45,187 bases of DNA from a virus: positions 1-45,187 of the IMG/VR virus record IMGVR_UViG_3300031973_000946, one strand, 5' to 3'. Positions 1-45,187 of this stretch are shown here, one piece after another; the first letter of the stretch is position 1; each line of letters begins with the position of its first letter. A program made the translations under genes and the position numbers. Below the pieces are notes generated by a model. It was not told where the DNA came from. It ran no database searches and saw only the letters and a list, made by a program, of their open reading frames with translations.

Positions 1-1
1 A

Positions 2-3000
2 AAGTACGAAAAAAATAGAGGAAAAATAAAAGCAAAAGGAGGATTAACATTTGAGCAAGTAGTAATTAAAGAAAAACTTAATCCTAAAGGTGAGCACATA
101 GATCCTAACGCTAATACAATGGCTAAAATTGCTGAGTTAATATACGCTCCTCAGGGTACTGATATTAATGCCGAGTTAGATTTAGTATTTAATAATCACT
201 CACAATTTTTAGGTAGTACACACACTATGGATTTAATAGATGAAGCTCCAGGTGGTAAAACAAGTACAGCTGGTTTTAGTAGATTAAATATTTTAAAGCA
301 AACAGATTTAAATAATATATTTAGTTCAGATGGTAAAAGTTTTCAAGAAGTAAAATCTGATAGAGCATTTTCTAAAGAACAAACAAAGTTAGTTAAAAGT
401 GCTAACATAAAAAACTCTAAGTCTTCAGCTATGTATAAAGCTAAAGATAATCTTATAAAGTTTAGTAAAAAACCGGTAGTAAAAGGTATGTCAACGTTTG
501 ATTTTGATGATACTTTAAGTTTTACTAAATCAGGCGTTAGAGCCACAATACCTAACACCGATGGCAAACCTAAACCAAAACGTAAAGTTATATTTTTAGC
601 TGGTGGCGCTGGTAGTGGTAAAGGCAATGTTATTAGCAAACTAAATTTAGCTAACCAAGGTTTTAAAATAGTAAACTCAGATATATCATTAGAGTGGTTG
701 AAAAAGAATAATGGTTTACCAGCTGATATGAGAGAGCTGACCTCTGAACAAAGAAGTATACTTGGTAAGTTAGGTCATGAGTCTAGAAAAATAGCTAGAA
801 ATAAAATGATGAAGTATCAAGGTAACGCTAATGGCGTTGTTGTTGACGGTACTGGTGGCTCTGTAAAATCAATGCAAAACCTCGTAAATGAATTTAAATC
901 TAAAGGGTATGATGTTAGTATGTTATTTGTAGATACTTCATTAGATGTAGCCTTAGAGCGTAATAGAGCTAGAAAAGAAAGATCGTTGTTAGATACTATA
1001 GTTAAACGTAATCATGAGTCGGTACAAGGTAATAAACCTACATTTAAAGATATGTTTGGCAATAGGTTTATGGAAGTTAATACAGATAATATAACTCAAC
1101 AAGATCCAATGCCAAGTACATTAGTAAAACAAATGGATGATTTTGTTTCTAGTTATGAAAAAGTTAGATTAGATGCTACTGAATTTGCTGAACAAGGAGA
1201 CGTTATATTAGCTAAAGGTGGTAAGTTTGATTTTTCAGAGTTTAATGATGTAGTCGATGGCAAGCCTGGACCGTTAATGGATAAAGCTAGAAGTAGAGCA
1301 AAGAAATACGGCACTAAAGACATGTTTGTTTTAACCGCTAGACCTCAGGCTTCTGCTCCTGCAATAAAACAGTTTTTAGATTCTCAAGGAATAAACATAC
1401 CATTAAAAAATATAACAGGATTAGCTAACAGCACTGGAAATGCTAAAGCACAATGGATGCTAGAAAAGTTTGCTGAAGGCTATAATGATATGTATTTTGT
1501 TGATGACGCTATACAAAATGTTGAAGCTGTCAAACAAGTGTTAGATCAATTAGATATTAAATCTAAAGTTGTTCAAGCTAAAATTAAGTTTAGTAAAAAC
1601 GCTAGTAAAGAATTTAACAAAATAATAGAAGAGTCAAAAGGTATTAATGCTAAAAAAGTTATATCTCAAGCTGAGGCAATGAAAACCGGTAGAAATAAAG
1701 GTTGGTGGAGAATATTTGTACCGCCATCAGCGGAAGACTTTAAAGGTTTATTATACAGGTTTCTAGGCACAGGCAAGCAAGGTGATCAACATATGGCTTG
1801 GTTTAAAGAAAACTTGTTAGACCCATTTGCAAAAGGTATACGGTCTTGGAATACTTATAAACAAGGTATGGTTAATGAGTATAAACAGCTGAGAAAAGAC
1901 TTTAAAGAAGTAAGTAAGTCTTTGTATAAAAATGTAAAAGGAACAGCTTTTAATACTGATGCTGCTATAAGAGTTTACTTATGGGATAAAGCTGGTTTTG
2001 ATATACCTGGTATTGATAATGCTACTAAACAAAAATTAATAGACCACGTTTTAAATAACAATAAAATAAAACAGTATGCAGATACTTTAAGTAAAATTAC
2101 TAGATTAGAAGAAGGTTATATAAAACCAAAAGAAGGTTGGGCAGTAGGCACGATAGCTAGTGATCTAAATAACATAGTAAATAAAATAGGTAGAAAACAA
2201 TTTTTAGCAGACTATTTGGCTAACGCAGAGGCAATATTTACTCCTGAAAACATGAACAAGATAGAAGCTGTGTATGGTACTAATTTTAGAAAAGCTTTAG
2301 AAAATATAATGTATCGTATGGAAAACGGCACTAATAGAAGAATTAGTCCCGATAGTAACGTTAATAATTTATTAGACTGGATTAATGGTTCTGTTGGTGC
2401 AATTATGTTTTTTAACATGAGGTCAGCTGTGCTACAGACTTTGTCTACAGTTAACTTTATAAACTGGAATGATAATAATATATTTAAAGCAGCTAAAGCA
2501 TTTGCTAATCAGCCTCAGTTTTGGAAAGACTTTGCTATGATATTTAATTCCCCTCAACTAAAACAAAGAAGAGGTGGTTTACAAACAGATGTAAACGCGG
2601 CAGAGTTAGCTGCAACATTTTCTGATGGAAAAGTAACGCCAAGGAAACTTATTAATTACTTACTACAATTAGGTTTTAAACCTACTCAAATTGTAGATAG
2701 TTTTGCTATTGCTTTTGGTGGTGCATCTATGTACAGAAATAGGTTTAATACTTATAAAAAACAAGGCATGACTGATAAACAAGCTAGTGATCAAGCAATG
2801 TTAGACATGCAGGAAATTGCTGAAGAAACTCAGCAGTCTTCAAGAGAAGATATGGTATCAGGGCAACAAGCTAGTGTATTAGGTAGGGTTGTATTAGCTT
2901 TTCAAAACGTCACAATGCAATATACTCGTTTAACTAAAAAGGCATTATCTGATTTAGTTAACCGAAGAGGTGATCCAAAAACTAATATATCTAAAATAAT

Positions 3001-3916
3001 GTATTACGGCGCTGTACAAAGTTTTGTATTCTTAGCTTTACAACAAGCTTTAGCTAACTCTTTATGGGGAGATGATGAAGATGAAAAAGATAAAGATATA
3101 AAACGAGTATTTAATGGAACTTTAGATAGTTTCTTGCGTGGAATAGGTTTGCACGGTGCTGTTGTTTCTACTGTAAAAAATACATATAATGTTTATAAAG
3201 AAGAAAAGGATAAAACGTGGAACAGAGAAGATGCTAAAATTTTATTAGAGTTACTTAGTTTTTCTCCACCAATAGGCAGTAAGGCTAGAAAGGTATACCA
3301 AGCTATACGATCTGAGTATTACGATAAAGGTGGTAAGCTTAGTGAAGAGTTAGGGTGGCGTATAGAAAGTCCTAAATTATATTTCTGGGCTAGCTTACTT
3401 GAAGCTGGATTTAATTTACCAACACAAAGATTAGTTAGAAAAGCTAATAACCTAGAAGAAGCTATAACAGGCAATCATTCTACATGGAATAGAATAATGC
3501 TAGGTTTAGGTTGGAGCACTTGGGAGTTAGGTCTTGAAGACGAAGATAAAGAGGCTGCTAAAAAACGTATTGACGAAAAGAAAAAGATTGAAAAAGAAAA
3601 AGAAAAAGAACAAAAGAAAATAGAAAAAGAAAAAGCAAAAGAAGAAGAAAAGAAAAAAGAAGAAGAAGAAAAGAAAAAGAAAGGTATTAAAACTGTTAGA
3701 TGTTCTGGTATACGTTCTAATGGTCAAAGATGTAAGATAACGACTGAAACTGCAGACAAAAAATTCTTATGTGTACACCATAAGCCATTTAAAGATGGTA
3801 GCGATACAGACGGTGATGGTAAGAAAGAATATAGATGTACCGCTACTAAATCTAATGGAAAGAGATGTAAGAACAAAACAGAGAATAAAAACAAAAAATG
3901 TTATGCTCACCAATAA
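2..3916 (+). CDS. Giant polyvalent virion-type protein with split HAD phosphatase / P-loop kinase (5' truncated)
   Basis: The frame is open to the window edge, so the gene starts upstream; an internal Met lies at base 119 and numbering here is from it. A HAD motif I (FDFDDT, D128/D130) is followed at once by a kinase-like domain with Walker A GGAGSGKG (162-169) and a DGTG segment, as in zeta-toxin or polynucleotide kinases. HAD motifs II (VLTAR, T406), III (K443) and IV (FVDDA, D462/D463) come after the kinase, so the kinase looks inserted in the phosphatase. A long helical region (about 520-1140) matches nothing I can name. A Lys/Glu-rich coiled segment follows, and two C-terminal C-x9-C...C-x2-H putative zinc repeats end the protein. 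Size and position beside small virion-type genes suggest an injected internal virion protein; that is inference. The two enzymatic domains are well supported by motif. Confidence 0.8.
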   Translation, partial: KYEKNRGKIKAKGGLTFEQVVIKEKLNPKGEHIDPNANTMAKIAELIYAPQGTDINAELDLVFNNHSQFLGSTHTMDLIDEAPGGKTSTAGFSRLNILKQTDLNNIFSSDGKSFQEVKSDRAFSKEQTKLVKSANIKNSKSSAMYKAKDNLIKFSKKPVVKGMSTFDFDDTLSFTKSGVRATIPNTDGKPKPKRKVIFLAGGAGSGKGNVISKLNLANQGFKIVNSDISLEWLKKNNGLPADMRELTSEQRSILGKLGHESRKIARNKMMKYQGNANGVVVDGTGGSVKSMQNLVNEFKSKGYDVSMLFVDTSLDVALERNRARKERSLLDTIVKRNHESVQGNKPTFKDMFGNRFMEVNTDNITQQDPMPSTLVKQMDDFVSSYEKVRLDATEFAEQGDVILAKGGKFDFSEFNDVVDGKPGPLMDKARSRAKKYGTKDMFVLTARPQASAPAIKQFLDSQGINIPLKNITGLANSTGNAKAQWMLEKFAEGYNDMYFVDDAIQNVEAVKQVLDQLDIKSKVVQAKIKFSKNASKEFNKIIEESKGINAKKVISQAEAMKTGRNKGWWRIFVPPSAEDFKGLLYRFLGTGKQGDQHMAWFKENLLDPFAKGIRSWNTYKQGMVNEYKQLRKDFKEVSKSLYKNVKGTAFNTDAAIRVYLWDKAGFDIPGIDNATKQKLIDHVLNNNKIKQYADTLSKITRLEEGYIKPKEGWAVGTIASDLNNIVNKIGRKQFLADYLANAEAIFTPENMNKIEAVYGTNFRKALENIMYRMENGTNRRISPDSNVNNLLDWINGSVGAIMFFNMRSAVLQTLSTVNFINWNDNNIFKAAKAFANQPQFWKDFAMIFNSPQLKQRRGGLQTDVNAAELAATFSDGKVTPRKLINYLLQLGFKPTQIVDSFAIAFGGASMYRNRFNTYKKQGMTDKQASDQAMLDMQEIAEETQQSSREDMVSGQQASVLGRVVLAFQNVTMQYTRLTKKALSDLVNRRGDPKTNISKIMYYGAVQSFVFLALQQALANSLWGDDEDEKDKDIKRVFNGTLDSFLRGIGLHGAVVSTVKNTYNVYKEEKDKTWNREDAKILLELLSFSPPIGSKARKVYQAIRSEYYDKGGKLSEELGWRIESPKLYFWASLLEAGFNLPTQRLVRKANNLEEAITGNHSTWNRIMLGLGWSTWELGLEDEDKEAAKKRIDEKKKIEKEKEKEQKKIEKEKAKEEEKKKEEEEKKKKGIKTVRCSGIRSNGQRCKITTETADKKFLCVHHKPFKDGSDTDGDGKKEYRCTATKSNGKRCKNKTENKNKKCYAHQ

Positions 3917-3952
3917 ACGTGTGATTATATTATAGAATCAAAACTTTAAAAT

Positions 3953-4132
3953 ATGGTAAATTGGATTAATTCCTGGAAAGCAGGAAATAAAAAAGAAAAA
4001 TATGAATTAGTATTTAGACTAGGAACTTGGACTATGTTTGAAATTATGTTTTGTCCTTGCGCTACGTGTGAGAACAAAGGTAAGTGTCCTAGATTTAGAT
4101 TTATGATATTAAACTTTGGATTTGAAATATAA
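3953..4132 (+). CDS. Small Cys-containing protein, 59 aa
   Basis: ATG at 3953 opens a 59-codon frame whose TAA overlaps the ATG of the next gene (TAATG). That coupling is common across this genome and supports a real gene. The middle carries FCPCATCENKGKC, a four-cysteine cluster that could bind zinc; the rest is basic and aromatic. No family recognised. Confidence 0.6.
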   Translation: MVNWINSWKAGNKKEKYELVFRLGTWTMFEIMFCPCATCENKGKCPRFRFMILNFGFEI

Positions 4133-4353
4133 TGAAGTTTATAGGTGGCGAACAATTAAAATATAAAAAAGCTATAAAAGATGGTAAGGTTGTCGACAAA
4201 GGCAAAGACAACCTTATTACGGTTCCTAGTGGAACTACAATATCATTTGGTGATATGACAGAAAATAGAGGTAAGTACTCTATAGTAATGACTGTTGTTA
4301 AAAATTTTGGCAAAGGTGATGTAACTAAAAGAATAACTTTAAATTTAATATAA
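4132..4353 (+). CDS. Hypothetical protein, 73 aa
   Basis: Small Lys-rich, beta-prone protein (KGKDNLITVPSGTTISFGD region), with no signal peptide or membrane segment. Start and stop both overlap neighbouring genes by one base (TAATG), so it belongs to a tightly coupled small-gene cluster. The family is not recognised. Location after the giant virion-type protein makes a minor structural role possible but unproven. Confidence 0.6.
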   Translation: MKFIGGEQLKYKKAIKDGKVVDKGKDNLITVPSGTTISFGDMTENRGKYSIVMTVVKNFGKGDVTKRITLNLI

Positions 4354-4655
4354 TGGCTGGTATATATAAAAGATTTGCAGGCGCAGCTAGTAATCAATCT
4401 TTAATAACTAAAGGTAGTGGAGTAAGTGGTAATATTAAAAAAATATTAATAACTAATGAAGATGCCGCTATTACTAAAGTAACGGTTGATTTACACGACG
4501 GTTCAACTACTTTTGTTATAATAAAAGAAGTTGAAATACCAGTTAGCTCTTCTTTAGTACTATCAGATAACATTGCTTTTGACAGTAATATTTTTAGTTT
4601 AAGAATAACAACAACAGGTTCAGGTACACCTACAGTAACAGTAATAATAAAGTAA
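4353..4655 (+). CDS. Beta-rich small protein, probable minor virion protein, 100 aa
   Basis: The sequence alternates hydrophobic and Thr/Ser residues with Gly turns (KILITNEDAAITKVTVDL, SLRITTTGSGTPTVTVIIK), as in a beta-sandwich. There is no signal peptide and no catalytic motif. It overlaps both neighbours by one base. Similar short beta-sandwich proteins in phages are often decoration or fibre-associated; the assignment is by composition and position only. Confidence 0.55.
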   Translation: MAGIYKRFAGAASNQSLITKGSGVSGNIKKILITNEDAAITKVTVDLHDGSTTFVIIKEVEIPVSSSLVLSDNIAFDSNIFSLRITTTGSGTPTVTVIIK

Positions 4656-5263
4656 TGAAATTAACTAAAGAAATAATAGAAAAAGCGGTTAAATGCAAGG
4701 GCTATAAGTGGTTTGAAAAAGGTGACTATAACCTTAATATAGTAGGAGTTAGAAACTCTGATACAGGCAATGAGGTAACAAATAAGTTTGATGACAAAAT
4801 AACACTATCATTTAAATGTGATGATCAGTGGGAGTTTTATTGTTATGATTGTACAACTGATCCCGGTAAATATTGGGTGGAGAATATAATGAGAGTGGAG
4901 GGCGTGGCCGTCTTGAAAGAAGGGCAGTATTCTGGTTCTCATAAAATAAGATTACATCAAGGTAGATATGAAGCATTAGGTCAATGTAAACCTGTTACAG
5001 TTTACCGCGACGCTAATAAAGATAACAAGTTTGATTTAAGCGATGACAACACTCAAACAGGTTTGTATGGAATTAATATACATCGAGCTACTAAATGGGG
5101 TGGTAAAAAATCTAAACAAGTAGATAAATGGTCAGCTGGATGTCAAGTAATAGCAGCTAACGATGATTGGCATGAGTTTATGGATATATGTAGAGTTGCT
5201 AGAGACAAGTGGAGCAATAGCTTTACATACACATTATTAGATAGTAACGATTTAGATATATAA
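4655..5263 (+). CDS. L,D-transpeptidase (YkuD)-like peptidoglycan enzyme, candidate endolysin
   Basis: 202 aa. The C-terminal half has GINIH (H143) followed after 16 residues by SAGC (S160-C163). This fits the YkuD catalytic layout His-x14-17-[S/T]-x-G-Cys with Cys163 as nucleophile, although the usual HGC is AGC here. A DANKDNKFDLSDD segment (119-131) resembles a dockerin/EF-hand calcium loop. The N-terminal 90 residues are Cys- and aromatic-rich and may bind substrate. No signal peptide is present, so release would need the holin. In phages such a fold would cut or remodel peptidoglycan cross-links. It could instead be a virion-associated wall enzyme. Confidence 0.6.
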   Translation: MKLTKEIIEKAVKCKGYKWFEKGDYNLNIVGVRNSDTGNEVTNKFDDKITLSFKCDDQWEFYCYDCTTDPGKYWVENIMRVEGVAVLKEGQYSGSHKIRLHQGRYEALGQCKPVTVYRDANKDNKFDLSDDNTQTGLYGINIHRATKWGGKKSKQVDKWSAGCQVIAANDDWHEFMDICRVARDKWSNSFTYTLLDSNDLDI

Positions 5264-5265
5264 TT

Positions 5266-5559
5266 ATGGCATTTAAAATGAAATATAAAAACCTTGAAGA
5301 GGTTGTAAAACAATTACGTGGAGCTGTTAAAGCTCACGGTAAACAAGCTGATATAGTCGAGGGTCACGTTAAAGATATGAATAAAGGTAAACCTCATACT
5401 AAGTTTAATGCTGGTTTAAGAGCGGCTGAAAAATCTGGTAAACTACCAGAAGAGTTTGCAAAAGAAGTTAGAAAATCTGGTGGGTTTTCTAAAAGAAAAT
5501 TTGCACCAGGTCAACTTAAAGCCATATGGGCTAGTAAACATGAAAGAGGTGAAGCTTAA
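5266..5559 (+). CDS. Basic helical MAFKM-family protein, 97 aa
   Basis: Begins MAFKMKYKN, one of a set of proteins here that share this N-terminus. The remainder is Lys-rich and helical (EEVVKQLRGAVKAHGKQAD, LPEEFAKEVRKSGGF) and ends in GQLKAIWASKHERGEA. It resembles small DNA-binding-like proteins seen in environmental phages, but I cannot name a family. First of four consecutive small basic genes, two or more bases apart. Confidence 0.65.
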   Translation: MAFKMKYKNLEEVVKQLRGAVKAHGKQADIVEGHVKDMNKGKPHTKFNAGLRAAEKSGKLPEEFAKEVRKSGGFSKRKFAPGQLKAIWASKHERGEA

Positions 5560-5570
5560 AAAAATAAACT

Positions 5571-5801
5571 ATGGCTTTAAAAAAATTTGTACAAGAAAAT
5601 AACCCATTTCCTAGAACAGGATGTGGTAGAAGACGCATGGAACAAATGAGTCCGTTTGCTAAAATTAGCGGACCTTGTAAGGCTGCTGCTAAACGTAAGT
5701 TTAAAGTATGGCCAAGCGCTTATGCTTCTGGTTGGGGCGTTAGATGTACAAAAGCTGGTGGACCTAGTAAGTTTGGTGGAGGTAAAAAGAAAAAGAAATA
5801 G
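5571..5801 (+). CDS. Small basic Cys-containing protein, 76 aa
   Basis: Begins MALKKFVQENNPF, so it carries the NNPF variant of the shared N-terminus. The core contains CKAAAKRKFKVWPSAYAS and RCTKAGG, a pattern I recognise from small conserved phage proteins of unknown function. It ends in a poly-Lys tail. Charge and size fit binding to nucleic acid or packaging with DNA in the capsid; that is inference. Confidence 0.65.
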   Translation: MALKKFVQENNPFPRTGCGRRRMEQMSPFAKISGPCKAAAKRKFKVWPSAYASGWGVRCTKAGGPSKFGGGKKKKK

Positions 5802-5803
5802 CT

Positions 5804-6169
5804 ATGGCTTTTGAAATGCAAGGTTTTGAGCCATTTACTAAAAGATGCTGGAAAGGTTATAGAGCAGTTCGTGGAAAAAAACCTTACAGTAAAGGTAGTT
5901 GTAAAAAAATATCTCCATTAACTAAACAAAAAGGTGGTGGTACAACTAAGACTTGTTTACCTATTGACAAGATACGTAGCATGAGTAAGTCTGAACGAGA
6001 CAAGCTTGTTCGTGCTAAAAAAAAATCTGGTAAAGCAGGTAAGTATAGACGATCTTCTAAAACAAATGTTAAAGGTGCTCGTAAAAAAGGATCTACTTTA
6101 AGAGATTGGTTTAAAAAAGAAGACTGGAGGCAAGTTAATAATCCTTCTAAAAAATGTGGAGAAAAATAA
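5804..6169 (+). CDS. Small basic MAFEM-family protein with two Cys motifs, 121 aa
   Basis: Begins MAFEMQGFEPFTKR. Residues about 15-36 contain CWKGYRAVRGKKPYSKGSC, and the C-terminal half has KYRRSSKTNVKGARKKG, DWFKKEDWRQVN and a closing KKCGEK. These segments resemble two different conserved phage unknowns joined in one chain; I recall the second as a DUF5872-like module, from memory. Very basic. Sits two bases after the previous gene. Confidence 0.65.
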   Translation: MAFEMQGFEPFTKRCWKGYRAVRGKKPYSKGSCKKISPLTKQKGGGTTKTCLPIDKIRSMSKSERDKLVRAKKKSGKAGKYRRSSKTNVKGARKKGSTLRDWFKKEDWRQVNNPSKKCGEK

Positions 6170-6170
6170 T

Positions 6171-6449
6171 ATGGCATTTATACAATTAAATAATCCGTTT
6201 ACAAAATTAAGGAAAACTACTAAGGGTAAAGGTAGACACTTTCTTTCAACTAAAGAAGGTGCGGGTATGACTGAAGCAGGTAGAAAAGCTTATAAAAAAC
6301 AAAACCCAGGTAGTACTTTATCAGCACCGGTTACAGGTAAAGTAAAACCAGGTAGCAAAGCGGCTAAACGTAGAAAATCGTTCTGTGCTAGATCAAAAGG
6401 CTGGAAAAGTAAAAGAGGCTTAGCTGCTAGAAGAAGATGGAAATGCTAG
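6171..6449 (+). CDS. DUF6321-like small basic protein, 92 aa
   Basis: The start chosen is ATG 6171 (MAFIQLNNPFTK), which restores the shared N-terminus; a GTG at 6156 in the same frame would overlap the preceding gene. The body has GAGMTEAGRKAYKKQNPGS, TGKVKPGSKAAKRRKSFCAR and a terminal RRRWKC. These match a conserved marine-phage family that I believe is DUF6321 (number from memory). Function unknown; strongly basic. Confidence 0.7.
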   Translation: MAFIQLNNPFTKLRKTTKGKGRHFLSTKEGAGMTEAGRKAYKKQNPGSTLSAPVTGKVKPGSKAAKRRKSFCARSKGWKSKRGLAARRRWKC

Positions 6450-6529
6450 CTATATGTCCTTGCCCTATATGTACAACCGCTGCAATAATCGGTTTGGTAA
6501 TTTTTAAAATAATAAGAAAAACAAAATGA
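6443..6529 (+). CDS. Possible 28-aa membrane micropeptide
   Basis: A 28-codon frame starts seven bases before the end of the previous gene and its TGA overlaps the ATG of the next (ATGA). The peptide begins MLAICPCPICTT, then has a single hydrophobic stretch (AAIIGLVIF) and a basic end. The double overlap supports it, but at this length chance cannot be excluded. Confidence 0.4.
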   Translation: MLAICPCPICTTAAIIGLVIFKIIRKTK

Positions 6530-7587
6530 AAAAATTATTATTATTATTAGTAGTATTACTAATATCATGTGCTACACCAAAGAAATGTTGTGCACAAACT
6601 AAAGATTTCTTTAAGTACTCAACTTTTTATACATCGATGTCTATGAATACATCGTTTGTTGAAAGAGAGGATTATAGAGCTGTATTAAAAGGTTATGAAG
6701 ACATAACTGAAATTAATGCGTACGATTACAACTTAACGTTAGGCGTGCGTAAAATAGCAAGATTTGATTATGAAACTAAAAGACAAACATGGTACACTGG
6801 AACCGAAAGAAATACTGCAGACAATGTTACTATTGGTAATGCTAATGGCTGGGAGTATTTGTTTAATTATTCTTTTATACGTAATCGTGGTGAAAAGTTT
6901 ACTGAGCAAAATTTTTGGTTACGTTACCTCGGCGATTGGTTTGTGGTTAAAGCACAGTACGCAGATAATGAAAGGGTAAATTTAAGATATTCATCATTAG
7001 ATTATAGAATTAGATTAAATAAAGGTAATTGGGATTTTACTATTGGAACTATATTTAGAATACACCCAGTTTATGGGGTAAATCCTATAGAAGATTTTTG
7101 GGTACCAGGAGAAAATACATTTCAAGATTTAGCTGAAGACTTTGGTTATGCACCAGAACAGTGGGTACAAGGTTTTTATGTTGACCAAAATTGGTATGAT
7201 GTTAGTGGTGGGGACTCAGTATTAGTAGCTACCTCTAATGATGAGTTCTTCAATCACTACTTTGGTAGTGCTGTTGCTAACTATAACATGCGTGAGCTTG
7301 AGAAGTTAGGTATGCAAAAAGAATTAAGCGCGGTTATTGGTGTAGCTTATTATAAATATACACCAACATTTTGGCTACACACGTGGTATAATTTTTTACC
7401 ATACCATAAAGGGTTAGATGATTACTCATATGAATACGAAGACAGTATGGCAGAGTGGGACGCTGGTATTATATTTGGAACTAAGATAACACAACACTTA
7501 GGTTTATTTGTAGAAGGCACGCATATGAGATATTGGGGTAAAGAAATATACGAAGTAAAATTTGGGTTTAACTATTTAATATTTTAA
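6526..7587 (+). CDS. Predicted outer-membrane beta-barrel protein with signal peptide
   Basis: 353 aa. The N-terminus MKKLLLLLVVLLISCATPKK is an export signal with a lipobox-like LLISC. The mature part is rich in alternating aromatic strands (YNLTLGVRKIARFDYE, DYRIRLNKGNWDFTIGTIF, AEWDAGIIFGTKI) and ends FGFNYLIF, with the terminal Phe typical of outer-membrane barrels. I see no enzymatic motif. A phage-coded barrel could alter the infected cell surface, for instance by excluding other phages, or serve lysis. A host-derived transport barrel is an alternative. Function is inferred, the barrel call is from strand pattern. Confidence 0.65.
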   Translation: MKKLLLLLVVLLISCATPKKCCAQTKDFFKYSTFYTSMSMNTSFVEREDYRAVLKGYEDITEINAYDYNLTLGVRKIARFDYETKRQTWYTGTERNTADNVTIGNANGWEYLFNYSFIRNRGEKFTEQNFWLRYLGDWFVVKAQYADNERVNLRYSSLDYRIRLNKGNWDFTIGTIFRIHPVYGVNPIEDFWVPGENTFQDLAEDFGYAPEQWVQGFYVDQNWYDVSGGDSVLVATSNDEFFNHYFGSAVANYNMRELEKLGMQKELSAVIGVAYYKYTPTFWLHTWYNFLPYHKGLDDYSYEYEDSMAEWDAGIIFGTKITQHLGLFVEGTHMRYWGKEIYEVKFGFNYLIF

Positions 7588-7590
7588 GAT

Positions 7591-7911
7591 ATGGCATTTA
7601 AGATGAGCGGGTTTTCCGCATTTACAAAAACAAACGGAGACGATAAGAAGAAAATAGCTGAAAATCAAGATCCACCTTCTGGTTTAGACCAGGCAGATGA
7701 GCAAAAGCATGACATGAAGCATACTCAAGGGTTAATAGATGAAGCTAAGAAAAGTTTGAAAAATAATCCTCATGAAAAAGGAACAAATGAATATGATAAA
7801 CACATGTCAGATAACAATAAAAAATTAAGTAATTTGACTCAAGCTTTAAATAAGCAGAAAAAAATGTACTTAAGATTTCTTTCAGAAAAGAAAATGTTAC
7901 CAAACCTTTAA
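7591..7911 (+). CDS. MAFKM-family hydrophilic protein, 106 aa
   Basis: Begins MAFKMSGFSAFTK, the clearest copy of the shared N-terminal motif. The rest is unrelated to its relatives: acidic/Lys-rich, helical, with no hydrophobic core beyond a C-terminal LNKQKKMYLRFL helix. It starts three bases after the barrel gene. The family is unknown. The short conserved head on a variable body suggests a targeting tag. Confidence 0.6.
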   Translation: MAFKMSGFSAFTKTNGDDKKKIAENQDPPSGLDQADEQKHDMKHTQGLIDEAKKSLKNNPHEKGTNEYDKHMSDNNKKLSNLTQALNKQKKMYLRFLSEKKMLPNL

Positions 7912-7922
7912 AATAAATAACT

Positions 7923-8621
7923 ATGAATAAATATACTATAATTTTATTTGCGTTTATAAGCTCGTTCGCTTATGCGCAACTCGACTTTCAACAATTATGC
8001 TTAGACTGTGCTGAACAAAACGGTTTCTATTGTGGAGATGATCCAGCTAACTGGACACAATACGCTCCAAATGGTTGCGTACCTAATGGTCCAGATTTAT
8101 TTTACTTAAACGACGGGTGGGAAGATTGTGTAGATGGTAGCGATGAAGCAGACGCTATACCAACTTTAATAGAAGACTGTGGGCCTATTGGGCCTCCACC
8201 TTGTGATACGGTTTATGTAGATGTTATTCAATATGAAACTATATTCGATACTATACCAGAGTATATATATGAAATTATAATTGATACTGTAGAAGTAGAA
8301 GTATTTGTACCTGAGTATATTTATATTATTGATACAGTAACAGTATATGAAGATATATTAGATACTTTATTTATTGATGTTATTGAATACGTGGATGTGT
8401 TTGTTTATGATACCATTGTAGAAATAGAATACGTAGAGTTTATAGAATATATTACAGAGTATGTAGATTGTGACACAGGTTTGCCTTGCAGCTCTAACAT
8501 AGATGAGCTTATAAATAAATCTAAGAAAAATAGTGTAATATATAATATTAACGGGCAAGCAATAAAAGAACCAGAAGGATTATATATTGAAGATGGTAAA
8601 ATTAAACTTAAAATAAAATAG
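7923..8621 (+). CDS. Secreted Cys-rich protein with LDLa-like head and T9SS-like sorting tail
   Basis: 232 aa. A Sec signal (MNKYTIILFAFISSFAYAQ) is followed by a Cys-rich segment ending DCVDGSDEAD, like an LDL-receptor class A calcium cage. A long stretch (about 95-180) of Asp/Thr/Tyr/Ile/Val repeats, such as DTVYVDVI and EYIYIIDTVTV, is typical of Bacteroidota surface proteins. The tail (NSVIYNINGQAI, EGLYIEDGKIKLKIK) resembles a type IX secretion C-terminal sorting domain. This predicts passage through the host type IX system to the surface or medium. Role in infection unknown. Confidence 0.6.
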   Translation: MNKYTIILFAFISSFAYAQLDFQQLCLDCAEQNGFYCGDDPANWTQYAPNGCVPNGPDLFYLNDGWEDCVDGSDEADAIPTLIEDCGPIGPPPCDTVYVDVIQYETIFDTIPEYIYEIIIDTVEVEVFVPEYIYIIDTVTVYEDILDTLFIDVIEYVDVFVYDTIVEIEYVEFIEYITEYVDCDTGLPCSSNIDELINKSKKNSVIYNINGQAIKEPEGLYIEDGKIKLKIK

Positions 8622-8623
8622 TT

Positions 8624-8794
8624 ATGTATAAAAAAGGATATAGAAACCAGGCACTACCTGGTATTAAAATGTGTATTGATCACATGAGAAAAACTAAATC
8701 TGAAGTATCAATGCAAGAACCTAAAATAGAAAACCAACCACCGGCATACAACTTTGGCGACGGTGGAAATATAAAAACACCTATAATTAAATAA
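8624..8794 (+). CDS. Hypothetical protein, 56 aa
   Basis: ATG 8624 follows the previous stop by two bases, and TAA ends two bases before the next ATG, so the frame fills the gap exactly. The peptide begins MYKKGYRNQALPGIKM, is basic in the first half and Pro/Gly-rich in the second. No recognised family; possibly a distant relative of the shared-head small proteins. Confidence 0.5.
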   Translation: MYKKGYRNQALPGIKMCIDHMRKTKSEVSMQEPKIENQPPAYNFGDGGNIKTPIIK

Positions 8795-8796
8795 TT

Positions 8797-9141
8797 ATGG
8801 CTAAAGAACTTTCAGAAGAAAGTAAGTTTCAAATTAGTATTAAAACATTAATAACTATAGTTGTAGCTGTTGCTACAATTATATCTGCTTATTTTGGTTT
8901 AATGAGTAGTATAAATTCTAAGTTTGTAGAATTAGAAGGTAAGGTAGAAGAGGCTTTAGAAAAACCTAAACCTGGTACTGGTACTTATACTATAGATATG
9001 GGTGACCCAGCTGCTAGTAACACTTGGCCACCAACTCGTATGGAGTTTAACATGAAAGATCAAATGGCCCGTAATCAAATTGACGCATTAGTAAAGGAGA
9101 TAGATGAATTGAAAGAGGAAATAAGACTATTAAGACAATGA
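8797..9141 (+). CDS. Single-span membrane protein with C-terminal coiled coil, 114 aa
   Basis: A short cytoplasmic head (MAKELSEESKFQIS) is followed by one membrane helix (about 17-38, TLITIVVAVATIISAYFGLM) and a charged, heptad-like end (IDALVKEIDELKEEIRLLR). The layout fits an inner-membrane spanin or a holin/antiholin. Its place between the secreted protein and the anchored thioredoxin-like protein fits an envelope role. No family can be named. Confidence 0.6.
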   Translation: MAKELSEESKFQISIKTLITIVVAVATIISAYFGLMSSINSKFVELEGKVEEALEKPKPGTGTYTIDMGDPAASNTWPPTRMEFNMKDQMARNQIDALVKEIDELKEEIRLLRQ

Positions 9142-9545
9142 AAAGGCAAATAGATATTTCTACTTGGTTGTATGTAGTTGTATTATTTATAATATACTTA
9201 CTAGGCACGTCTAGTTTATTCTCTCAAGATTTTATTAATACAAATAACTTTAAAGATAAGATAGCTAAAGACGTTGTAGCTGTAGAGTTTTGGGCGGAGT
9301 GGAATCAAATGAATCAGTTTAATGAATTAAATAAATTAAAAGGATGTAATGTATATCGAATTGATATTATGTCATCTATGGACGTTCAAAATGATTATAA
9401 CGTTACAGCTATCCCAACGGTTATTATATTTGATAACGGTATTGAAAAGGAACGCTTCGACCCTAACGTAATGTTTAAATTAGAAGCGGATAAAAAAACG
9501 GTACAACATTCTGTTGATACTATAACACTAAATAAATTTCAATAA
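9138..9545 (+). CDS. Membrane-anchored thioredoxin-fold protein lacking the CXXC cysteines
   Basis: 135 aa; its ATG overlaps the previous stop. The N-terminus holds one hydrophobic segment (about 10-28), a signal or anchor, so the domain is probably periplasmic. VVAVEFWAEW (47-55) is followed by NQMN where thioredoxins have CGPC, so both catalytic cysteines are replaced by Asn. The fold is otherwise conserved, including the cis-Pro strand AIPTVIIFDNG. It therefore cannot do standard disulfide exchange and may act as a binding or chaperone module, like the host thioredoxin used by T7 polymerase; that comparison is inference. Confidence 0.65.
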   Translation: MKRQIDISTWLYVVVLFIIYLLGTSSLFSQDFINTNNFKDKIAKDVVAVEFWAEWNQMNQFNELNKLKGCNVYRIDIMSSMDVQNDYNVTAIPTVIIFDNGIEKERFDPNVMFKLEADKKTVQHSVDTITLNKFQ

Positions 9546-9546
9546 T

Positions 9547-10881
9547 ATGACGTTTAAAATGAAAGGATTTCCTAAGCACAAAGGAACTAAAGGTTTTGCA
9601 AAAACAGAATATGTGCCACAGTCAGTGCGATTTAATAAAGGTAAAAATCTAGAACCTGATCCTGAGGACCCAAATCAATGGAGTGCGTACAGTGATGCTG
9701 ATTATATAAGTATAGGTGATTCGCCTTCTGGTGATAAGGCTATGGATAGATTACCAGGAGAAGGAGTTGTAAGAAAAACTAAAGGTAGGCTTACGGGTTC
9801 TACTCAGGCTACAGATGAATATCACGAAGCGTATCCTGGACTTAAAGACGAAGGTGCTGGTTATGACCAGTTTAATTTAGGCGCTAGAAATAAACAAGAA
9901 CAACAAGATTACGATAGGTATGTTAAGGACTTAAGTAAAACAATTAAAAATTATAGAGGCGATCTACCTATAAGTGGTGATTTACAAATGGACGATGCTT
10001 CATTTGAAGCTTGGAAACAAAGTACAAATTCAACTGGCCCAGATAGTAAATTAAGAGAAAGATTTGAAGACGAAACTACCCAAGCGCTTAATATACACAA
10101 TGAATTAAAATTAGCTGCAGACGAAGGTTATACACCAAACATGGGAATGGTAGGTAGTAAACTAGATAAACTTGGTATTGATTTTAAAGAAGGTGATTAT
10201 AAGTTAAACGAAAACAAAGCTAGATTACATGCTGACAATGCTGAGTTAAGAAATATATCTGTAGCTAATAGAAAAGCCACAGATGCTAAAAGAAGAGTTG
10301 AAGAACACATTGAAAAGTATGGTGGTACTGCTGCCGATTATTTAAGAAACAAGCCACACTTAAAAGATGATTTACAAGGTATACACTCATTTGGTCAAGT
10401 AGATGTAGATACTAAAAGCTTTTTTGATGACGCTATGTATGCTGACATGAGTAAGAAAGAAAAAAGAAAGTATGACAGGCAGAAGAAAAAAGAAGAACAA
10501 GAAAAAGCAAATATAGAATCTGATATACAAGCAAACTTACCAGCAGATAGCGAAGAATTTAATATACCAGAAGAGCCTTCTATAATGGGATCCGAAGGTG
10601 GTAATGAATCTGTTGATGCAAATGTAAATGAGACTATAACAAGCGATAATGAAAGTAAAGAAGAAACTTATGACCCAAGAGATACTAATAAAGATGGAAT
10701 TGTTGATAGAAAAGAAAAAAGAGCAGCAATGTTTGCTGATTCAGCAACCCCACAGTCTGCTATGACTAGAAAAAATCCGTATGAGTTTGGAACAGATGAA
10801 TACTATGATTTTAAAAAGACAGCCTTAAGTAAAAAAGTAGGTCTTACAAAAAGAATTTTTAATATATACGATAACAAATAA
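9547..10881 (+). CDS. Large MTFKM-family protein with EF-hand loop, 444 aa
   Basis: Begins MTFKMKGFPKHKG, a variant of the shared head. The remaining 430 residues are hydrophilic, charged and mostly helical, including a KKEKRKYDRQKKKEEQEKA coiled stretch. A perfect EF-hand loop (DTNKDGIVDRKE) lies near residue 380. No catalytic motif is seen. Size and composition suggest an internal or minor virion protein that may bind calcium. Function unknown. Confidence 0.65.
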   Translation: MTFKMKGFPKHKGTKGFAKTEYVPQSVRFNKGKNLEPDPEDPNQWSAYSDADYISIGDSPSGDKAMDRLPGEGVVRKTKGRLTGSTQATDEYHEAYPGLKDEGAGYDQFNLGARNKQEQQDYDRYVKDLSKTIKNYRGDLPISGDLQMDDASFEAWKQSTNSTGPDSKLRERFEDETTQALNIHNELKLAADEGYTPNMGMVGSKLDKLGIDFKEGDYKLNENKARLHADNAELRNISVANRKATDAKRRVEEHIEKYGGTAADYLRNKPHLKDDLQGIHSFGQVDVDTKSFFDDAMYADMSKKEKRKYDRQKKKEEQEKANIESDIQANLPADSEEFNIPEEPSIMGSEGGNESVDANVNETITSDNESKEETYDPRDTNKDGIVDRKEKRAAMFADSATPQSAMTRKNPYEFGTDEYYDFKKTALSKKVGLTKRIFNIYDNK

Positions 10882-10892
10882 AATATAAAGCT

Positions 10893-11144
10893 ATGGCATT
10901 TAAAATGAAAGGGTTTCCAATGATGGGTGAACCTTACAAAAAAACAGAAACAATACGTAAAGACCTTGATCCTAATTTTGAAATGAATACTGAAAAAAAG
11001 AAAGTTAGTGTAGGTGAATTAAAAAAAGAATTATTTAATTTAGATAATCCTTCAGGGCAAAGAGGTAAAGATTTAATTAAACAAATTAAAGAACAAGATC
11101 CTAGCTTTAGCATTGAAGATCAAAACTTTGATGAAGTAGATTAA
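10893..11144 (+). CDS. MAFKM-family protein, 83 aa
   Basis: Begins MAFKMKGFPMMGEPYKK. Charged and helical with no other motif. It is the last gene of the plus-strand block and stops seven bases before the stem of a bidirectional terminator. Function unknown. Confidence 0.6.
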   Translation: MAFKMKGFPMMGEPYKKTETIRKDLDPNFEMNTEKKKVSVGELKKELFNLDNPSGQRGKDLIKQIKEQDPSFSIEDQNFDEVD

Positions 11145-11150
11145 AAAAAA

Positions 11151-11170
11151 AGGGAGCAATTAAGCTCCCT
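11151..11170. terminator. Bidirectional terminator between convergent gene blocks
   Basis: Perfect 7-bp stem AGGGAGC / GCTCCCT with loop AATTAA. An A-run lies directly left (11143-11150) and a T-rich run to the right, so either strand gives a hairpin followed by a U-tract. It separates plus-strand genes ending at 11144 from the minus-strand block ending at 11178. Confidence 0.85.
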
Positions 11171-11177
11171 TTATTAT

Positions 11178-11360
11178 TTAAGAATTATTTTTTATTTCTT
11201 GAATTTGTAATCTTACGTTTTGAGCAGCTTCTTTAATTGACTGCATACTCTTTCTAGCTCTAGTTCCGGCTGATTTATTTCCACCCATAAACTTTTCTAT
11301 TTCTTCGTGAGCGCTGTGCATTTCATCTTGCATAGCATCTAATAATTCATTTAAACCCAT
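11178..11360 (-). CDS. Hc1/histone H1-like DNA-binding protein
   Basis: 60 aa, the size and pattern of Bacteroidota Hc1-type proteins: an acidic helix (ELLDAMQDEMHSAHEEIEKF), then the KSAGTRARKSMQ core and a helical end (QNVRLQIQEIKN). Hc1 proteins coat and compact DNA. A phage copy could condense the phage genome or remodel host chromatin. It is the last gene of the minus-strand block, just before the terminator. Confidence 0.75.
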   Translation of the reverse strand: MGLNELLDAMQDEMHSAHEEIEKFMGGNKSAGTRARKSMQSIKEAAQNVRLQIQEIKNNS

Positions 11361-11379
11361 ATTATAAAATTTTATTTAA

Positions 11380-13245
11380 TTAATTAATTTCACAGTTACC
11401 ACCAGCGCAAGCTAACTCGCCTGATAGATCTGTGTTATCATCAGTCTCTATTATTTTTGTTAAATCAACATCAGATAATACCTTGGACATTTTATTGTAT
11501 TCAGCTTCGTCAATGTCCTCAAACGGAGCCTGTGTGTATGTACCACCATCATATGGTAATACTGATAACCCATTGTAATAATCTCTATTACTCCACATCC
11601 ACTCACCTGCTTTCTCCCACTCATCTTCTTTCAAAGATATTGTAGCTGACACATTGTGAGTATTACTACCACGTTTGTGACCAGGCTTAATCCACTCTTG
11701 AGCTACACGTTTAACTCTTTCAAGAGTGTCAAACGGTGATTCAGTTCTAAGTATTGATTTAGCCGGAGCTTTCTGCGGTACAGATATAACTGCTGTATCG
11801 TGCGGTCTGAAGTATTCATCTTCAATTAATTCAGGATGTGACTTAGATAAATATTTATATATAGCCTCGTTCTTTCCTACGCGCATCCTACGGACATAAT
11901 AATCATTATGCCAAGCATGAATACCCGAAGATGTTCCGAGGACCAGAGATGTTGTCCCTGCAGGTTTTACAGTTGTGCATCTAGCCGATGTCTTTATTCC
12001 TATGATCTTCGCTACTCGTGCGTTTTCTTTTGTCACGATATTTGCAGCGTCCTTCATATCCATTTGGAGCACAGCGGCACTCCCTATTCCTGTCATTGAC
12101 ACACCTATAAGAGCGTCTTTCTCTGTTGTCTCTTTCCATATTTCTCTAAGATAATGGAAGTCGGTGTATGCGGCTTGCAATGTTCCAATAAACGCTGCTG
12201 CCTTAACTCTGTTATTAAAATCTTCTTGATCTTCTATATCAGAGACATTTACTTCACATAGATTACAGAACTGAAAAGGCCTTAACGCTATCTCACAACA
12301 AGGATTAGTTCCCCAGTCTTTGTCGTTATTAAGATATATACCAGGTTCTCCAGCTCCAGATAACTCAACTCGTTTCCATAAGTCCATAAAGAAATCTTTT
12401 GTTACTTTATGTCTCATTAAAACAGCTGAGTTATTAGATCTGCCTCTTTGTGGATTAGTTTCCCACCAATGCCCTGACTTACATCCTATCATTTCATTAT
12501 CACTAGCAGTAAACAAGCTAATTAATGCAGCCCGTCTAATACCACCAGCTAATACAGCATCAGCTATATGGCAAACGATATCGTGTACTTCAAGTGATGT
12601 TAACCTATCACCGTCTTCTTTTGATTGAAGTATACCCTCAACCTTGATTAAACATTCTTTTAATGGCTGTGGACCAGGCGCTTTACCACCTGATGTCACT
12701 AGCCTAGCACCTTTTGGTCTGATACAAGTATAATCAAAGTTTATTTTAGAAGCTTTATTACCCCCAAGATAAGATTTAATTAATACTTTAACTGAATCAG
12801 ACCAACCTTCAATTGAATCACCTATAACAAATCTCTTAGATCTTTTCATATAAGGTTTTGTTATTACAGGTAAGTCTTTGATATGATGCTGTTGAACCGA
12901 ATAACCGACTCCACATCCCGAAAGTAACAGAAACATTATTTCATTAAAAGCTTCGATATCATCTACAGGTAAATACGAACAGTTATATAATCTATTAGGA
13001 CTTACTTGTATTGGTTTACCAGCAAATTGTAAACTACGCATTGATGGTAAAACCTTCTTATCAAATACATAGGTATATGCATTTAATATATCGCTTTTTA
13101 ATTTTGGGTAATTCTTGATATGCATCTCCATATTTCTAGTAACTAGCTCTTCCCAAGTCTCTCTACGATTTAACTCAGGCATATATCTAGCATACTTCAT
13201 ATGTACTGTGATATCAGAAAGTATGTTTCTATTAATGTCTTTCAT
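11380..13245 (-). CDS. nrdJ: Adenosylcobalamin-dependent (class II) ribonucleoside-triphosphate reductase, monomeric type
   Basis: 621 aa; makes deoxynucleotides from ribonucleotides using coenzyme B12. NCS (C89) and NPCCEIAL (N314, C316, E318) give the first disulfide Cys, radical Cys and base. C327 lies 11 residues after C316, as C419 follows C408 in the Lactobacillus leichmannii enzyme. The C-terminal pair C613/C618 has the same 5-residue spacing as its re-reducing C731/C736. It is shorter than that enzyme (about 740 aa). The next upstream gene, a 45-aa frame, ends four bases before it. No small subunit is needed, so synthesis depends on host cobalamin. Confidence 0.93.
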   Translation of the reverse strand: MKDINRNILSDITVHMKYARYMPELNRRETWEELVTRNMEMHIKNYPKLKSDILNAYTYVFDKKVLPSMRSLQFAGKPIQVSPNRLYNCSYLPVDDIEAFNEIMFLLLSGCGVGYSVQQHHIKDLPVITKPYMKRSKRFVIGDSIEGWSDSVKVLIKSYLGGNKASKINFDYTCIRPKGARLVTSGGKAPGPQPLKECLIKVEGILQSKEDGDRLTSLEVHDIVCHIADAVLAGGIRRAALISLFTASDNEMIGCKSGHWWETNPQRGRSNNSAVLMRHKVTKDFFMDLWKRVELSGAGEPGIYLNNDKDWGTNPCCEIALRPFQFCNLCEVNVSDIEDQEDFNNRVKAAAFIGTLQAAYTDFHYLREIWKETTEKDALIGVSMTGIGSAAVLQMDMKDAANIVTKENARVAKIIGIKTSARCTTVKPAGTTSLVLGTSSGIHAWHNDYYVRRMRVGKNEAIYKYLSKSHPELIEDEYFRPHDTAVISVPQKAPAKSILRTESPFDTLERVKRVAQEWIKPGHKRGSNTHNVSATISLKEDEWEKAGEWMWSNRDYYNGLSVLPYDGGTYTQAPFEDIDEAEYNKMSKVLSDVDLTKIIETDDNTDLSGELACAGGNCEIN

Positions 13246-13248
13246 TTA

Positions 13249-13386
13249 TTATTTTCTTTTAATTGTAGTTAAACAAAAATCTACGAATGGTAGATATACT
13301 ACGTGATTATTTCTTTTTCTTTCTCTATATGTTCTCATACCAATAAGAACGCCGGGATAAAATCCTATACTAAATTCCCAATCCAT
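13249..13386 (-). CDS. Conserved small phage protein, 45 aa
   Basis: The frame MDWEFSIGFYPGVLIGMR...VVYLPFVDFCLTTIKRK fills the space between the endonuclease and RNR genes, ending four bases before the RNR start. I recognise this aromatic, short-stretch pattern from small proteins in environmental phages. No function known; the hydrophobic parts are too short for clear membrane spans. Confidence 0.65.
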   Translation of the reverse strand: MDWEFSIGFYPGVLIGMRTYRERKRNNHVVYLPFVDFCLTTIKRK

Positions 13387-13387
13387 A

Positions 13388-13831
13388 TTATTTAATTTTA
13401 GTTAATAATTCTATTACTTGATCACACTCTTTTTGGTTTTGAGGCTTATATAAAGTTACATGCGGATAGCATCTGTTAATGAAACTTTTAAACAATTTCC
13501 ATCTTATTGGGAAACTTTCATTTGCTCTTCCTTTTGTTTCAATTATAAAGCCATCTCCAACAAAATCTGGAGTGTATTTAATTGGTAATATTTTTTTGTT
13601 TCCTCTGTCTACAAATTGCCCTTTACCATTAGACTGTCTTTCGTAGCTTGAAGTTTCAAACTGAAACCCCTCTACTAAAGTATATGTTTGTCCTTCATAT
13701 TTATTTTTTATGTTAGCTTGTTTTAAAGCTTTGTACATATACTTCTCTAAGCCAGAGGCGAAGGTTATACCGTCATATACAACCTTCTTTGCCCTAACAG
13801 GACCTCGCTGTTTATTCTTTCGACGTCTCAT
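13388..13831 (-). CDS. PD-(D/E)XK endonuclease, DUF1064 / Holliday-junction resolvase-like
   Basis: 147 aa. A basic head (MRRRKNKQRGPVRAKK) precedes GITFASGLEKYMYKAL (catalytic Glu), YTPDFVGDGFIIETKG (Asp and ExK), and a C-terminal helix. This is the endonuclease layout of the DUF1064 family, used by phages to resolve or trim DNA junctions before packaging. It overlaps the upstream gene by 20 bases. Family call good, exact substrate inferred. Confidence 0.75.
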   Translation of the reverse strand: MRRRKNKQRGPVRAKKVVYDGITFASGLEKYMYKALKQANIKNKYEGQTYTLVEGFQFETSSYERQSNGKGQFVDRGNKKILPIKYTPDFVGDGFIIETKGRANESFPIRWKLFKSFINRCYPHVTLYKPQNQKECDQVIELLTKIK

Positions 13832-14114
13832 TTAATACATCTTTAAGTTCTTCTTGTGCAGTCTGTATATACAGTATTGCATCCATAAGTTCTTCTTGAA
13901 TATCAACTAGGTACTTCATTAGACCTTTCATTTTCGTTGTTCTCTCTTCATGAAGAGTCGTGCCGTATTTTAAGAAGCCTTCATCAGACCTTAATCTAAA
14001 TTTATCTACAACACGTTTTACAACAGGATCTCTAAACTCTCCGTTATAATCGTCTCTGACTTGTTTGTCTTCAACCACGAAACCCTTAGCATTCATTATT
14101 TCTCTGCTACTCAT
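13812..14114 (-). CDS. Conserved phage protein, MazG-like helical, 100 aa
   Basis: Contains RSDEGFLKYGTTLHEERT and IQEELMDAILYIQ, a pattern common in phage proteins related to the all-alpha MazG pyrophosphatases (EExxDAxxY). It sits just after a MazG-domain gene, supporting a link to nucleotide-pool cleaning. Several catalytic acidic residues of true MazG proteins cannot be confirmed, so it may be inactive. Confidence 0.55.
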   Translation of the reverse strand: MSSREIMNAKGFVVEDKQVRDDYNGEFRDPVVKRVVDKFRLRSDEGFLKYGTTLHEERTTKMKGLMKYLVDIQEELMDAILYIQTAQEELKDVLNETSKE

Positions 14115-14115
14115 A

Positions 14116-14925
14116 TTAATTATTTTTTACAAATGTTCCATTAATCATTTTACCTTTACGTTTGGCTATAGTATCGTAAGCTGATTCAATACACTCTTCA
14201 ATTGTTAAACCGCTTAATTCAGCTAGGTTAGTTAACACGACAACCATATCACCGATACCGTCTTGTATTTCTAACGTATCATCTTTTAATATAGCTCTAC
14301 CAACCTCGCCAGCTTCTTCCATTAGCTTAACGTACTGAGTTTTCTGATCGCCTTTGTCATATATGCCTCTGTGTTCAGCCCACTCTCTAATTAAGTCAAA
14401 TATAGTAGGCATGTGATCCTCATGTTGACAACAGTCTTCTAGATCAGCACATTTGTTGTTATCATAAAATTTAGTTAATGCTTTGTTGTACACATAACAT
14501 CTATTATCATTATACATAGACGTCTTTGCGTTAGCAACTATCCAGTCAACTAAATCTTTATCTAACATAACGCTACCTTCAACCGTGTCCCAACTCATCT
14601 CAAGGTTATCCATAAGATTACCTTTCAATTTATTAATAGGACAAGGAAACGTAGTAGTTTGTTCTGTTACGTTTATATTCATAGTCTTTAAATTAAAATT
14701 ATTATTATTATTAAGTTTATTATAAGGAACACGATCAACTCTATAACCGTATTCTTTTTGAAGTTCTAGTTCTCGTTTAGATATATAATCTATATCATTA
14801 GACTTTTCTAAAACTTCATATTCACCTGGTTCATAACCTTGTTGCTCAGTAACTCTATTATATAAGTCAGTTGTACAACCTATTTTTCTACCAGGTATAT
14901 GGTATAATATATATTCTTTACTCAT
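14116..14925 (-). CDS. GIY-YIG-like / MazG-like nucleotide pyrophosphohydrolase fusion
   Basis: 269 aa from ATG 14925 (MSKEYILYHIPG). A longer frame to 15012 exists, but its extra residues lie over another gene, so I reject it. The N-terminal 70 residues (ILYHIPGRKIGCTTDLYNRV) resemble a GIY-YIG domain. The C-terminal 100 (KLMEEAGEVGRAIL, IQDGIGDMVVVLTNLAEL, KRKGKM) match MazG-type NTP pyrophosphohydrolases with the ExxE/ExxD metal motif. A Cys/His cluster (DLEDCCQHEDH) lies between. The enzyme would cut (d)NTPs to monophosphates. It shares a 4-base overlap region with the preceding 57-aa gene. Confidence 0.7.
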   Translation of the reverse strand: MSKEYILYHIPGRKIGCTTDLYNRVTEQQGYEPGEYEVLEKSNDIDYISKRELELQKEYGYRVDRVPYNKLNNNNNFNLKTMNINVTEQTTTFPCPINKLKGNLMDNLEMSWDTVEGSVMLDKDLVDWIVANAKTSMYNDNRCYVYNKALTKFYDNNKCADLEDCCQHEDHMPTIFDLIREWAEHRGIYDKGDQKTQYVKLMEEAGEVGRAILKDDTLEIQDGIGDMVVVLTNLAELSGLTIEECIESAYDTIAKRKGKMINGTFVKNN

Positions 14926-15091
14926 CTTTATCTTTAGGTTTTGTGTATTCACAACATTTTTCGCATGACCACTTTTGCTGTGTGCAATAGGCAGTCCAAG
15001 TTTTTTCGCCATCTACACAGTAACACGTTTTTGGTTCGTTAATATTTAGTGGACTAAATAACATAGCGAACATTATAATTAATTCTTTCAT
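14918..15091 (-). CDS. Cys-rich small protein, 57 aa
   Basis: ATG 15091 overlaps the stop of the ThyA-family gene (ATGA), and its own TAA overlaps the next gene's start, so it is coupled on both sides. After a hydrophobic head it holds CYC, C and CEKCC clusters, suggesting metal binding or disulfides. The head (MKELIIMFAMLFS) could be a weak signal or membrane segment. Family unknown. Confidence 0.6.
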   Translation of the reverse strand: MKELIIMFAMLFSPLNINEPKTCYCVDGEKTWTAYCTQQKWSCEKCCEYTKPKDKDE

Positions 15092-15741
15092 AATTTTTCT
15101 ATTATATTATTATACAAATGTAAGTTATGTGCAAAGTGGTAATATTCACCTAGTCTTATTTCTAGTTTATCAGCAACCATTAATTGTAGTTTTGAAAAAC
15201 AATATTGGTCATTGCAGAAACCGTACCATAGATCGTTAGAACGCATCGTAACACACATGTTAAGCTTATCATTTAGTATTGTAAACTGTATAGCATATGT
15301 ACATGGAGTATCATATTGATATGTTCCATTGCTTATTTCTTTACCGTCATATATACTAACCGTAGCTTGGCGTGTTCTTGGATTAGCTTTAAGCATTGCT
15401 ATAACATTATCTAGTTGATCATTTCTTTCCCATTGATAACCGTAGTTAGAATTAACATAACCTTCTTTATCAGCCATGCGTTTCCATATCTCAGGTATGC
15501 TTCCATAAATTTCACCTAACACTTTGATGTTTGGCATACCTGTTAAATACCACTGCCATTCAGCTTCAGCGTAATTATATTTCCATTTACGTTGATCGCA
15601 CTTAATCCAGTTATCCATAGGGTTTACTATTGTAAAACCTATGTTAAATAAAGCTTTAGTATTATCAAAGTCAACACCATAATCTAGTATTTGTTTTTTA
15701 TAATAACTAAATGCTTTGTCTGCGTTTTTAAATCTATTCAT
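15088..15741 (-). CDS. Thymidylate synthase-family enzyme, candidate dCMP hydroxymethylase
   Basis: 217 aa. The ThyA core is present: RQATVSIYD, the nucleophile in DTPCTYAIQF (C147), MRSNDLWYG (R167-S168) and HFAHNLHLY. Aligning RSxD...G to thymidylate synthase places D178 (GFCND) where dUMP-specific enzymes have the base-selecting Asn (E. coli N177). T4 dCMP hydroxymethylase has Asp there. The protein is short (ThyA is about 264 aa). So it may methylate or hydroxymethylate dCMP instead of dUMP. Standard ThyA function remains possible if my gap-free alignment is wrong. Confidence 0.8.
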   Translation of the reverse strand: MNRFKNADKAFSYYKKQILDYGVDFDNTKALFNIGFTIVNPMDNWIKCDQRKWKYNYAEAEWQWYLTGMPNIKVLGEIYGSIPEIWKRMADKEGYVNSNYGYQWERNDQLDNVIAMLKANPRTRQATVSIYDGKEISNGTYQYDTPCTYAIQFTILNDKLNMCVTMRSNDLWYGFCNDQYCFSKLQLMVADKLEIRLGEYYHFAHNLHLYNNIIEKL

Positions 15742-16081
15742 AACTTACTTTATTAATTGAACCTCTCCATGTTTTTGAGGCTCTTTCTATTTTTTCTGCT
15801 TTTACTTTCATTACGTCTTTGTTAGTACAATACTTATTGAAGTAATACTTTGAGTATTGATATACTTGTTCCATCACATCTTTTTTTTCGTAAACTTTAG
15901 GATCTCTATTGTATTTATTATTTATTGTTATACCTATTCTCCATTCATGTTTACCATTATTGTAATGATATTCTGGTAATATATCTATACCATTATCTTC
16001 ACACCAAAAACACTTTACCAAATCACCACCTTGCCTAGTATGATGAGGGTAGTTTGTATTATCATTATCTAACTCTCCCAT
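15734..16081 (-). CDS. Hypothetical protein with CxxC, 115 aa
   Basis: Its start overlaps the end of the primase-helicase gene by 13 bases and its stop overlaps the ThyA-family gene. KCFWCEDNG near residue 24 is a lone zinc-knuckle-like half. The middle (HEWRIGITINNKYNRD) and the helical end match no family I know. Confidence 0.6.
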   Translation of the reverse strand: MGELDNDNTNYPHHTRQGGDLVKCFWCEDNGIDILPEYHYNNGKHEWRIGITINNKYNRDPKVYEKKDVMEQVYQYSKYYFNKYCTNKDVMKVKAEKIERASKTWRGSINKVSYE

Positions 16082-17787
16082 GGCAAAGGTTCTGATTCTG
16101 TTTCTGATATTATTGGTATGTAACTACCAGACTTAGGTTCCCAGTTAAAATGAGCTTCAGCTTGGTTTTCACCTAAGTTTTGAAATTTAACTTTCAATAC
16201 TTTAGCTTTAACTGTCTGAGCTTCATAGTCCCTGTGAACCAATAAGCCGTGGTAACTAGCATCGTACCATTCACCACCACCTTTGATGCTGTACATCGTT
16301 GGCTCTTCAATCTTACCGTCTTGGTTTCTATACATTTTAGTAGGATGTGCTACAACAATAACGAGTACATCATACTTCTTTGCAAACGTTTCTATTTTAG
16401 TAAGATATTCCATAGTATAACGATTAACATCTTCAGACTTACAGTTAACATCTCTAATCTTATTAAAGGGATCAATGACTAAACATTTAATACCTTTACG
16501 TTTAACAAGCTCGGCGCCTTTACTTAATACGTCGTCAAGAGTATATCTATCCATATCAATAAAGAAATAATTATCATTGATGTGATTAGTAATCTCTTTC
16601 CATTTAGCAGTGCCAATATCATTTTTAGTTGGCATACCTTCCCATGTTTTACGTATTAGCTTGTGAGCGTGTAAGAAGTTAGGTTTGTTTTCTGGTGATG
16701 CATATGCTGTCTTCCAGCCGTAGTTTCTATTATAACCTATACACATTTGGTCTACAAAGTCTGACTTACCTGATGATGGTATACCTGTAACAGTTATAAA
16801 CTGTGAGGTATACGTAGAAAATATCTTATCAAAATTTTCTAAACCAACTTGAAAGCCAGGTTTAAAGCCATTGTGTACAAAGTCTAATAAATCAGCCTCT
16901 AAGTCTCTAAGAGTTGAAACTCCTTCTAATGGAACTTGAGTAGCAGATGTTATAACTTTTCTAAGTTTTTCTGCTCCGTGTTCTATTAAAAAGTCATTAG
17001 GGTCTTTGTTACCGTTGAAGTCTACTAAATAACAAACTTCAGCACCAAGACGTCTAATAAATTCGTACCTTAAAGCTTGACCAGCTTCGTCAGCATCAAC
17101 TGCTAGTATTATTTTTTCTTTATCTTCAAAATAATCTATACAGTTATCTAAATAATCTAAGTTATTACTGTTTAACGTGGCGCCGTTAGGAACTGATATC
17201 ACAGGTTTAATACCGGCTTCGTGTAATGCCAATGCATCCATTTCGCCTTCTGTGATAACGCACCAGTCATATCCTACAATACTATTAATATTGTAGAATA
17301 TTTTTTCAGCACCTTTGTACAGTTTAAAGTTTTTTCTACCATCTCTATACTTTACATTAATAAGTTCTTCACCCATAATATAATTAAATTGTATAGTGTT
17401 TTCTTTCTGCCCTGTCTGAGGCATGAACTCTTCACCCGTTGTAACTTTTAAATCGTTTAACGTTTGTTGAGATATACCTCGAGACTCAAACCATTCAACT
17501 GCCTTGTCTTTAACTGGTTCAAATACTTCAACCGGTATAGGTTTAACGTATTCTTTAGTTGCATTACCTTTACGTTGATACGTGTGTAATTGAAAACTAG
17601 TATCACAGTTATGACAAGTACCGAGACCACGTTCCCAGTCATAAGAAGCACATTGTGCTTTTCTATTCTTAGGTTGTCTAGTGTGGGAGCACAAGGGACA
17701 AATCCCCTGTGTCTTACCCACTTCTAAACCATGTTGATTGAATTTATCAATCACGAATCCATTGATCTCTGTATTCTCTACTTTCAT
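16069..17787 (-). CDS. Bifunctional DNA primase-helicase (T7 gp4 / Twinkle type)
   Basis: 572 aa. A zinc-binding domain (C30, C33, C58, C61) is followed by a TOPRIM primase core (VITEGEMDALAL, E180; AVDADEAGQ, D231/D233). A DnaB-family RecA helicase follows, with Walker A GIPSSGKS (335-342), Walker B CLVIDPFN and the VVAHPTK sensor region. It would unwind the replication fork and prime the lagging strand as one ring. Located in the replication operon just after the SSB-like gene; no DNA polymerase lies in the window. Confidence 0.93.
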   Translation of the reverse strand: MKVENTEINGFVIDKFNQHGLEVGKTQGICPLCSHTRQPKNRKAQCASYDWERGLGTCHNCDTSFQLHTYQRKGNATKEYVKPIPVEVFEPVKDKAVEWFESRGISQQTLNDLKVTTGEEFMPQTGQKENTIQFNYIMGEELINVKYRDGRKNFKLYKGAEKIFYNINSIVGYDWCVITEGEMDALALHEAGIKPVISVPNGATLNSNNLDYLDNCIDYFEDKEKIILAVDADEAGQALRYEFIRRLGAEVCYLVDFNGNKDPNDFLIEHGAEKLRKVITSATQVPLEGVSTLRDLEADLLDFVHNGFKPGFQVGLENFDKIFSTYTSQFITVTGIPSSGKSDFVDQMCIGYNRNYGWKTAYASPENKPNFLHAHKLIRKTWEGMPTKNDIGTAKWKEITNHINDNYFFIDMDRYTLDDVLSKGAELVKRKGIKCLVIDPFNKIRDVNCKSEDVNRYTMEYLTKIETFAKKYDVLVIVVAHPTKMYRNQDGKIEEPTMYSIKGGGEWYDASYHGLLVHRDYEAQTVKAKVLKVKFQNLGENQAEAHFNWEPKSGSYIPIISETESEPLPWES

Positions 17788-17788
17788 A

Positions 17789-18103
17789 TTAAAATGGCAG
17801 ATCTTCTTTAGCTACAGGCGCTGGTGACGCTGGTGCTGTAGGCTGATTACTATCCATTGGAGCTCTGTCAACATTTTGACCATTAGTCCAAATAACTTTA
17901 ACGTTACCTAAATAAGTTTTAGCTTGTTTAGACTCACGTTCTTCCTTAGTCTGTTCAACAACAACCGGTCCTTGATTACCGAACTGGTCGACGTCGTCAT
18001 TAAGGGTAATGGTAATAGGTAAATACTTACCTTTTTTACCAACATATATTTTATCTTTCGGTATTTCAGAAAGATTTATAGAAGTTTTTATTATACTTGC
18101 CAT
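17789..18103 (-). CDS. Single-stranded DNA-binding protein-like, 104 aa
   Basis: A beta-rich core (KIYVGKKGKYLPITITLND, TYLGNVKVIW) is followed by a Pro/Ala-rich linker and the acidic-aromatic tip EDLPF, matching the C-terminal partner-binding tip of SSB proteins. It ends one base before the primase-helicase start. No clear sequence family, so the SSB call rests on tip, size and neighbours. Confidence 0.6.
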   Translation of the reverse strand: MASIIKTSINLSEIPKDKIYVGKKGKYLPITITLNDDVDQFGNQGPVVVEQTKEERESKQAKTYLGNVKVIWTNGQNVDRAPMDSNQPTAPASPAPVAKEDLPF

Positions 18104-18106
18104 AAT

Positions 18107-18295
18107 TTATTGATTTATTAAGTTAACTAATTGTTTTACTTTACCTACAGACACGCCTAACGTTCTTCTATAGTTATCCATAGCTTTAGAGTATGGATGT
18201 AAACCGTCGCTTGAGCTATTGTTTACATAAAAGTTTTTATTATTTGCTCTGTGTTTTTTGCCTGATATCGCGCAGGTCTTCATTTTATATCCCAT
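18107..18295 (-). CDS. Hypothetical protein, 62 aa
   Basis: Short basic protein (MGYKMKTCAISGKKHRANN...) in the recombination operon, three bases before the SSB-like gene and three after the RecE-like gene. Pattern TLGVSVGKVKQLVNLI suggests a C-terminal helix. No family assigned. Confidence 0.55.
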   Translation of the reverse strand: MGYKMKTCAISGKKHRANNKNFYVNNSSSDGLHPYSKAMDNYRRTLGVSVGKVKQLVNLINQ

Positions 18296-18298
18296 GGT

Positions 18299-19036
18299 TT
18301 ATAAGGTTTTAGTTATTAAATATTGCTTACTGTCAAAATCATCTGTCTTGTAGAACAGATCGTACGCATCAGAAGCTTTACGTACTTTTTCTTCACCAGA
18401 TTTATAAAACTCTGGTGAACAGTCGAACAAGCCTATTTGGTGAGTTTCTTTATCTATTACGATAAATAACATTTCATAACCAAATAGGTTACTATAAATA
18501 TAAGCTTGACTGTCATAGTTAAATTTAGAAGCAGACCATCTAAACCTGTCTATATCACTAGTTGTTTTAAGGTCTATAACAAGTTTTTCATTATGATTAA
18601 TAATATCTGCTTTACCTTTCCACTTGTTACCAAATAATTCAGTAACGCCTGGTACTTCAAAATCGTTTAACTTTCCATCTGTACCCATTATTAAGCTTCC
18701 GCATATTTTATTATCCATCATAGCTTCTGTCATTAACTGTATTTTATCAGCCTCGTGCTGTAGTAAACATATCTCGCCATCAGACATCTCTTTATATTTC
18801 TTAGTATTCCTAGTACTAGACTCTATAATCTTAAAACTTTTAAGCTTATTAGGCTCTAGTATTGCCGTGTGAAAATAACCTCCAACAACCATTGCTGATG
18901 TTTTAGGTTTTGGTTCACGTAGCATTTTAGGATTTTTAAGTAATATAGATATATCTGAATTACTTAAGAACTGCTTACCATATTCTCCATAGTAATGTTC
19001 GTCCTGTTTTAATTTATTAATTATTTCTTTATTCAT
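18299..19036 (-). CDS. PD-(D/E)XK exonuclease, RecE/exodeoxyribonuclease VIII-like
   Basis: 245 aa. The N-terminus has the typical FLSNSDISILLKNPKM helix and GYFHTAILEP (His and Glu). Then come WKGKADIINHNEKLVIDLKTT (Asp and DxK) and FNYDSQAYIYS, the catalytic layout of RecE/PDDEXK_1 nucleases. It overlaps the ERF gene by 8 bases; an exonuclease with an annealing protein is the standard phage recombination pair that repairs or circularises DNA by single-strand annealing. Confidence 0.8.
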   Translation of the reverse strand: MNKEIINKLKQDEHYYGEYGKQFLSNSDISILLKNPKMLREPKPKTSAMVVGGYFHTAILEPNKLKSFKIIESSTRNTKKYKEMSDGEICLLQHEADKIQLMTEAMMDNKICGSLIMGTDGKLNDFEVPGVTELFGNKWKGKADIINHNEKLVIDLKTTSDIDRFRWSASKFNYDSQAYIYSNLFGYEMLFIVIDKETHQIGLFDCSPEFYKSGEEKVRKASDAYDLFYKTDDFDSKQYLITKTL

Positions 19037-19583
19037 TTATTGATTTTAGTTTTACCATTTGTGATGGTGTAACGTTATATTTAGACTCGATGGCAGATAT
19101 AGCCCCTCCTCCTTTTACAAACTCAATAGCTTTTTTCCATTGGTCTTCGCTCATTTTAAGTTTAGCATTATTCACAATTTTACTAGCCGTACCTCCACTA
19201 TTAGTAGAGTCAGCATCTGCTGTATCATCGATTAGAAATAAGTTGCCTAATGCATACTTCTTTCCATAAGATGAAGCCGCTCCAAATTGTTGTGCTGTTT
19301 GCATACCTTTTTGTGTAAGGTCTACACCGACTATTGCTGTTGCTGTGATTGAATTTGCACCATCAGACAAGATGGCCGTTGATTTAATTACAGGTACGTG
19401 AGTTGTATCAATTAATTCTTCTTCTACTCTAACTGATACTTTCTCTCGTAATAAAAAAGGCTTTACTGCCTCGAGTATGTCTTCTGCTTTACGGAAATAG
19501 TATTTTCCAAAAGAATTATAAGAAGACTTTTTTGCTTTTAGTTCAGTCTGTATGACTGCTAATTTTTGGTTTAAATCTTTCAT
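19029..19583 (-). CDS. ERF-family single-strand annealing protein
   Basis: 184 aa. Residues about 100-125 carry QQFGAASSYGKKYALGNLF followed by an acidic DDTADAD, the signature of the ERF/Sak recombinases. N-terminal SSYNSFGKYYFRKAEDILEA also fits. The C-terminal 40 residues form a helical DNA-binding-like module. Works with the adjacent RecE-like nuclease to anneal homologous ends. The upstream 61 bp contain no gene and may hold a promoter. Confidence 0.85.
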   Translation of the reverse strand: MKDLNQKLAVIQTELKAKKSSYNSFGKYYFRKAEDILEAVKPFLLREKVSVRVEEELIDTTHVPVIKSTAILSDGANSITATAIVGVDLTQKGMQTAQQFGAASSYGKKYALGNLFLIDDTADADSTNSGGTASKIVNNAKLKMSEDQWKKAIEFVKGGGAISAIESKYNVTPSQMVKLKSINE

Positions 19584-19644
19584 GGTTTATAGTTTTGGTC
19601 TATATATATAATTACATATTTTTTTATTAATTTACATTAGTAAC

Positions 19645-20400
19645 TTACAGATAGTCAATCACTTGCGAGTGTGGAACTTTCTCGATTAACTTATCAATAG
19701 CAAGCTTTTTTAACTGCGATATACGCACATAAGAGCTACTACCTTTTATACCTAATATGTCTGCAATTTCTTTAGCTGAATGCTTTTCACAATCAAGCCC
19801 ATATGATAGTCTTAACACTTGGTACTCTTTTGGATTTAAGTATTGTAACATCAAGGCTTTTAAGTAAGCTGACAGCCAACCTTTATTGTAAGTCTTTATG
19901 TCAGGTATGTTGTAAGCTGCATTACGTTGTTCTGGTGTTCCATCATCAAGGCTTGTAAATACTGAATTAAAAAATAACTCAACAGCTTTTCTATCTTCGC
20001 CAAAGTCTTTGCGTATTTCATTTAACTTATGTTCAGGTATACGCATGCTACCTCTATTGCTATCAATACCTCTACGTATAGCACCTTTAATTCTTTTAGA
20101 TAAAAAAGATTTTAAAGTTTTTTCTTGATCTTTAGCGTCTTGTATGGTTAGCCAATTTACCCTATCAGCGCCAGCACATAAGCCATAAAAACCTTCTTGA
20201 ATTAAATCATTTATAGTCATTACGCCTATTGCTTGCTGTGATGTTGAAAATTTTCTAGCTAAGTTTTCCACAAGTGGTAAAAATTTTTCAATTAACTGAT
20301 TTCTAGTATACTGACTATACGAAACGTCAGGCAACCTTGATAATACAGCACTCATGTCGTGCTTGTATCTTACGTAGTTTTGTATGTTATATTTCTTCAT
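19645..20400 (-). CDS. Sigma-70-family RNA polymerase sigma factor
   Basis: 251 aa. Region 2-like IEKFLPLVENLARKFS and NDLIQEGFYGL lie in the first half, and region 4-like YQVLRLSYGLD, KEIADILGI, YVRISQLKKLA form a C-terminal helix-turn-helix. Region 1.1 and region 3 are reduced. It would steer host RNA polymerase to phage promoters, possibly late ones or the YACAANNTAAATACG-N10-GATAATA family. It overlaps the deoxynucleotidase gene by 14 bases. Confidence 0.85.
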   Translation of the reverse strand: MKKYNIQNYVRYKHDMSAVLSRLPDVSYSQYTRNQLIEKFLPLVENLARKFSTSQQAIGVMTINDLIQEGFYGLCAGADRVNWLTIQDAKDQEKTLKSFLSKRIKGAIRRGIDSNRGSMRIPEHKLNEIRKDFGEDRKAVELFFNSVFTSLDDGTPEQRNAAYNIPDIKTYNKGWLSAYLKALMLQYLNPKEYQVLRLSYGLDCEKHSAKEIADILGIKGSSSYVRISQLKKLAIDKLIEKVPHSQVIDYL

Positions 20401-20836
20401 TTTCTAGTTTTTTTATAAATTTTAAACATGCTTTCCAGTTCTTGTTAGTCCAGTTTTGATTAAACCAGAACCATTCACCCTTAAAATCTGGTTGACCTCT
20501 GTATTGACTATCATCAATTAAGACATCACCGATTAATAAATCTTTTCTGTGCGTGAGTATTAGTTTACGTTTTAAGTCTGGGAACCATTGCTCAAGCCAC
20601 GCACGCTTGTCAGCCCATACTTGTATTCTAGTCCATGGAGGAGTCGAAGCTATAAATACCTCGTGGTGCTCGTTCAAATAGCTCATCGCTTCTTCAGCAC
20701 CTGGTATTACATCTAAGTGTAGATAATCGACATATAAGTCTGGTCTACCTTGTTGATGTTTTGGTAAAAGCTTTTTAGCTTTTTCAAAGTCAGCAATGAC
20801 CCCGTCCATATCTACATATATTCTAAGTTTCTTCAT
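20387..20836 (-). CDS. 5'(3')-deoxyribonucleotidase (HAD superfamily)
   Basis: 149 aa. HAD motif I YVDMDGVIADF (D9/D11), motif II IASTPPW, a conserved LTHRKDLL (Lys) and motif IV LIDDSQYRG match the NT5C deoxyribonucleotidase family at its usual phage length. It would dephosphorylate deoxynucleoside monophosphates and so tune the dNTP pool together with RNR and MazG-like genes. The family also has phage members with other phosphatase substrates. Confidence 0.8.
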   Translation of the reverse strand: MKKLRIYVDMDGVIADFEKAKKLLPKHQQGRPDLYVDYLHLDVIPGAEEAMSYLNEHHEVFIASTPPWTRIQVWADKRAWLEQWFPDLKRKLILTHRKDLLIGDVLIDDSQYRGQPDFKGEWFWFNQNWTNKNWKACLKFIKKLENEEI

Positions 20837-21458
20837 TTAATATTTGTTTTTCTTCTTTTAATGCAGGGTATTTATCCATACGCCTATATATTGTTCTTGG
20901 TGTTACATTTAACATTTTTGCAAGCTTTGATATTATTATCTTATCACCTTCGTAATTAATTTGTAACATTGCTTCGTAGATATCGCTGCTACTTATGCCT
21001 CTCATTCTACCTATTAATTTACCTACAATGCTTAGTTTTTCTTTCTTAGTAAGACCACAGTTAAACTTAAATATTATTTTTCTAAGTTTATTTGTTGGTG
21101 GCACTTCTAAATCTAATACACTTAAATCATCTATGAGTCTAGCTACGTTCCATTTATTAATACTAAAGGTTGTAAAACCATTATCTTTATTAGTAATCCA
21201 CGTAGCTATATCCATAGCGTCATGCTTTGTCCAGTCAGGATTTAAATACCAAAGTGTAAGCATGTGCCACTTTAGACTCCTGTATGTTGTTATTTTAGCT
21301 TTACTTCTAAATAAGTCATAAGCCTGGTAAGTACCGTTTTCATAAAACATATATTCTTTTGTTTCTATGTCAGGTATATCTGTTATAGGATCTCTTCTCC
21401 ATATAACGCGTTTGTTTGTAAGGTATTTAAACTGTCTTTCCATGCTTATATATGACAT
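20823..21458 (-). CDS. Hypothetical protein with C-terminal helix-turn-helix, about 211 aa
   Basis: The C-terminal KIIISKLAKMLNVTPRTIYRRMDKY reads as a helix-turn-helix, so it may bind DNA. The rest, Trp-rich (WHMLTLWYLNPDWTKHDAMDIATW), is unrecognised. I take ATG 21458 because it follows the stop of a 43-aa frame by seven bases; a GTG at 21497 would add 13 residues but overlap that frame. It overlaps the deoxynucleotidase start by 14 bases. Confidence 0.6.
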   Translation of the reverse strand: MSYISMERQFKYLTNKRVIWRRDPITDIPDIETKEYMFYENGTYQAYDLFRSKAKITTYRSLKWHMLTLWYLNPDWTKHDAMDIATWITNKDNGFTTFSINKWNVARLIDDLSVLDLEVPPTNKLRKIIFKFNCGLTKKEKLSIVGKLIGRMRGISSSDIYEAMLQINYEGDKIIISKLAKMLNVTPRTIYRRMDKYPALKEEKQILNEET

Positions 21459-21465
21459 TAGCCTA

Positions 21466-21597
21466 TTACTGATTAGACCTTTTAAGGCTTTTGTCACAGT
21501 TTGGTTTCAATGTCCCTATAATAATTCTTTTAGAATTATTTTTATTATACTTTATTTTATTAAACTCTTCAATTTTTAGTTTTAATCTTTTATCCAT
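21466..21597 (-). CDS. Possible small basic protein, 43 aa
   Basis: The start overlaps the previous stop by eight bases, a layout used elsewhere here. The peptide (MDKRLKLKIEEFNKIK...) is Lys/Asn-rich. A perfect 9-bp inverted repeat AATAATTCT/AGAATTATT (21520-21540, loop TTT) sits inside, so the stretch may instead be an attenuator or regulatory hairpin. Low certainty. Confidence 0.4.
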   Translation of the reverse strand: MDKRLKLKIEEFNKIKYNKNNSKRIIIGTLKPNCDKSLKRSNQ

Positions 21598-22066
21598 TTG
21601 GTCTAGTTTTATATATTGTTTCTGATTCATGAGCTACTACATGTTTTTCACCTATGTAATAATTCCAATATGCTTGTATACTACACTCATCTTTATATTC
21701 ATCAGGCATGCACTGAGGCATTTCTGTTAATCCTGACCATGCTAATCCGCCAGGTAATATATTAACTTTATCTTTACACTTAGTGTATGACAAGTGTTCT
21801 TTACCATAACGTTTAGTATATTCTTTTGATAACGAAGTAAAATGTCGGTATAACCATAAATAATTATTAGCAGAACTTCTAGCCCATATTGTTGATGGGT
21901 GGTTTTTATGTGCTACTTTATAAGGTACATCAGCATCTTCACCCATAACACAATGATGTGCGGTGCATAACATTTGAGCTGACTCAAGTATCATCTTTAC
22001 TACATGTTTATTATATTGGTATTCGGCTGCCTTTATCGGGCATTTGTCAAGGTAAAATATGTTCAT
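21590..22066 (-). CDS. Conserved phage protein of unknown function, 158 aa
   Basis: MNIFYLDKCPIKAAEYQYNK, HVVKMILESAQML, NHPSTIWARSSANNYLWLY and KEYTKRYGKEH form a pattern I know from many phage hypothetical proteins, rich in His, Tyr and Trp. Conserved His/Glu/Arg would suit an enzyme, but no named family is certain. It is read after the 36-aa zinc-ribbon gene. Confidence 0.65.
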   Translation of the reverse strand: MNIFYLDKCPIKAAEYQYNKHVVKMILESAQMLCTAHHCVMGEDADVPYKVAHKNHPSTIWARSSANNYLWLYRHFTSLSKEYTKRYGKEHLSYTKCKDKVNILPGGLAWSGLTEMPQCMPDEYKDECSIQAYWNYYIGEKHVVAHESETIYKTRPNG

Positions 22067-22068
22067 AA

Positions 22069-22179
22069 TTATTCGTAATATTTTGCGTTTTCTTCCCAGC
22101 AGTCACTACAACAGCTAGGGTGATCTCCTACGGTTAATTCTATACCGCAGTGATCACAATCTGGTTTATCTTTATTCAT
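22069..22179 (-). CDS. Zinc-ribbon-like microprotein, 36 aa
   Basis: ATG 22179 overlaps the DNA ligase stop by eight bases and TAA ends two bases before the next ATG. The peptide has CDHCG and CCSDCW, two CxxC pairs 15 residues apart, enough for one zinc ribbon. Such mini zinc fingers are common in phage early regions; target unknown. Confidence 0.6.
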   Translation of the reverse strand: MNKDKPDCDHCGIELTVGDHPSCCSDCWEENAKYYE

Positions 22180-23056
22180 AATTTCTTATACATTTAAATA
22201 GCGGGTGTCTATAACTACCTGCTTTGGTTCTTTCAAAAAAAGTGAAGGTGGCACGTTGGCCTATATACTGATGTATATTTTCTAGCATTATTGCAAGATC
22301 TTTATAGTTATGGCCCTTACCGGGTGGGCAACCGAACTGGATGCCTTCATCATCTTGCATTAAAAACTTACCTAACGTACCGGCTCTCTTGCCTTTACCT
22401 TCCTCATAACCAACTATATTAGCTTCAGCGTCGTGAAAATCTTTGAACTTGCGCAGTGACCACGATCGACCACATTTGTACACATCATTGATTCTTACAA
22501 TAGAACCTTCGTAACCATTAGCTAAATTAGTCTTGTGAACTTGTTTAGCTTCTTTCTCACTACTAACTAGCTGTGTGAAAACGTGCTTAATACAATTACT
22601 AGGTTGTAATTCTTTTTTAAGCCAAGTTATACGACTAGAGTATTTAGCTTCACGTAAAGCTGCGCCTGGTACATAATCATAACAATGAAATTGTACGTGT
22701 TTGGCTGATTCTAGACGTGCCTCGTCAGTCGGTTTTGTTTTTCTGACCATAGATATTATAGACTCAAAATCGTCTTTAAAATCATGATTATACAACTCGC
22801 CGTCAAGTACAACATCTGGAAAATTACGAAAAAAGGGTATCAACTCTACTAATATGTGGTTGATATTAAGCCACTCTTTATCGTTACGTGAATATGCTAC
22901 GACACTTTCGTAGCCATTAACTTCACTGCCTTCATATTGTATTAAGCAACGTACGCCGTCAAGCTTTGGTTGCATATACACTACACTCTTGTAGTCTATT
23001 GGTTTGTCACTTACTGGGTAAGCTAACATTGGTTTATATTTCATCTTCATCTTCAA
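22172..23056 (-). CDS. ATP-dependent DNA ligase
   Basis: 294 aa. The adenylation motif I is MQPKLDGVR with nucleophile K31. Then DGELYNHD (III), NGYEGSIVR (IV) and LRKFKDF (V) are in order, with a compact OB domain at the C-terminus. It seals nicks in replication and recombination. Its start overlaps the upstream gene by 23 bases. The MKMKMKYKPM start could equally be the internal Met at residue 5. Confidence 0.9.
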   Translation of the reverse strand: MKMKMKYKPMLAYPVSDKPIDYKSVVYMQPKLDGVRCLIQYEGSEVNGYESVVAYSRNDKEWLNINHILVELIPFFRNFPDVVLDGELYNHDFKDDFESIISMVRKTKPTDEARLESAKHVQFHCYDYVPGAALREAKYSSRITWLKKELQPSNCIKHVFTQLVSSEKEAKQVHKTNLANGYEGSIVRINDVYKCGRSWSLRKFKDFHDAEANIVGYEEGKGKRAGTLGKFLMQDDEGIQFGCPPGKGHNYKDLAIMLENIHQYIGQRATFTFFERTKAGSYRHPLFKCIRNYE

Positions 23057-23321
23057 AATTCATTAAGTTTGGGTCAATTGGTAAGCCTAGCTTATCACTT
23101 AACTCCATAATTCGTATTTTCATTATAGCACATTTTTCGTATTCTTCGCGATCTAAGTATAGATTTTGAAGGGTGACACAGCGTGCTAACTCACCTATTT
23201 GATGGTCTTTTATGTTAGTGGCAGTCCAATCTTCACCACTTGTCTCTTGTGCTAGATTTATCAACTCTTCAGCAATAAATCTAGCTAGTTTTTTTAAATT
23301 ATCTTCATGTATATTATCCAT
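23034..23321 (-). CDS. Hypothetical acidic helical protein, 95 aa
   Basis: Mainly helical with an acidic end (NFEDEDEI). EEYEKCAIMKIRIMELSDKL resembles a UVR-type double helix that binds Clp/Uvr partners; the resemblance is weak. The ATG lies inside promoter copy 7 (its GATAATA box is codons 2-4), so transcription and start are closely set. Family unknown. Confidence 0.55.
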   Translation of the reverse strand: MDNIHEDNLKKLARFIAEELINLAQETSGEDWTATNIKDHQIGELARCVTLQNLYLDREEYEKCAIMKIRIMELSDKLGLPIDPNLMNFEDEDEI

Positions 23322-23343
23322 TACTCTCCGTATTTATTTTGTA
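23312..23343 (-). promoter_or_regulatory. Early promoter family, copy 7 (overlaps coding)
   Basis: Minus strand: TACAAAATAAATACG, then exactly 10 bases, then GATAATA. The upstream box is also the C-terminal codons of the 137-aa gene, and the downstream box is codons 2-4 of the next gene. Spacing equals that of six intergenic copies. It could drive the replication operon downstream, or be a chance match. Confidence 0.45.
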
Positions 23344-23734
23344 ATTTATCTGGTTTACCTACAAATATACATTCGTCACCATCAAATATACTAATCCATA
23401 TATCTTTATGGTAATCACCCCATACATAATACTCATAATCTATCCAAGAATGAGGTCTATCAGGATCTTCTATATATACATTACCTGGCTCATCTTTTAG
23501 CTCTGCTATAATAGATGCTGCCATGCATGCAATACCATTAAAACAGTTTGTGTCTTTCCTATTTAGTCCATTAGTTATTGTTTTATCTTGTAGATAATTA
23601 GCTAATGTCACACCTAAATACTCAGGATATCCATCATAATGATGATATATACTTACTAGTTTTTTATCTGGTTTTTCGCTAAACGATATTCCTTCTTCAC
23701 GCTTAGCGATGCTTATTGTTGCTCTTGTTCCCAT
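23321..23734 (-). CDS. Conserved phage protein of unknown function, 137 aa
   Basis: MGTRATISIAKRE, IYHHYDGYPEYLG and DYEYYVWGDY form a known conserved phage pattern (GTRA...Y-x-H-x-DGYPE). The cluster of His, Asp and Gly is well kept in relatives, yet no function is assigned. Stop overlaps the following ATG by one base. Confidence 0.7.
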   Translation of the reverse strand: MGTRATISIAKREEGISFSEKPDKKLVSIYHHYDGYPEYLGVTLANYLQDKTITNGLNRKDTNCFNGIACMAASIIAELKDEPGNVYIEDPDRPHSWIDYEYYVWGDYHKDIWISIFDGDECIFVGKPDKLQNKYGE

Positions 23735-23735
23735 A

Positions 23736-23813
23736 TTATTTAATTCTTACTTGTATAGCCCATAGTATATAACATATAAGCTGTATTATTATTACTGTTT
23801 TTACCTCAAACAT
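23736..23813 (-). CDS. Possible 25-aa membrane micropeptide
   Basis: A 25-codon frame (MFEVKTVIIIQLICYILWAI...) exactly fills the gap, ending one base before the next ATG and starting one base after the preceding stop. A single strongly hydrophobic stretch suggests membrane insertion. Length alone makes it uncertain. Confidence 0.4.
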   Translation of the reverse strand: MFEVKTVIIIQLICYILWAIQVRIK

Positions 23814-23814
23814 A

Positions 23815-24078
23815 CTATCCTGTTATTGATACTACATAATCTTCATCATCACTAACTAAAAATCTATCACCATATAATAAATCCATATGGCTTATAGATA
23901 ATAAATTAGTATGAGAAAAGTTAATAAGCTTACTAACATCATGGACTTTTAAATCAGACCAAAAGTTATTACGCTTTAAGCTGTCAATTAAAGCCATAGT
24001 TGTAGCAGGATATTTTTTTAAGTCTTCCTGAATACTATCGCGTATTTCAGGTTTTAGTTTTTCGTATAAATTTTTCAT
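23815..24078 (-). CDS. Hypothetical protein, 87 aa
   Basis: Helical, charged N-terminus (YEKLKPEIRDSIQEDLKKYP) and a beta end (DRFLVSDDEDYVVSITG). It lies directly behind promoter copy 1 (GATAATAATAATATG), where the start codon falls about where transcription should begin, so the mRNA may be almost leaderless. No family known. Confidence 0.6.
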   Translation of the reverse strand: MKNLYEKLKPEIRDSIQEDLKKYPATTMALIDSLKRNNFWSDLKVHDVSKLINFSHTNLLSISHMDLLYGDRFLVSDDEDYVVSITG

Positions 24079-24083
24079 ATTAT

Positions 24084-24115
24084 TATTATCTTACTTTATT
24101 CGTATTTAATTTGTA
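24084..24115 (-). promoter_or_regulatory. Early promoter family, copy 1
   Basis: Minus strand TACAAATTAAATACG, 10 bases, GATAATA, then the ATG of the 87-aa gene six bases after the GATAAT hexamer. The upstream box starts five bases after the 3' end of the tRNA-like structure. Member of a seven-copy set. Confidence 0.7.
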
Positions 24116-24119
24116 ATTG

Positions 24120-24222
24120 TAGTATGAGTGGGACTCGAACCCACTGCTTCGTCAAGCAACCTTCATTACTCACTAGCTCGTTAAAACGTTTACTAGTGCA
24201 AGCAATTACTCCTGTTCATACT
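24120..24222 (-). ncRNA. tRNA-like structure with 7-bp acceptor and T-arm
   Basis: On the minus strand AGTATGA (24222-24216) pairs perfectly with TCATACT (24127-24121). Just inside lies a canonical T-arm GTGGG-TTCGAGT-CCCAC, preceded by a TGCTT-GACG-AAGCA hairpin like a class II variable arm. At about 103 nt it is longer than normal tRNAs. I find no standard D-loop GG or 7-nt anticodon loop; a CACTAG/CTAGTG stem with a 16-nt loop takes that place. No CCA is encoded. It may be a degenerate or unusual tRNA, a tmRNA-like 3' domain, or a tRNA mimic. Confidence 0.65.
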
Positions 24223-24486
24223 CACCGTCTGTAGAGGTAGTTATACCGTTTCATTCTACTTTAGATCTACCTTTGACGGATTTTTTGAGTAGCTAGTACC
24301 GTGTACTGTTTGCACCACTCGTGCAGCAAGAAGATTAGATACCGAGTTTCGGTGAGCCGAGTTTCGGTTACACTCTCTTCGCCCGCGTTTGATAATTATT
24401 AGTTTCAATAACTAGTCTACGACAATTACGTTATTTACTTACATCTCCAGCCGCGTGAAGGCTATTATCGTTGGAGACTTACGGAA
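24223..24486 (-). ncRNA. Structured noncoding region upstream of the tRNA-like end
   Basis: About 265 bases without a reading frame but dense in hairpins: TCTCCA/TGGAGA (24444-24477) with an inner GCC/GGC; two 15-base-spaced CCGA-AAC-TCGG hairpins (24341-24353, 24357-24367); TGCAC/GTGCA (24311-24325); AGTAC/GTACT (24295-24307); and TACGGAA/TTCCGTA (24480-24498) around the preceding gene's stop. Together with the tRNA-like end it could be one RNA of about 360 nt. Known RNA families were not recognised. Confidence 0.5.
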
Positions 24487-24660
24487 TTAGTTTCCGTATC
24501 TATCTCTCAGCGCAGAATAGTTTTGCATAATGCTAACTATCTTATCTCTACTTAATCCTGAATAGTCTGATACTACAGAGGTGTTAAACATGTTAGTTAC
24601 TCCTGATTCTCTTACATCTTCGTAAGCTTGAAAGTCATCTTGTGTTATTTCTATTGTCAT
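24487..24660 (-). CDS. Conserved small phage protein, 57 aa
   Basis: Starts at ATG 24660. YEDVRESGVTNMFNTSVV, SGLSRDKIVSIMQNY and LRDRYGN match a conserved short phage protein pattern (R-x-SGVTNMF). Entirely helical, function unknown. Its stop codon lies in the loop of a 7-bp hairpin. It follows the 73-aa zinc-finger gene by 17 bases. Confidence 0.7.
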   Translation of the reverse strand: MTIEITQDDFQAYEDVRESGVTNMFNTSVVSDYSGLSRDKIVSIMQNYSALRDRYGN

Positions 24661-24677
24661 ATTATTAATTATTTTAG

Positions 24678-24899
24678 TTATTTCAACATAGTACCATAGC
24701 CACGTCTGCGCGTTTTCTTGAGTATATAAGCTGCTTCCTCGCTTGACATGATTTGTATTTCATTACCTGTCTTGTGATTTGTTATTGGTATACAACCATA
24801 ACGCATTACTGACGAGCAGTTAACACAAACTTTATAGCCAAGATCAACGCGACCTTGTGGCATGATACTATTACATTTTATACATTTGTTCATATACAT
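24678..24899 (-). CDS. Small zinc-ribbon protein, 73 aa
   Basis: MYMNKCIKCNSIM...VCVNCSSVM has two CxxC pairs, a zinc ribbon. The rest has IMSSEEAAYILKKTRRRGYG, a basic helix. A second Met at residue 3 could be the true start. Placed directly behind promoter copy 2. Similar to phage DksA-like or ribbon regulators, target unknown. Confidence 0.6.
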   Translation of the reverse strand: MYMNKCIKCNSIMPQGRVDLGYKVCVNCSSVMRYGCIPITNHKTGNEIQIMSSEEAAYILKKTRRRGYGTMLK

Positions 24900-24900
24900 A

Positions 24901-24932
24901 TATTATCTACGAGTAATCGTATTTAATTTGTG
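24901..24932 (-). promoter_or_regulatory. Early promoter family, copy 2
   Basis: Minus strand CACAAATTAAATACG, 10 bases, GATAATA, then ATG codons of the 73-aa gene. Same geometry as the other copies; spacer sequence (ATTACTCGTA) is unrelated to the others, so conservation is limited to the two boxes and spacing. Confidence 0.7.
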
Positions 24933-24934
24933 AT

Positions 24935-25150
24935 TTAAAATATATCTTCTAAATCAATAGTGTAGCTATGATTACTACTATTTTCATGAGATAATAGTAT
25001 AGCCGCTTGTAAACCATCTAAATAACCTGCTTTATAAACAGCTGTTTCATGAGCGGTAAAATCAACTAATAAGCTTTTTACTTGCTCATAACTTTCTGGA
25101 CTTAACTCGTCCATTAGTTCTTGTTCTATTTCTTTTAATTTTTCTATCAT
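24935..25150 (-). CDS. Hypothetical acidic helical protein, 71 aa
   Basis: MIEKLKEIEQELMDEL and FTAHETAVYKAGYLDGLQAAILL suggest a helical dimer; similar short proteins occur in phage early regions. Start overlaps the previous 28-aa frame stop (TAATG). Function unknown. Confidence 0.6.
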   Translation of the reverse strand: MIEKLKEIEQELMDELSPESYEQVKSLLVDFTAHETAVYKAGYLDGLQAAILLSHENSSNHSYTIDLEDIF

Positions 25151-25236
25151 TATTTTCTTATTTTATCACTTATTTGCGTAGTTATGTACATACCTGCACA
25201 AAAACCAGCTACAAATATTATTATTATTTCTATCAT
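25150..25236 (-). CDS. Possible 28-aa membrane micropeptide
   Basis: MIEIIIIFVAGFCAGMYITTQ then a basic tail: one membrane helix. Its stop overlaps the next ATG and its start follows the previous stop by one base, so it fills the gap exactly. Confidence 0.45.
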   Translation of the reverse strand: MIEIIIIFVAGFCAGMYITTQISDKIRK

Positions 25237-25237
25237 A

Positions 25238-25810
25238 TTATATTACTTTATAACGGTGACCGTTAATTATTAATTGTACATCGCTTGGTTCTGACGAGTC
25301 TTTAAATGGTAATTGTTCATTACTACATTTAGTTTCATGAAGCTCTTTAGATTGTTGCTTAATTAAACTAGTTTGATAGTCATTAATTCTATAAAAACTA
25401 GCACCAGTTTGATTTCTGTAGTAATTTTTAAGTATATAATTACAGAGGTAAACAAAGCGATCTTCATGATTAGGTATCATTATTCGCTTTTTACCGACAT
25501 ACTTATTGTATTTACCTGTCCAGTTACCATTAATGTCGTAGTCTTTATAGTAATTATCTTCAGAGCGAGTTCTGTTTAGTTGATAACAACAGTAGCTTGC
25601 GCCACTACTGCTAACTAGCATTTTACGCACATAGCCACTTTTATAAATAGTAAATCTATTTACTTCTTTATAGCCATTAGCATACATAGTTTTAAATGGT
25701 AACTCAAAAACTTGAGTACCTTTTTTACTCTGCCAGTCTTTAGTGACATCTTTAATACCGAGCAAGTCAAATATAGCTCTTGCTTCGTGTATACTTTTTA
25801 CTTTATTCAT
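25238..25810 (-). CDS. Hypothetical protein, 190 aa
   Basis: Basic, Tyr-rich protein (KSIHEARAIFDLLGI, NRFTIYKSGYVRKML, YLCNYILKNYYRNQT). A C-terminal strand pair VQLIINGHRYKVI is visible. No known motif. It is the longest gene of the small-gene cluster, linked to neighbours by 1-2 base gaps. Confidence 0.6.
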   Translation of the reverse strand: MNKVKSIHEARAIFDLLGIKDVTKDWQSKKGTQVFELPFKTMYANGYKEVNRFTIYKSGYVRKMLVSSSGASYCCYQLNRTRSEDNYYKDYDINGNWTGKYNKYVGKKRIMIPNHEDRFVYLCNYILKNYYRNQTGASFYRINDYQTSLIKQQSKELHETKCSNEQLPFKDSSEPSDVQLIINGHRYKVI

Positions 25811-25812
25811 AA

Positions 25813-26016
25813 TTAATATTTTAGTTGTTTTGGTAAATATTTTTCATATAAAGCATTAGATTGATCACTTAAACCAGCGTCATCTAGCGCTTCCATTACT
25901 TTACTTATAGTTTTCCAAGCGTTTTGACCACGCTCGTATACACTATAATCATCACTATATTGGTAAAACCAGTCGTGATTTTGCAGTAATTCTTCTAATG
26001 TTTTTAATTTACTCAT
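25813..26016 (-). CDS. Hypothetical protein, 67 aa
   Basis: The start chosen is ATG 26016 (MSKLKTLEELLQNHDWFYQY), whose ATGAGTAA overlaps the upstream stop. An in-frame extension to 26067 would run through that upstream gene. DWFYQYSDDYSVYERGQNAW and SNALYEKYLP are recognisable phage-type short motifs without function. Confidence 0.6.
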   Translation of the reverse strand: MSKLKTLEELLQNHDWFYQYSDDYSVYERGQNAWKTISKVMEALDDAGLSDQSNALYEKYLPKQLKY

Positions 26017-26164
26017 AATTTTTATGTTTTTTCTTACGACTATAAGTCTTTTTACTCTTATGAACACGCTTGAAACGAGAGAATTGCCAAAAAGGATTAC
26101 CTTTTCGATATTCTTTTGACTCTATTTTAATAGTTATTCTCTTGTTTTTCACGCTTACATCCAT
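26009..26164 (-). CDS. Conserved small basic phage protein, 51 aa
   Basis: Peptide MDVSVKNKRITIKIESKEYR, then KGNPFWQFSRFKRVHKSKK: the NPFWxxSRFKRVxKSKK stretch is a conserved phage pattern. Very basic end. It overlaps its downstream neighbour by eight bases and the upstream zinc-finger gene by 38, in different frames. Confidence 0.65.
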   Translation of the reverse strand: MDVSVKNKRITIKIESKEYRKGNPFWQFSRFKRVHKSKKTYSRKKKHKNYE

Positions 26165-26270
26165 TTAGTTTGCAGTAATTTTCAACTTCTTCTTTAGTTA
26201 TTTTGCCTTCTAGTTGCATAAGAACTAGTGAAGTCATATTTTTACCGCAATATTTACATTCATATCTCAT
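26127..26270 (-). CDS. Small zinc-finger protein, 47 aa
   Basis: MRYECKYCGKNM starts with a CxxC, and YCKLNGCK completes a four-Cys site at the end. The ATG comes six bases after the GATAAT of promoter copy 3, giving a near-leaderless start like copy 1. Confidence 0.6.
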   Translation of the reverse strand: MRYECKYCGKNMTSLVLMQLEGKITKEEVENYCKLNGCKREKQENNY

Positions 26271-26275
26271 ATTAT

Positions 26276-26307
26276 TATTATCTTATAGTGTTCGTATTTA
26301 TATTGTG
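26276..26307 (-). promoter_or_regulatory. Early promoter family, copy 3
   Basis: Minus strand CACAATATAAATACG, 10 bases, GATAATA. The first two bases of the upstream box are the last acceptor base and discriminator of tRNA-Arg, so the tRNA end and the promoter overlap. Confidence 0.7.
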
Positions 26308-26379
26308 ATTGAGGTAGGACTCGAACCTACACTCTACAGCTTAGAAGGCTGTTGCTTTATCCAGTTAAGCTACTCAACC
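26306..26379 (-). tRNA. tRNA-Arg (anticodon UCU)
   Basis: 74 nt cloverleaf: acceptor GGTTGAG/CTCAATC (one G-U), D-arm GCTT...AAGC, anticodon arm ACAGC-CTTCTAA-GCTGT, T-arm GTAGG-TTCGAGT-CCTAC, discriminator A, CCA not encoded. The anticodon reads AGA, a heavily used Arg codon in this AT-rich phage, which explains why it would be kept. Confidence 0.93.
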
Positions 26380-26389
26380 AAGTGAGATT

Positions 26390-26509
26390 TTAGTCAATCT
26401 CGTCGCAGTTTTCACAATCAAGTGATGGACTTTCATAATTAAGCGCTAAATTTTGTGTAGAACAAGAAGTTAGTGCTATAATTGTTAATAAAAATAGTAT
26501 TTTCTTCAT
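26390..26509 (-). CDS. Small predicted lipoprotein, 39 aa
   Basis: MKKILFLLTIIALTSCSTQN is a lipoprotein signal with lipobox LTSC, leaving about 25 residues that end DCENCDEID. It starts one base after the upstream stop. Tiny phage lipoproteins can act as outer-membrane spanins or block receptors for other phages; which applies is unknown. Confidence 0.6.
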   Translation of the reverse strand: MKKILFLLTIIALTSCSTQNLALNYESPSLDCENCDEID

Positions 26510-26510
26510 A

Positions 26511-26789
26511 TTAATATAGTGTTTTACCATTATTACTTGCTAATTTATCTAAAAACATATCAATATCTGCTATATTTTTAGCATCAATTAACTCTTTTAG
26601 TTCGCTACAGTACTCATATTCTTCAGTATTTTCAAAGTATTCAAGCATATCTTGCAACTCATCAGTTTGAAGATCGAGTGGATTACCATAAAACATAGCA
26701 TCTTTACCTTCATACTGATTAAGAATATCTTCAATACTACACCTATTAGTGAGTACTCCAAACGTATTTCTCATACAGTTATCTATCAT
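26511..26789 (-). CDS. Hypothetical acidic protein, 92 aa
   Basis: Helical acidic protein (IEDILNQYEGKDAMFYG, LQDMLEYFENTEEYEYCSELKELIDA), with a UVR-like paired-helix look reminiscent of the 95-aa gene at 23034. It follows the mini tRNA-like element by 15 bases. Function unknown. Confidence 0.55.
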   Translation of the reverse strand: MIDNCMRNTFGVLTNRCSIEDILNQYEGKDAMFYGNPLDLQTDELQDMLEYFENTEEYEYCSELKELIDAKNIADIDMFLDKLASNNGKTLY

Positions 26790-26804
26790 ATTATTAAATT
26801 TAAG

Positions 26805-26845
26805 TGGTAGTGGTGAGAATCGAACTCACTTAAACCATTACTACC
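26805..26845 (-). ncRNA. Minimal tRNA-like hairpin (acceptor + T-arm only)
   Basis: Minus strand: GGTAGT (26845-26840) pairs with ACTACC (26811-26806). Between them lie about 10 bases and a canonical T-arm GTGAG-TTCGATT-CTCAC, then discriminator A. No D or anticodon arm fits. It looks like a tRNA reduced to its acceptor/T half, or a decayed tRNA gene. Confidence 0.5.
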
Positions 26846-27024
26846 TTTTACTCATTCGTATTATTTTTAGTTGCTAAACAAGTGGAACTACAACTATATG
26901 TTCATATGTACGCCATTTGTTACCATATTGTAAACAAACAAAGCGAGGTAGTAGAAAAAACTACTTGAGCATATCACGAGTACTGACGTTACTACGATTT
27001 CCTCGTGTGAAAACTTACGCTTCA
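26846..27024 (-). other. Non-coding stretch with inverted repeats
   Basis: No plausible frame. Minus-strand features: AAGCG...CGCTT closing an 80-nt block that contains CACGAG/CTCGTG and GTAG-T6-CTAC hairpins right after the preceding stop codon; then TTTGTT/AACAAA and AGTTG/CAACT. A degenerate promoter-like box (AAAAATAATACG) lies at 26857-26873 without a good GATAAT partner. Could be a terminator plus small RNA. Confidence 0.4.
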
Positions 27025-27255
27025 TTAGGCAATATCTTCATTTCTTACCATCATTGGTATGTTATTACTCGCAGTATAACTTTTATACTTCGCCCAACAA
27101 GCCATCGCTTCAAGTTTATCTTTCATGATAGCGAATACTTTATCGTGATTATAAGTGGCAGTTTTGCCATTTTTAAAAGTAACATTAATTGTTTTATTTT
27201 GACCGACTAGTGATTGTCTCACCACAAATCTTTTACTTGAAATTGTATTTTCCAT
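27025..27255 (-). CDS. Small paralogous protein A, 76 aa
   Basis: Shares RFVVRQSLVG, YNHDKV and WAKYKSYTASNNIP with the 72-aa protein at 27703 (RFVIRKSLIG, YNHDEV, FAKYKSYTNTNCMP), so the two are clear duplicates. One Trp/Cys-rich conserved core, basic head. Unknown family, early region, behind promoter copy 4. Confidence 0.65.
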   Translation of the reverse strand: MENTISSKRFVVRQSLVGQNKTINVTFKNGKTATYNHDKVFAIMKDKLEAMACWAKYKSYTASNNIPMMVRNEDIA

Positions 27256-27290
27256 AACTATTTATTTTATTGTATTAAACTTTATATTAT

Positions 27291-27322
27291 TATTATCTTT
27301 ACTTTATCGTATTTATTTTGTA
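27291..27322 (-). promoter_or_regulatory. Early promoter family, copy 4
   Basis: Minus strand TACAAAATAAATACG, 10 bases, GATAATA, then a 35-base AT-rich leader ending ATAGTTATG at the 76-aa gene. Leader end is nearly the same as at copy 5. Confidence 0.7.
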
Positions 27323-27493
27323 TTATATTACTGTACAAACATACTCATCTTTTACACTAACATCATCTCGCATTAGTAAATCATCTTTTATTCTTGATAA
27401 TTGTATACATGTTTTAGTGTATAATTCCATTTTAGTATACTCGTGTCCATCGAACATTAGTATCATATTTATTAAGTATTTTTTTAAATCCAT
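27323..27493 (-). CDS. Hypothetical protein, 56 aa
   Basis: Frame MDLKKYLINMILMFDGHEYTK... ends VCTVI-stop right at promoter copy 4. Its leader (AATAAATAGTTATG) matches that of the next gene and it is preceded by promoter copy 5. Helical; no family. Confidence 0.55.
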   Translation of the reverse strand: MDLKKYLINMILMFDGHEYTKMELYTKTCIQLSRIKDDLLMRDDVSVKDEYVCTVI

Positions 27494-27517
27494 AACTATT
27501 TATTTTATTTACATTAT

Positions 27518-27549
27518 TATTATCTTTGCTCTTCCGTATTTAGTTTGTA
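27518..27549 (-). promoter_or_regulatory. Early promoter family, copy 5
   Basis: Minus strand TACAAACTAAATACG, 10 bases, GATAATA, then a 25-base leader to ATG 27493. The 150 bases further upstream (27550-27702) hold no gene I can support. Confidence 0.7.
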
Positions 27550-27702
27550 AAAGTATATTATTTGTTTATACATTTATTTTTGTTAGCGCATACTCCGCCA
27601 CTTCTCTCATTGTATAATGAAAGTTATTATTAATAGTATGACATTAGCATTATAAGTACTTAGAGTAACTACCTATTGTCACAGTATTTAGTAGAGATAT
27701 TA

Positions 27703-27921
27703 CTATGATATCTTCATATCTCTACAGAAAGCGGGCATACAATTAGTATTAGTGTACGACTTATACTTAGCGAAACAGTTCATCGCATCGAATCTTTCTT
27801 TGTGAGTGTTATACACTTCATCATGATTATACTTTACGTCTTCACCTTTCTTGTTAGTGAATTCTACTACTACATCTTTACCTATTAAGGATTTTCTTAT
27901 TACAAATCTATTTGACTTCAT
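27703..27921 (-). CDS. Small paralogous protein B, 72 aa
   Basis: Duplicate of the 76-aa protein at 27025, sharing the RFVxRxSLxG head, YNHDxV and AKYKSYT core. It is the first gene of the whole minus-strand block, so likely among the earliest expressed. Function unknown; a host-takeover inhibitor would fit position and size but is inference. Confidence 0.65.
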   Translation of the reverse strand: MKSNRFVIRKSLIGKDVVVEFTNKKGEDVKYNHDEVYNTHKERFDAMNCFAKYKSYTNTNCMPAFCRDMKIS

Positions 27922-27980
27922 ATTATTATATTTAAGTTATTATTATTATATTATATTAGTTGTTAGTTGTTTTACATTTA

Positions 27981-28012
27981 TATTATCAAAGTGTATTCGT
28001 ATTTATATTGTA
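27981..28012 (-). promoter_or_regulatory. Early promoter family, copy 6
   Basis: Minus strand TACAATATAAATACG, 10 bases, GATAATA, then about 60 bases of AT-rich leader to the 72-aa gene. It is the outermost copy, at the start of the minus-strand block. Confidence 0.7.
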
Positions 28013-28056
28013 AAGTGAAAATGATATTGATAATATTGAATAGAAATAAAATGGAT

Positions 28057-28125
28057 GGGACTGGGTAAATATATTGGGTTTGGTGGTGGGGGTGGGTGTG
28101 TAGGGGAGGAGGGGATGCACCCGGG
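28057..28125 (+). promoter_or_regulatory. G-rich, quadruplex-capable tract in the divergent gap
   Basis: The plus strand is G-rich in an otherwise very AT-rich genome. Bases 28088-28114 read G5-T-G3-TGTGTA-G4-AGGA-G4, a canonical four-tract quadruplex pattern with loops of 1, 6 and 4. Three further G3 runs lie to the left, and a palindromic ACCCGGGT (28119-28126) to the right. It sits between the minus-strand and plus-strand gene blocks (gap 27922-28208), a plausible origin, promoter or packaging site. Confidence 0.6.
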
Positions 28126-28208
28126 TTCTATATTTACAATACGGGAGTAAATATGACGATCACTATGTAATTATCTTATTTGTACAACAAAGAATAAATA
28201 ATACGAAT

Positions 28209-28604
28209 ATGGCAACATTAACACCTACATTAACATTAGCTGCAGCCGCAGGTGAAGTATCTTCTGATGCTTTAAGTTTCTCGGTGACAGATACACTCAA
28301 TGTATCACCACCTATTAAAGGTTTATCTAAAAAAGCTGTTGCCGCTGGCGGTGGAGGAAATACAGTACTTGTTCCTTCAAGCGCAGGTATTAAATATACG
28401 TACATAAAACATACAGGAAAACAAAGCGATGGATCTACATCAACTACTAATAACCTAATAATTAACTTTGGTGGAACAGCTGGTCTTAGTCTTGGACCAG
28501 AAGAATTTGCATATTTTCCTGCTCAAGCAAGTACTGAGATAACAGGTATATCTTCTAGTTCACATACTGTACTAGTAGAATGTGCTTACTATACAGAAAC
28601 GTAA
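28209..28604 (+). CDS. Probable structural protein, 131 aa
   Basis: Beta-rich, Ala/Ser/Thr/Gly-rich chain (TLTPTLTLAAAAGEVSSDAL, LSFSVTDTLNVS). The head resembles that of the next gene (TLTLASTDLISDAISFST), so the two are paralogues. First gene of the plus-strand virion block, about 200 bases after the divergent gap. Likely decoration or fibre type; not identified. Confidence 0.6.
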   Translation: MATLTPTLTLAAAAGEVSSDALSFSVTDTLNVSPPIKGLSKKAVAAGGGGNTVLVPSSAGIKYTYIKHTGKQSDGSTSTTNNLIINFGGTAGLSLGPEEFAYFPAQASTEITGISSSSHTVLVECAYYTET

Positions 28605-28619
28605 AATAAATATAAAAAT

Positions 28620-29024
28620 ATGGCTACAACAACAGGTACATTAACATTAGCAAGTACAGATTTAATTTCTGATGCTATATCTTTTTCAACTCAGTTTACT
28701 CATACTGATACAAGAAACTCTACGGGTCTAGCAAGAGAAAAAATTACATCGACAGCTAAAGGAACCGCTTCAGGTCAAGTTACACTGTACACAGCAGACG
28801 ATTACGCCGCAATAGCTTATTTATATGTTAAAAATACAGATACTACAGCCGCTAATAAAATATATATATACAACGATACAACCACTGGAGACCCTATTTG
28901 GATGCAGTTGAATGGTGGGGACTTTGCTTTTGTACCAATGCACGGTGACAAAACATTAAAGGCCTACGCACCAAACGGTAGTGATCCTACTGTAGAGTGG
29001 ATGGTTTTCGGAACAGATCAATAA
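28620..29024 (+). CDS. Probable structural protein, paralogue, 134 aa
   Basis: Shares the TxTLTLAxxxxxSDAxSFS head with the preceding gene. The rest (AYLYVKNTDTTAANKIYIYN, MQLNGGDFAFVPMHGDK) is a repeated-strand, jelly-roll-like pattern common in small virion proteins. No enzymatic residues. Confidence 0.6.
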   Translation: MATTTGTLTLASTDLISDAISFSTQFTHTDTRNSTGLAREKITSTAKGTASGQVTLYTADDYAAIAYLYVKNTDTTAANKIYIYNDTTTGDPIWMQLNGGDFAFVPMHGDKTLKAYAPNGSDPTVEWMVFGTDQ

Positions 29025-29067
29025 TAAGGAAAATCCTTATACCAATTAATAATTAAAACCAAAAACA

Positions 29068-29361
29068 ATGACATACATATACTATAAAAGTAGTAATTAT
29101 ACTACAGAACCTAAAATTTCAGAGAAACAAATGGCAGAATGGAAGCATTTAGCCACTAAAAAGAACTGGAGAATTACGCAATTACCCAACGGGTACTACC
29201 AAACTGAGGTAAATAAGCCCGAAAATAACGATTCTTGGGTAGATATTACGCGAAGAGAGACAATGGAAGGCGCAGAAGCCGCAATAAACGGCAGTGTAGA
29301 GCACTTTACTAAAAAATTAGAGTACATTAAAGGCCCAAAAGTGGTCAAAACCTTTAAATAA
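29068..29361 (+). CDS. Hypothetical protein, 97 aa
   Basis: Short mixed alpha/beta protein (MTYIYYKSSNYTTEPKISEK, NWRITQLPNGYYQTEV, WVDITRRETMEGAEAAI). No family known. Preceded by a 43-bp A-rich leader without Shine-Dalgarno. Confidence 0.6.
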   Translation: MTYIYYKSSNYTTEPKISEKQMAEWKHLATKKNWRITQLPNGYYQTEVNKPENNDSWVDITRRETMEGAEAAINGSVEHFTKKLEYIKGPKVVKTFK

Positions 29362-29368
29362 TTAAAAA

Positions 29369-29563
29369 ATGAACAAAAATACAAGCTACTATAAGGCAAT
29401 GTTTGCTAAAAGTGAAGCAGCATCACCGCTTTCTAAAATTTATGGAACAACACATAACAAAAAAATGCATGATTCAGCTATGGAAATGAGTCATATGAAA
29501 AAACATTCAGCTATGGAAATGAGTCATATGAAAAAAATGGATGATAAAAATGCTAAAAAATAA
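29369..29563 (+). CDS. Small Met/His/Lys-rich repeat protein, 64 aa
   Basis: The second half is a tandem duplication SAMEMSHMKK x2 coded by a near-perfect 33-base DNA repeat. Seven Met and several His in that part would suit metal (copper or iron) binding, which is inference. Unknown family. Confidence 0.55.
   Translation: MNKNTSYYKAMFAKSEAASPLSKIYGTTHNKKMHDSAMEMSHMKKHSAMEMSHMKKMDDKNAKK
29472..29536 (+). repeat. 33-bp tandem repeat, two copies, in frame
   Basis: Two 32-base identical units (29472-29503 and 29505-29536), period 33, so the copy number can change without a frameshift. Confidence 0.85.
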
Positions 29564-29565
29564 AA

Positions 29566-29952
29566 ATGGCATTTAAGCTTGGATCTGAAAAACGTGGAAT
29601 AAAATTTCCTAAAGATGTTTCTTTTACTAATAAAAAAGTTACAACTAATGGAAGCATGGGTCCAGGTGTAGTAGCTCAAGCAAACAACGACGGGTCTATT
29701 GAAGTAGACCCTAACGTTGATTTAAATAGCGAGTTCGGTAAAAAAGTAATGAAACACGAACTAAAGCATACTGAGCAAATGGAGCAAGGTAGAGCTGATT
29801 ACGGAGATAACTGGGTTATGTGGGAAGGTAAAATTTACATGCGTAAAGAAGAAGATGGACAACCTATAATTGATGGACCAAATGGCCGTTGGCCAGAAGG
29901 ACATCCTAACCACCCTTGGGAAGCAGAAGCTATCCAAGCAGAAACAGAATAA
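29566..29952 (+). CDS. HExxH zinc-metallopeptidase-like protein, 128 aa
   Basis: Starts MAFKLGSEKR, again the shared head. Then a strand rich core, KKVMKHELKHTEQMEQGRAD with the HExxH zinc motif (HELKH), YGDNWVMWEG and a conserved GPNGRWPEGHPNHPWE end. I recall a conserved marine-phage family with this layout. It might process virion proteins or be a fold with structural zinc; activity unproven. Confidence 0.65.
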   Translation: MAFKLGSEKRGIKFPKDVSFTNKKVTTNGSMGPGVVAQANNDGSIEVDPNVDLNSEFGKKVMKHELKHTEQMEQGRADYGDNWVMWEGKIYMRKEEDGQPIIDGPNGRWPEGHPNHPWEAEAIQAETE

Positions 29953-29957
29953 ATAAT

Positions 29958-30317
29958 ATGGAAAGAAAAAAATCAAGTGGAAAACCCTTTCAAATGAGAT
30001 CAGGTAACTCAACACCTTACCCTTTTCTAAATGCGATAGGTAAAGGATTAAAAAACATGTTGCCAGGTAGCAAAGGTAAAGCAGGAGCAGCAGCAACTGG
30101 TGGAGCAGGCGATATGAATACAAAGATTGATGAAATACATTCAGCATTAGTTGGAGAAGAAGGAGGAGATACAATGATGACTAAAAATATAGCATCCCCT
30201 CTTTACCATGGGGATCATCAAAACCCTGAAGTCGGGTTACCGACTAAATCAAGTACAGAAGAAAAAAGGCATAGACACGTTCTTTCTAATGTTAATCAAG
30301 GTCCCCCAAAAGATTAA
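29958..30317 (+). CDS. Hypothetical basic protein, 119 aa
   Basis: The start is ATG 29958 (MERKKSSGKPFQMRSGN), five bases after the previous stop; a longer frame to 29916 would overlap that gene. The PFQMRSGNSTPYPF segment is a weak echo of the MAFKM head. Gly/Ala/Lys-rich middle, no motif. Confidence 0.55.
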   Translation: MERKKSSGKPFQMRSGNSTPYPFLNAIGKGLKNMLPGSKGKAGAAATGGAGDMNTKIDEIHSALVGEEGGDTMMTKNIASPLYHGDHQNPEVGLPTKSSTEEKRHRHVLSNVNQGPPKD

Positions 30318-30373
30318 ATAAAAAGAAGTAGAACTTTAAATCTACAAAGTTAAATTAAATTAAATTAAATATT

Positions 30374-31942
30374 ATGGAATACAATTTACCAAGTGAATTG
30401 GTGAAAGATTTGTCTTTTGGCAAGGATGCTAAAAGCAAAGTTATCACAGGAGTTAATAAATTAGCCCAAGCCGTAAAATCTACATTAGGCGCATCAGGTA
30501 AGTGCGTTATTTACGAAGATGGCAGAGGCAAGCCGGTCATAACAAAAGATGGTGTAACCGTAGCGGAAAGCGTAGTCTTATATGATCCGGTTGAGAATAT
30601 GGGTGCAACCTTAATAAAGGAAGCAGCTAGAAACACAGTTAAAGAAGCTGGTGATGGTACAACAACTGCTACTGTACTAGCTGAAGCAATAATCAAACAA
30701 ATAGATGCTGCGGTCGCAGAAAATCTAACAATCAGAGAAATTAAAGATGAAGTTAACAAAACACTGGAAGACGTTATTAGCTATTTAGATGAAAAAGCTA
30801 TAGATGTTGAAGGCGATATGTTAAAGTCTGTTAGTGCTATATCTTGTAATAACGATCAAGAACTTGGCGCTATTATAGCAGAAGCGTACGAAACAGTTGG
30901 TAAAAATGGTGTAGTGCTCATGGAGGAGAGCCCAACTGAAGAAACATACGTAGACATAGTTGATGGTGTAAAAGTAGATTGTAAGTTAACATCACCACAT
31001 TTTGTTACTAATACAGAAAAACAAACATGTGAACTTGATAATCCGTTAGTTTTTATTTGTTCTTCTGAAATACCTAATGTACGTAAGATACAAAACATAT
31101 TAGAGTATGTAATAAAGAACAACCGATCTTTACTTATAGTAGCACCAGTTGCACAGCAAGTAAAGTCGGCGTTGCTTATGAATAAAGTAAAAGGTACTAT
31201 AAAAGTTAATATTATTGACTTACCTGGCTTTGGTCCTACTAAAAAAGATGCTACAGAAGATTTAGCTATACTTACAGGCGCTACAGTATTAAATGAAGAA
31301 CTTGGTGATGATTTAGATCTTATGAAACCAGAATATTTAGGTGAAGCTGAATTTGCCGTAACTGACGATAAAAATACAGTATTAACACTTGAAGGTATGA
31401 CTCAAGGTATCGAAGATAGAATAGATGAATTAAATAAACATTTAGCTGAAGAACAAAACGGTTTTATTAAAAAGAAACTAGAAGACAGATTAGCTATGTT
31501 ATCAGGTAGTGTTGGTATAATTAAAGTTGGAGCAAACTCTAAGGTTGAGCTTAAAGAAAAGAAAGATAGAGTTGAAGATGCTATATATGCAACTAAAGCA
31601 GCTTTGCAAGAAGGTATTGTGCCAGGAGGTGGGGTAGCATTGTTAAACGCTAGCCAAAAAATTTCGACCAGCAGAGCTGGTAAGGTATTACTTAATGCTT
31701 TATCCGCACCGTTTAATACTATACTAGACAATGCTGGTTTGGAGCAAGTGGCACCAAGACCTATAAAAGGCATAGGTGTAGATGTCATAACTAGTAAAGA
31801 GGTTAATATGGTTGAGTCTGGTATTATTGATCCAGTACTTGTAACTAAGTCTGCACTTAAAAATGCTGTAAGTGTAGCATTAACTATCATGTCAGCAGAT
31901 TGTGTAATATCAAATATCAGAATAGAAAATGCAAGCAGTTAA
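30374..31942 (+). CDS. groEL: Chaperonin GroEL (Cpn60)
   Basis: 522 aa, group I chaperonin. The ATP site has AGDGTTTATVLAEAI (D94 matches E. coli D87) and VEDAIYATKAALQEGIVPGGGVALL, with the hydrolysis Asp in VEDA. Apical substrate and equatorial domains are complete in order, but the Gly/Met-rich tail is absent (ends NIRIENASS). It forms ATP-driven folding rings with GroES, encoded next and overlapping by 14 bases. The leader contains repeated TTAAA units (30353-30370). Placement next to structural genes suggests folding of capsid proteins. Confidence 0.96.
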   Translation: MEYNLPSELVKDLSFGKDAKSKVITGVNKLAQAVKSTLGASGKCVIYEDGRGKPVITKDGVTVAESVVLYDPVENMGATLIKEAARNTVKEAGDGTTTATVLAEAIIKQIDAAVAENLTIREIKDEVNKTLEDVISYLDEKAIDVEGDMLKSVSAISCNNDQELGAIIAEAYETVGKNGVVLMEESPTEETYVDIVDGVKVDCKLTSPHFVTNTEKQTCELDNPLVFICSSEIPNVRKIQNILEYVIKNNRSLLIVAPVAQQVKSALLMNKVKGTIKVNIIDLPGFGPTKKDATEDLAILTGATVLNEELGDDLDLMKPEYLGEAEFAVTDDKNTVLTLEGMTQGIEDRIDELNKHLAEEQNGFIKKKLEDRLAMLSGSVGIIKVGANSKVELKEKKDRVEDAIYATKAALQEGIVPGGGVALLNASQKISTSRAGKVLLNALSAPFNTILDNAGLEQVAPRPIKGIGVDVITSKEVNMVESGIIDPVLVTKSALKNAVSVALTIMSADCVISNIRIENASS

Positions 31943-32186
31943 CGATTACGTAATAATAGATATAATAAAAGAAGGGCCAAAAAAAGTTGGTGGCTTCATA
32001 TTAACAGATGAAACAGATGAAACTAACAGATATAAAAAAGGAACTATCATTTCTGTGGGGAATGATGTGCCGATTGTTAAAAGAGGTAATAGTGTTTACT
32101 ATGATGCTGTTGCTGGTCACGATATTAGTTATAATGATAGTATGTACCGGGTGATACGTGCTAGAGATATAGTTATAGTAGAATAA
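31929..32186 (+). CDS. groES: Co-chaperonin GroES (Cpn10)
   Basis: 85 aa. NDYVIIDIIKEGPKKVGGFIL includes the mobile loop GGFIL that binds GroEL; GTIISVGNDVP and RGNSVYYDAVAGHDI, MYRVIRARDIVIVE complete the fold. Start overlaps groEL. The 115 bp after it (32187-32301) carry no gene, only AT-rich leader. Confidence 0.9.
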   Translation: MQAVNDYVIIDIIKEGPKKVGGFILTDETDETNRYKKGTIISVGNDVPIVKRGNSVYYDAVAGHDISYNDSMYRVIRARDIVIVE

Positions 32187-32301
32187 TTACTATTCGCTAA
32201 AAACGTGTAATTACTATTAAAGTAGATTATACGTAAACTATAAACCATAAACAAAAAACAAAAAATCATAAATTAATTATTAATCATAAAAAAAAATACA
32301 A

Positions 32302-33192
32302 ATGGAAAATTATTTATTTTTTGCTGCCGCTGATATCAATACAGGTGGTAGTAAAGCGGCAAGAGAAGGTTTGTGTATTGCATCAAGCCGATATTTAAGT
32401 TGCGATCCAGTTGGTACTACTAGCACAGCTTTCTTTTTTGATGGTATAGAAGGAAGAGACGAAGGTGTTATAAAAGTAGTGCTTACTCATGCTGCTAACA
32501 AAAACAAAGATGTTATAAAGGCAATGATGTCAATTATTAACTCTCAACCAAGTCATGGTGGATTTGTTGTTGTGGCAGACTCTGACGTAGCTGGTGCATC
32601 AAAAGATTCTGAATATAGTAAAGCTTTCAACGGCCTAGATGTTACAACAGTTGCTGTAACTGAATCAAAAGAAAGTAATCAAGTTACAGGAGGAAGTGGA
32701 GCTGGCTTAACTGGTACTGGTATAGGAGCGCCAGTAGTAAAAAGATACGAGCAAAATGGAGTAATGGTAACTACAGCGTTAATTGACTTAACTGGATTAA
32801 CTGCTCATGGCGCTACTGCTAATGATGTTATAGGTATTAAAACCCTTGCACCTGATGCTTACTTGTTTAGATACAAAAGTGCTGATCACGGAGTTTTATT
32901 CAAAGCAAGTTTAGCTTGTTTAGAGCTTCCTGCTGGCGCTGGATCTTTAGTTGATATAAATGTAGTGGGTAATTCTAGCGGTACATTAGGATATACTGAA
33001 GCTGGTGGAACTGATTACGTTGTTAATAGTGGTACTCATGTTGCTCAAAGATCAGTAGAAAACTTAGATTTAAGTGCTGTAACTGACGGTATGTATCTTT
33101 ATTTAACTGAAGGTACTACTGATGGTGACGACTCTGTCTTTACAGCTGGTCAATTATTATTAACTTTATACGGACATCCAGTATTGTCTTAG
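32302..33192 (+). CDS. Probable structural protein, 296 aa
   Basis: Gly/Ala/Thr-rich beta protein. Its N-terminus (NYLFFAAADINTGG, RYLSCDPVGTTSTAFFFDG, VVLTHA) parallels the next gene, so part is a duplicated domain. A middle insertion (LTGTGIGAPVVKRYEQNG) and a jelly-roll-like C-terminus are extra. Likely virion or decoration protein; name unknown. Confidence 0.6.
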   Translation: MENYLFFAAADINTGGSKAAREGLCIASSRYLSCDPVGTTSTAFFFDGIEGRDEGVIKVVLTHAANKNKDVIKAMMSIINSQPSHGGFVVVADSDVAGASKDSEYSKAFNGLDVTTVAVTESKESNQVTGGSGAGLTGTGIGAPVVKRYEQNGVMVTTALIDLTGLTAHGATANDVIGIKTLAPDAYLFRYKSADHGVLFKASLACLELPAGAGSLVDINVVGNSSGTLGYTEAGGTDYVVNSGTHVAQRSVENLDLSAVTDGMYLYLTEGTTDGDDSVFTAGQLLLTLYGHPVLS

Positions 33193-33216
33193 TAATAACT
33201 TTTAAAATTTAAAATT

Positions 33217-33579
33217 ATGAAAAAATTTTTATATTTCGCTGATGGTAACGGAGCGAACTTAACAACAGAAGCTTATTGCGTTGAAGGCAAAAAGTTTTTA
33301 GGATGTGTGCCAACCAGCACTGTGGCTACAAAAGCTTTTTTTGGAGATGCTAATGTAGATGGTCAATTAGATGTGATTACATTTACCCATGATAATACAA
33401 CTAACACAACTGGCCACAGATGTAAAGCTATAGGTAAATCGATAGTAGAAGCAGTTAATGCTGGGCCTCACATGAATGGTGTAACAGATGTTATTGATCT
33501 TGATACTAATAACACTTTAGATCTAAGCTTTGTAACTGGCATAGTAATTGCTAGAAACAGTGCTGAGCAACCAGTTTAA
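33217..33579 (+). CDS. Probable structural protein, paralogue of the preceding, 120 aa
   Basis: KKFLYFADGNGANL, KFLGCVPTSTVATKAFFGD and VITFTHDN line up with the first 90 residues of the 296-aa protein. It ends overlapping the next ATG by one base. Confidence 0.6.
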   Translation: MKKFLYFADGNGANLTTEAYCVEGKKFLGCVPTSTVATKAFFGDANVDGQLDVITFTHDNTTNTTGHRCKAIGKSIVEAVNAGPHMNGVTDVIDLDTNNTLDLSFVTGIVIARNSAEQPV

Positions 33580-34019
33580 TGCGATTAACTAGTCACGATT
33601 TACGTGATTTACAAATCCTTAAGTATTACAGGCTCGTTAGAAAATGGGCCTGTAAGACTTACGGGTTAACAGACGCTGATCTTGAACTGCTAATATATTT
33701 AGATTGTAAAGGAAGATTTACGCGTCAAGAATTTATCGACGGAACATATACCATGAGTTGGGATAAGAACCGTTGGGAAAAATTAAGGAGGAATGGTTGG
33801 ATAGAAACGTGGAGACACAGAAATAGAACAACCATCAAATACTCAGTATTCAAAACCTCCTTTAAGTGCTCACACTTAATAAGTAGAATATATCGTATAC
33901 TTTTAGGGGAAGAAGATATACCTACTTCGGAAAAGAGTGTGTTTTTTACTAACCAATCATACACCGATAAGGTCATGAATAAGTCTATCGATGATATGAT
34001 AAAAGATAATGAACGATGA
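33579..34019 (+). CDS. Winged-helix DNA-binding protein (MarR-like), 146 aa
   Basis: DLELLIYLDCKGRFTRQEFI, DKNRWEKLRRNGWIETW and TTIKYSVFKTSFKCSHLISR give helix-turn-helix plus a wing, as in MarR-type regulators, and the chain is a frequent phage type. It sits in the virion operon, so it might control late genes or be a conserved assembly factor. Overlaps the holin start by 4 bases. Confidence 0.65.
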   Translation: MRLTSHDLRDLQILKYYRLVRKWACKTYGLTDADLELLIYLDCKGRFTRQEFIDGTYTMSWDKNRWEKLRRNGWIETWRHRNRTTIKYSVFKTSFKCSHLISRIYRILLGEEDIPTSEKSVFFTNQSYTDKVMNKSIDDMIKDNER

Positions 34020-34441
34020 TAGGAAAATTTGTTAATGGCTTATTCGGCAAAATAGTAGACAATGCAGAAGGAATACTTGACAAGGTTGTTACAACAGACA
34101 AAGAGCGCGATGAAGCTAAACTCGCTCTTAGAAGATTACTACTCGAAGCCGAAGCTGAAGCTTTCGCCAAAGAAGTTGAAGACAGAAAGAGCGCTAGGGA
34201 TATGTATAAAGACGATGCGCTTATTCAAAAAATCCTTGCTACGTTATTTACGGCAGCGTACTTTGGATTAAGCTTTATGATGTTTAGATACTTTATAATA
34301 GGTGATATAAATATGGGCGAGTTTGAAATAAGCTTTGTCTCTACAATATTTGGCGCTATGAGTGCTAAAGTAAATACGGTTGTCGATTTCTTTTTCGGCG
34401 GATCGTCTAAAAAAAATGAACAACAAATAAATAATAAATAA
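34016..34441 (+). CDS. Holin, 3TM family
   Basis: 141 aa. A charged helical head (DKERDEAKLALRRLLLEAEAEA) is followed by ILATLFTAAYFGLSFMMFRYF and VSTIFGAMSAKVNTVVDFFFGGSSKKN, the pattern of the Holin_3TM family with its GGS-Ser-Lys end. It would time lysis by opening the inner membrane. The candidate wall hydrolase is far away (4655-5263). Confidence 0.8.
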   Translation: MIGKFVNGLFGKIVDNAEGILDKVVTTDKERDEAKLALRRLLLEAEAEAFAKEVEDRKSARDMYKDDALIQKILATLFTAAYFGLSFMMFRYFIIGDINMGEFEISFVSTIFGAMSAKVNTVVDFFFGGSSKKNEQQINNK

Positions 34442-34443
34442 TT

Positions 34444-34875
34444 ATGGGATTAAATTCAACAGCTACGGCTTATAATTTTGGACAATTTGGCTCTACTTTT
34501 TTAAGTGGCGATGGGGCTATATTAGATTTATCACAATCTGACGCTAAATATTACATTTGTGCTATAACTTTTGTTAGCAATACAAAATTTGGTGGTAGTG
34601 GCTTAGGTATTTTAGATGCTGGTAAAGGCCTTGGATTAGGTAATACACACTTTGCTTCTAATGAAGATACTCAAACGTTAGATACTGATTGGGGTGCTGA
34701 TACAAATGCAGGTGATAATGATAGTGATCTTATAGTATTAGATGGTAGTGGTACAGAGTTTCCTGCTGGTATGACTTTATACGGTATGTACGATTATGTT
34801 GAACTACATGCTGGAGATGTTATATGTTATGTAGCACCTAGACCAGATTACAGATCTAGAAGCGCTGCTATATAA
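34444..34875 (+). CDS. Probable structural protein, 143 aa
   Basis: Gly/Asp/Ser-rich strands (YYICAITFVSNTKFGGSGL, MTLYGMYDYVELHAGDVICYV), no enzyme motif. TAATG overlap with the next gene. Composition fits a small virion protein such as a head-fibre or decoration subunit. Confidence 0.55.
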   Translation: MGLNSTATAYNFGQFGSTFLSGDGAILDLSQSDAKYYICAITFVSNTKFGGSGLGILDAGKGLGLGNTHFASNEDTQTLDTDWGADTNAGDNDSDLIVLDGSGTEFPAGMTLYGMYDYVELHAGDVICYVAPRPDYRSRSAAI

Positions 34876-35243
34876 TGGCATTAGGTAACGCAAACTCATC
34901 TGCTCAGTCTAGAGGTAAAAACAAAGCTGTAGTAGTAAAAAGACATAAAGAAGTTGCATTAGCGTCGAGCTTTGTTCAGTTTTCTCATGGATCTAAGCAA
35001 GCTAACGTACCTAACTCTTGTAGCGTTTCTTCTATGGATGAAATAGGATATACTGATAATACTTCTATTGGCTTTCCATTTAATCTAGGTGATTATTTTT
35101 ATACAAGAAAAAGAGTTAATTCAAATTTTTATGTAGCAGATGGGTTTTATAAAGTAGGACCTAATAGTAAAGGTACTTTTTATAGTGCAGAAATAGTTAA
35201 TGGTCGAGTAGCTTCTTCTCCTAGAGCAATACAATGTCCATAA
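34875..35243 (+). CDS. Conserved virion-type protein, 122 aa
   Basis: MALGNANSSAQSRGKNKAVV and KRHKEVALASSF are a conserved head I have seen in marine phages. Serine-rich middle and beta end. Function unknown; adjacent to structural genes. Confidence 0.55.
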   Translation: MALGNANSSAQSRGKNKAVVVKRHKEVALASSFVQFSHGSKQANVPNSCSVSSMDEIGYTDNTSIGFPFNLGDYFYTRKRVNSNFYVADGFYKVGPNSKGTFYSAEIVNGRVASSPRAIQCP

Positions 35244-35268
35244 TAATAATAATTAAATTAAATTAAAT

Positions 35269-35538
35269 ATGAAAAAAGAAAAAATGGTTGACCTTAAACC
35301 TAAGGATGACAAAATATCAGATGAGCATTTAAAAGAGCTACAAGATATATTAAATATGACAAACAATATCCAATTTAAAATTGGACAATTAGAAGGACAG
35401 AAGCATACCTTACTTCATGAGTTAGGTTTAACGCAAAAGAAAATAGTAGATATGCAAGGTAAATTATCTAAAGAGTACGGCACTTTTGATGTTAATATTA
35501 CTGATGGTACTATAAACAAACCTAAAGATGAAAAATAA
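35269..35538 (+). CDS. Coiled-coil protein, 89 aa
   Basis: Residues 18-70 form a long heptad helix (HLKELQDILNMTNNIQFKIG, QKKIVDMQGKLSKEYGT). DVNITDGTI at the end is conserved in related phage proteins. Probably a small chaperone or tail/head assembly factor. Leader has TTAAA repeats as at groEL. Confidence 0.6.
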   Translation: MKKEKMVDLKPKDDKISDEHLKELQDILNMTNNIQFKIGQLEGQKHTLLHELGLTQKKIVDMQGKLSKEYGTFDVNITDGTINKPKDEK

Positions 35539-35752
35539 TATAATTAGAAAAATCACTATAGGTAAGGATTATAAAAATGATGCTATGCACTATTCTGTTA
35601 ACCAAGAAGTTTATGGTGGTCATAAGATTTGTGATATAATAGAAGAGGAAGACAAATACTCTATTTATATTAGAAAAGACAAAGTGGTTATACCTTGGAA
35701 AGACTTTAATAAAAATATGGCTATATCAGTCGAGTATAACTTAGAATATTAA
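35528..35752 (+). CDS. Hypothetical protein, 74 aa
   Basis: Beta-rich, overlaps both neighbours (11 and 1 bases). KVVIPWKDFNKNM near the end. No family. Confidence 0.55.
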   Translation: MKNNIIRKITIGKDYKNDAMHYSVNQEVYGGHKICDIIEEEDKYSIYIRKDKVVIPWKDFNKNMAISVEYNLEY

Positions 35753-36339
35753 TGAATGCTTATAAAGATTTTATTGTCTCTCCTATTGGCGGGCGTTATA
35801 ATAACACTAAACAAATTGATGACAAAGAACTAGTATTAAATACTGAAATTTATAATCATCAATATATAAATAGATCAGCAAAAGTTATCGCTACTCCACT
35901 ATTGTTTCAATCACCTCTAAAGGTAGGTGATGAAATAATAGTACATCATAACATATTTAGAAGGTGGAGTGATGTTAAAGGTAGAGAAAAAAATAGTAGA
36001 TCATATTGGAAAGATAATAAATATATAATATCAAAAGATCAAATATATTTATACAAGCGCGATAATTGGATTGCTATGCCAGGCTTTAGTTTTGTAAAAC
36101 CTTTAAAGGCTATAAATAAATTTAACGTAGAATCAGAAAGGCCATTAATTGGTATTGTTAAATATTCTGATGGTAAGTTTAATAAAAAAGACTTAGTTGG
36201 ATTTAGACCTAATAGTGAGTTTGAATTTATTATTAACGGAGAAAAGTTATATAGGGTTATGAATAATTTTATTACAATTAAATATGAATATCAAGGAAAC
36301 GAAGAAGAATATAATCCAAGCTGGGCAAAAAGCAGTTGA
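35752..36339 (+). CDS. Divergent tandem Cpn10-like (GroES-fold) protein, 195 aa
   Basis: Two halves each follow GroES strand order. First half: DFIVSPIGGRYNN, AKVIATPLLF, LKVGDEIIVHHNIFR, KDQIYLY. Second half: GFSFVKPL, GIVKYSDG, KKDLVGFRPNSEFEFIIN, LYRVMNNFITIK. The loop between the first strands, in the mobile-loop place, is long. It could cap GroEL or be an unrelated beta-barrel. It overlaps the terminase-small gene by 56 bases. Confidence 0.5.
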   Translation: MNAYKDFIVSPIGGRYNNTKQIDDKELVLNTEIYNHQYINRSAKVIATPLLFQSPLKVGDEIIVHHNIFRRWSDVKGREKNSRSYWKDNKYIISKDQIYLYKRDNWIAMPGFSFVKPLKAINKFNVESERPLIGIVKYSDGKFNKKDLVGFRPNSEFEFIINGEKLYRVMNNFITIKYEYQGNEEEYNPSWAKSS

Positions 36340-36556
36340 AGAATTAATTAAAGTTGCTAAAGAACCTATAGTTGATAGTGATGATGATATATCAGCTGAT
36401 AGATTAAAGAATGCCGCGGCTACAAAGAAGTTAGCTATATTCGATGCTTTTGAAATATTAAATCGTATAAACGAAGAAGAAAATATGCTTGAAGGTAAAG
36501 TCGAAGAAAAGAAAGAAGTTAAGTTTAAAGGTTTTGCAGAAGGTAGATCAAAATGA
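36284..36556 (+). CDS. Probable terminase small subunit, 90 aa
   Basis: Helical (NIIQAGQKAVEELIKVAKEP, DRLKNAAATKKLAIFDAFEI) with a KFKGFAEGRSK end. Directly precedes and overlaps the large terminase by four bases, which is where small subunits sit. No DNA-binding motif is clear, so assignment rests on position and helix pattern. Confidence 0.6.
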   Translation: MNIKETKKNIIQAGQKAVEELIKVAKEPIVDSDDDISADRLKNAAATKKLAIFDAFEILNRINEEENMLEGKVEEKKEVKFKGFAEGRSK

Positions 36557-38790
36557 AGTACGAACAAAGCTTATATAAAATAGTAGAGCCAATAAGGTTA
36601 AATACTATTAAAAGATTAAATAAAAGTAAGAAGTGGGAGTACGGATATAATAAAGAAAACGATGTAGTTGTTATATCTAAAACTGGAATAATAGGTGATG
36701 TTATAGAAATACAAGGTTTACAAATAGCTTTACCTAAACAACCAACTAATATATATAGTTGTAGTAAAGACAAAGCAGGACAAAAATGGAAGCAGTTCCA
36801 AGCTAATCCAGCTTTTAAAAAAATTAAAACTGTATTTGACTGGCAAGATTATCCAGATGATTTTAAACAAGATCATTACGAATATATAGACGAAGAGTTT
36901 AAAAGAAGAGAAGAAGGTTTTTGGTTTATGAATAACGGTAAACCAACCTATATAACAGGAACGCATTACATGTATTTACAGTGGAGTAAAATAGATGTTG
37001 GCGCTCCAGATTTTAGAGAAGCAAATAGATTATTTTTTATATTCTGGGAAGCTTGTAAAGCAGATAAAAGATGCTATGGAATGTGTTATTTAAAAAATAG
37101 ACGTTCTGGTTTTTCTTTTATGAGTTCAGCTGAAACTGTTAATTTAGCTACATTAGCTAGTGATAGTAGATTTGGTATATTATCTAAGACTGGTGCTGAT
37201 GCAAAAAAAATGTTTACGGACAAAGTAGTGCCTATTAGTTTAAATTATCCTTTCTTCTTCAAGCCAATACAGGACGGTATGGACCGACCAAAGTCCGAAC
37301 TTGCTTACAGGGTGCCAGCTAAAAAGTTTACGCGTAAAAAAATACGTGAGCGTGAAGAGATGGATGATGTTGAAGGATTAGATACAACTATAGACTGGAA
37401 AAACACAGGTGATAACAGCTATGATGGTGAAAAACTAAATTTACTAGTTCACGATGAAAGTGGCAAGTGGGAAAGGCCTGATAATATAAAAAACAATTGG
37501 AGAGTTACAAAAACTTGTTTAAGATTAGGTAGTAGAATAGTTGGTAAATGTATGATGGGTAGTACTAGTAATTCACTTGATAAAGGTGGTGATAACTTTA
37601 AACAACTATATAATAACTCAGATGTAACAAAACGAAATCGTAATGGACAAACAAAATCTGGACTATATTCTTTATTTATCCCAATGGAGTGGAACTACGA
37701 AGGTTTTATTGACGAGTATGGTCAACCAGTATTTAACACGCCTAAAAAAGAAATACACGATCCGCAAGGATTAGAAATAGACCAAGGTGTTATAGACCAT
37801 TGGGATAATGAAGCCGAAGGATTAAAAGATGATCAAGACGCTTTAAACGAATTTTATCGTCAGTTTCCTAGAACTGAAGAACATGCGTTTAGAGATGAGA
37901 CAAAAAATAGTTTATTTAATCTTATAAAAATATACGAGCAAATAGACTATAACGAAGGTAACAGAAACTCTTCAGTAATAACGCCTGGTAACTTTCAATG
38001 GTTAAATGGTAAAAAAGATACATTAGTTACTTTTAATCCAGATCCTAATGGTAGGTTTAAAATAAGTTGGGTGCCAAACGGTAAATTACAAAATAACGTT
38101 ATTATCAAAAATGGCGTAAAATATCCAGGTAATGAACATATAGGAGCATTTGGATGTGACTCATACGACATATCTGGAACAGTAGATAAACGAGGTTCAA
38201 AAGGTTCTTTGCATGGACTAACAAAGTTTTCAATGGAAGATGCTCCAGCAAACACTTTTTTCCTTGAATATATAGCAAGACCACAAACAGCTGAAATATT
38301 TTTTGAAGATGTTTTAATGGCATTAGTATTTTACGGCATGCCAATACTTGCTGAAAATAACAAACCAAGATTATTGTATTATTTGCGAAGAAGAGGATAT
38401 AGAGGATTTAGTATGAATAGACCTGATAAGGTTTGGAATAAATTATCTGTAACAGAAAAAGAAGTTGGTGGTATGCCAAACTCAAGTGAAGACATAAAAC
38501 AAGCTCATGCCGCTGCTATAGAAATGTATATCAATGATCACGTTGGATTATTACAAGATGGTACTTATGGTACTATGTATTTTAATGAAACATTAAATGA
38601 TTGGTCAAAGTTTGATATAAATAAAAGAACTAAGCACGATGCGTCGATAAGTTCTGGTTTAGCAATAATGGGTTGTAATAGACATCTTTACCGACCAAAC
38701 CCAAAACAAAAAAGAGAACCAGTAAATATACATATATCAAGGTATAATAATAAAGGATTTCAATCTACATTAATAAAAAATAAAACATGA
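36553..38790 (+). CDS. Terminase large subunit
   Basis: 745 aa. ATPase region: KNRRSGFS (181-188) stands at the Walker A place, with the usual Gly-Lys-Ser read as Gly-Phe-Ser and a Lys moved to its start; LNLLVHDES (295-303) is Walker B. The C-terminal nuclease has GCDSYD (about 535) and TKHDASIS (about 705) Asp residues as in RNase H-fold terminases. It pumps DNA into the head and cuts it. It is large compared with 450-600 aa relatives, and carries an N-terminal extension of about 150 residues. Confidence 0.85.
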   Translation: MKYEQSLYKIVEPIRLNTIKRLNKSKKWEYGYNKENDVVVISKTGIIGDVIEIQGLQIALPKQPTNIYSCSKDKAGQKWKQFQANPAFKKIKTVFDWQDYPDDFKQDHYEYIDEEFKRREEGFWFMNNGKPTYITGTHYMYLQWSKIDVGAPDFREANRLFFIFWEACKADKRCYGMCYLKNRRSGFSFMSSAETVNLATLASDSRFGILSKTGADAKKMFTDKVVPISLNYPFFFKPIQDGMDRPKSELAYRVPAKKFTRKKIREREEMDDVEGLDTTIDWKNTGDNSYDGEKLNLLVHDESGKWERPDNIKNNWRVTKTCLRLGSRIVGKCMMGSTSNSLDKGGDNFKQLYNNSDVTKRNRNGQTKSGLYSLFIPMEWNYEGFIDEYGQPVFNTPKKEIHDPQGLEIDQGVIDHWDNEAEGLKDDQDALNEFYRQFPRTEEHAFRDETKNSLFNLIKIYEQIDYNEGNRNSSVITPGNFQWLNGKKDTLVTFNPDPNGRFKISWVPNGKLQNNVIIKNGVKYPGNEHIGAFGCDSYDISGTVDKRGSKGSLHGLTKFSMEDAPANTFFLEYIARPQTAEIFFEDVLMALVFYGMPILAENNKPRLLYYLRRRGYRGFSMNRPDKVWNKLSVTEKEVGGMPNSSEDIKQAHAAAIEMYINDHVGLLQDGTYGTMYFNETLNDWSKFDINKRTKHDASISSGLAIMGCNRHLYRPNPKQKREPVNIHISRYNNKGFQSTLIKNKT

Positions 38791-41189
38791 CAGAGAATTA
38801 TATAAACTTTCCATCTCAAGCTGTTAGTGATTTAGAAAAGTTATCTGAAGATTACGGTTTAAAAGTTGCTAAAGCTATAAGGCAAGAATGGTTTACAGGC
38901 GCTAATTCTAAATTCAATAGTAATATAAACAATTATCACGAATTAAGATTATATGCTAGAGGAGAACAATCAGCACAAAAGTATAAAAACGAATTATCAA
39001 TTAATGGTGATTTGTCTTATTTAAATTTAGATTGGAAACCTGTTCCTATTATTCCTAAGTTTGTTGATATTGTGGTAAACGGTATGTCTCAAAGAAATTA
39101 CGAAATATCTTGTTTTTCACAAGACCAGTATGGCGTTAATAAAAGAACTGAGTACATGAAGTCTATTATGGAAGATATGGCTGCTAAAAATTACAGTAAC
39201 TTAGTTCAACAACAATTTGGTATAGATATATTTGATAACGATCCAGAAACACTACCTGATACAGAAGAAGAGCTAGCCTTACATATGCAACTTAATTACA
39301 AGCAGGCTGCTGAAATAGCTGAAGAGCAAGCTATAGATGTTTTAATGGAAGCTAGTGATTATGATTTAATAAGAAGAAGATGTTTGTATGATTTAACCGT
39401 ACTTGGTATAGGCGCGACAAAAACAACGTTTGACTTTACTGATGGAGCTAAAGTTAAGTATGTTGATCCAGCTAATTTAGTTTACTCTTATACAGAGTCA
39501 CCTTATTTTGACGATATATATTATGTTGGCGAATTAAAAGAAATACCAATAAACGAATTAGTAAAAGAGTTTCCTGAGTTAACAGAACCTGAAATAGAAG
39601 ATATAGTTAAAAAATCTGGTAAAACAATATATTCTGGTTATGACTATAGATTAAATACGGATAAAAATAAAATAGAAGTTCTTTACTTTAATTACAAAAC
39701 TCATATGAATGATGTTTATAAATTAAAGAAAACAGGTAGTGGCGCGGAAAAAGTAATACAAAAAGATGATACGTTTAATCCACCTGTTGAAAACATGGAT
39801 GGCGATTTTAGTAAACTAGAAAGAGTTATAGAAGTTTTATATGAAGGTGTTTATGTTATAGGTGCTGATAAATTATTAAAATGGAAAATGGCTGATAACA
39901 TGATGAGGTCTGAGTCTGATTTTGGTAGTGTTAAAATGAACTATCAAATAGTTGCACCTAGAATATACAGAGGTAAAATAGAGTCTATAGTTAGCAGAAT
40001 AACTGGGTTTGCTGATATGATTCAATTAACTCATTTAAAGCTACAACAAGTAATGGCACGTATGGTACCTGATGGAGTTTACTTAGATGTAGATGGTTTA
40101 GCAGAAGTTGACCTTGGTAACGGCACTAACTATAATCCGCAAGAAGCTTTAAATATGTTCTTTCAAACTGGTAGTGTTATAGGTAGAAGCTTTACATCTG
40201 AAGGTGATGGTAATCCTGGCAAAGTCCCAATACAACAAATAAACAACGGTGTTAATAGCGGTAAAATACAAAGTTTAATATCTACGTATAATTATTATTT
40301 ACAAATGATAAGAGATACAACAGGGTTAAATGAAGCTAGAGACGCTGCTACTCCAGATAAAAACGCTTTAGTTGGTGTTCAAAAATTAGCTGCTGCAAAT
40401 TCAAACACAGCTACTAGACACATATTGCAATCTATGTTATATATAACAGCGGAGGTTGCCGAATGTATGTCGTTAAGAATATCTGATATAGTTGAATATT
40501 CTCCAACAAAAGACGCTTTTATTAGAGCAATTGGATCACATAACGTTGCTACGTTAGATGAGCTTAAAGATTTACACTTGTATGATTTTGGTATATTTAT
40601 AGAGTTATTACCGGATGAAGAAGAAAAAGCGTTGCTAGAAAATAACATACAACAATCATTAGCTCAACAAAGCATAGATTTAGACGATGCTATAGATTTA
40701 CGTAGTGTTAGAAATATAAAATTAGCTAATCAATTATTAAAAGTAAAACGTAAAGCTAAAGCTTCTAGAGATCAACAAATGCAACAACAAAATATGCAGG
40801 CTCAAGCACAGGCCAATGGACAAGCTCAACAAGCGGCCGCTCAAGCTGAAATACAAAAAGCTCAAGCCAAAACGCAAGCTGAGGCACAATTAGAGCAAAC
40901 AAGAAATCAATTAAAAATACAATACTTACAACAAGAAATACAAGCTAAAAAAGAATTAATGGAGTTTGAATTTGAATTAAACTCTAAATTAGAAGGAATG
41001 AGGCAAAGCACTGAAAAAGAAAAAGAGGATAATAGAGAAAAGAAAAAAGACCTAAGAATAGACAGGCAAGCTCAACATCAAATGAATATGATTGAGCAAA
41101 GAAAACAGGGTGATTCTGATAAAAAATTTGAATCATCAGGTAATGATATAATTAGTGGAGGAGCGAATATGGAAAGATTCGGCCTTTAA
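38787..41189 (+). CDS. Portal protein
   Basis: 800 aa, next to terminase and overlapping its end by 4 bases. Helical stem and crown pattern: DWKPVPIIPKFVDIVVNGMS, VKYVDPANLVYSY, LQQVMARMVPDGVYLD, DTTGLNEARDA. These match portal proteins of phages with podovirus-type large portals. The tail from residue 640 is Gln/Ala-rich coiled coil. It forms the 12-fold vertex for DNA entry. Confidence 0.85.
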   Translation: MTENYINFPSQAVSDLEKLSEDYGLKVAKAIRQEWFTGANSKFNSNINNYHELRLYARGEQSAQKYKNELSINGDLSYLNLDWKPVPIIPKFVDIVVNGMSQRNYEISCFSQDQYGVNKRTEYMKSIMEDMAAKNYSNLVQQQFGIDIFDNDPETLPDTEEELALHMQLNYKQAAEIAEEQAIDVLMEASDYDLIRRRCLYDLTVLGIGATKTTFDFTDGAKVKYVDPANLVYSYTESPYFDDIYYVGELKEIPINELVKEFPELTEPEIEDIVKKSGKTIYSGYDYRLNTDKNKIEVLYFNYKTHMNDVYKLKKTGSGAEKVIQKDDTFNPPVENMDGDFSKLERVIEVLYEGVYVIGADKLLKWKMADNMMRSESDFGSVKMNYQIVAPRIYRGKIESIVSRITGFADMIQLTHLKLQQVMARMVPDGVYLDVDGLAEVDLGNGTNYNPQEALNMFFQTGSVIGRSFTSEGDGNPGKVPIQQINNGVNSGKIQSLISTYNYYLQMIRDTTGLNEARDAATPDKNALVGVQKLAAANSNTATRHILQSMLYITAEVAECMSLRISDIVEYSPTKDAFIRAIGSHNVATLDELKDLHLYDFGIFIELLPDEEEKALLENNIQQSLAQQSIDLDDAIDLRSVRNIKLANQLLKVKRKAKASRDQQMQQQNMQAQAQANGQAQQAAAQAEIQKAQAKTQAEAQLEQTRNQLKIQYLQQEIQAKKELMEFEFELNSKLEGMRQSTEKEKEDNREKKKDLRIDRQAQHQMNMIEQRKQGDSDKKFESSGNDIISGGANMERFGL

Positions 41190-41215
41190 TTTTTAATATT
41201 TTATAAAATTTTATT

Positions 41216-42346
41216 ATGGAAGAAAACAAAAAAGTTGTTGAAGAAACAACAGAACAACCAATTGAAGAGGTTGTAGAAAAAATAGACGAGTCTAAATTTA
41301 AAAGCGCTGGTGATGACAGCGTTATTAAGGTAGACTTAAACAAACCACTTACGCCACCAGAAAAGGTAGTTAAAGAAGAACAAGATGAAAAAGTTGAAGA
41401 ACTTCCAGTTATGGAAGAAGTTACTGTAGAAGAACTTAAAGATTCAACTGAAAAAGAGGTTGAAGAAATAAAAGAAGTTGCAAATGAAGCTATAGCTGAA
41501 ACAGAGGCTACTGGAAAACCTTTACCAGAAAACATACAAAAACTTGTAAGTTTTATGGAAGAAACTGGTGGTGATTTAAATGATTACGTAAGCTTAAATA
41601 GAGACGTTGAAAAAATGGACGACTCTGATGTGTTAGACGAATATTACAAAACAACTAAGTCTCACTTATCAAGTGAAGAGCGCGGGTTTTTATTAGAAGA
41701 CACATTTGGTATAGATGAAGAAGTTGATGATGAAAAAACTATACGTAAAAAAAAGATAGCCCTCAAAGAGCAAGTTGCCGAGGCTAGAGCCCACTTAGAC
41801 AGGCAAAAGTCTAAATATTACGAAGAAATTAAAGCTGGAAGTAAGCTCACTGAAGAGCAACAAAAAGCTATTGATTTTTTCAACAGATCTGAAGAGCAGA
41901 AAGAAATAGTAGAGAAAAGCAAAAGAACATTTTTAAATAGAACAGATAGCTTCTTTGGACAAGATTTCAAAGGTTTTGAATATAATGTCGGAGATAAAAG
42001 ATATAGGTTTAATATTAAAGATGTTGATAAAGTAAAGACAACTCAAAGTGATATTAATAATTTTGTTAGTAAGTTTACTGATAAAGATAATACAACTATT
42101 GAAGATGCCGCTGGGTATCATAAGTCTTTATTCACTGCTATGAATGCGGATGCTATAGCAAAGCATTTTTATGAGCAAGGTAAAGCCGATGCTATTAAAA
42201 ATACGGTTGCTAGAGGTAAAAACATAAACTTAGAACCTAGAAAAACTCACGGCGAAGTAAACGTTGGAGGTATTAAAGTAAAGGCTTTAGGTGAATCATC
42301 TGCTCAAATTAAAAACAGATCTTTTAAAATTAGAAAGAAAAGTTAA
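41216..42346 (+). CDS. Scaffold-like acidic protein
   Basis: 376 aa, very Glu/Lys-rich with long helices, no enzyme motif, and located between portal and major capsid, the usual scaffold place. The basic end (SSAQIKNRSFKIRKKS) could bind the capsid protein. It may be cleaved later, but no protease for that is evident nearby. Confidence 0.7.
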   Translation: MEENKKVVEETTEQPIEEVVEKIDESKFKSAGDDSVIKVDLNKPLTPPEKVVKEEQDEKVEELPVMEEVTVEELKDSTEKEVEEIKEVANEAIAETEATGKPLPENIQKLVSFMEETGGDLNDYVSLNRDVEKMDDSDVLDEYYKTTKSHLSSEERGFLLEDTFGIDEEVDDEKTIRKKKIALKEQVAEARAHLDRQKSKYYEEIKAGSKLTEEQQKAIDFFNRSEEQKEIVEKSKRTFLNRTDSFFGQDFKGFEYNVGDKRYRFNIKDVDKVKTTQSDINNFVSKFTDKDNTTIEDAAGYHKSLFTAMNADAIAKHFYEQGKADAIKNTVARGKNINLEPRKTHGEVNVGGIKVKALGESSAQIKNRSFKIRKKS

Positions 42347-42367
42347 ACAATTTAAAACAAATTTATT

Positions 42368-43873
42368 ATGGCAATTACAAATGGGCCGTTGTTAAATAAA
42401 GTTCCGTCTGCACAACAGCAAACTTTATCTAGCAACTATATAGACTTCGCAGGTGGTTCTACTGGCTGGGAGCAACAATACTTGCCTGACTTAATGGAGA
42501 AAGAAGCTGAGGTGTTCGGTCAAAGAACAATCGCTGGATTTCTTGAGAAAGTTGGAGCAGAAGAGGCTATGACTGCTGATCAAGTAGTATGGTCTGAACA
42601 ATCAAGATTACACTTATCATACGTTGGTACAGTAGCAACAGCTGGTGATACTAACGGTACATTTACTGTAGTAACTGATATCGATGGATCTGCTGACGGT
42701 GAAAATGGTTTCGCTGTAGCTAATCACGGTGTTAGAGTAAATGATATTGTACTTATAGCAACTGCTGGTATCGTAACTAAATGTTTAGTTGTAGAAACCC
42801 CAGCAACAGCTGTTATTACGGTTGAACCATATGATAAAGCAGATTTAACTGGACACGCAACAACTGCATCTGGTTCTGTTTTACTAGTTGTAGGTTCTGA
42901 GTACGGTAAAGGAGCTAAATATGCTGATATTACTGGTGCTGCTGAAGCTGATAAAAGAACTGCATTAACGCCTACGTTTAAATCTTATAGTAACAAACCA
43001 ATTATCATGAAAGATTACTACGAAGTATCTGGATCTGATGCGTCACAAATTGGATGGGTTGAAGTTACTGGAGAAGATGGACAAAATGGTTACTTGTGGT
43101 ACTTAAAAGCTGAAGGTGATACAAGAGCAAGATTCACTGACTACATGGAAATGGCTATGTTAGAATCTGAAAAAACAGATGGTAACTCTATTATTGGTTT
43201 TAACGGAAGTATTGTTCGTGACGGTACTGATGCTGGAGCTGATGGTGCTGGTACTGAAGGTTTATTCGCTGCTATTGAATCAAGAGGTAATATTACTTCA
43301 GGTGTAACAGGTGTTAACGCTGCTACTGACTTAGCAGAGTTCGATGCTATCTTAGCTGAATTTGACAAGCAAGGTGCTATTGAAGAAAACATGATGTTTG
43401 TAAATAGAGCTACGTCTCTAGCTATTGATGACATGTTAGCTTCAATGAATTCTTACGGAGCTGGAGGTACTTCTTATGGGGTATTTGACAACGACGAAGA
43501 TATGGCTTTAAATTTAGGTTTCTCAGGTTTCCGAAGAGGTTCTTACGACTTCTACAAATCTGATTTCAGATACTTAAATGACAAAGCTACTAGAGGAGAA
43601 ATAAACAGAATTGCTGGTTCTGCGGCAATTAGAGGCGTTATGGTTCCTGCTGGTACATCTACTGTATATGATCAAATGTTAGGAAAGAATCTTAAGAGAC
43701 CTTTCTTACACGTTAGATATAGAGCTTCACAAACTGATAATCGAAGATTTAAAACTTGGGTTACTGGTTCTGTTGGCGCTGCTACATCTGCTTTAGATGC
43801 AATGCAACTACATATGTTAACTGAAAGATGTTTAGTTACTCAAGGTGCTAACAACTTTATGTTAATGAAGTAA
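42368..43873 (+). CDS. Major capsid protein
   Basis: 501 aa directly after the scaffold-like gene and followed by a strong terminator. N-terminal YIDFAGGSTGWEQQYLPDLM, central spine-helix AEFDAILAEFDKQGAIEENM and C-terminal KTWVTGSVGAATSALDAMQL fit an HK97-fold protein with an inserted beta domain at 85-190. Codons are slightly richer in C-ending forms than neighbours (TAC, TTC), as in highly expressed genes. Confidence 0.85.
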   Translation: MAITNGPLLNKVPSAQQQTLSSNYIDFAGGSTGWEQQYLPDLMEKEAEVFGQRTIAGFLEKVGAEEAMTADQVVWSEQSRLHLSYVGTVATAGDTNGTFTVVTDIDGSADGENGFAVANHGVRVNDIVLIATAGIVTKCLVVETPATAVITVEPYDKADLTGHATTASGSVLLVVGSEYGKGAKYADITGAAEADKRTALTPTFKSYSNKPIIMKDYYEVSGSDASQIGWVEVTGEDGQNGYLWYLKAEGDTRARFTDYMEMAMLESEKTDGNSIIGFNGSIVRDGTDAGADGAGTEGLFAAIESRGNITSGVTGVNAATDLAEFDAILAEFDKQGAIEENMMFVNRATSLAIDDMLASMNSYGAGGTSYGVFDNDEDMALNLGFSGFRRGSYDFYKSDFRYLNDKATRGEINRIAGSAAIRGVMVPAGTSTVYDQMLGKNLKRPFLHVRYRASQTDNRRFKTWVTGSVGAATSALDAMQLHMLTERCLVTQGANNFMLMK

Positions 43874-43885
43874 GACTATTTATTT

Positions 43886-43920
43886 ATAAGGGCGGTCACG
43901 TATCGCCCTTATATTTTTTT
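43886..43920 (+). terminator. Rho-independent terminator after major capsid gene
   Basis: 9-bp stem ATAAGGGCG / CGCCCTTAT (43886-43894, 43904-43912), loop of 9, then a run of T. It would end or thin out the high-level capsid transcript. Confidence 0.88.
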
Positions 43921-43943
43921 TAATTTTTTTATTATATTATATT

Positions 43944-44771
43944 ATGGCAAAGAAAAAAGAAACAGCTAAGGTTGAAGAGCCTATAGTTGAAGAAACAGTG
44001 GTTGTAAAAGAACAACCTAAGGTTGAAGCTCCTAAAGAAAAAGCTAAACCAAAATGGGAAATAAAAGACAGAATGTATTACTTAAAAGGTAAAAAGAAGC
44101 CTTTATCAAGATCAATTAGATCAGCTAATGTATATTGGTTTGATAACGAAAAAGGGTTTGAAAGAGAATTAAAATACTGTCAAAATCAAAGAACCCCGTT
44201 TGTTGATGAAATGAAGGGTGACCAAAGATTAGAACATATAATTTTTAGAAGTGGATCCTTGTACGTACCAAAAGAAAAAACAGTATTACAAAAGTTTTTA
44301 TCTTTATACCACCCAGACAGAAATGTTTTATACTACGAAGACAAGCCTGTTGAAACAGCTAAAAATCAATTAGATTGGCTAGAGTTTGAAGTTGAAGCTC
44401 TTAAAATAGCTAAAGATTTAGATATAGATATGGTTGAGGCTATAATGAGAGTTGAAATAGGTTCTAAAGTAAATGGCTTAAGTTCTAAAGAGCTTAGAAG
44501 AGATTTAATATTATTTGCTAGAAGAAATCCGCAATTATTTATAGAACTAACAACTGATGAAAATGTTCAACTTAGAAACTTTGGTATAAAAGCTGTTGAG
44601 GCTGGTATATTAAAATTATCACAAGACCAAAGATATTTTATGTGGGCATCAACTAGTAGAAAACTAATGACAGTACCATTTGAAGAACATCCATACTCAG
44701 CATTAGCTGCTTGGTTTAAAACCGACGAAGGCATGGAAGTTTATTCCAATGTTGAAAAAAGAATGTTGTAG
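43944..44771 (+). CDS. Virion-associated protein, 275 aa
   Basis: Acidic/Lys-rich N-terminal 45 residues, then an ordered domain (RMYYLKGKKKPLSRSIRSAN, RTPFVDEMKGDQRLEHIIFR, VPKEKTVLQKFLSLYHP). Its FLSLYHPDRN segment is typical of capsid-proximal proteins in related phages. Between capsid and neck gene, own terminator behind; probably a minor head protein. Confidence 0.65.
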   Translation: MAKKKETAKVEEPIVEETVVVKEQPKVEAPKEKAKPKWEIKDRMYYLKGKKKPLSRSIRSANVYWFDNEKGFERELKYCQNQRTPFVDEMKGDQRLEHIIFRSGSLYVPKEKTVLQKFLSLYHPDRNVLYYEDKPVETAKNQLDWLEFEVEALKIAKDLDIDMVEAIMRVEIGSKVNGLSSKELRRDLILFARRNPQLFIELTTDENVQLRNFGIKAVEAGILKLSQDQRYFMWASTSRKLMTVPFEEHPYSALAAWFKTDEGMEVYSNVEKRML

Positions 44772-44789
44772 CAACATTTAATTAATATT

Positions 44790-44818
44790 AATAGCCACCT
44801 TAACGGGTGGCTATTTTT
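44790..44818 (+). terminator. Rho-independent terminator
   Basis: 10-bp stem AATAGCCACC / GGTGGCTATT (44790-44799, 44806-44815), loop TTAACG, T-run to 44818. Ends transcription after the 275-aa gene. Confidence 0.9.
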
Positions 44819-44876
44819 ATTTAAAGGCTAACCTTCCGCTTTATTATGTAACTATATAATAGTAAAATATAAGCAA

Positions 44877-45187
44877 ATGGCAATAAACATAAACACGATA
44901 TACGAAAAGGTTTTAGCGCTAGCTAATAAGGAACAAAGAGGTTATATAACACCTCAAGAGTTTAACTTATTAGCTGATAAAGCTCAAAATGAAATATATG
45001 AAAACTATTTTCATAAAGCTAGAAACTCAAACGTCAAACCAAAAGACGATGATACATATACAGATACTTTAGAAATGATAGAAGCTAAGCTATCTCCTTT
45101 TTTAAAATCAAATACAAATACTAATATTTCCAGTGGAATACTAACATTACCTAGTGATATATATAAACTTGATATTATAAGAGTAGG
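44877..45187 (+). CDS. Neck/adaptor-type structural protein (3' truncated by window)
   Basis: The ATG at 44877 starts MAININTIYEKVLALANKEQ followed by RGYITPQEFNLLADKAQNEI, a conserved head of head-completion/neck proteins in environmental phages. 103 codons are visible and the frame is open to the window edge. It would join the portal to the tail. Confidence 0.7.
   Translation, partial: MAININTIYEKVLALANKEQRGYITPQEFNLLADKAQNEIYENYFHKARNSNVKPKDDDTYTDTLEMIEAKLSPFLKSNTNTNISSGILTLPSDIYKLDIIRV

Follow-up and report, generated by a model that had tools for sequence, protein, structure and literature searches.

The gene-free gap at 24079-24486 in a 45,187-nucleotide stretch of viral DNA (IMG/VR record IMGVR_UViG_3300031973_000946, hereafter the window) is a modular cassette of separable RNAs, not one RNA. 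Judged from its letters and those of related copies, the gap is likely to constitute an RNA-processing cassette on the minus strand, made up of a candidate HDV-like ribozyme, a set of exchangeable RNA modules (beads) and a tRNA-like domain (TLD). A first-pass annotation had proposed a single RNA of about 360 nt in this place; that proposal is abandoned here, since modules are gained, lost and reordered among related phages.

The large terminase of the phage matches only Flavobacteriia phages (Flavobacterium, Cellulophaga, Tenacibaculum, Maribacter) and one environmental record, and an elemovirus has much of its gene set in common with the window phage; from these two observations we infer a member of the Flavobacteriia as host. 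The phage belongs to a marine lineage. The list of open reading frames (ORF) places the gap between two small ORFs inside a block of minus-strand genes and makes it exactly 408 bp long, as first reported. Its structured elements all lie on the minus strand. The features discussed below are the following, with G and L labels denoting other DNA collected for the analysis:

24487..24660, minus strand: 57-aa ORF (MTIEITQDDFQAYEDVRESGV...RYGN), the upstream mRNA; translated, conserved in L103, L139 and L175
24391..24478, minus strand: bead M1, HDV-like self-cleaving ribozyme candidate, from the HDV descriptor, its controls and P1/P2/P4 covariation
24464..24469, minus strand: P2 5′ strand GAUAAU, pairing with AUUAUC at 24391-24396 (pseudoknot)
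24450..24462, minus strand: P3 hairpin GCC-UUCACGC-GGC, with U20 (24459) and G25 (24454) in its L3 loop
24443..24449, minus strand: P1 3′ strand UGGAGAU, pairing with the 5′ strand GUCUCCA at 24472-24478
24407..24435, minus strand: P4 hairpin AAUAAC...GUUAUU, a covarying 6-bp helix (0/5000 permutations)
24399..24402, minus strand: J4/2 CUAA (CNRA), with the predicted catalytic cytosine at 24402
24323..24386, minus strand: bead M2, long hairpin GCGGGCGAAGA...UCUUCUUGCUGC, from the fold
24287..24320, minus strand: bead M4, hairpin GAGUGGUGCAAACAGUAC..GUACUAGCUACUC, from the fold; also in L103, L139 and L140
24225..24279, minus strand: bead M5, pseudoknot with closing helix CCGUC/GACGG, S1 GGUAG/CUACC and S2 GUAGA/UCUAC
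24120..24222, minus strand: TLD of 103 nt, with 7-bp acceptor, GG linker (ACAGGAGUA), long arm, hairpin and T-arm
24128..24144, minus strand: T-arm of the TLD, GUGGG-UUCGAGU-CCCAC, covarying
24079..24118, minus strand: leader of the 87-aa gene, a box containing UAAAUACG that recurs before other genes and lies outside the structured RNA
26805..26845, minus strand: second TLD, 41-nt form GGUAGUA-AUGGUUUAA-GUGAG-UUCGAUU-CUCAC-CACUACC-A, from the structure scan
26305..26379, minus strand: ordinary tRNA-Arg(UCU), from Aragorn and Rfam, directly upstream of a gene leader

The upstream ORF ends at 24487, with the ribozyme candidate beginning 8 nt past its stop codon, and the downstream 87-aa ORF starts at 24078. 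The structured locus as originally drawn (24079-24498) therefore needs trimming at both ends, 24079-24118 being the downstream gene leader and 24487-24498 coding, while the remainder is structured. Both the minus strand (z -3.6) and the plus strand (z -4.0) of the gap fold better than shuffles, so that folding energy alone cannot pick the strand; the minus strand is assigned because of the T-arm, the direction of the neighbouring genes and the covariation. Aragorn calls neither a tRNA nor a tmRNA in the gap. Rfam, even at E<10, returns chance matches only (snoZ30a, Plastid-ycf2, RNase_P of Plasmodium, CyVA-1), with no group I intron, hammerhead, twister, hatchet or pistol in the window locus. 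The earlier view that the locus is neither a tmRNA nor a known Rfam RNA agrees with both programs. Blast of the locus or of its first bead against named phages gave no match.

Leader boxes near-identical to the one at 24079-24118 stand before several genes (26271-26310, 27286-27325, 27513-27550 and others), and TAAATACG occurs 10 times against 2.9 expected. The box is also seen at 24899-24940 and 27967-28020, with consensus ACAAAYUAAAUACGAAUAAAGUAAGAUAAUA before minus-strand genes, and the phage encodes a sigma factor (19645-20400). The repeated box is possibly a phage promoter, in which case the downstream mRNA would need no processing.

The HDV-like ribozyme candidate

The 5′ bead, M1, very probably has an HDV-like fold. 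It satisfies the nested double-pseudoknot topology P1-P2-P3-P1′-(P4)-J4/2-P2′, with G1 at 24478 and a predicted cut at 24479|24478 (..UUCCGUAA^GUCUCCA). P1 has 7 bp in the window and opens with a G.U pair, as it does in most copies (A-U in L142, L164 and L167). P1.1 joins Y22 (24457), the third L3 base, to R38 (24442), the base after P1; this pair covaries as C-G or U-A in 19/19 copies, both positions being free in the scan pattern. The U20/G25 pair of L3, a signature of the HDV-like family (PMC3386971), is found in the window and in copies that were not gathered by their L3 pattern. All complete copies carry GAAAC[UA]AA, though the collection scan did not demand it. The predicted catalytic C comes after GAAA, whereas the descriptor of PMC10879173 has it first in J4/2; AGU/ACU could pair and sequester this C.

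Over 18 copies, P1, P2 and P4 covary (0/5000 permutations each). For the two long-range helices, own pairing reaches 6.6 and 6.3, against 4.0 and 4.1 with partners permuted (0/5000), the values for P2 being 6.61 and 3.99 (0/5000); the sequence of these helices varies by copy, their pairing is always kept, and the linker hairpin covaries too.

A descriptor was built from HDV rules only, with no M1-specific sequence beyond the positions that they define. It matches the window once, at 24391-24478 on the minus strand, and has no match in 60 shuffled windows; over all DNA collected for analysis it finds 20 distinct loci. Because the descriptor was written after the bead had been seen, its match there is a consistency test, and the extra matches and the controls are independent. 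The matches include ribozymes of different sequence in L023, L026, L036, L040 and L050, which had been gathered for another reason. In a control modelled on PMC10879173, descriptors with A, G or U at the catalytic position gave no locus outside the C set; a non-U first base in L3 gave 0 matches, and a non-G sixth base gave 1. The Rfam HDV models do not match the window bead. Since the 5′ module is HDV-like by structure and signature nucleotides, self-cleavage would be expected of this portion of the locus. The first-pass suggestion of a new RNA class consequently divides: it fits a structured, conserved locus with a tRNA-like 3′ end, and does not fit the 5′ module, which appears to be of a known, HDV-like kind. 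As a side observation, the five phages just named are linked through class II RNR, and their ribozyme candidates have J4/2 CCAA, CUAA or CCGA and a P4 surround unlike that of the window copy.

Ribozyme copies were collected by an IMG/VR scan with a degenerate core, which places the type in 19 IMG/VR stretches, and the same pattern has 0 occurrences in 84,980 GTDB genomes. Many of the ribozyme-bearing contigs are tRNA-cluster phages, and blast located further copies in crAss-like phages. In crAss-like phage cr125_1 (NC_055900; L179:1889-2570), one intergenic island holds RAGATH-7 (an Rfam match), a Hatchet ribozyme and an HDV-like candidate. About 2 kb without annotated genes in crAss-like phage cr273_1 (NC_055904; L178:1856-3854) contains an HDV-like copy whose L3 begins with G, not U. 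Elsewhere, the ribozyme begins right after the discriminator base of a tRNA-Tyr (L168), at a tRNA 3′ end for a P4-less copy (L167, position 10525), and immediately 3′ of the final acceptor base in a phage tmRNA (L164). Because these copies adjoin tRNA and tmRNA ends, we take the family to work at the 3′ ends of RNAs; the RNA upstream of the window copy is an mRNA. The L164 tmRNA itself (L164:1351-1830; Rfam, 60.7 bits), which has the ribozyme at its exact 3′ end, was missed by Aragorn and has an odd T-loop.

Exchangeable beads

The relatives compared comprise a nearly identical contig (L086), the divergent G002, and L103, L133, L137, L139, L140 and L141, later joined by L174, L175 and L177, all added by IMG/VR pattern scans; the copies are few and related, and their alignments are partly hand-trimmed. 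Among them M1, M2, the smaller hairpins M3 and M4, M5 and the TLD are present or absent independently, with the TLD closing the row or standing close to its 3′ end. M2 accounts for the repeated CCGA-AAC-TCGG noted at first pass, whose two copies (CCGAAACUCGG, starts 15 nt apart) sit inside one helix, and it recurs in L103, L133, L137 and L139 with a varying interior. M4 has AGUAC/GUACU here versus AGUGG/CCACU in L139, and both hairpins show some compensatory changes. The layout of M5 is kept with different bases in 7 relatives (eight versions), own pairing exceeding crossed pairing for the closing helix (5.5 vs 2.4), S1 (4.7 vs 2.3) and S2 (5.6 vs 4.2) in what is a small sample; this evidence is moderate because the segments were hand-chosen and one version is unmatched by the automatic order check.

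The ribozyme bead is absent from L133, L137, L139 and L140, the first three of which keep the TLD; the two therefore need not work together. In L133 and L137, M1 seems to have been lost by deletion, with GUCUC as its remainder. G002 is without M2 and M4, and one relative, L141/G034, carries an extra folded bead after the TLD. Outside the main island there are further beads that have pseudoknots and closing stems of 5-7 bp (L103:4900-5080, L139 near 11790-11930, L155:12038-12106), one of them beside a tRNA-Asp.

These comparisons weigh on the alternative that the gap encodes a single functional unit, a new long non-coding RNA of ~360 nt whose 3′ end is tRNA-like. The island does fold better than shuffles, its beads run head to tail in a single orientation and the TLD keeps a place close to the 3′ end throughout. 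However, bead content and order differ between close relatives, as in the four without a ribozyme, in G002 and in the relative with post-TLD beads. The 5′ bead should moreover cut free of the upstream RNA, and RNase P should split off the TLD. We consider a single RNA unlikely and read the gap as a row of separable modules.

tRNA-like domains

The tRNA-like domain is almost certainly under selection. Several of its parts had been recognised at first pass, and the analysis recovers each of them: a 7-bp acceptor helix (AGUAUGA/UCAUACU, 24216-24222 with 24121-24127), the canonical T-arm, a class II-like variable hairpin (UGCUUGACGAAGCA, 24145-24158) and a length of about 103 nt. A matching 5′ acceptor strand had been thought missing and in fact exists. 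The long arm has no anticodon loop, as first described; the D-loop, also described as lacking, is represented by a D-loop-like GG, though the D-stem is absent. The discriminator is A 24120 and no CCA is encoded. All copies have a GG a few nt past the acceptor, followed by an arm of highly variable length.

In seven copies collected by sequence and not by structure, 99.2% of the cells in the acceptor, T-arm and extra hairpin are paired, with 14 double-change cells against 5.0 in shuffles (0/500) and at most 4 when the partners are slid. Ten trimmed copies give 28 double-change cells against 7.0 (0/500), a figure that is partly circular because three of the ten were found via pairing, and it is the seven-copy figure that we rely on. 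Compensatory changes across homologues, which the first-pass annotation had named as a check on the locus, are hence found in the relatives' copies. Comparison at the sequence level establishes selection on structure, together with the order, orientation and placement of the cassette.

A scan for acceptor, GG linker and T-arm finds 2 elements in the window, against 0.025 expected per shuffled window. The second, the 41-nt form, lies just upstream of the gene at 26511-26789 and has no arm at all, leaving no room for an anticodon arm; model R1 scores it at 54 bits (E 3e-15), the element being a member of that model's own set. The same form occurs in G001, G007, G015, G033 and L175, and longer forms in G002, G031, G029 and G034. 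Both window TLDs lie directly before gene leaders, on the coding strand. The TLD has neither the D-arm nor the 7-nt anticodon loop of a tRNA, and Aragorn and RF00005 are negative. A tmRNA layout is likewise absent, the acceptor strands being 88 nt apart in the TLD and 26 nt in the 41-nt form (~300 nt in tmRNA); the tmRNA model RF00023 gives a sub-threshold match of 14.9 bits, on the 41-nt form only. GAAACUAAUAAUUAUCAA, which reads ETNNYQ like the start of a tmRNA tag, was rejected as such, since it is the J4/2 and P2 strand of the ribozyme and the acceptor topology is not that of a tmRNA.

Three side observations concern similar elements and their surroundings. MW202828, a named environmental relative, has a TLD-like element just past its zinc-ribbon gene, and a zinc-finger-like gene precedes the island in G015. 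Aragorn does not call a 62-nt tRNA-like element at L139:8703-8764 (GGUGACA...CGUCAUCA, containing GGUUGGUGGAUACC), which may be a truncated tRNA in the place of the mini-TLD. The 129-kb relative G039 has a phage-encoded tmRNA (L156:1540-1879) with tag GNAEYAMAA and encoded CCA.

The combination of a conserved top half with an arm that is hypervariable from 0 to ~100 nt, and of island content shuffled between phages, could also be expected if the TLDs served as decoys or mimics to tie up a tRNA-binding enzyme of the host or a defence directed at tRNAs, the arm diverging in an arms race. Yet anticodon-cutting defences would not be the target of elements without an anticodon loop, there is no known defence or partner, and the placement before gene leaders goes unexplained, leaving decoys improbable. 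An origin by decay, from tRNA genes or a tmRNA whose remains persist by chance among ordinary hairpins, would accommodate the sub-threshold RF00023 match and the true tmRNA of a more distant relative; but acceptor and T-arm are held by compensatory changes while the rest varies freely, the same 41-nt form is seen again in at least five phages, and decay would not preserve pairing, so that we give this explanation very little credence. A phage attachment site with the 3′ end of a host tRNA gene is the most improbable reading, for although the T-arm and 3′ acceptor resemble an attP core, which typically consists of these two parts, both acceptor strands co-vary, there are two TLDs per genome, and no integrase match was found among those window proteins scanned (a subset).

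Proposed processing and known systems

Under the processing-cassette reading, the candidate ribozyme would cut the transcript at 24479|24478, fixing the 3′ end of the upstream mRNA and leaving a 5′-OH end enclosed by the ribozyme fold, as HDV-type cleavage yields a 5′-OH end shielded by the fold (PMC11331408). Host RNase P and RNase Z, both of which read the D-/T-loop elbow (PMC4810234), would recognise the acceptor/T-arm top half of the TLD, where the GG linker and T-loop could rebuild that elbow. Their cuts, predicted at 24223|24222 and 24120|24119, would release the tRNA-like RNA, which would then be CCA-tailed, and the downstream mRNA. Archaeal t-elements, which are processed by both enzymes, provide a precedent for tRNA-like processing signals (PMC4326828). 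Once released, this RNA would probably be stable, as T4 species 1 RNA is. It is from structure and precedent of this kind that we infer self-cleavage, RNase P/RNase Z processing, CCA addition and stability, and we hold a processing role of the cassette to be evenly balanced. That anticodon-less tRNA-like RNAs (to 41 nt), in two syntenic places of Bacteroidota phages, set transcript ends with a P4-bearing HDV-like ribozyme subfamily and form a new class is a tentative proposal that we place slightly below that balance, its novelty being judged against Rfam, while known motifs outside Rfam, such as those RAGATH motifs that Rfam lacks, may include the ribozyme type. A literature search within an open library turned up no account of phage tRNA-like RNAs lacking an anticodon, a negative that weighs little.

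The known associations of phage HDV-like ribozymes were chiefly with gut phages and with the 3′ ends of tRNAs. In the present case an HDV-like candidate stands between protein genes of a marine lineage, and elsewhere the same type stands at a tmRNA 3′ end, pointing to wider uses. With their 41 nt, the short tRNA-like elements are close to the lower size limit at which RNase P, RNase Z and the CCA-adding enzyme could recognise them, and through them the role of stable phage RNAs without an anticodon, T4 species 1 among them, becomes directly testable. As this locus shows, a gap in a phage genome can be an island of fast evolution, made of interchangeable RNA parts invisible to Rfam, and the ribozyme-to-TLD array suggests that these viruses use small RNAs to cut and cap their transcripts.

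Among known RNAs, the tRNA-like domain of tmRNA has an acceptor stem, a GG D-loop without a D-stem, a T-arm and no anticodon in common with the TLDs; tmRNA, however, is ~340-370 nt long, with a tag frame and pseudoknots inserted inside the domain, whereas the TLDs measure 41-145 nt without these. T4 species 1 RNA (NC_000866, 70908-71046; L180:1409-1547), annotated as rnaC, is a stable RNA of 139 nt encoded beside the T4 tRNA genes and ending in a perfect T-arm (CCGGG-UUCGAAU-CCCGG) and an acceptor-like 3′ strand, a likeness of layout drawn by eye. Two U-U mismatches interrupt its acceptor (CGAUUCG/CGUUUCG), and rnaC is not matched by model R1, so that the likeness falls short of shared ancestry. 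T4 species 1 RNA may be a long tRNA-like domain of the TLD kind, and to our knowledge no function is known for it.

Archaeal t-elements and viral and metazoan tRNA-like elements also stand before another gene and are expected to recruit RNase P and tRNase Z (PMC4326828, PMC4810234). The TLDs differ from t-elements in coming from a bacterial virus and in having a 41-nt form without an anticodon arm, and their processing is proposed by structural compatibility only.

With HDV-like ribozymes (PMC3386971, PMC4908430), the window candidate has in common a 7-bp P1 with G.U at the cut, P2, P3, P1.1, P4, U20/G25 and CNRA; its sequence is unmatched by the Rfam HDV families, and it is a candidate by structure. 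Theta ribozymes are minimal HDV-like ribozymes of gut Bacteroidota phages, self-cleaving in vitro and located at tRNA 3′ ends (PMC10879173). The double-pseudoknot topology, the phage-only spread and the Bacteroidota hosts are common to both, and the theta cut site at a tRNA 3′ end is matched by the L168 (tRNA-Tyr) and L167 copies, with the L164 copy at a tmRNA end. Whereas the theta tRNA subgroup cuts ≤5 nt from the tRNA 3′ end, the window copy follows a protein ORF; and whereas theta ribozymes are defined without P4, the window copy, from a marine phage lineage, has a covarying 6-bp P4 with a conserved RUAAGUA/GAAAC surround.
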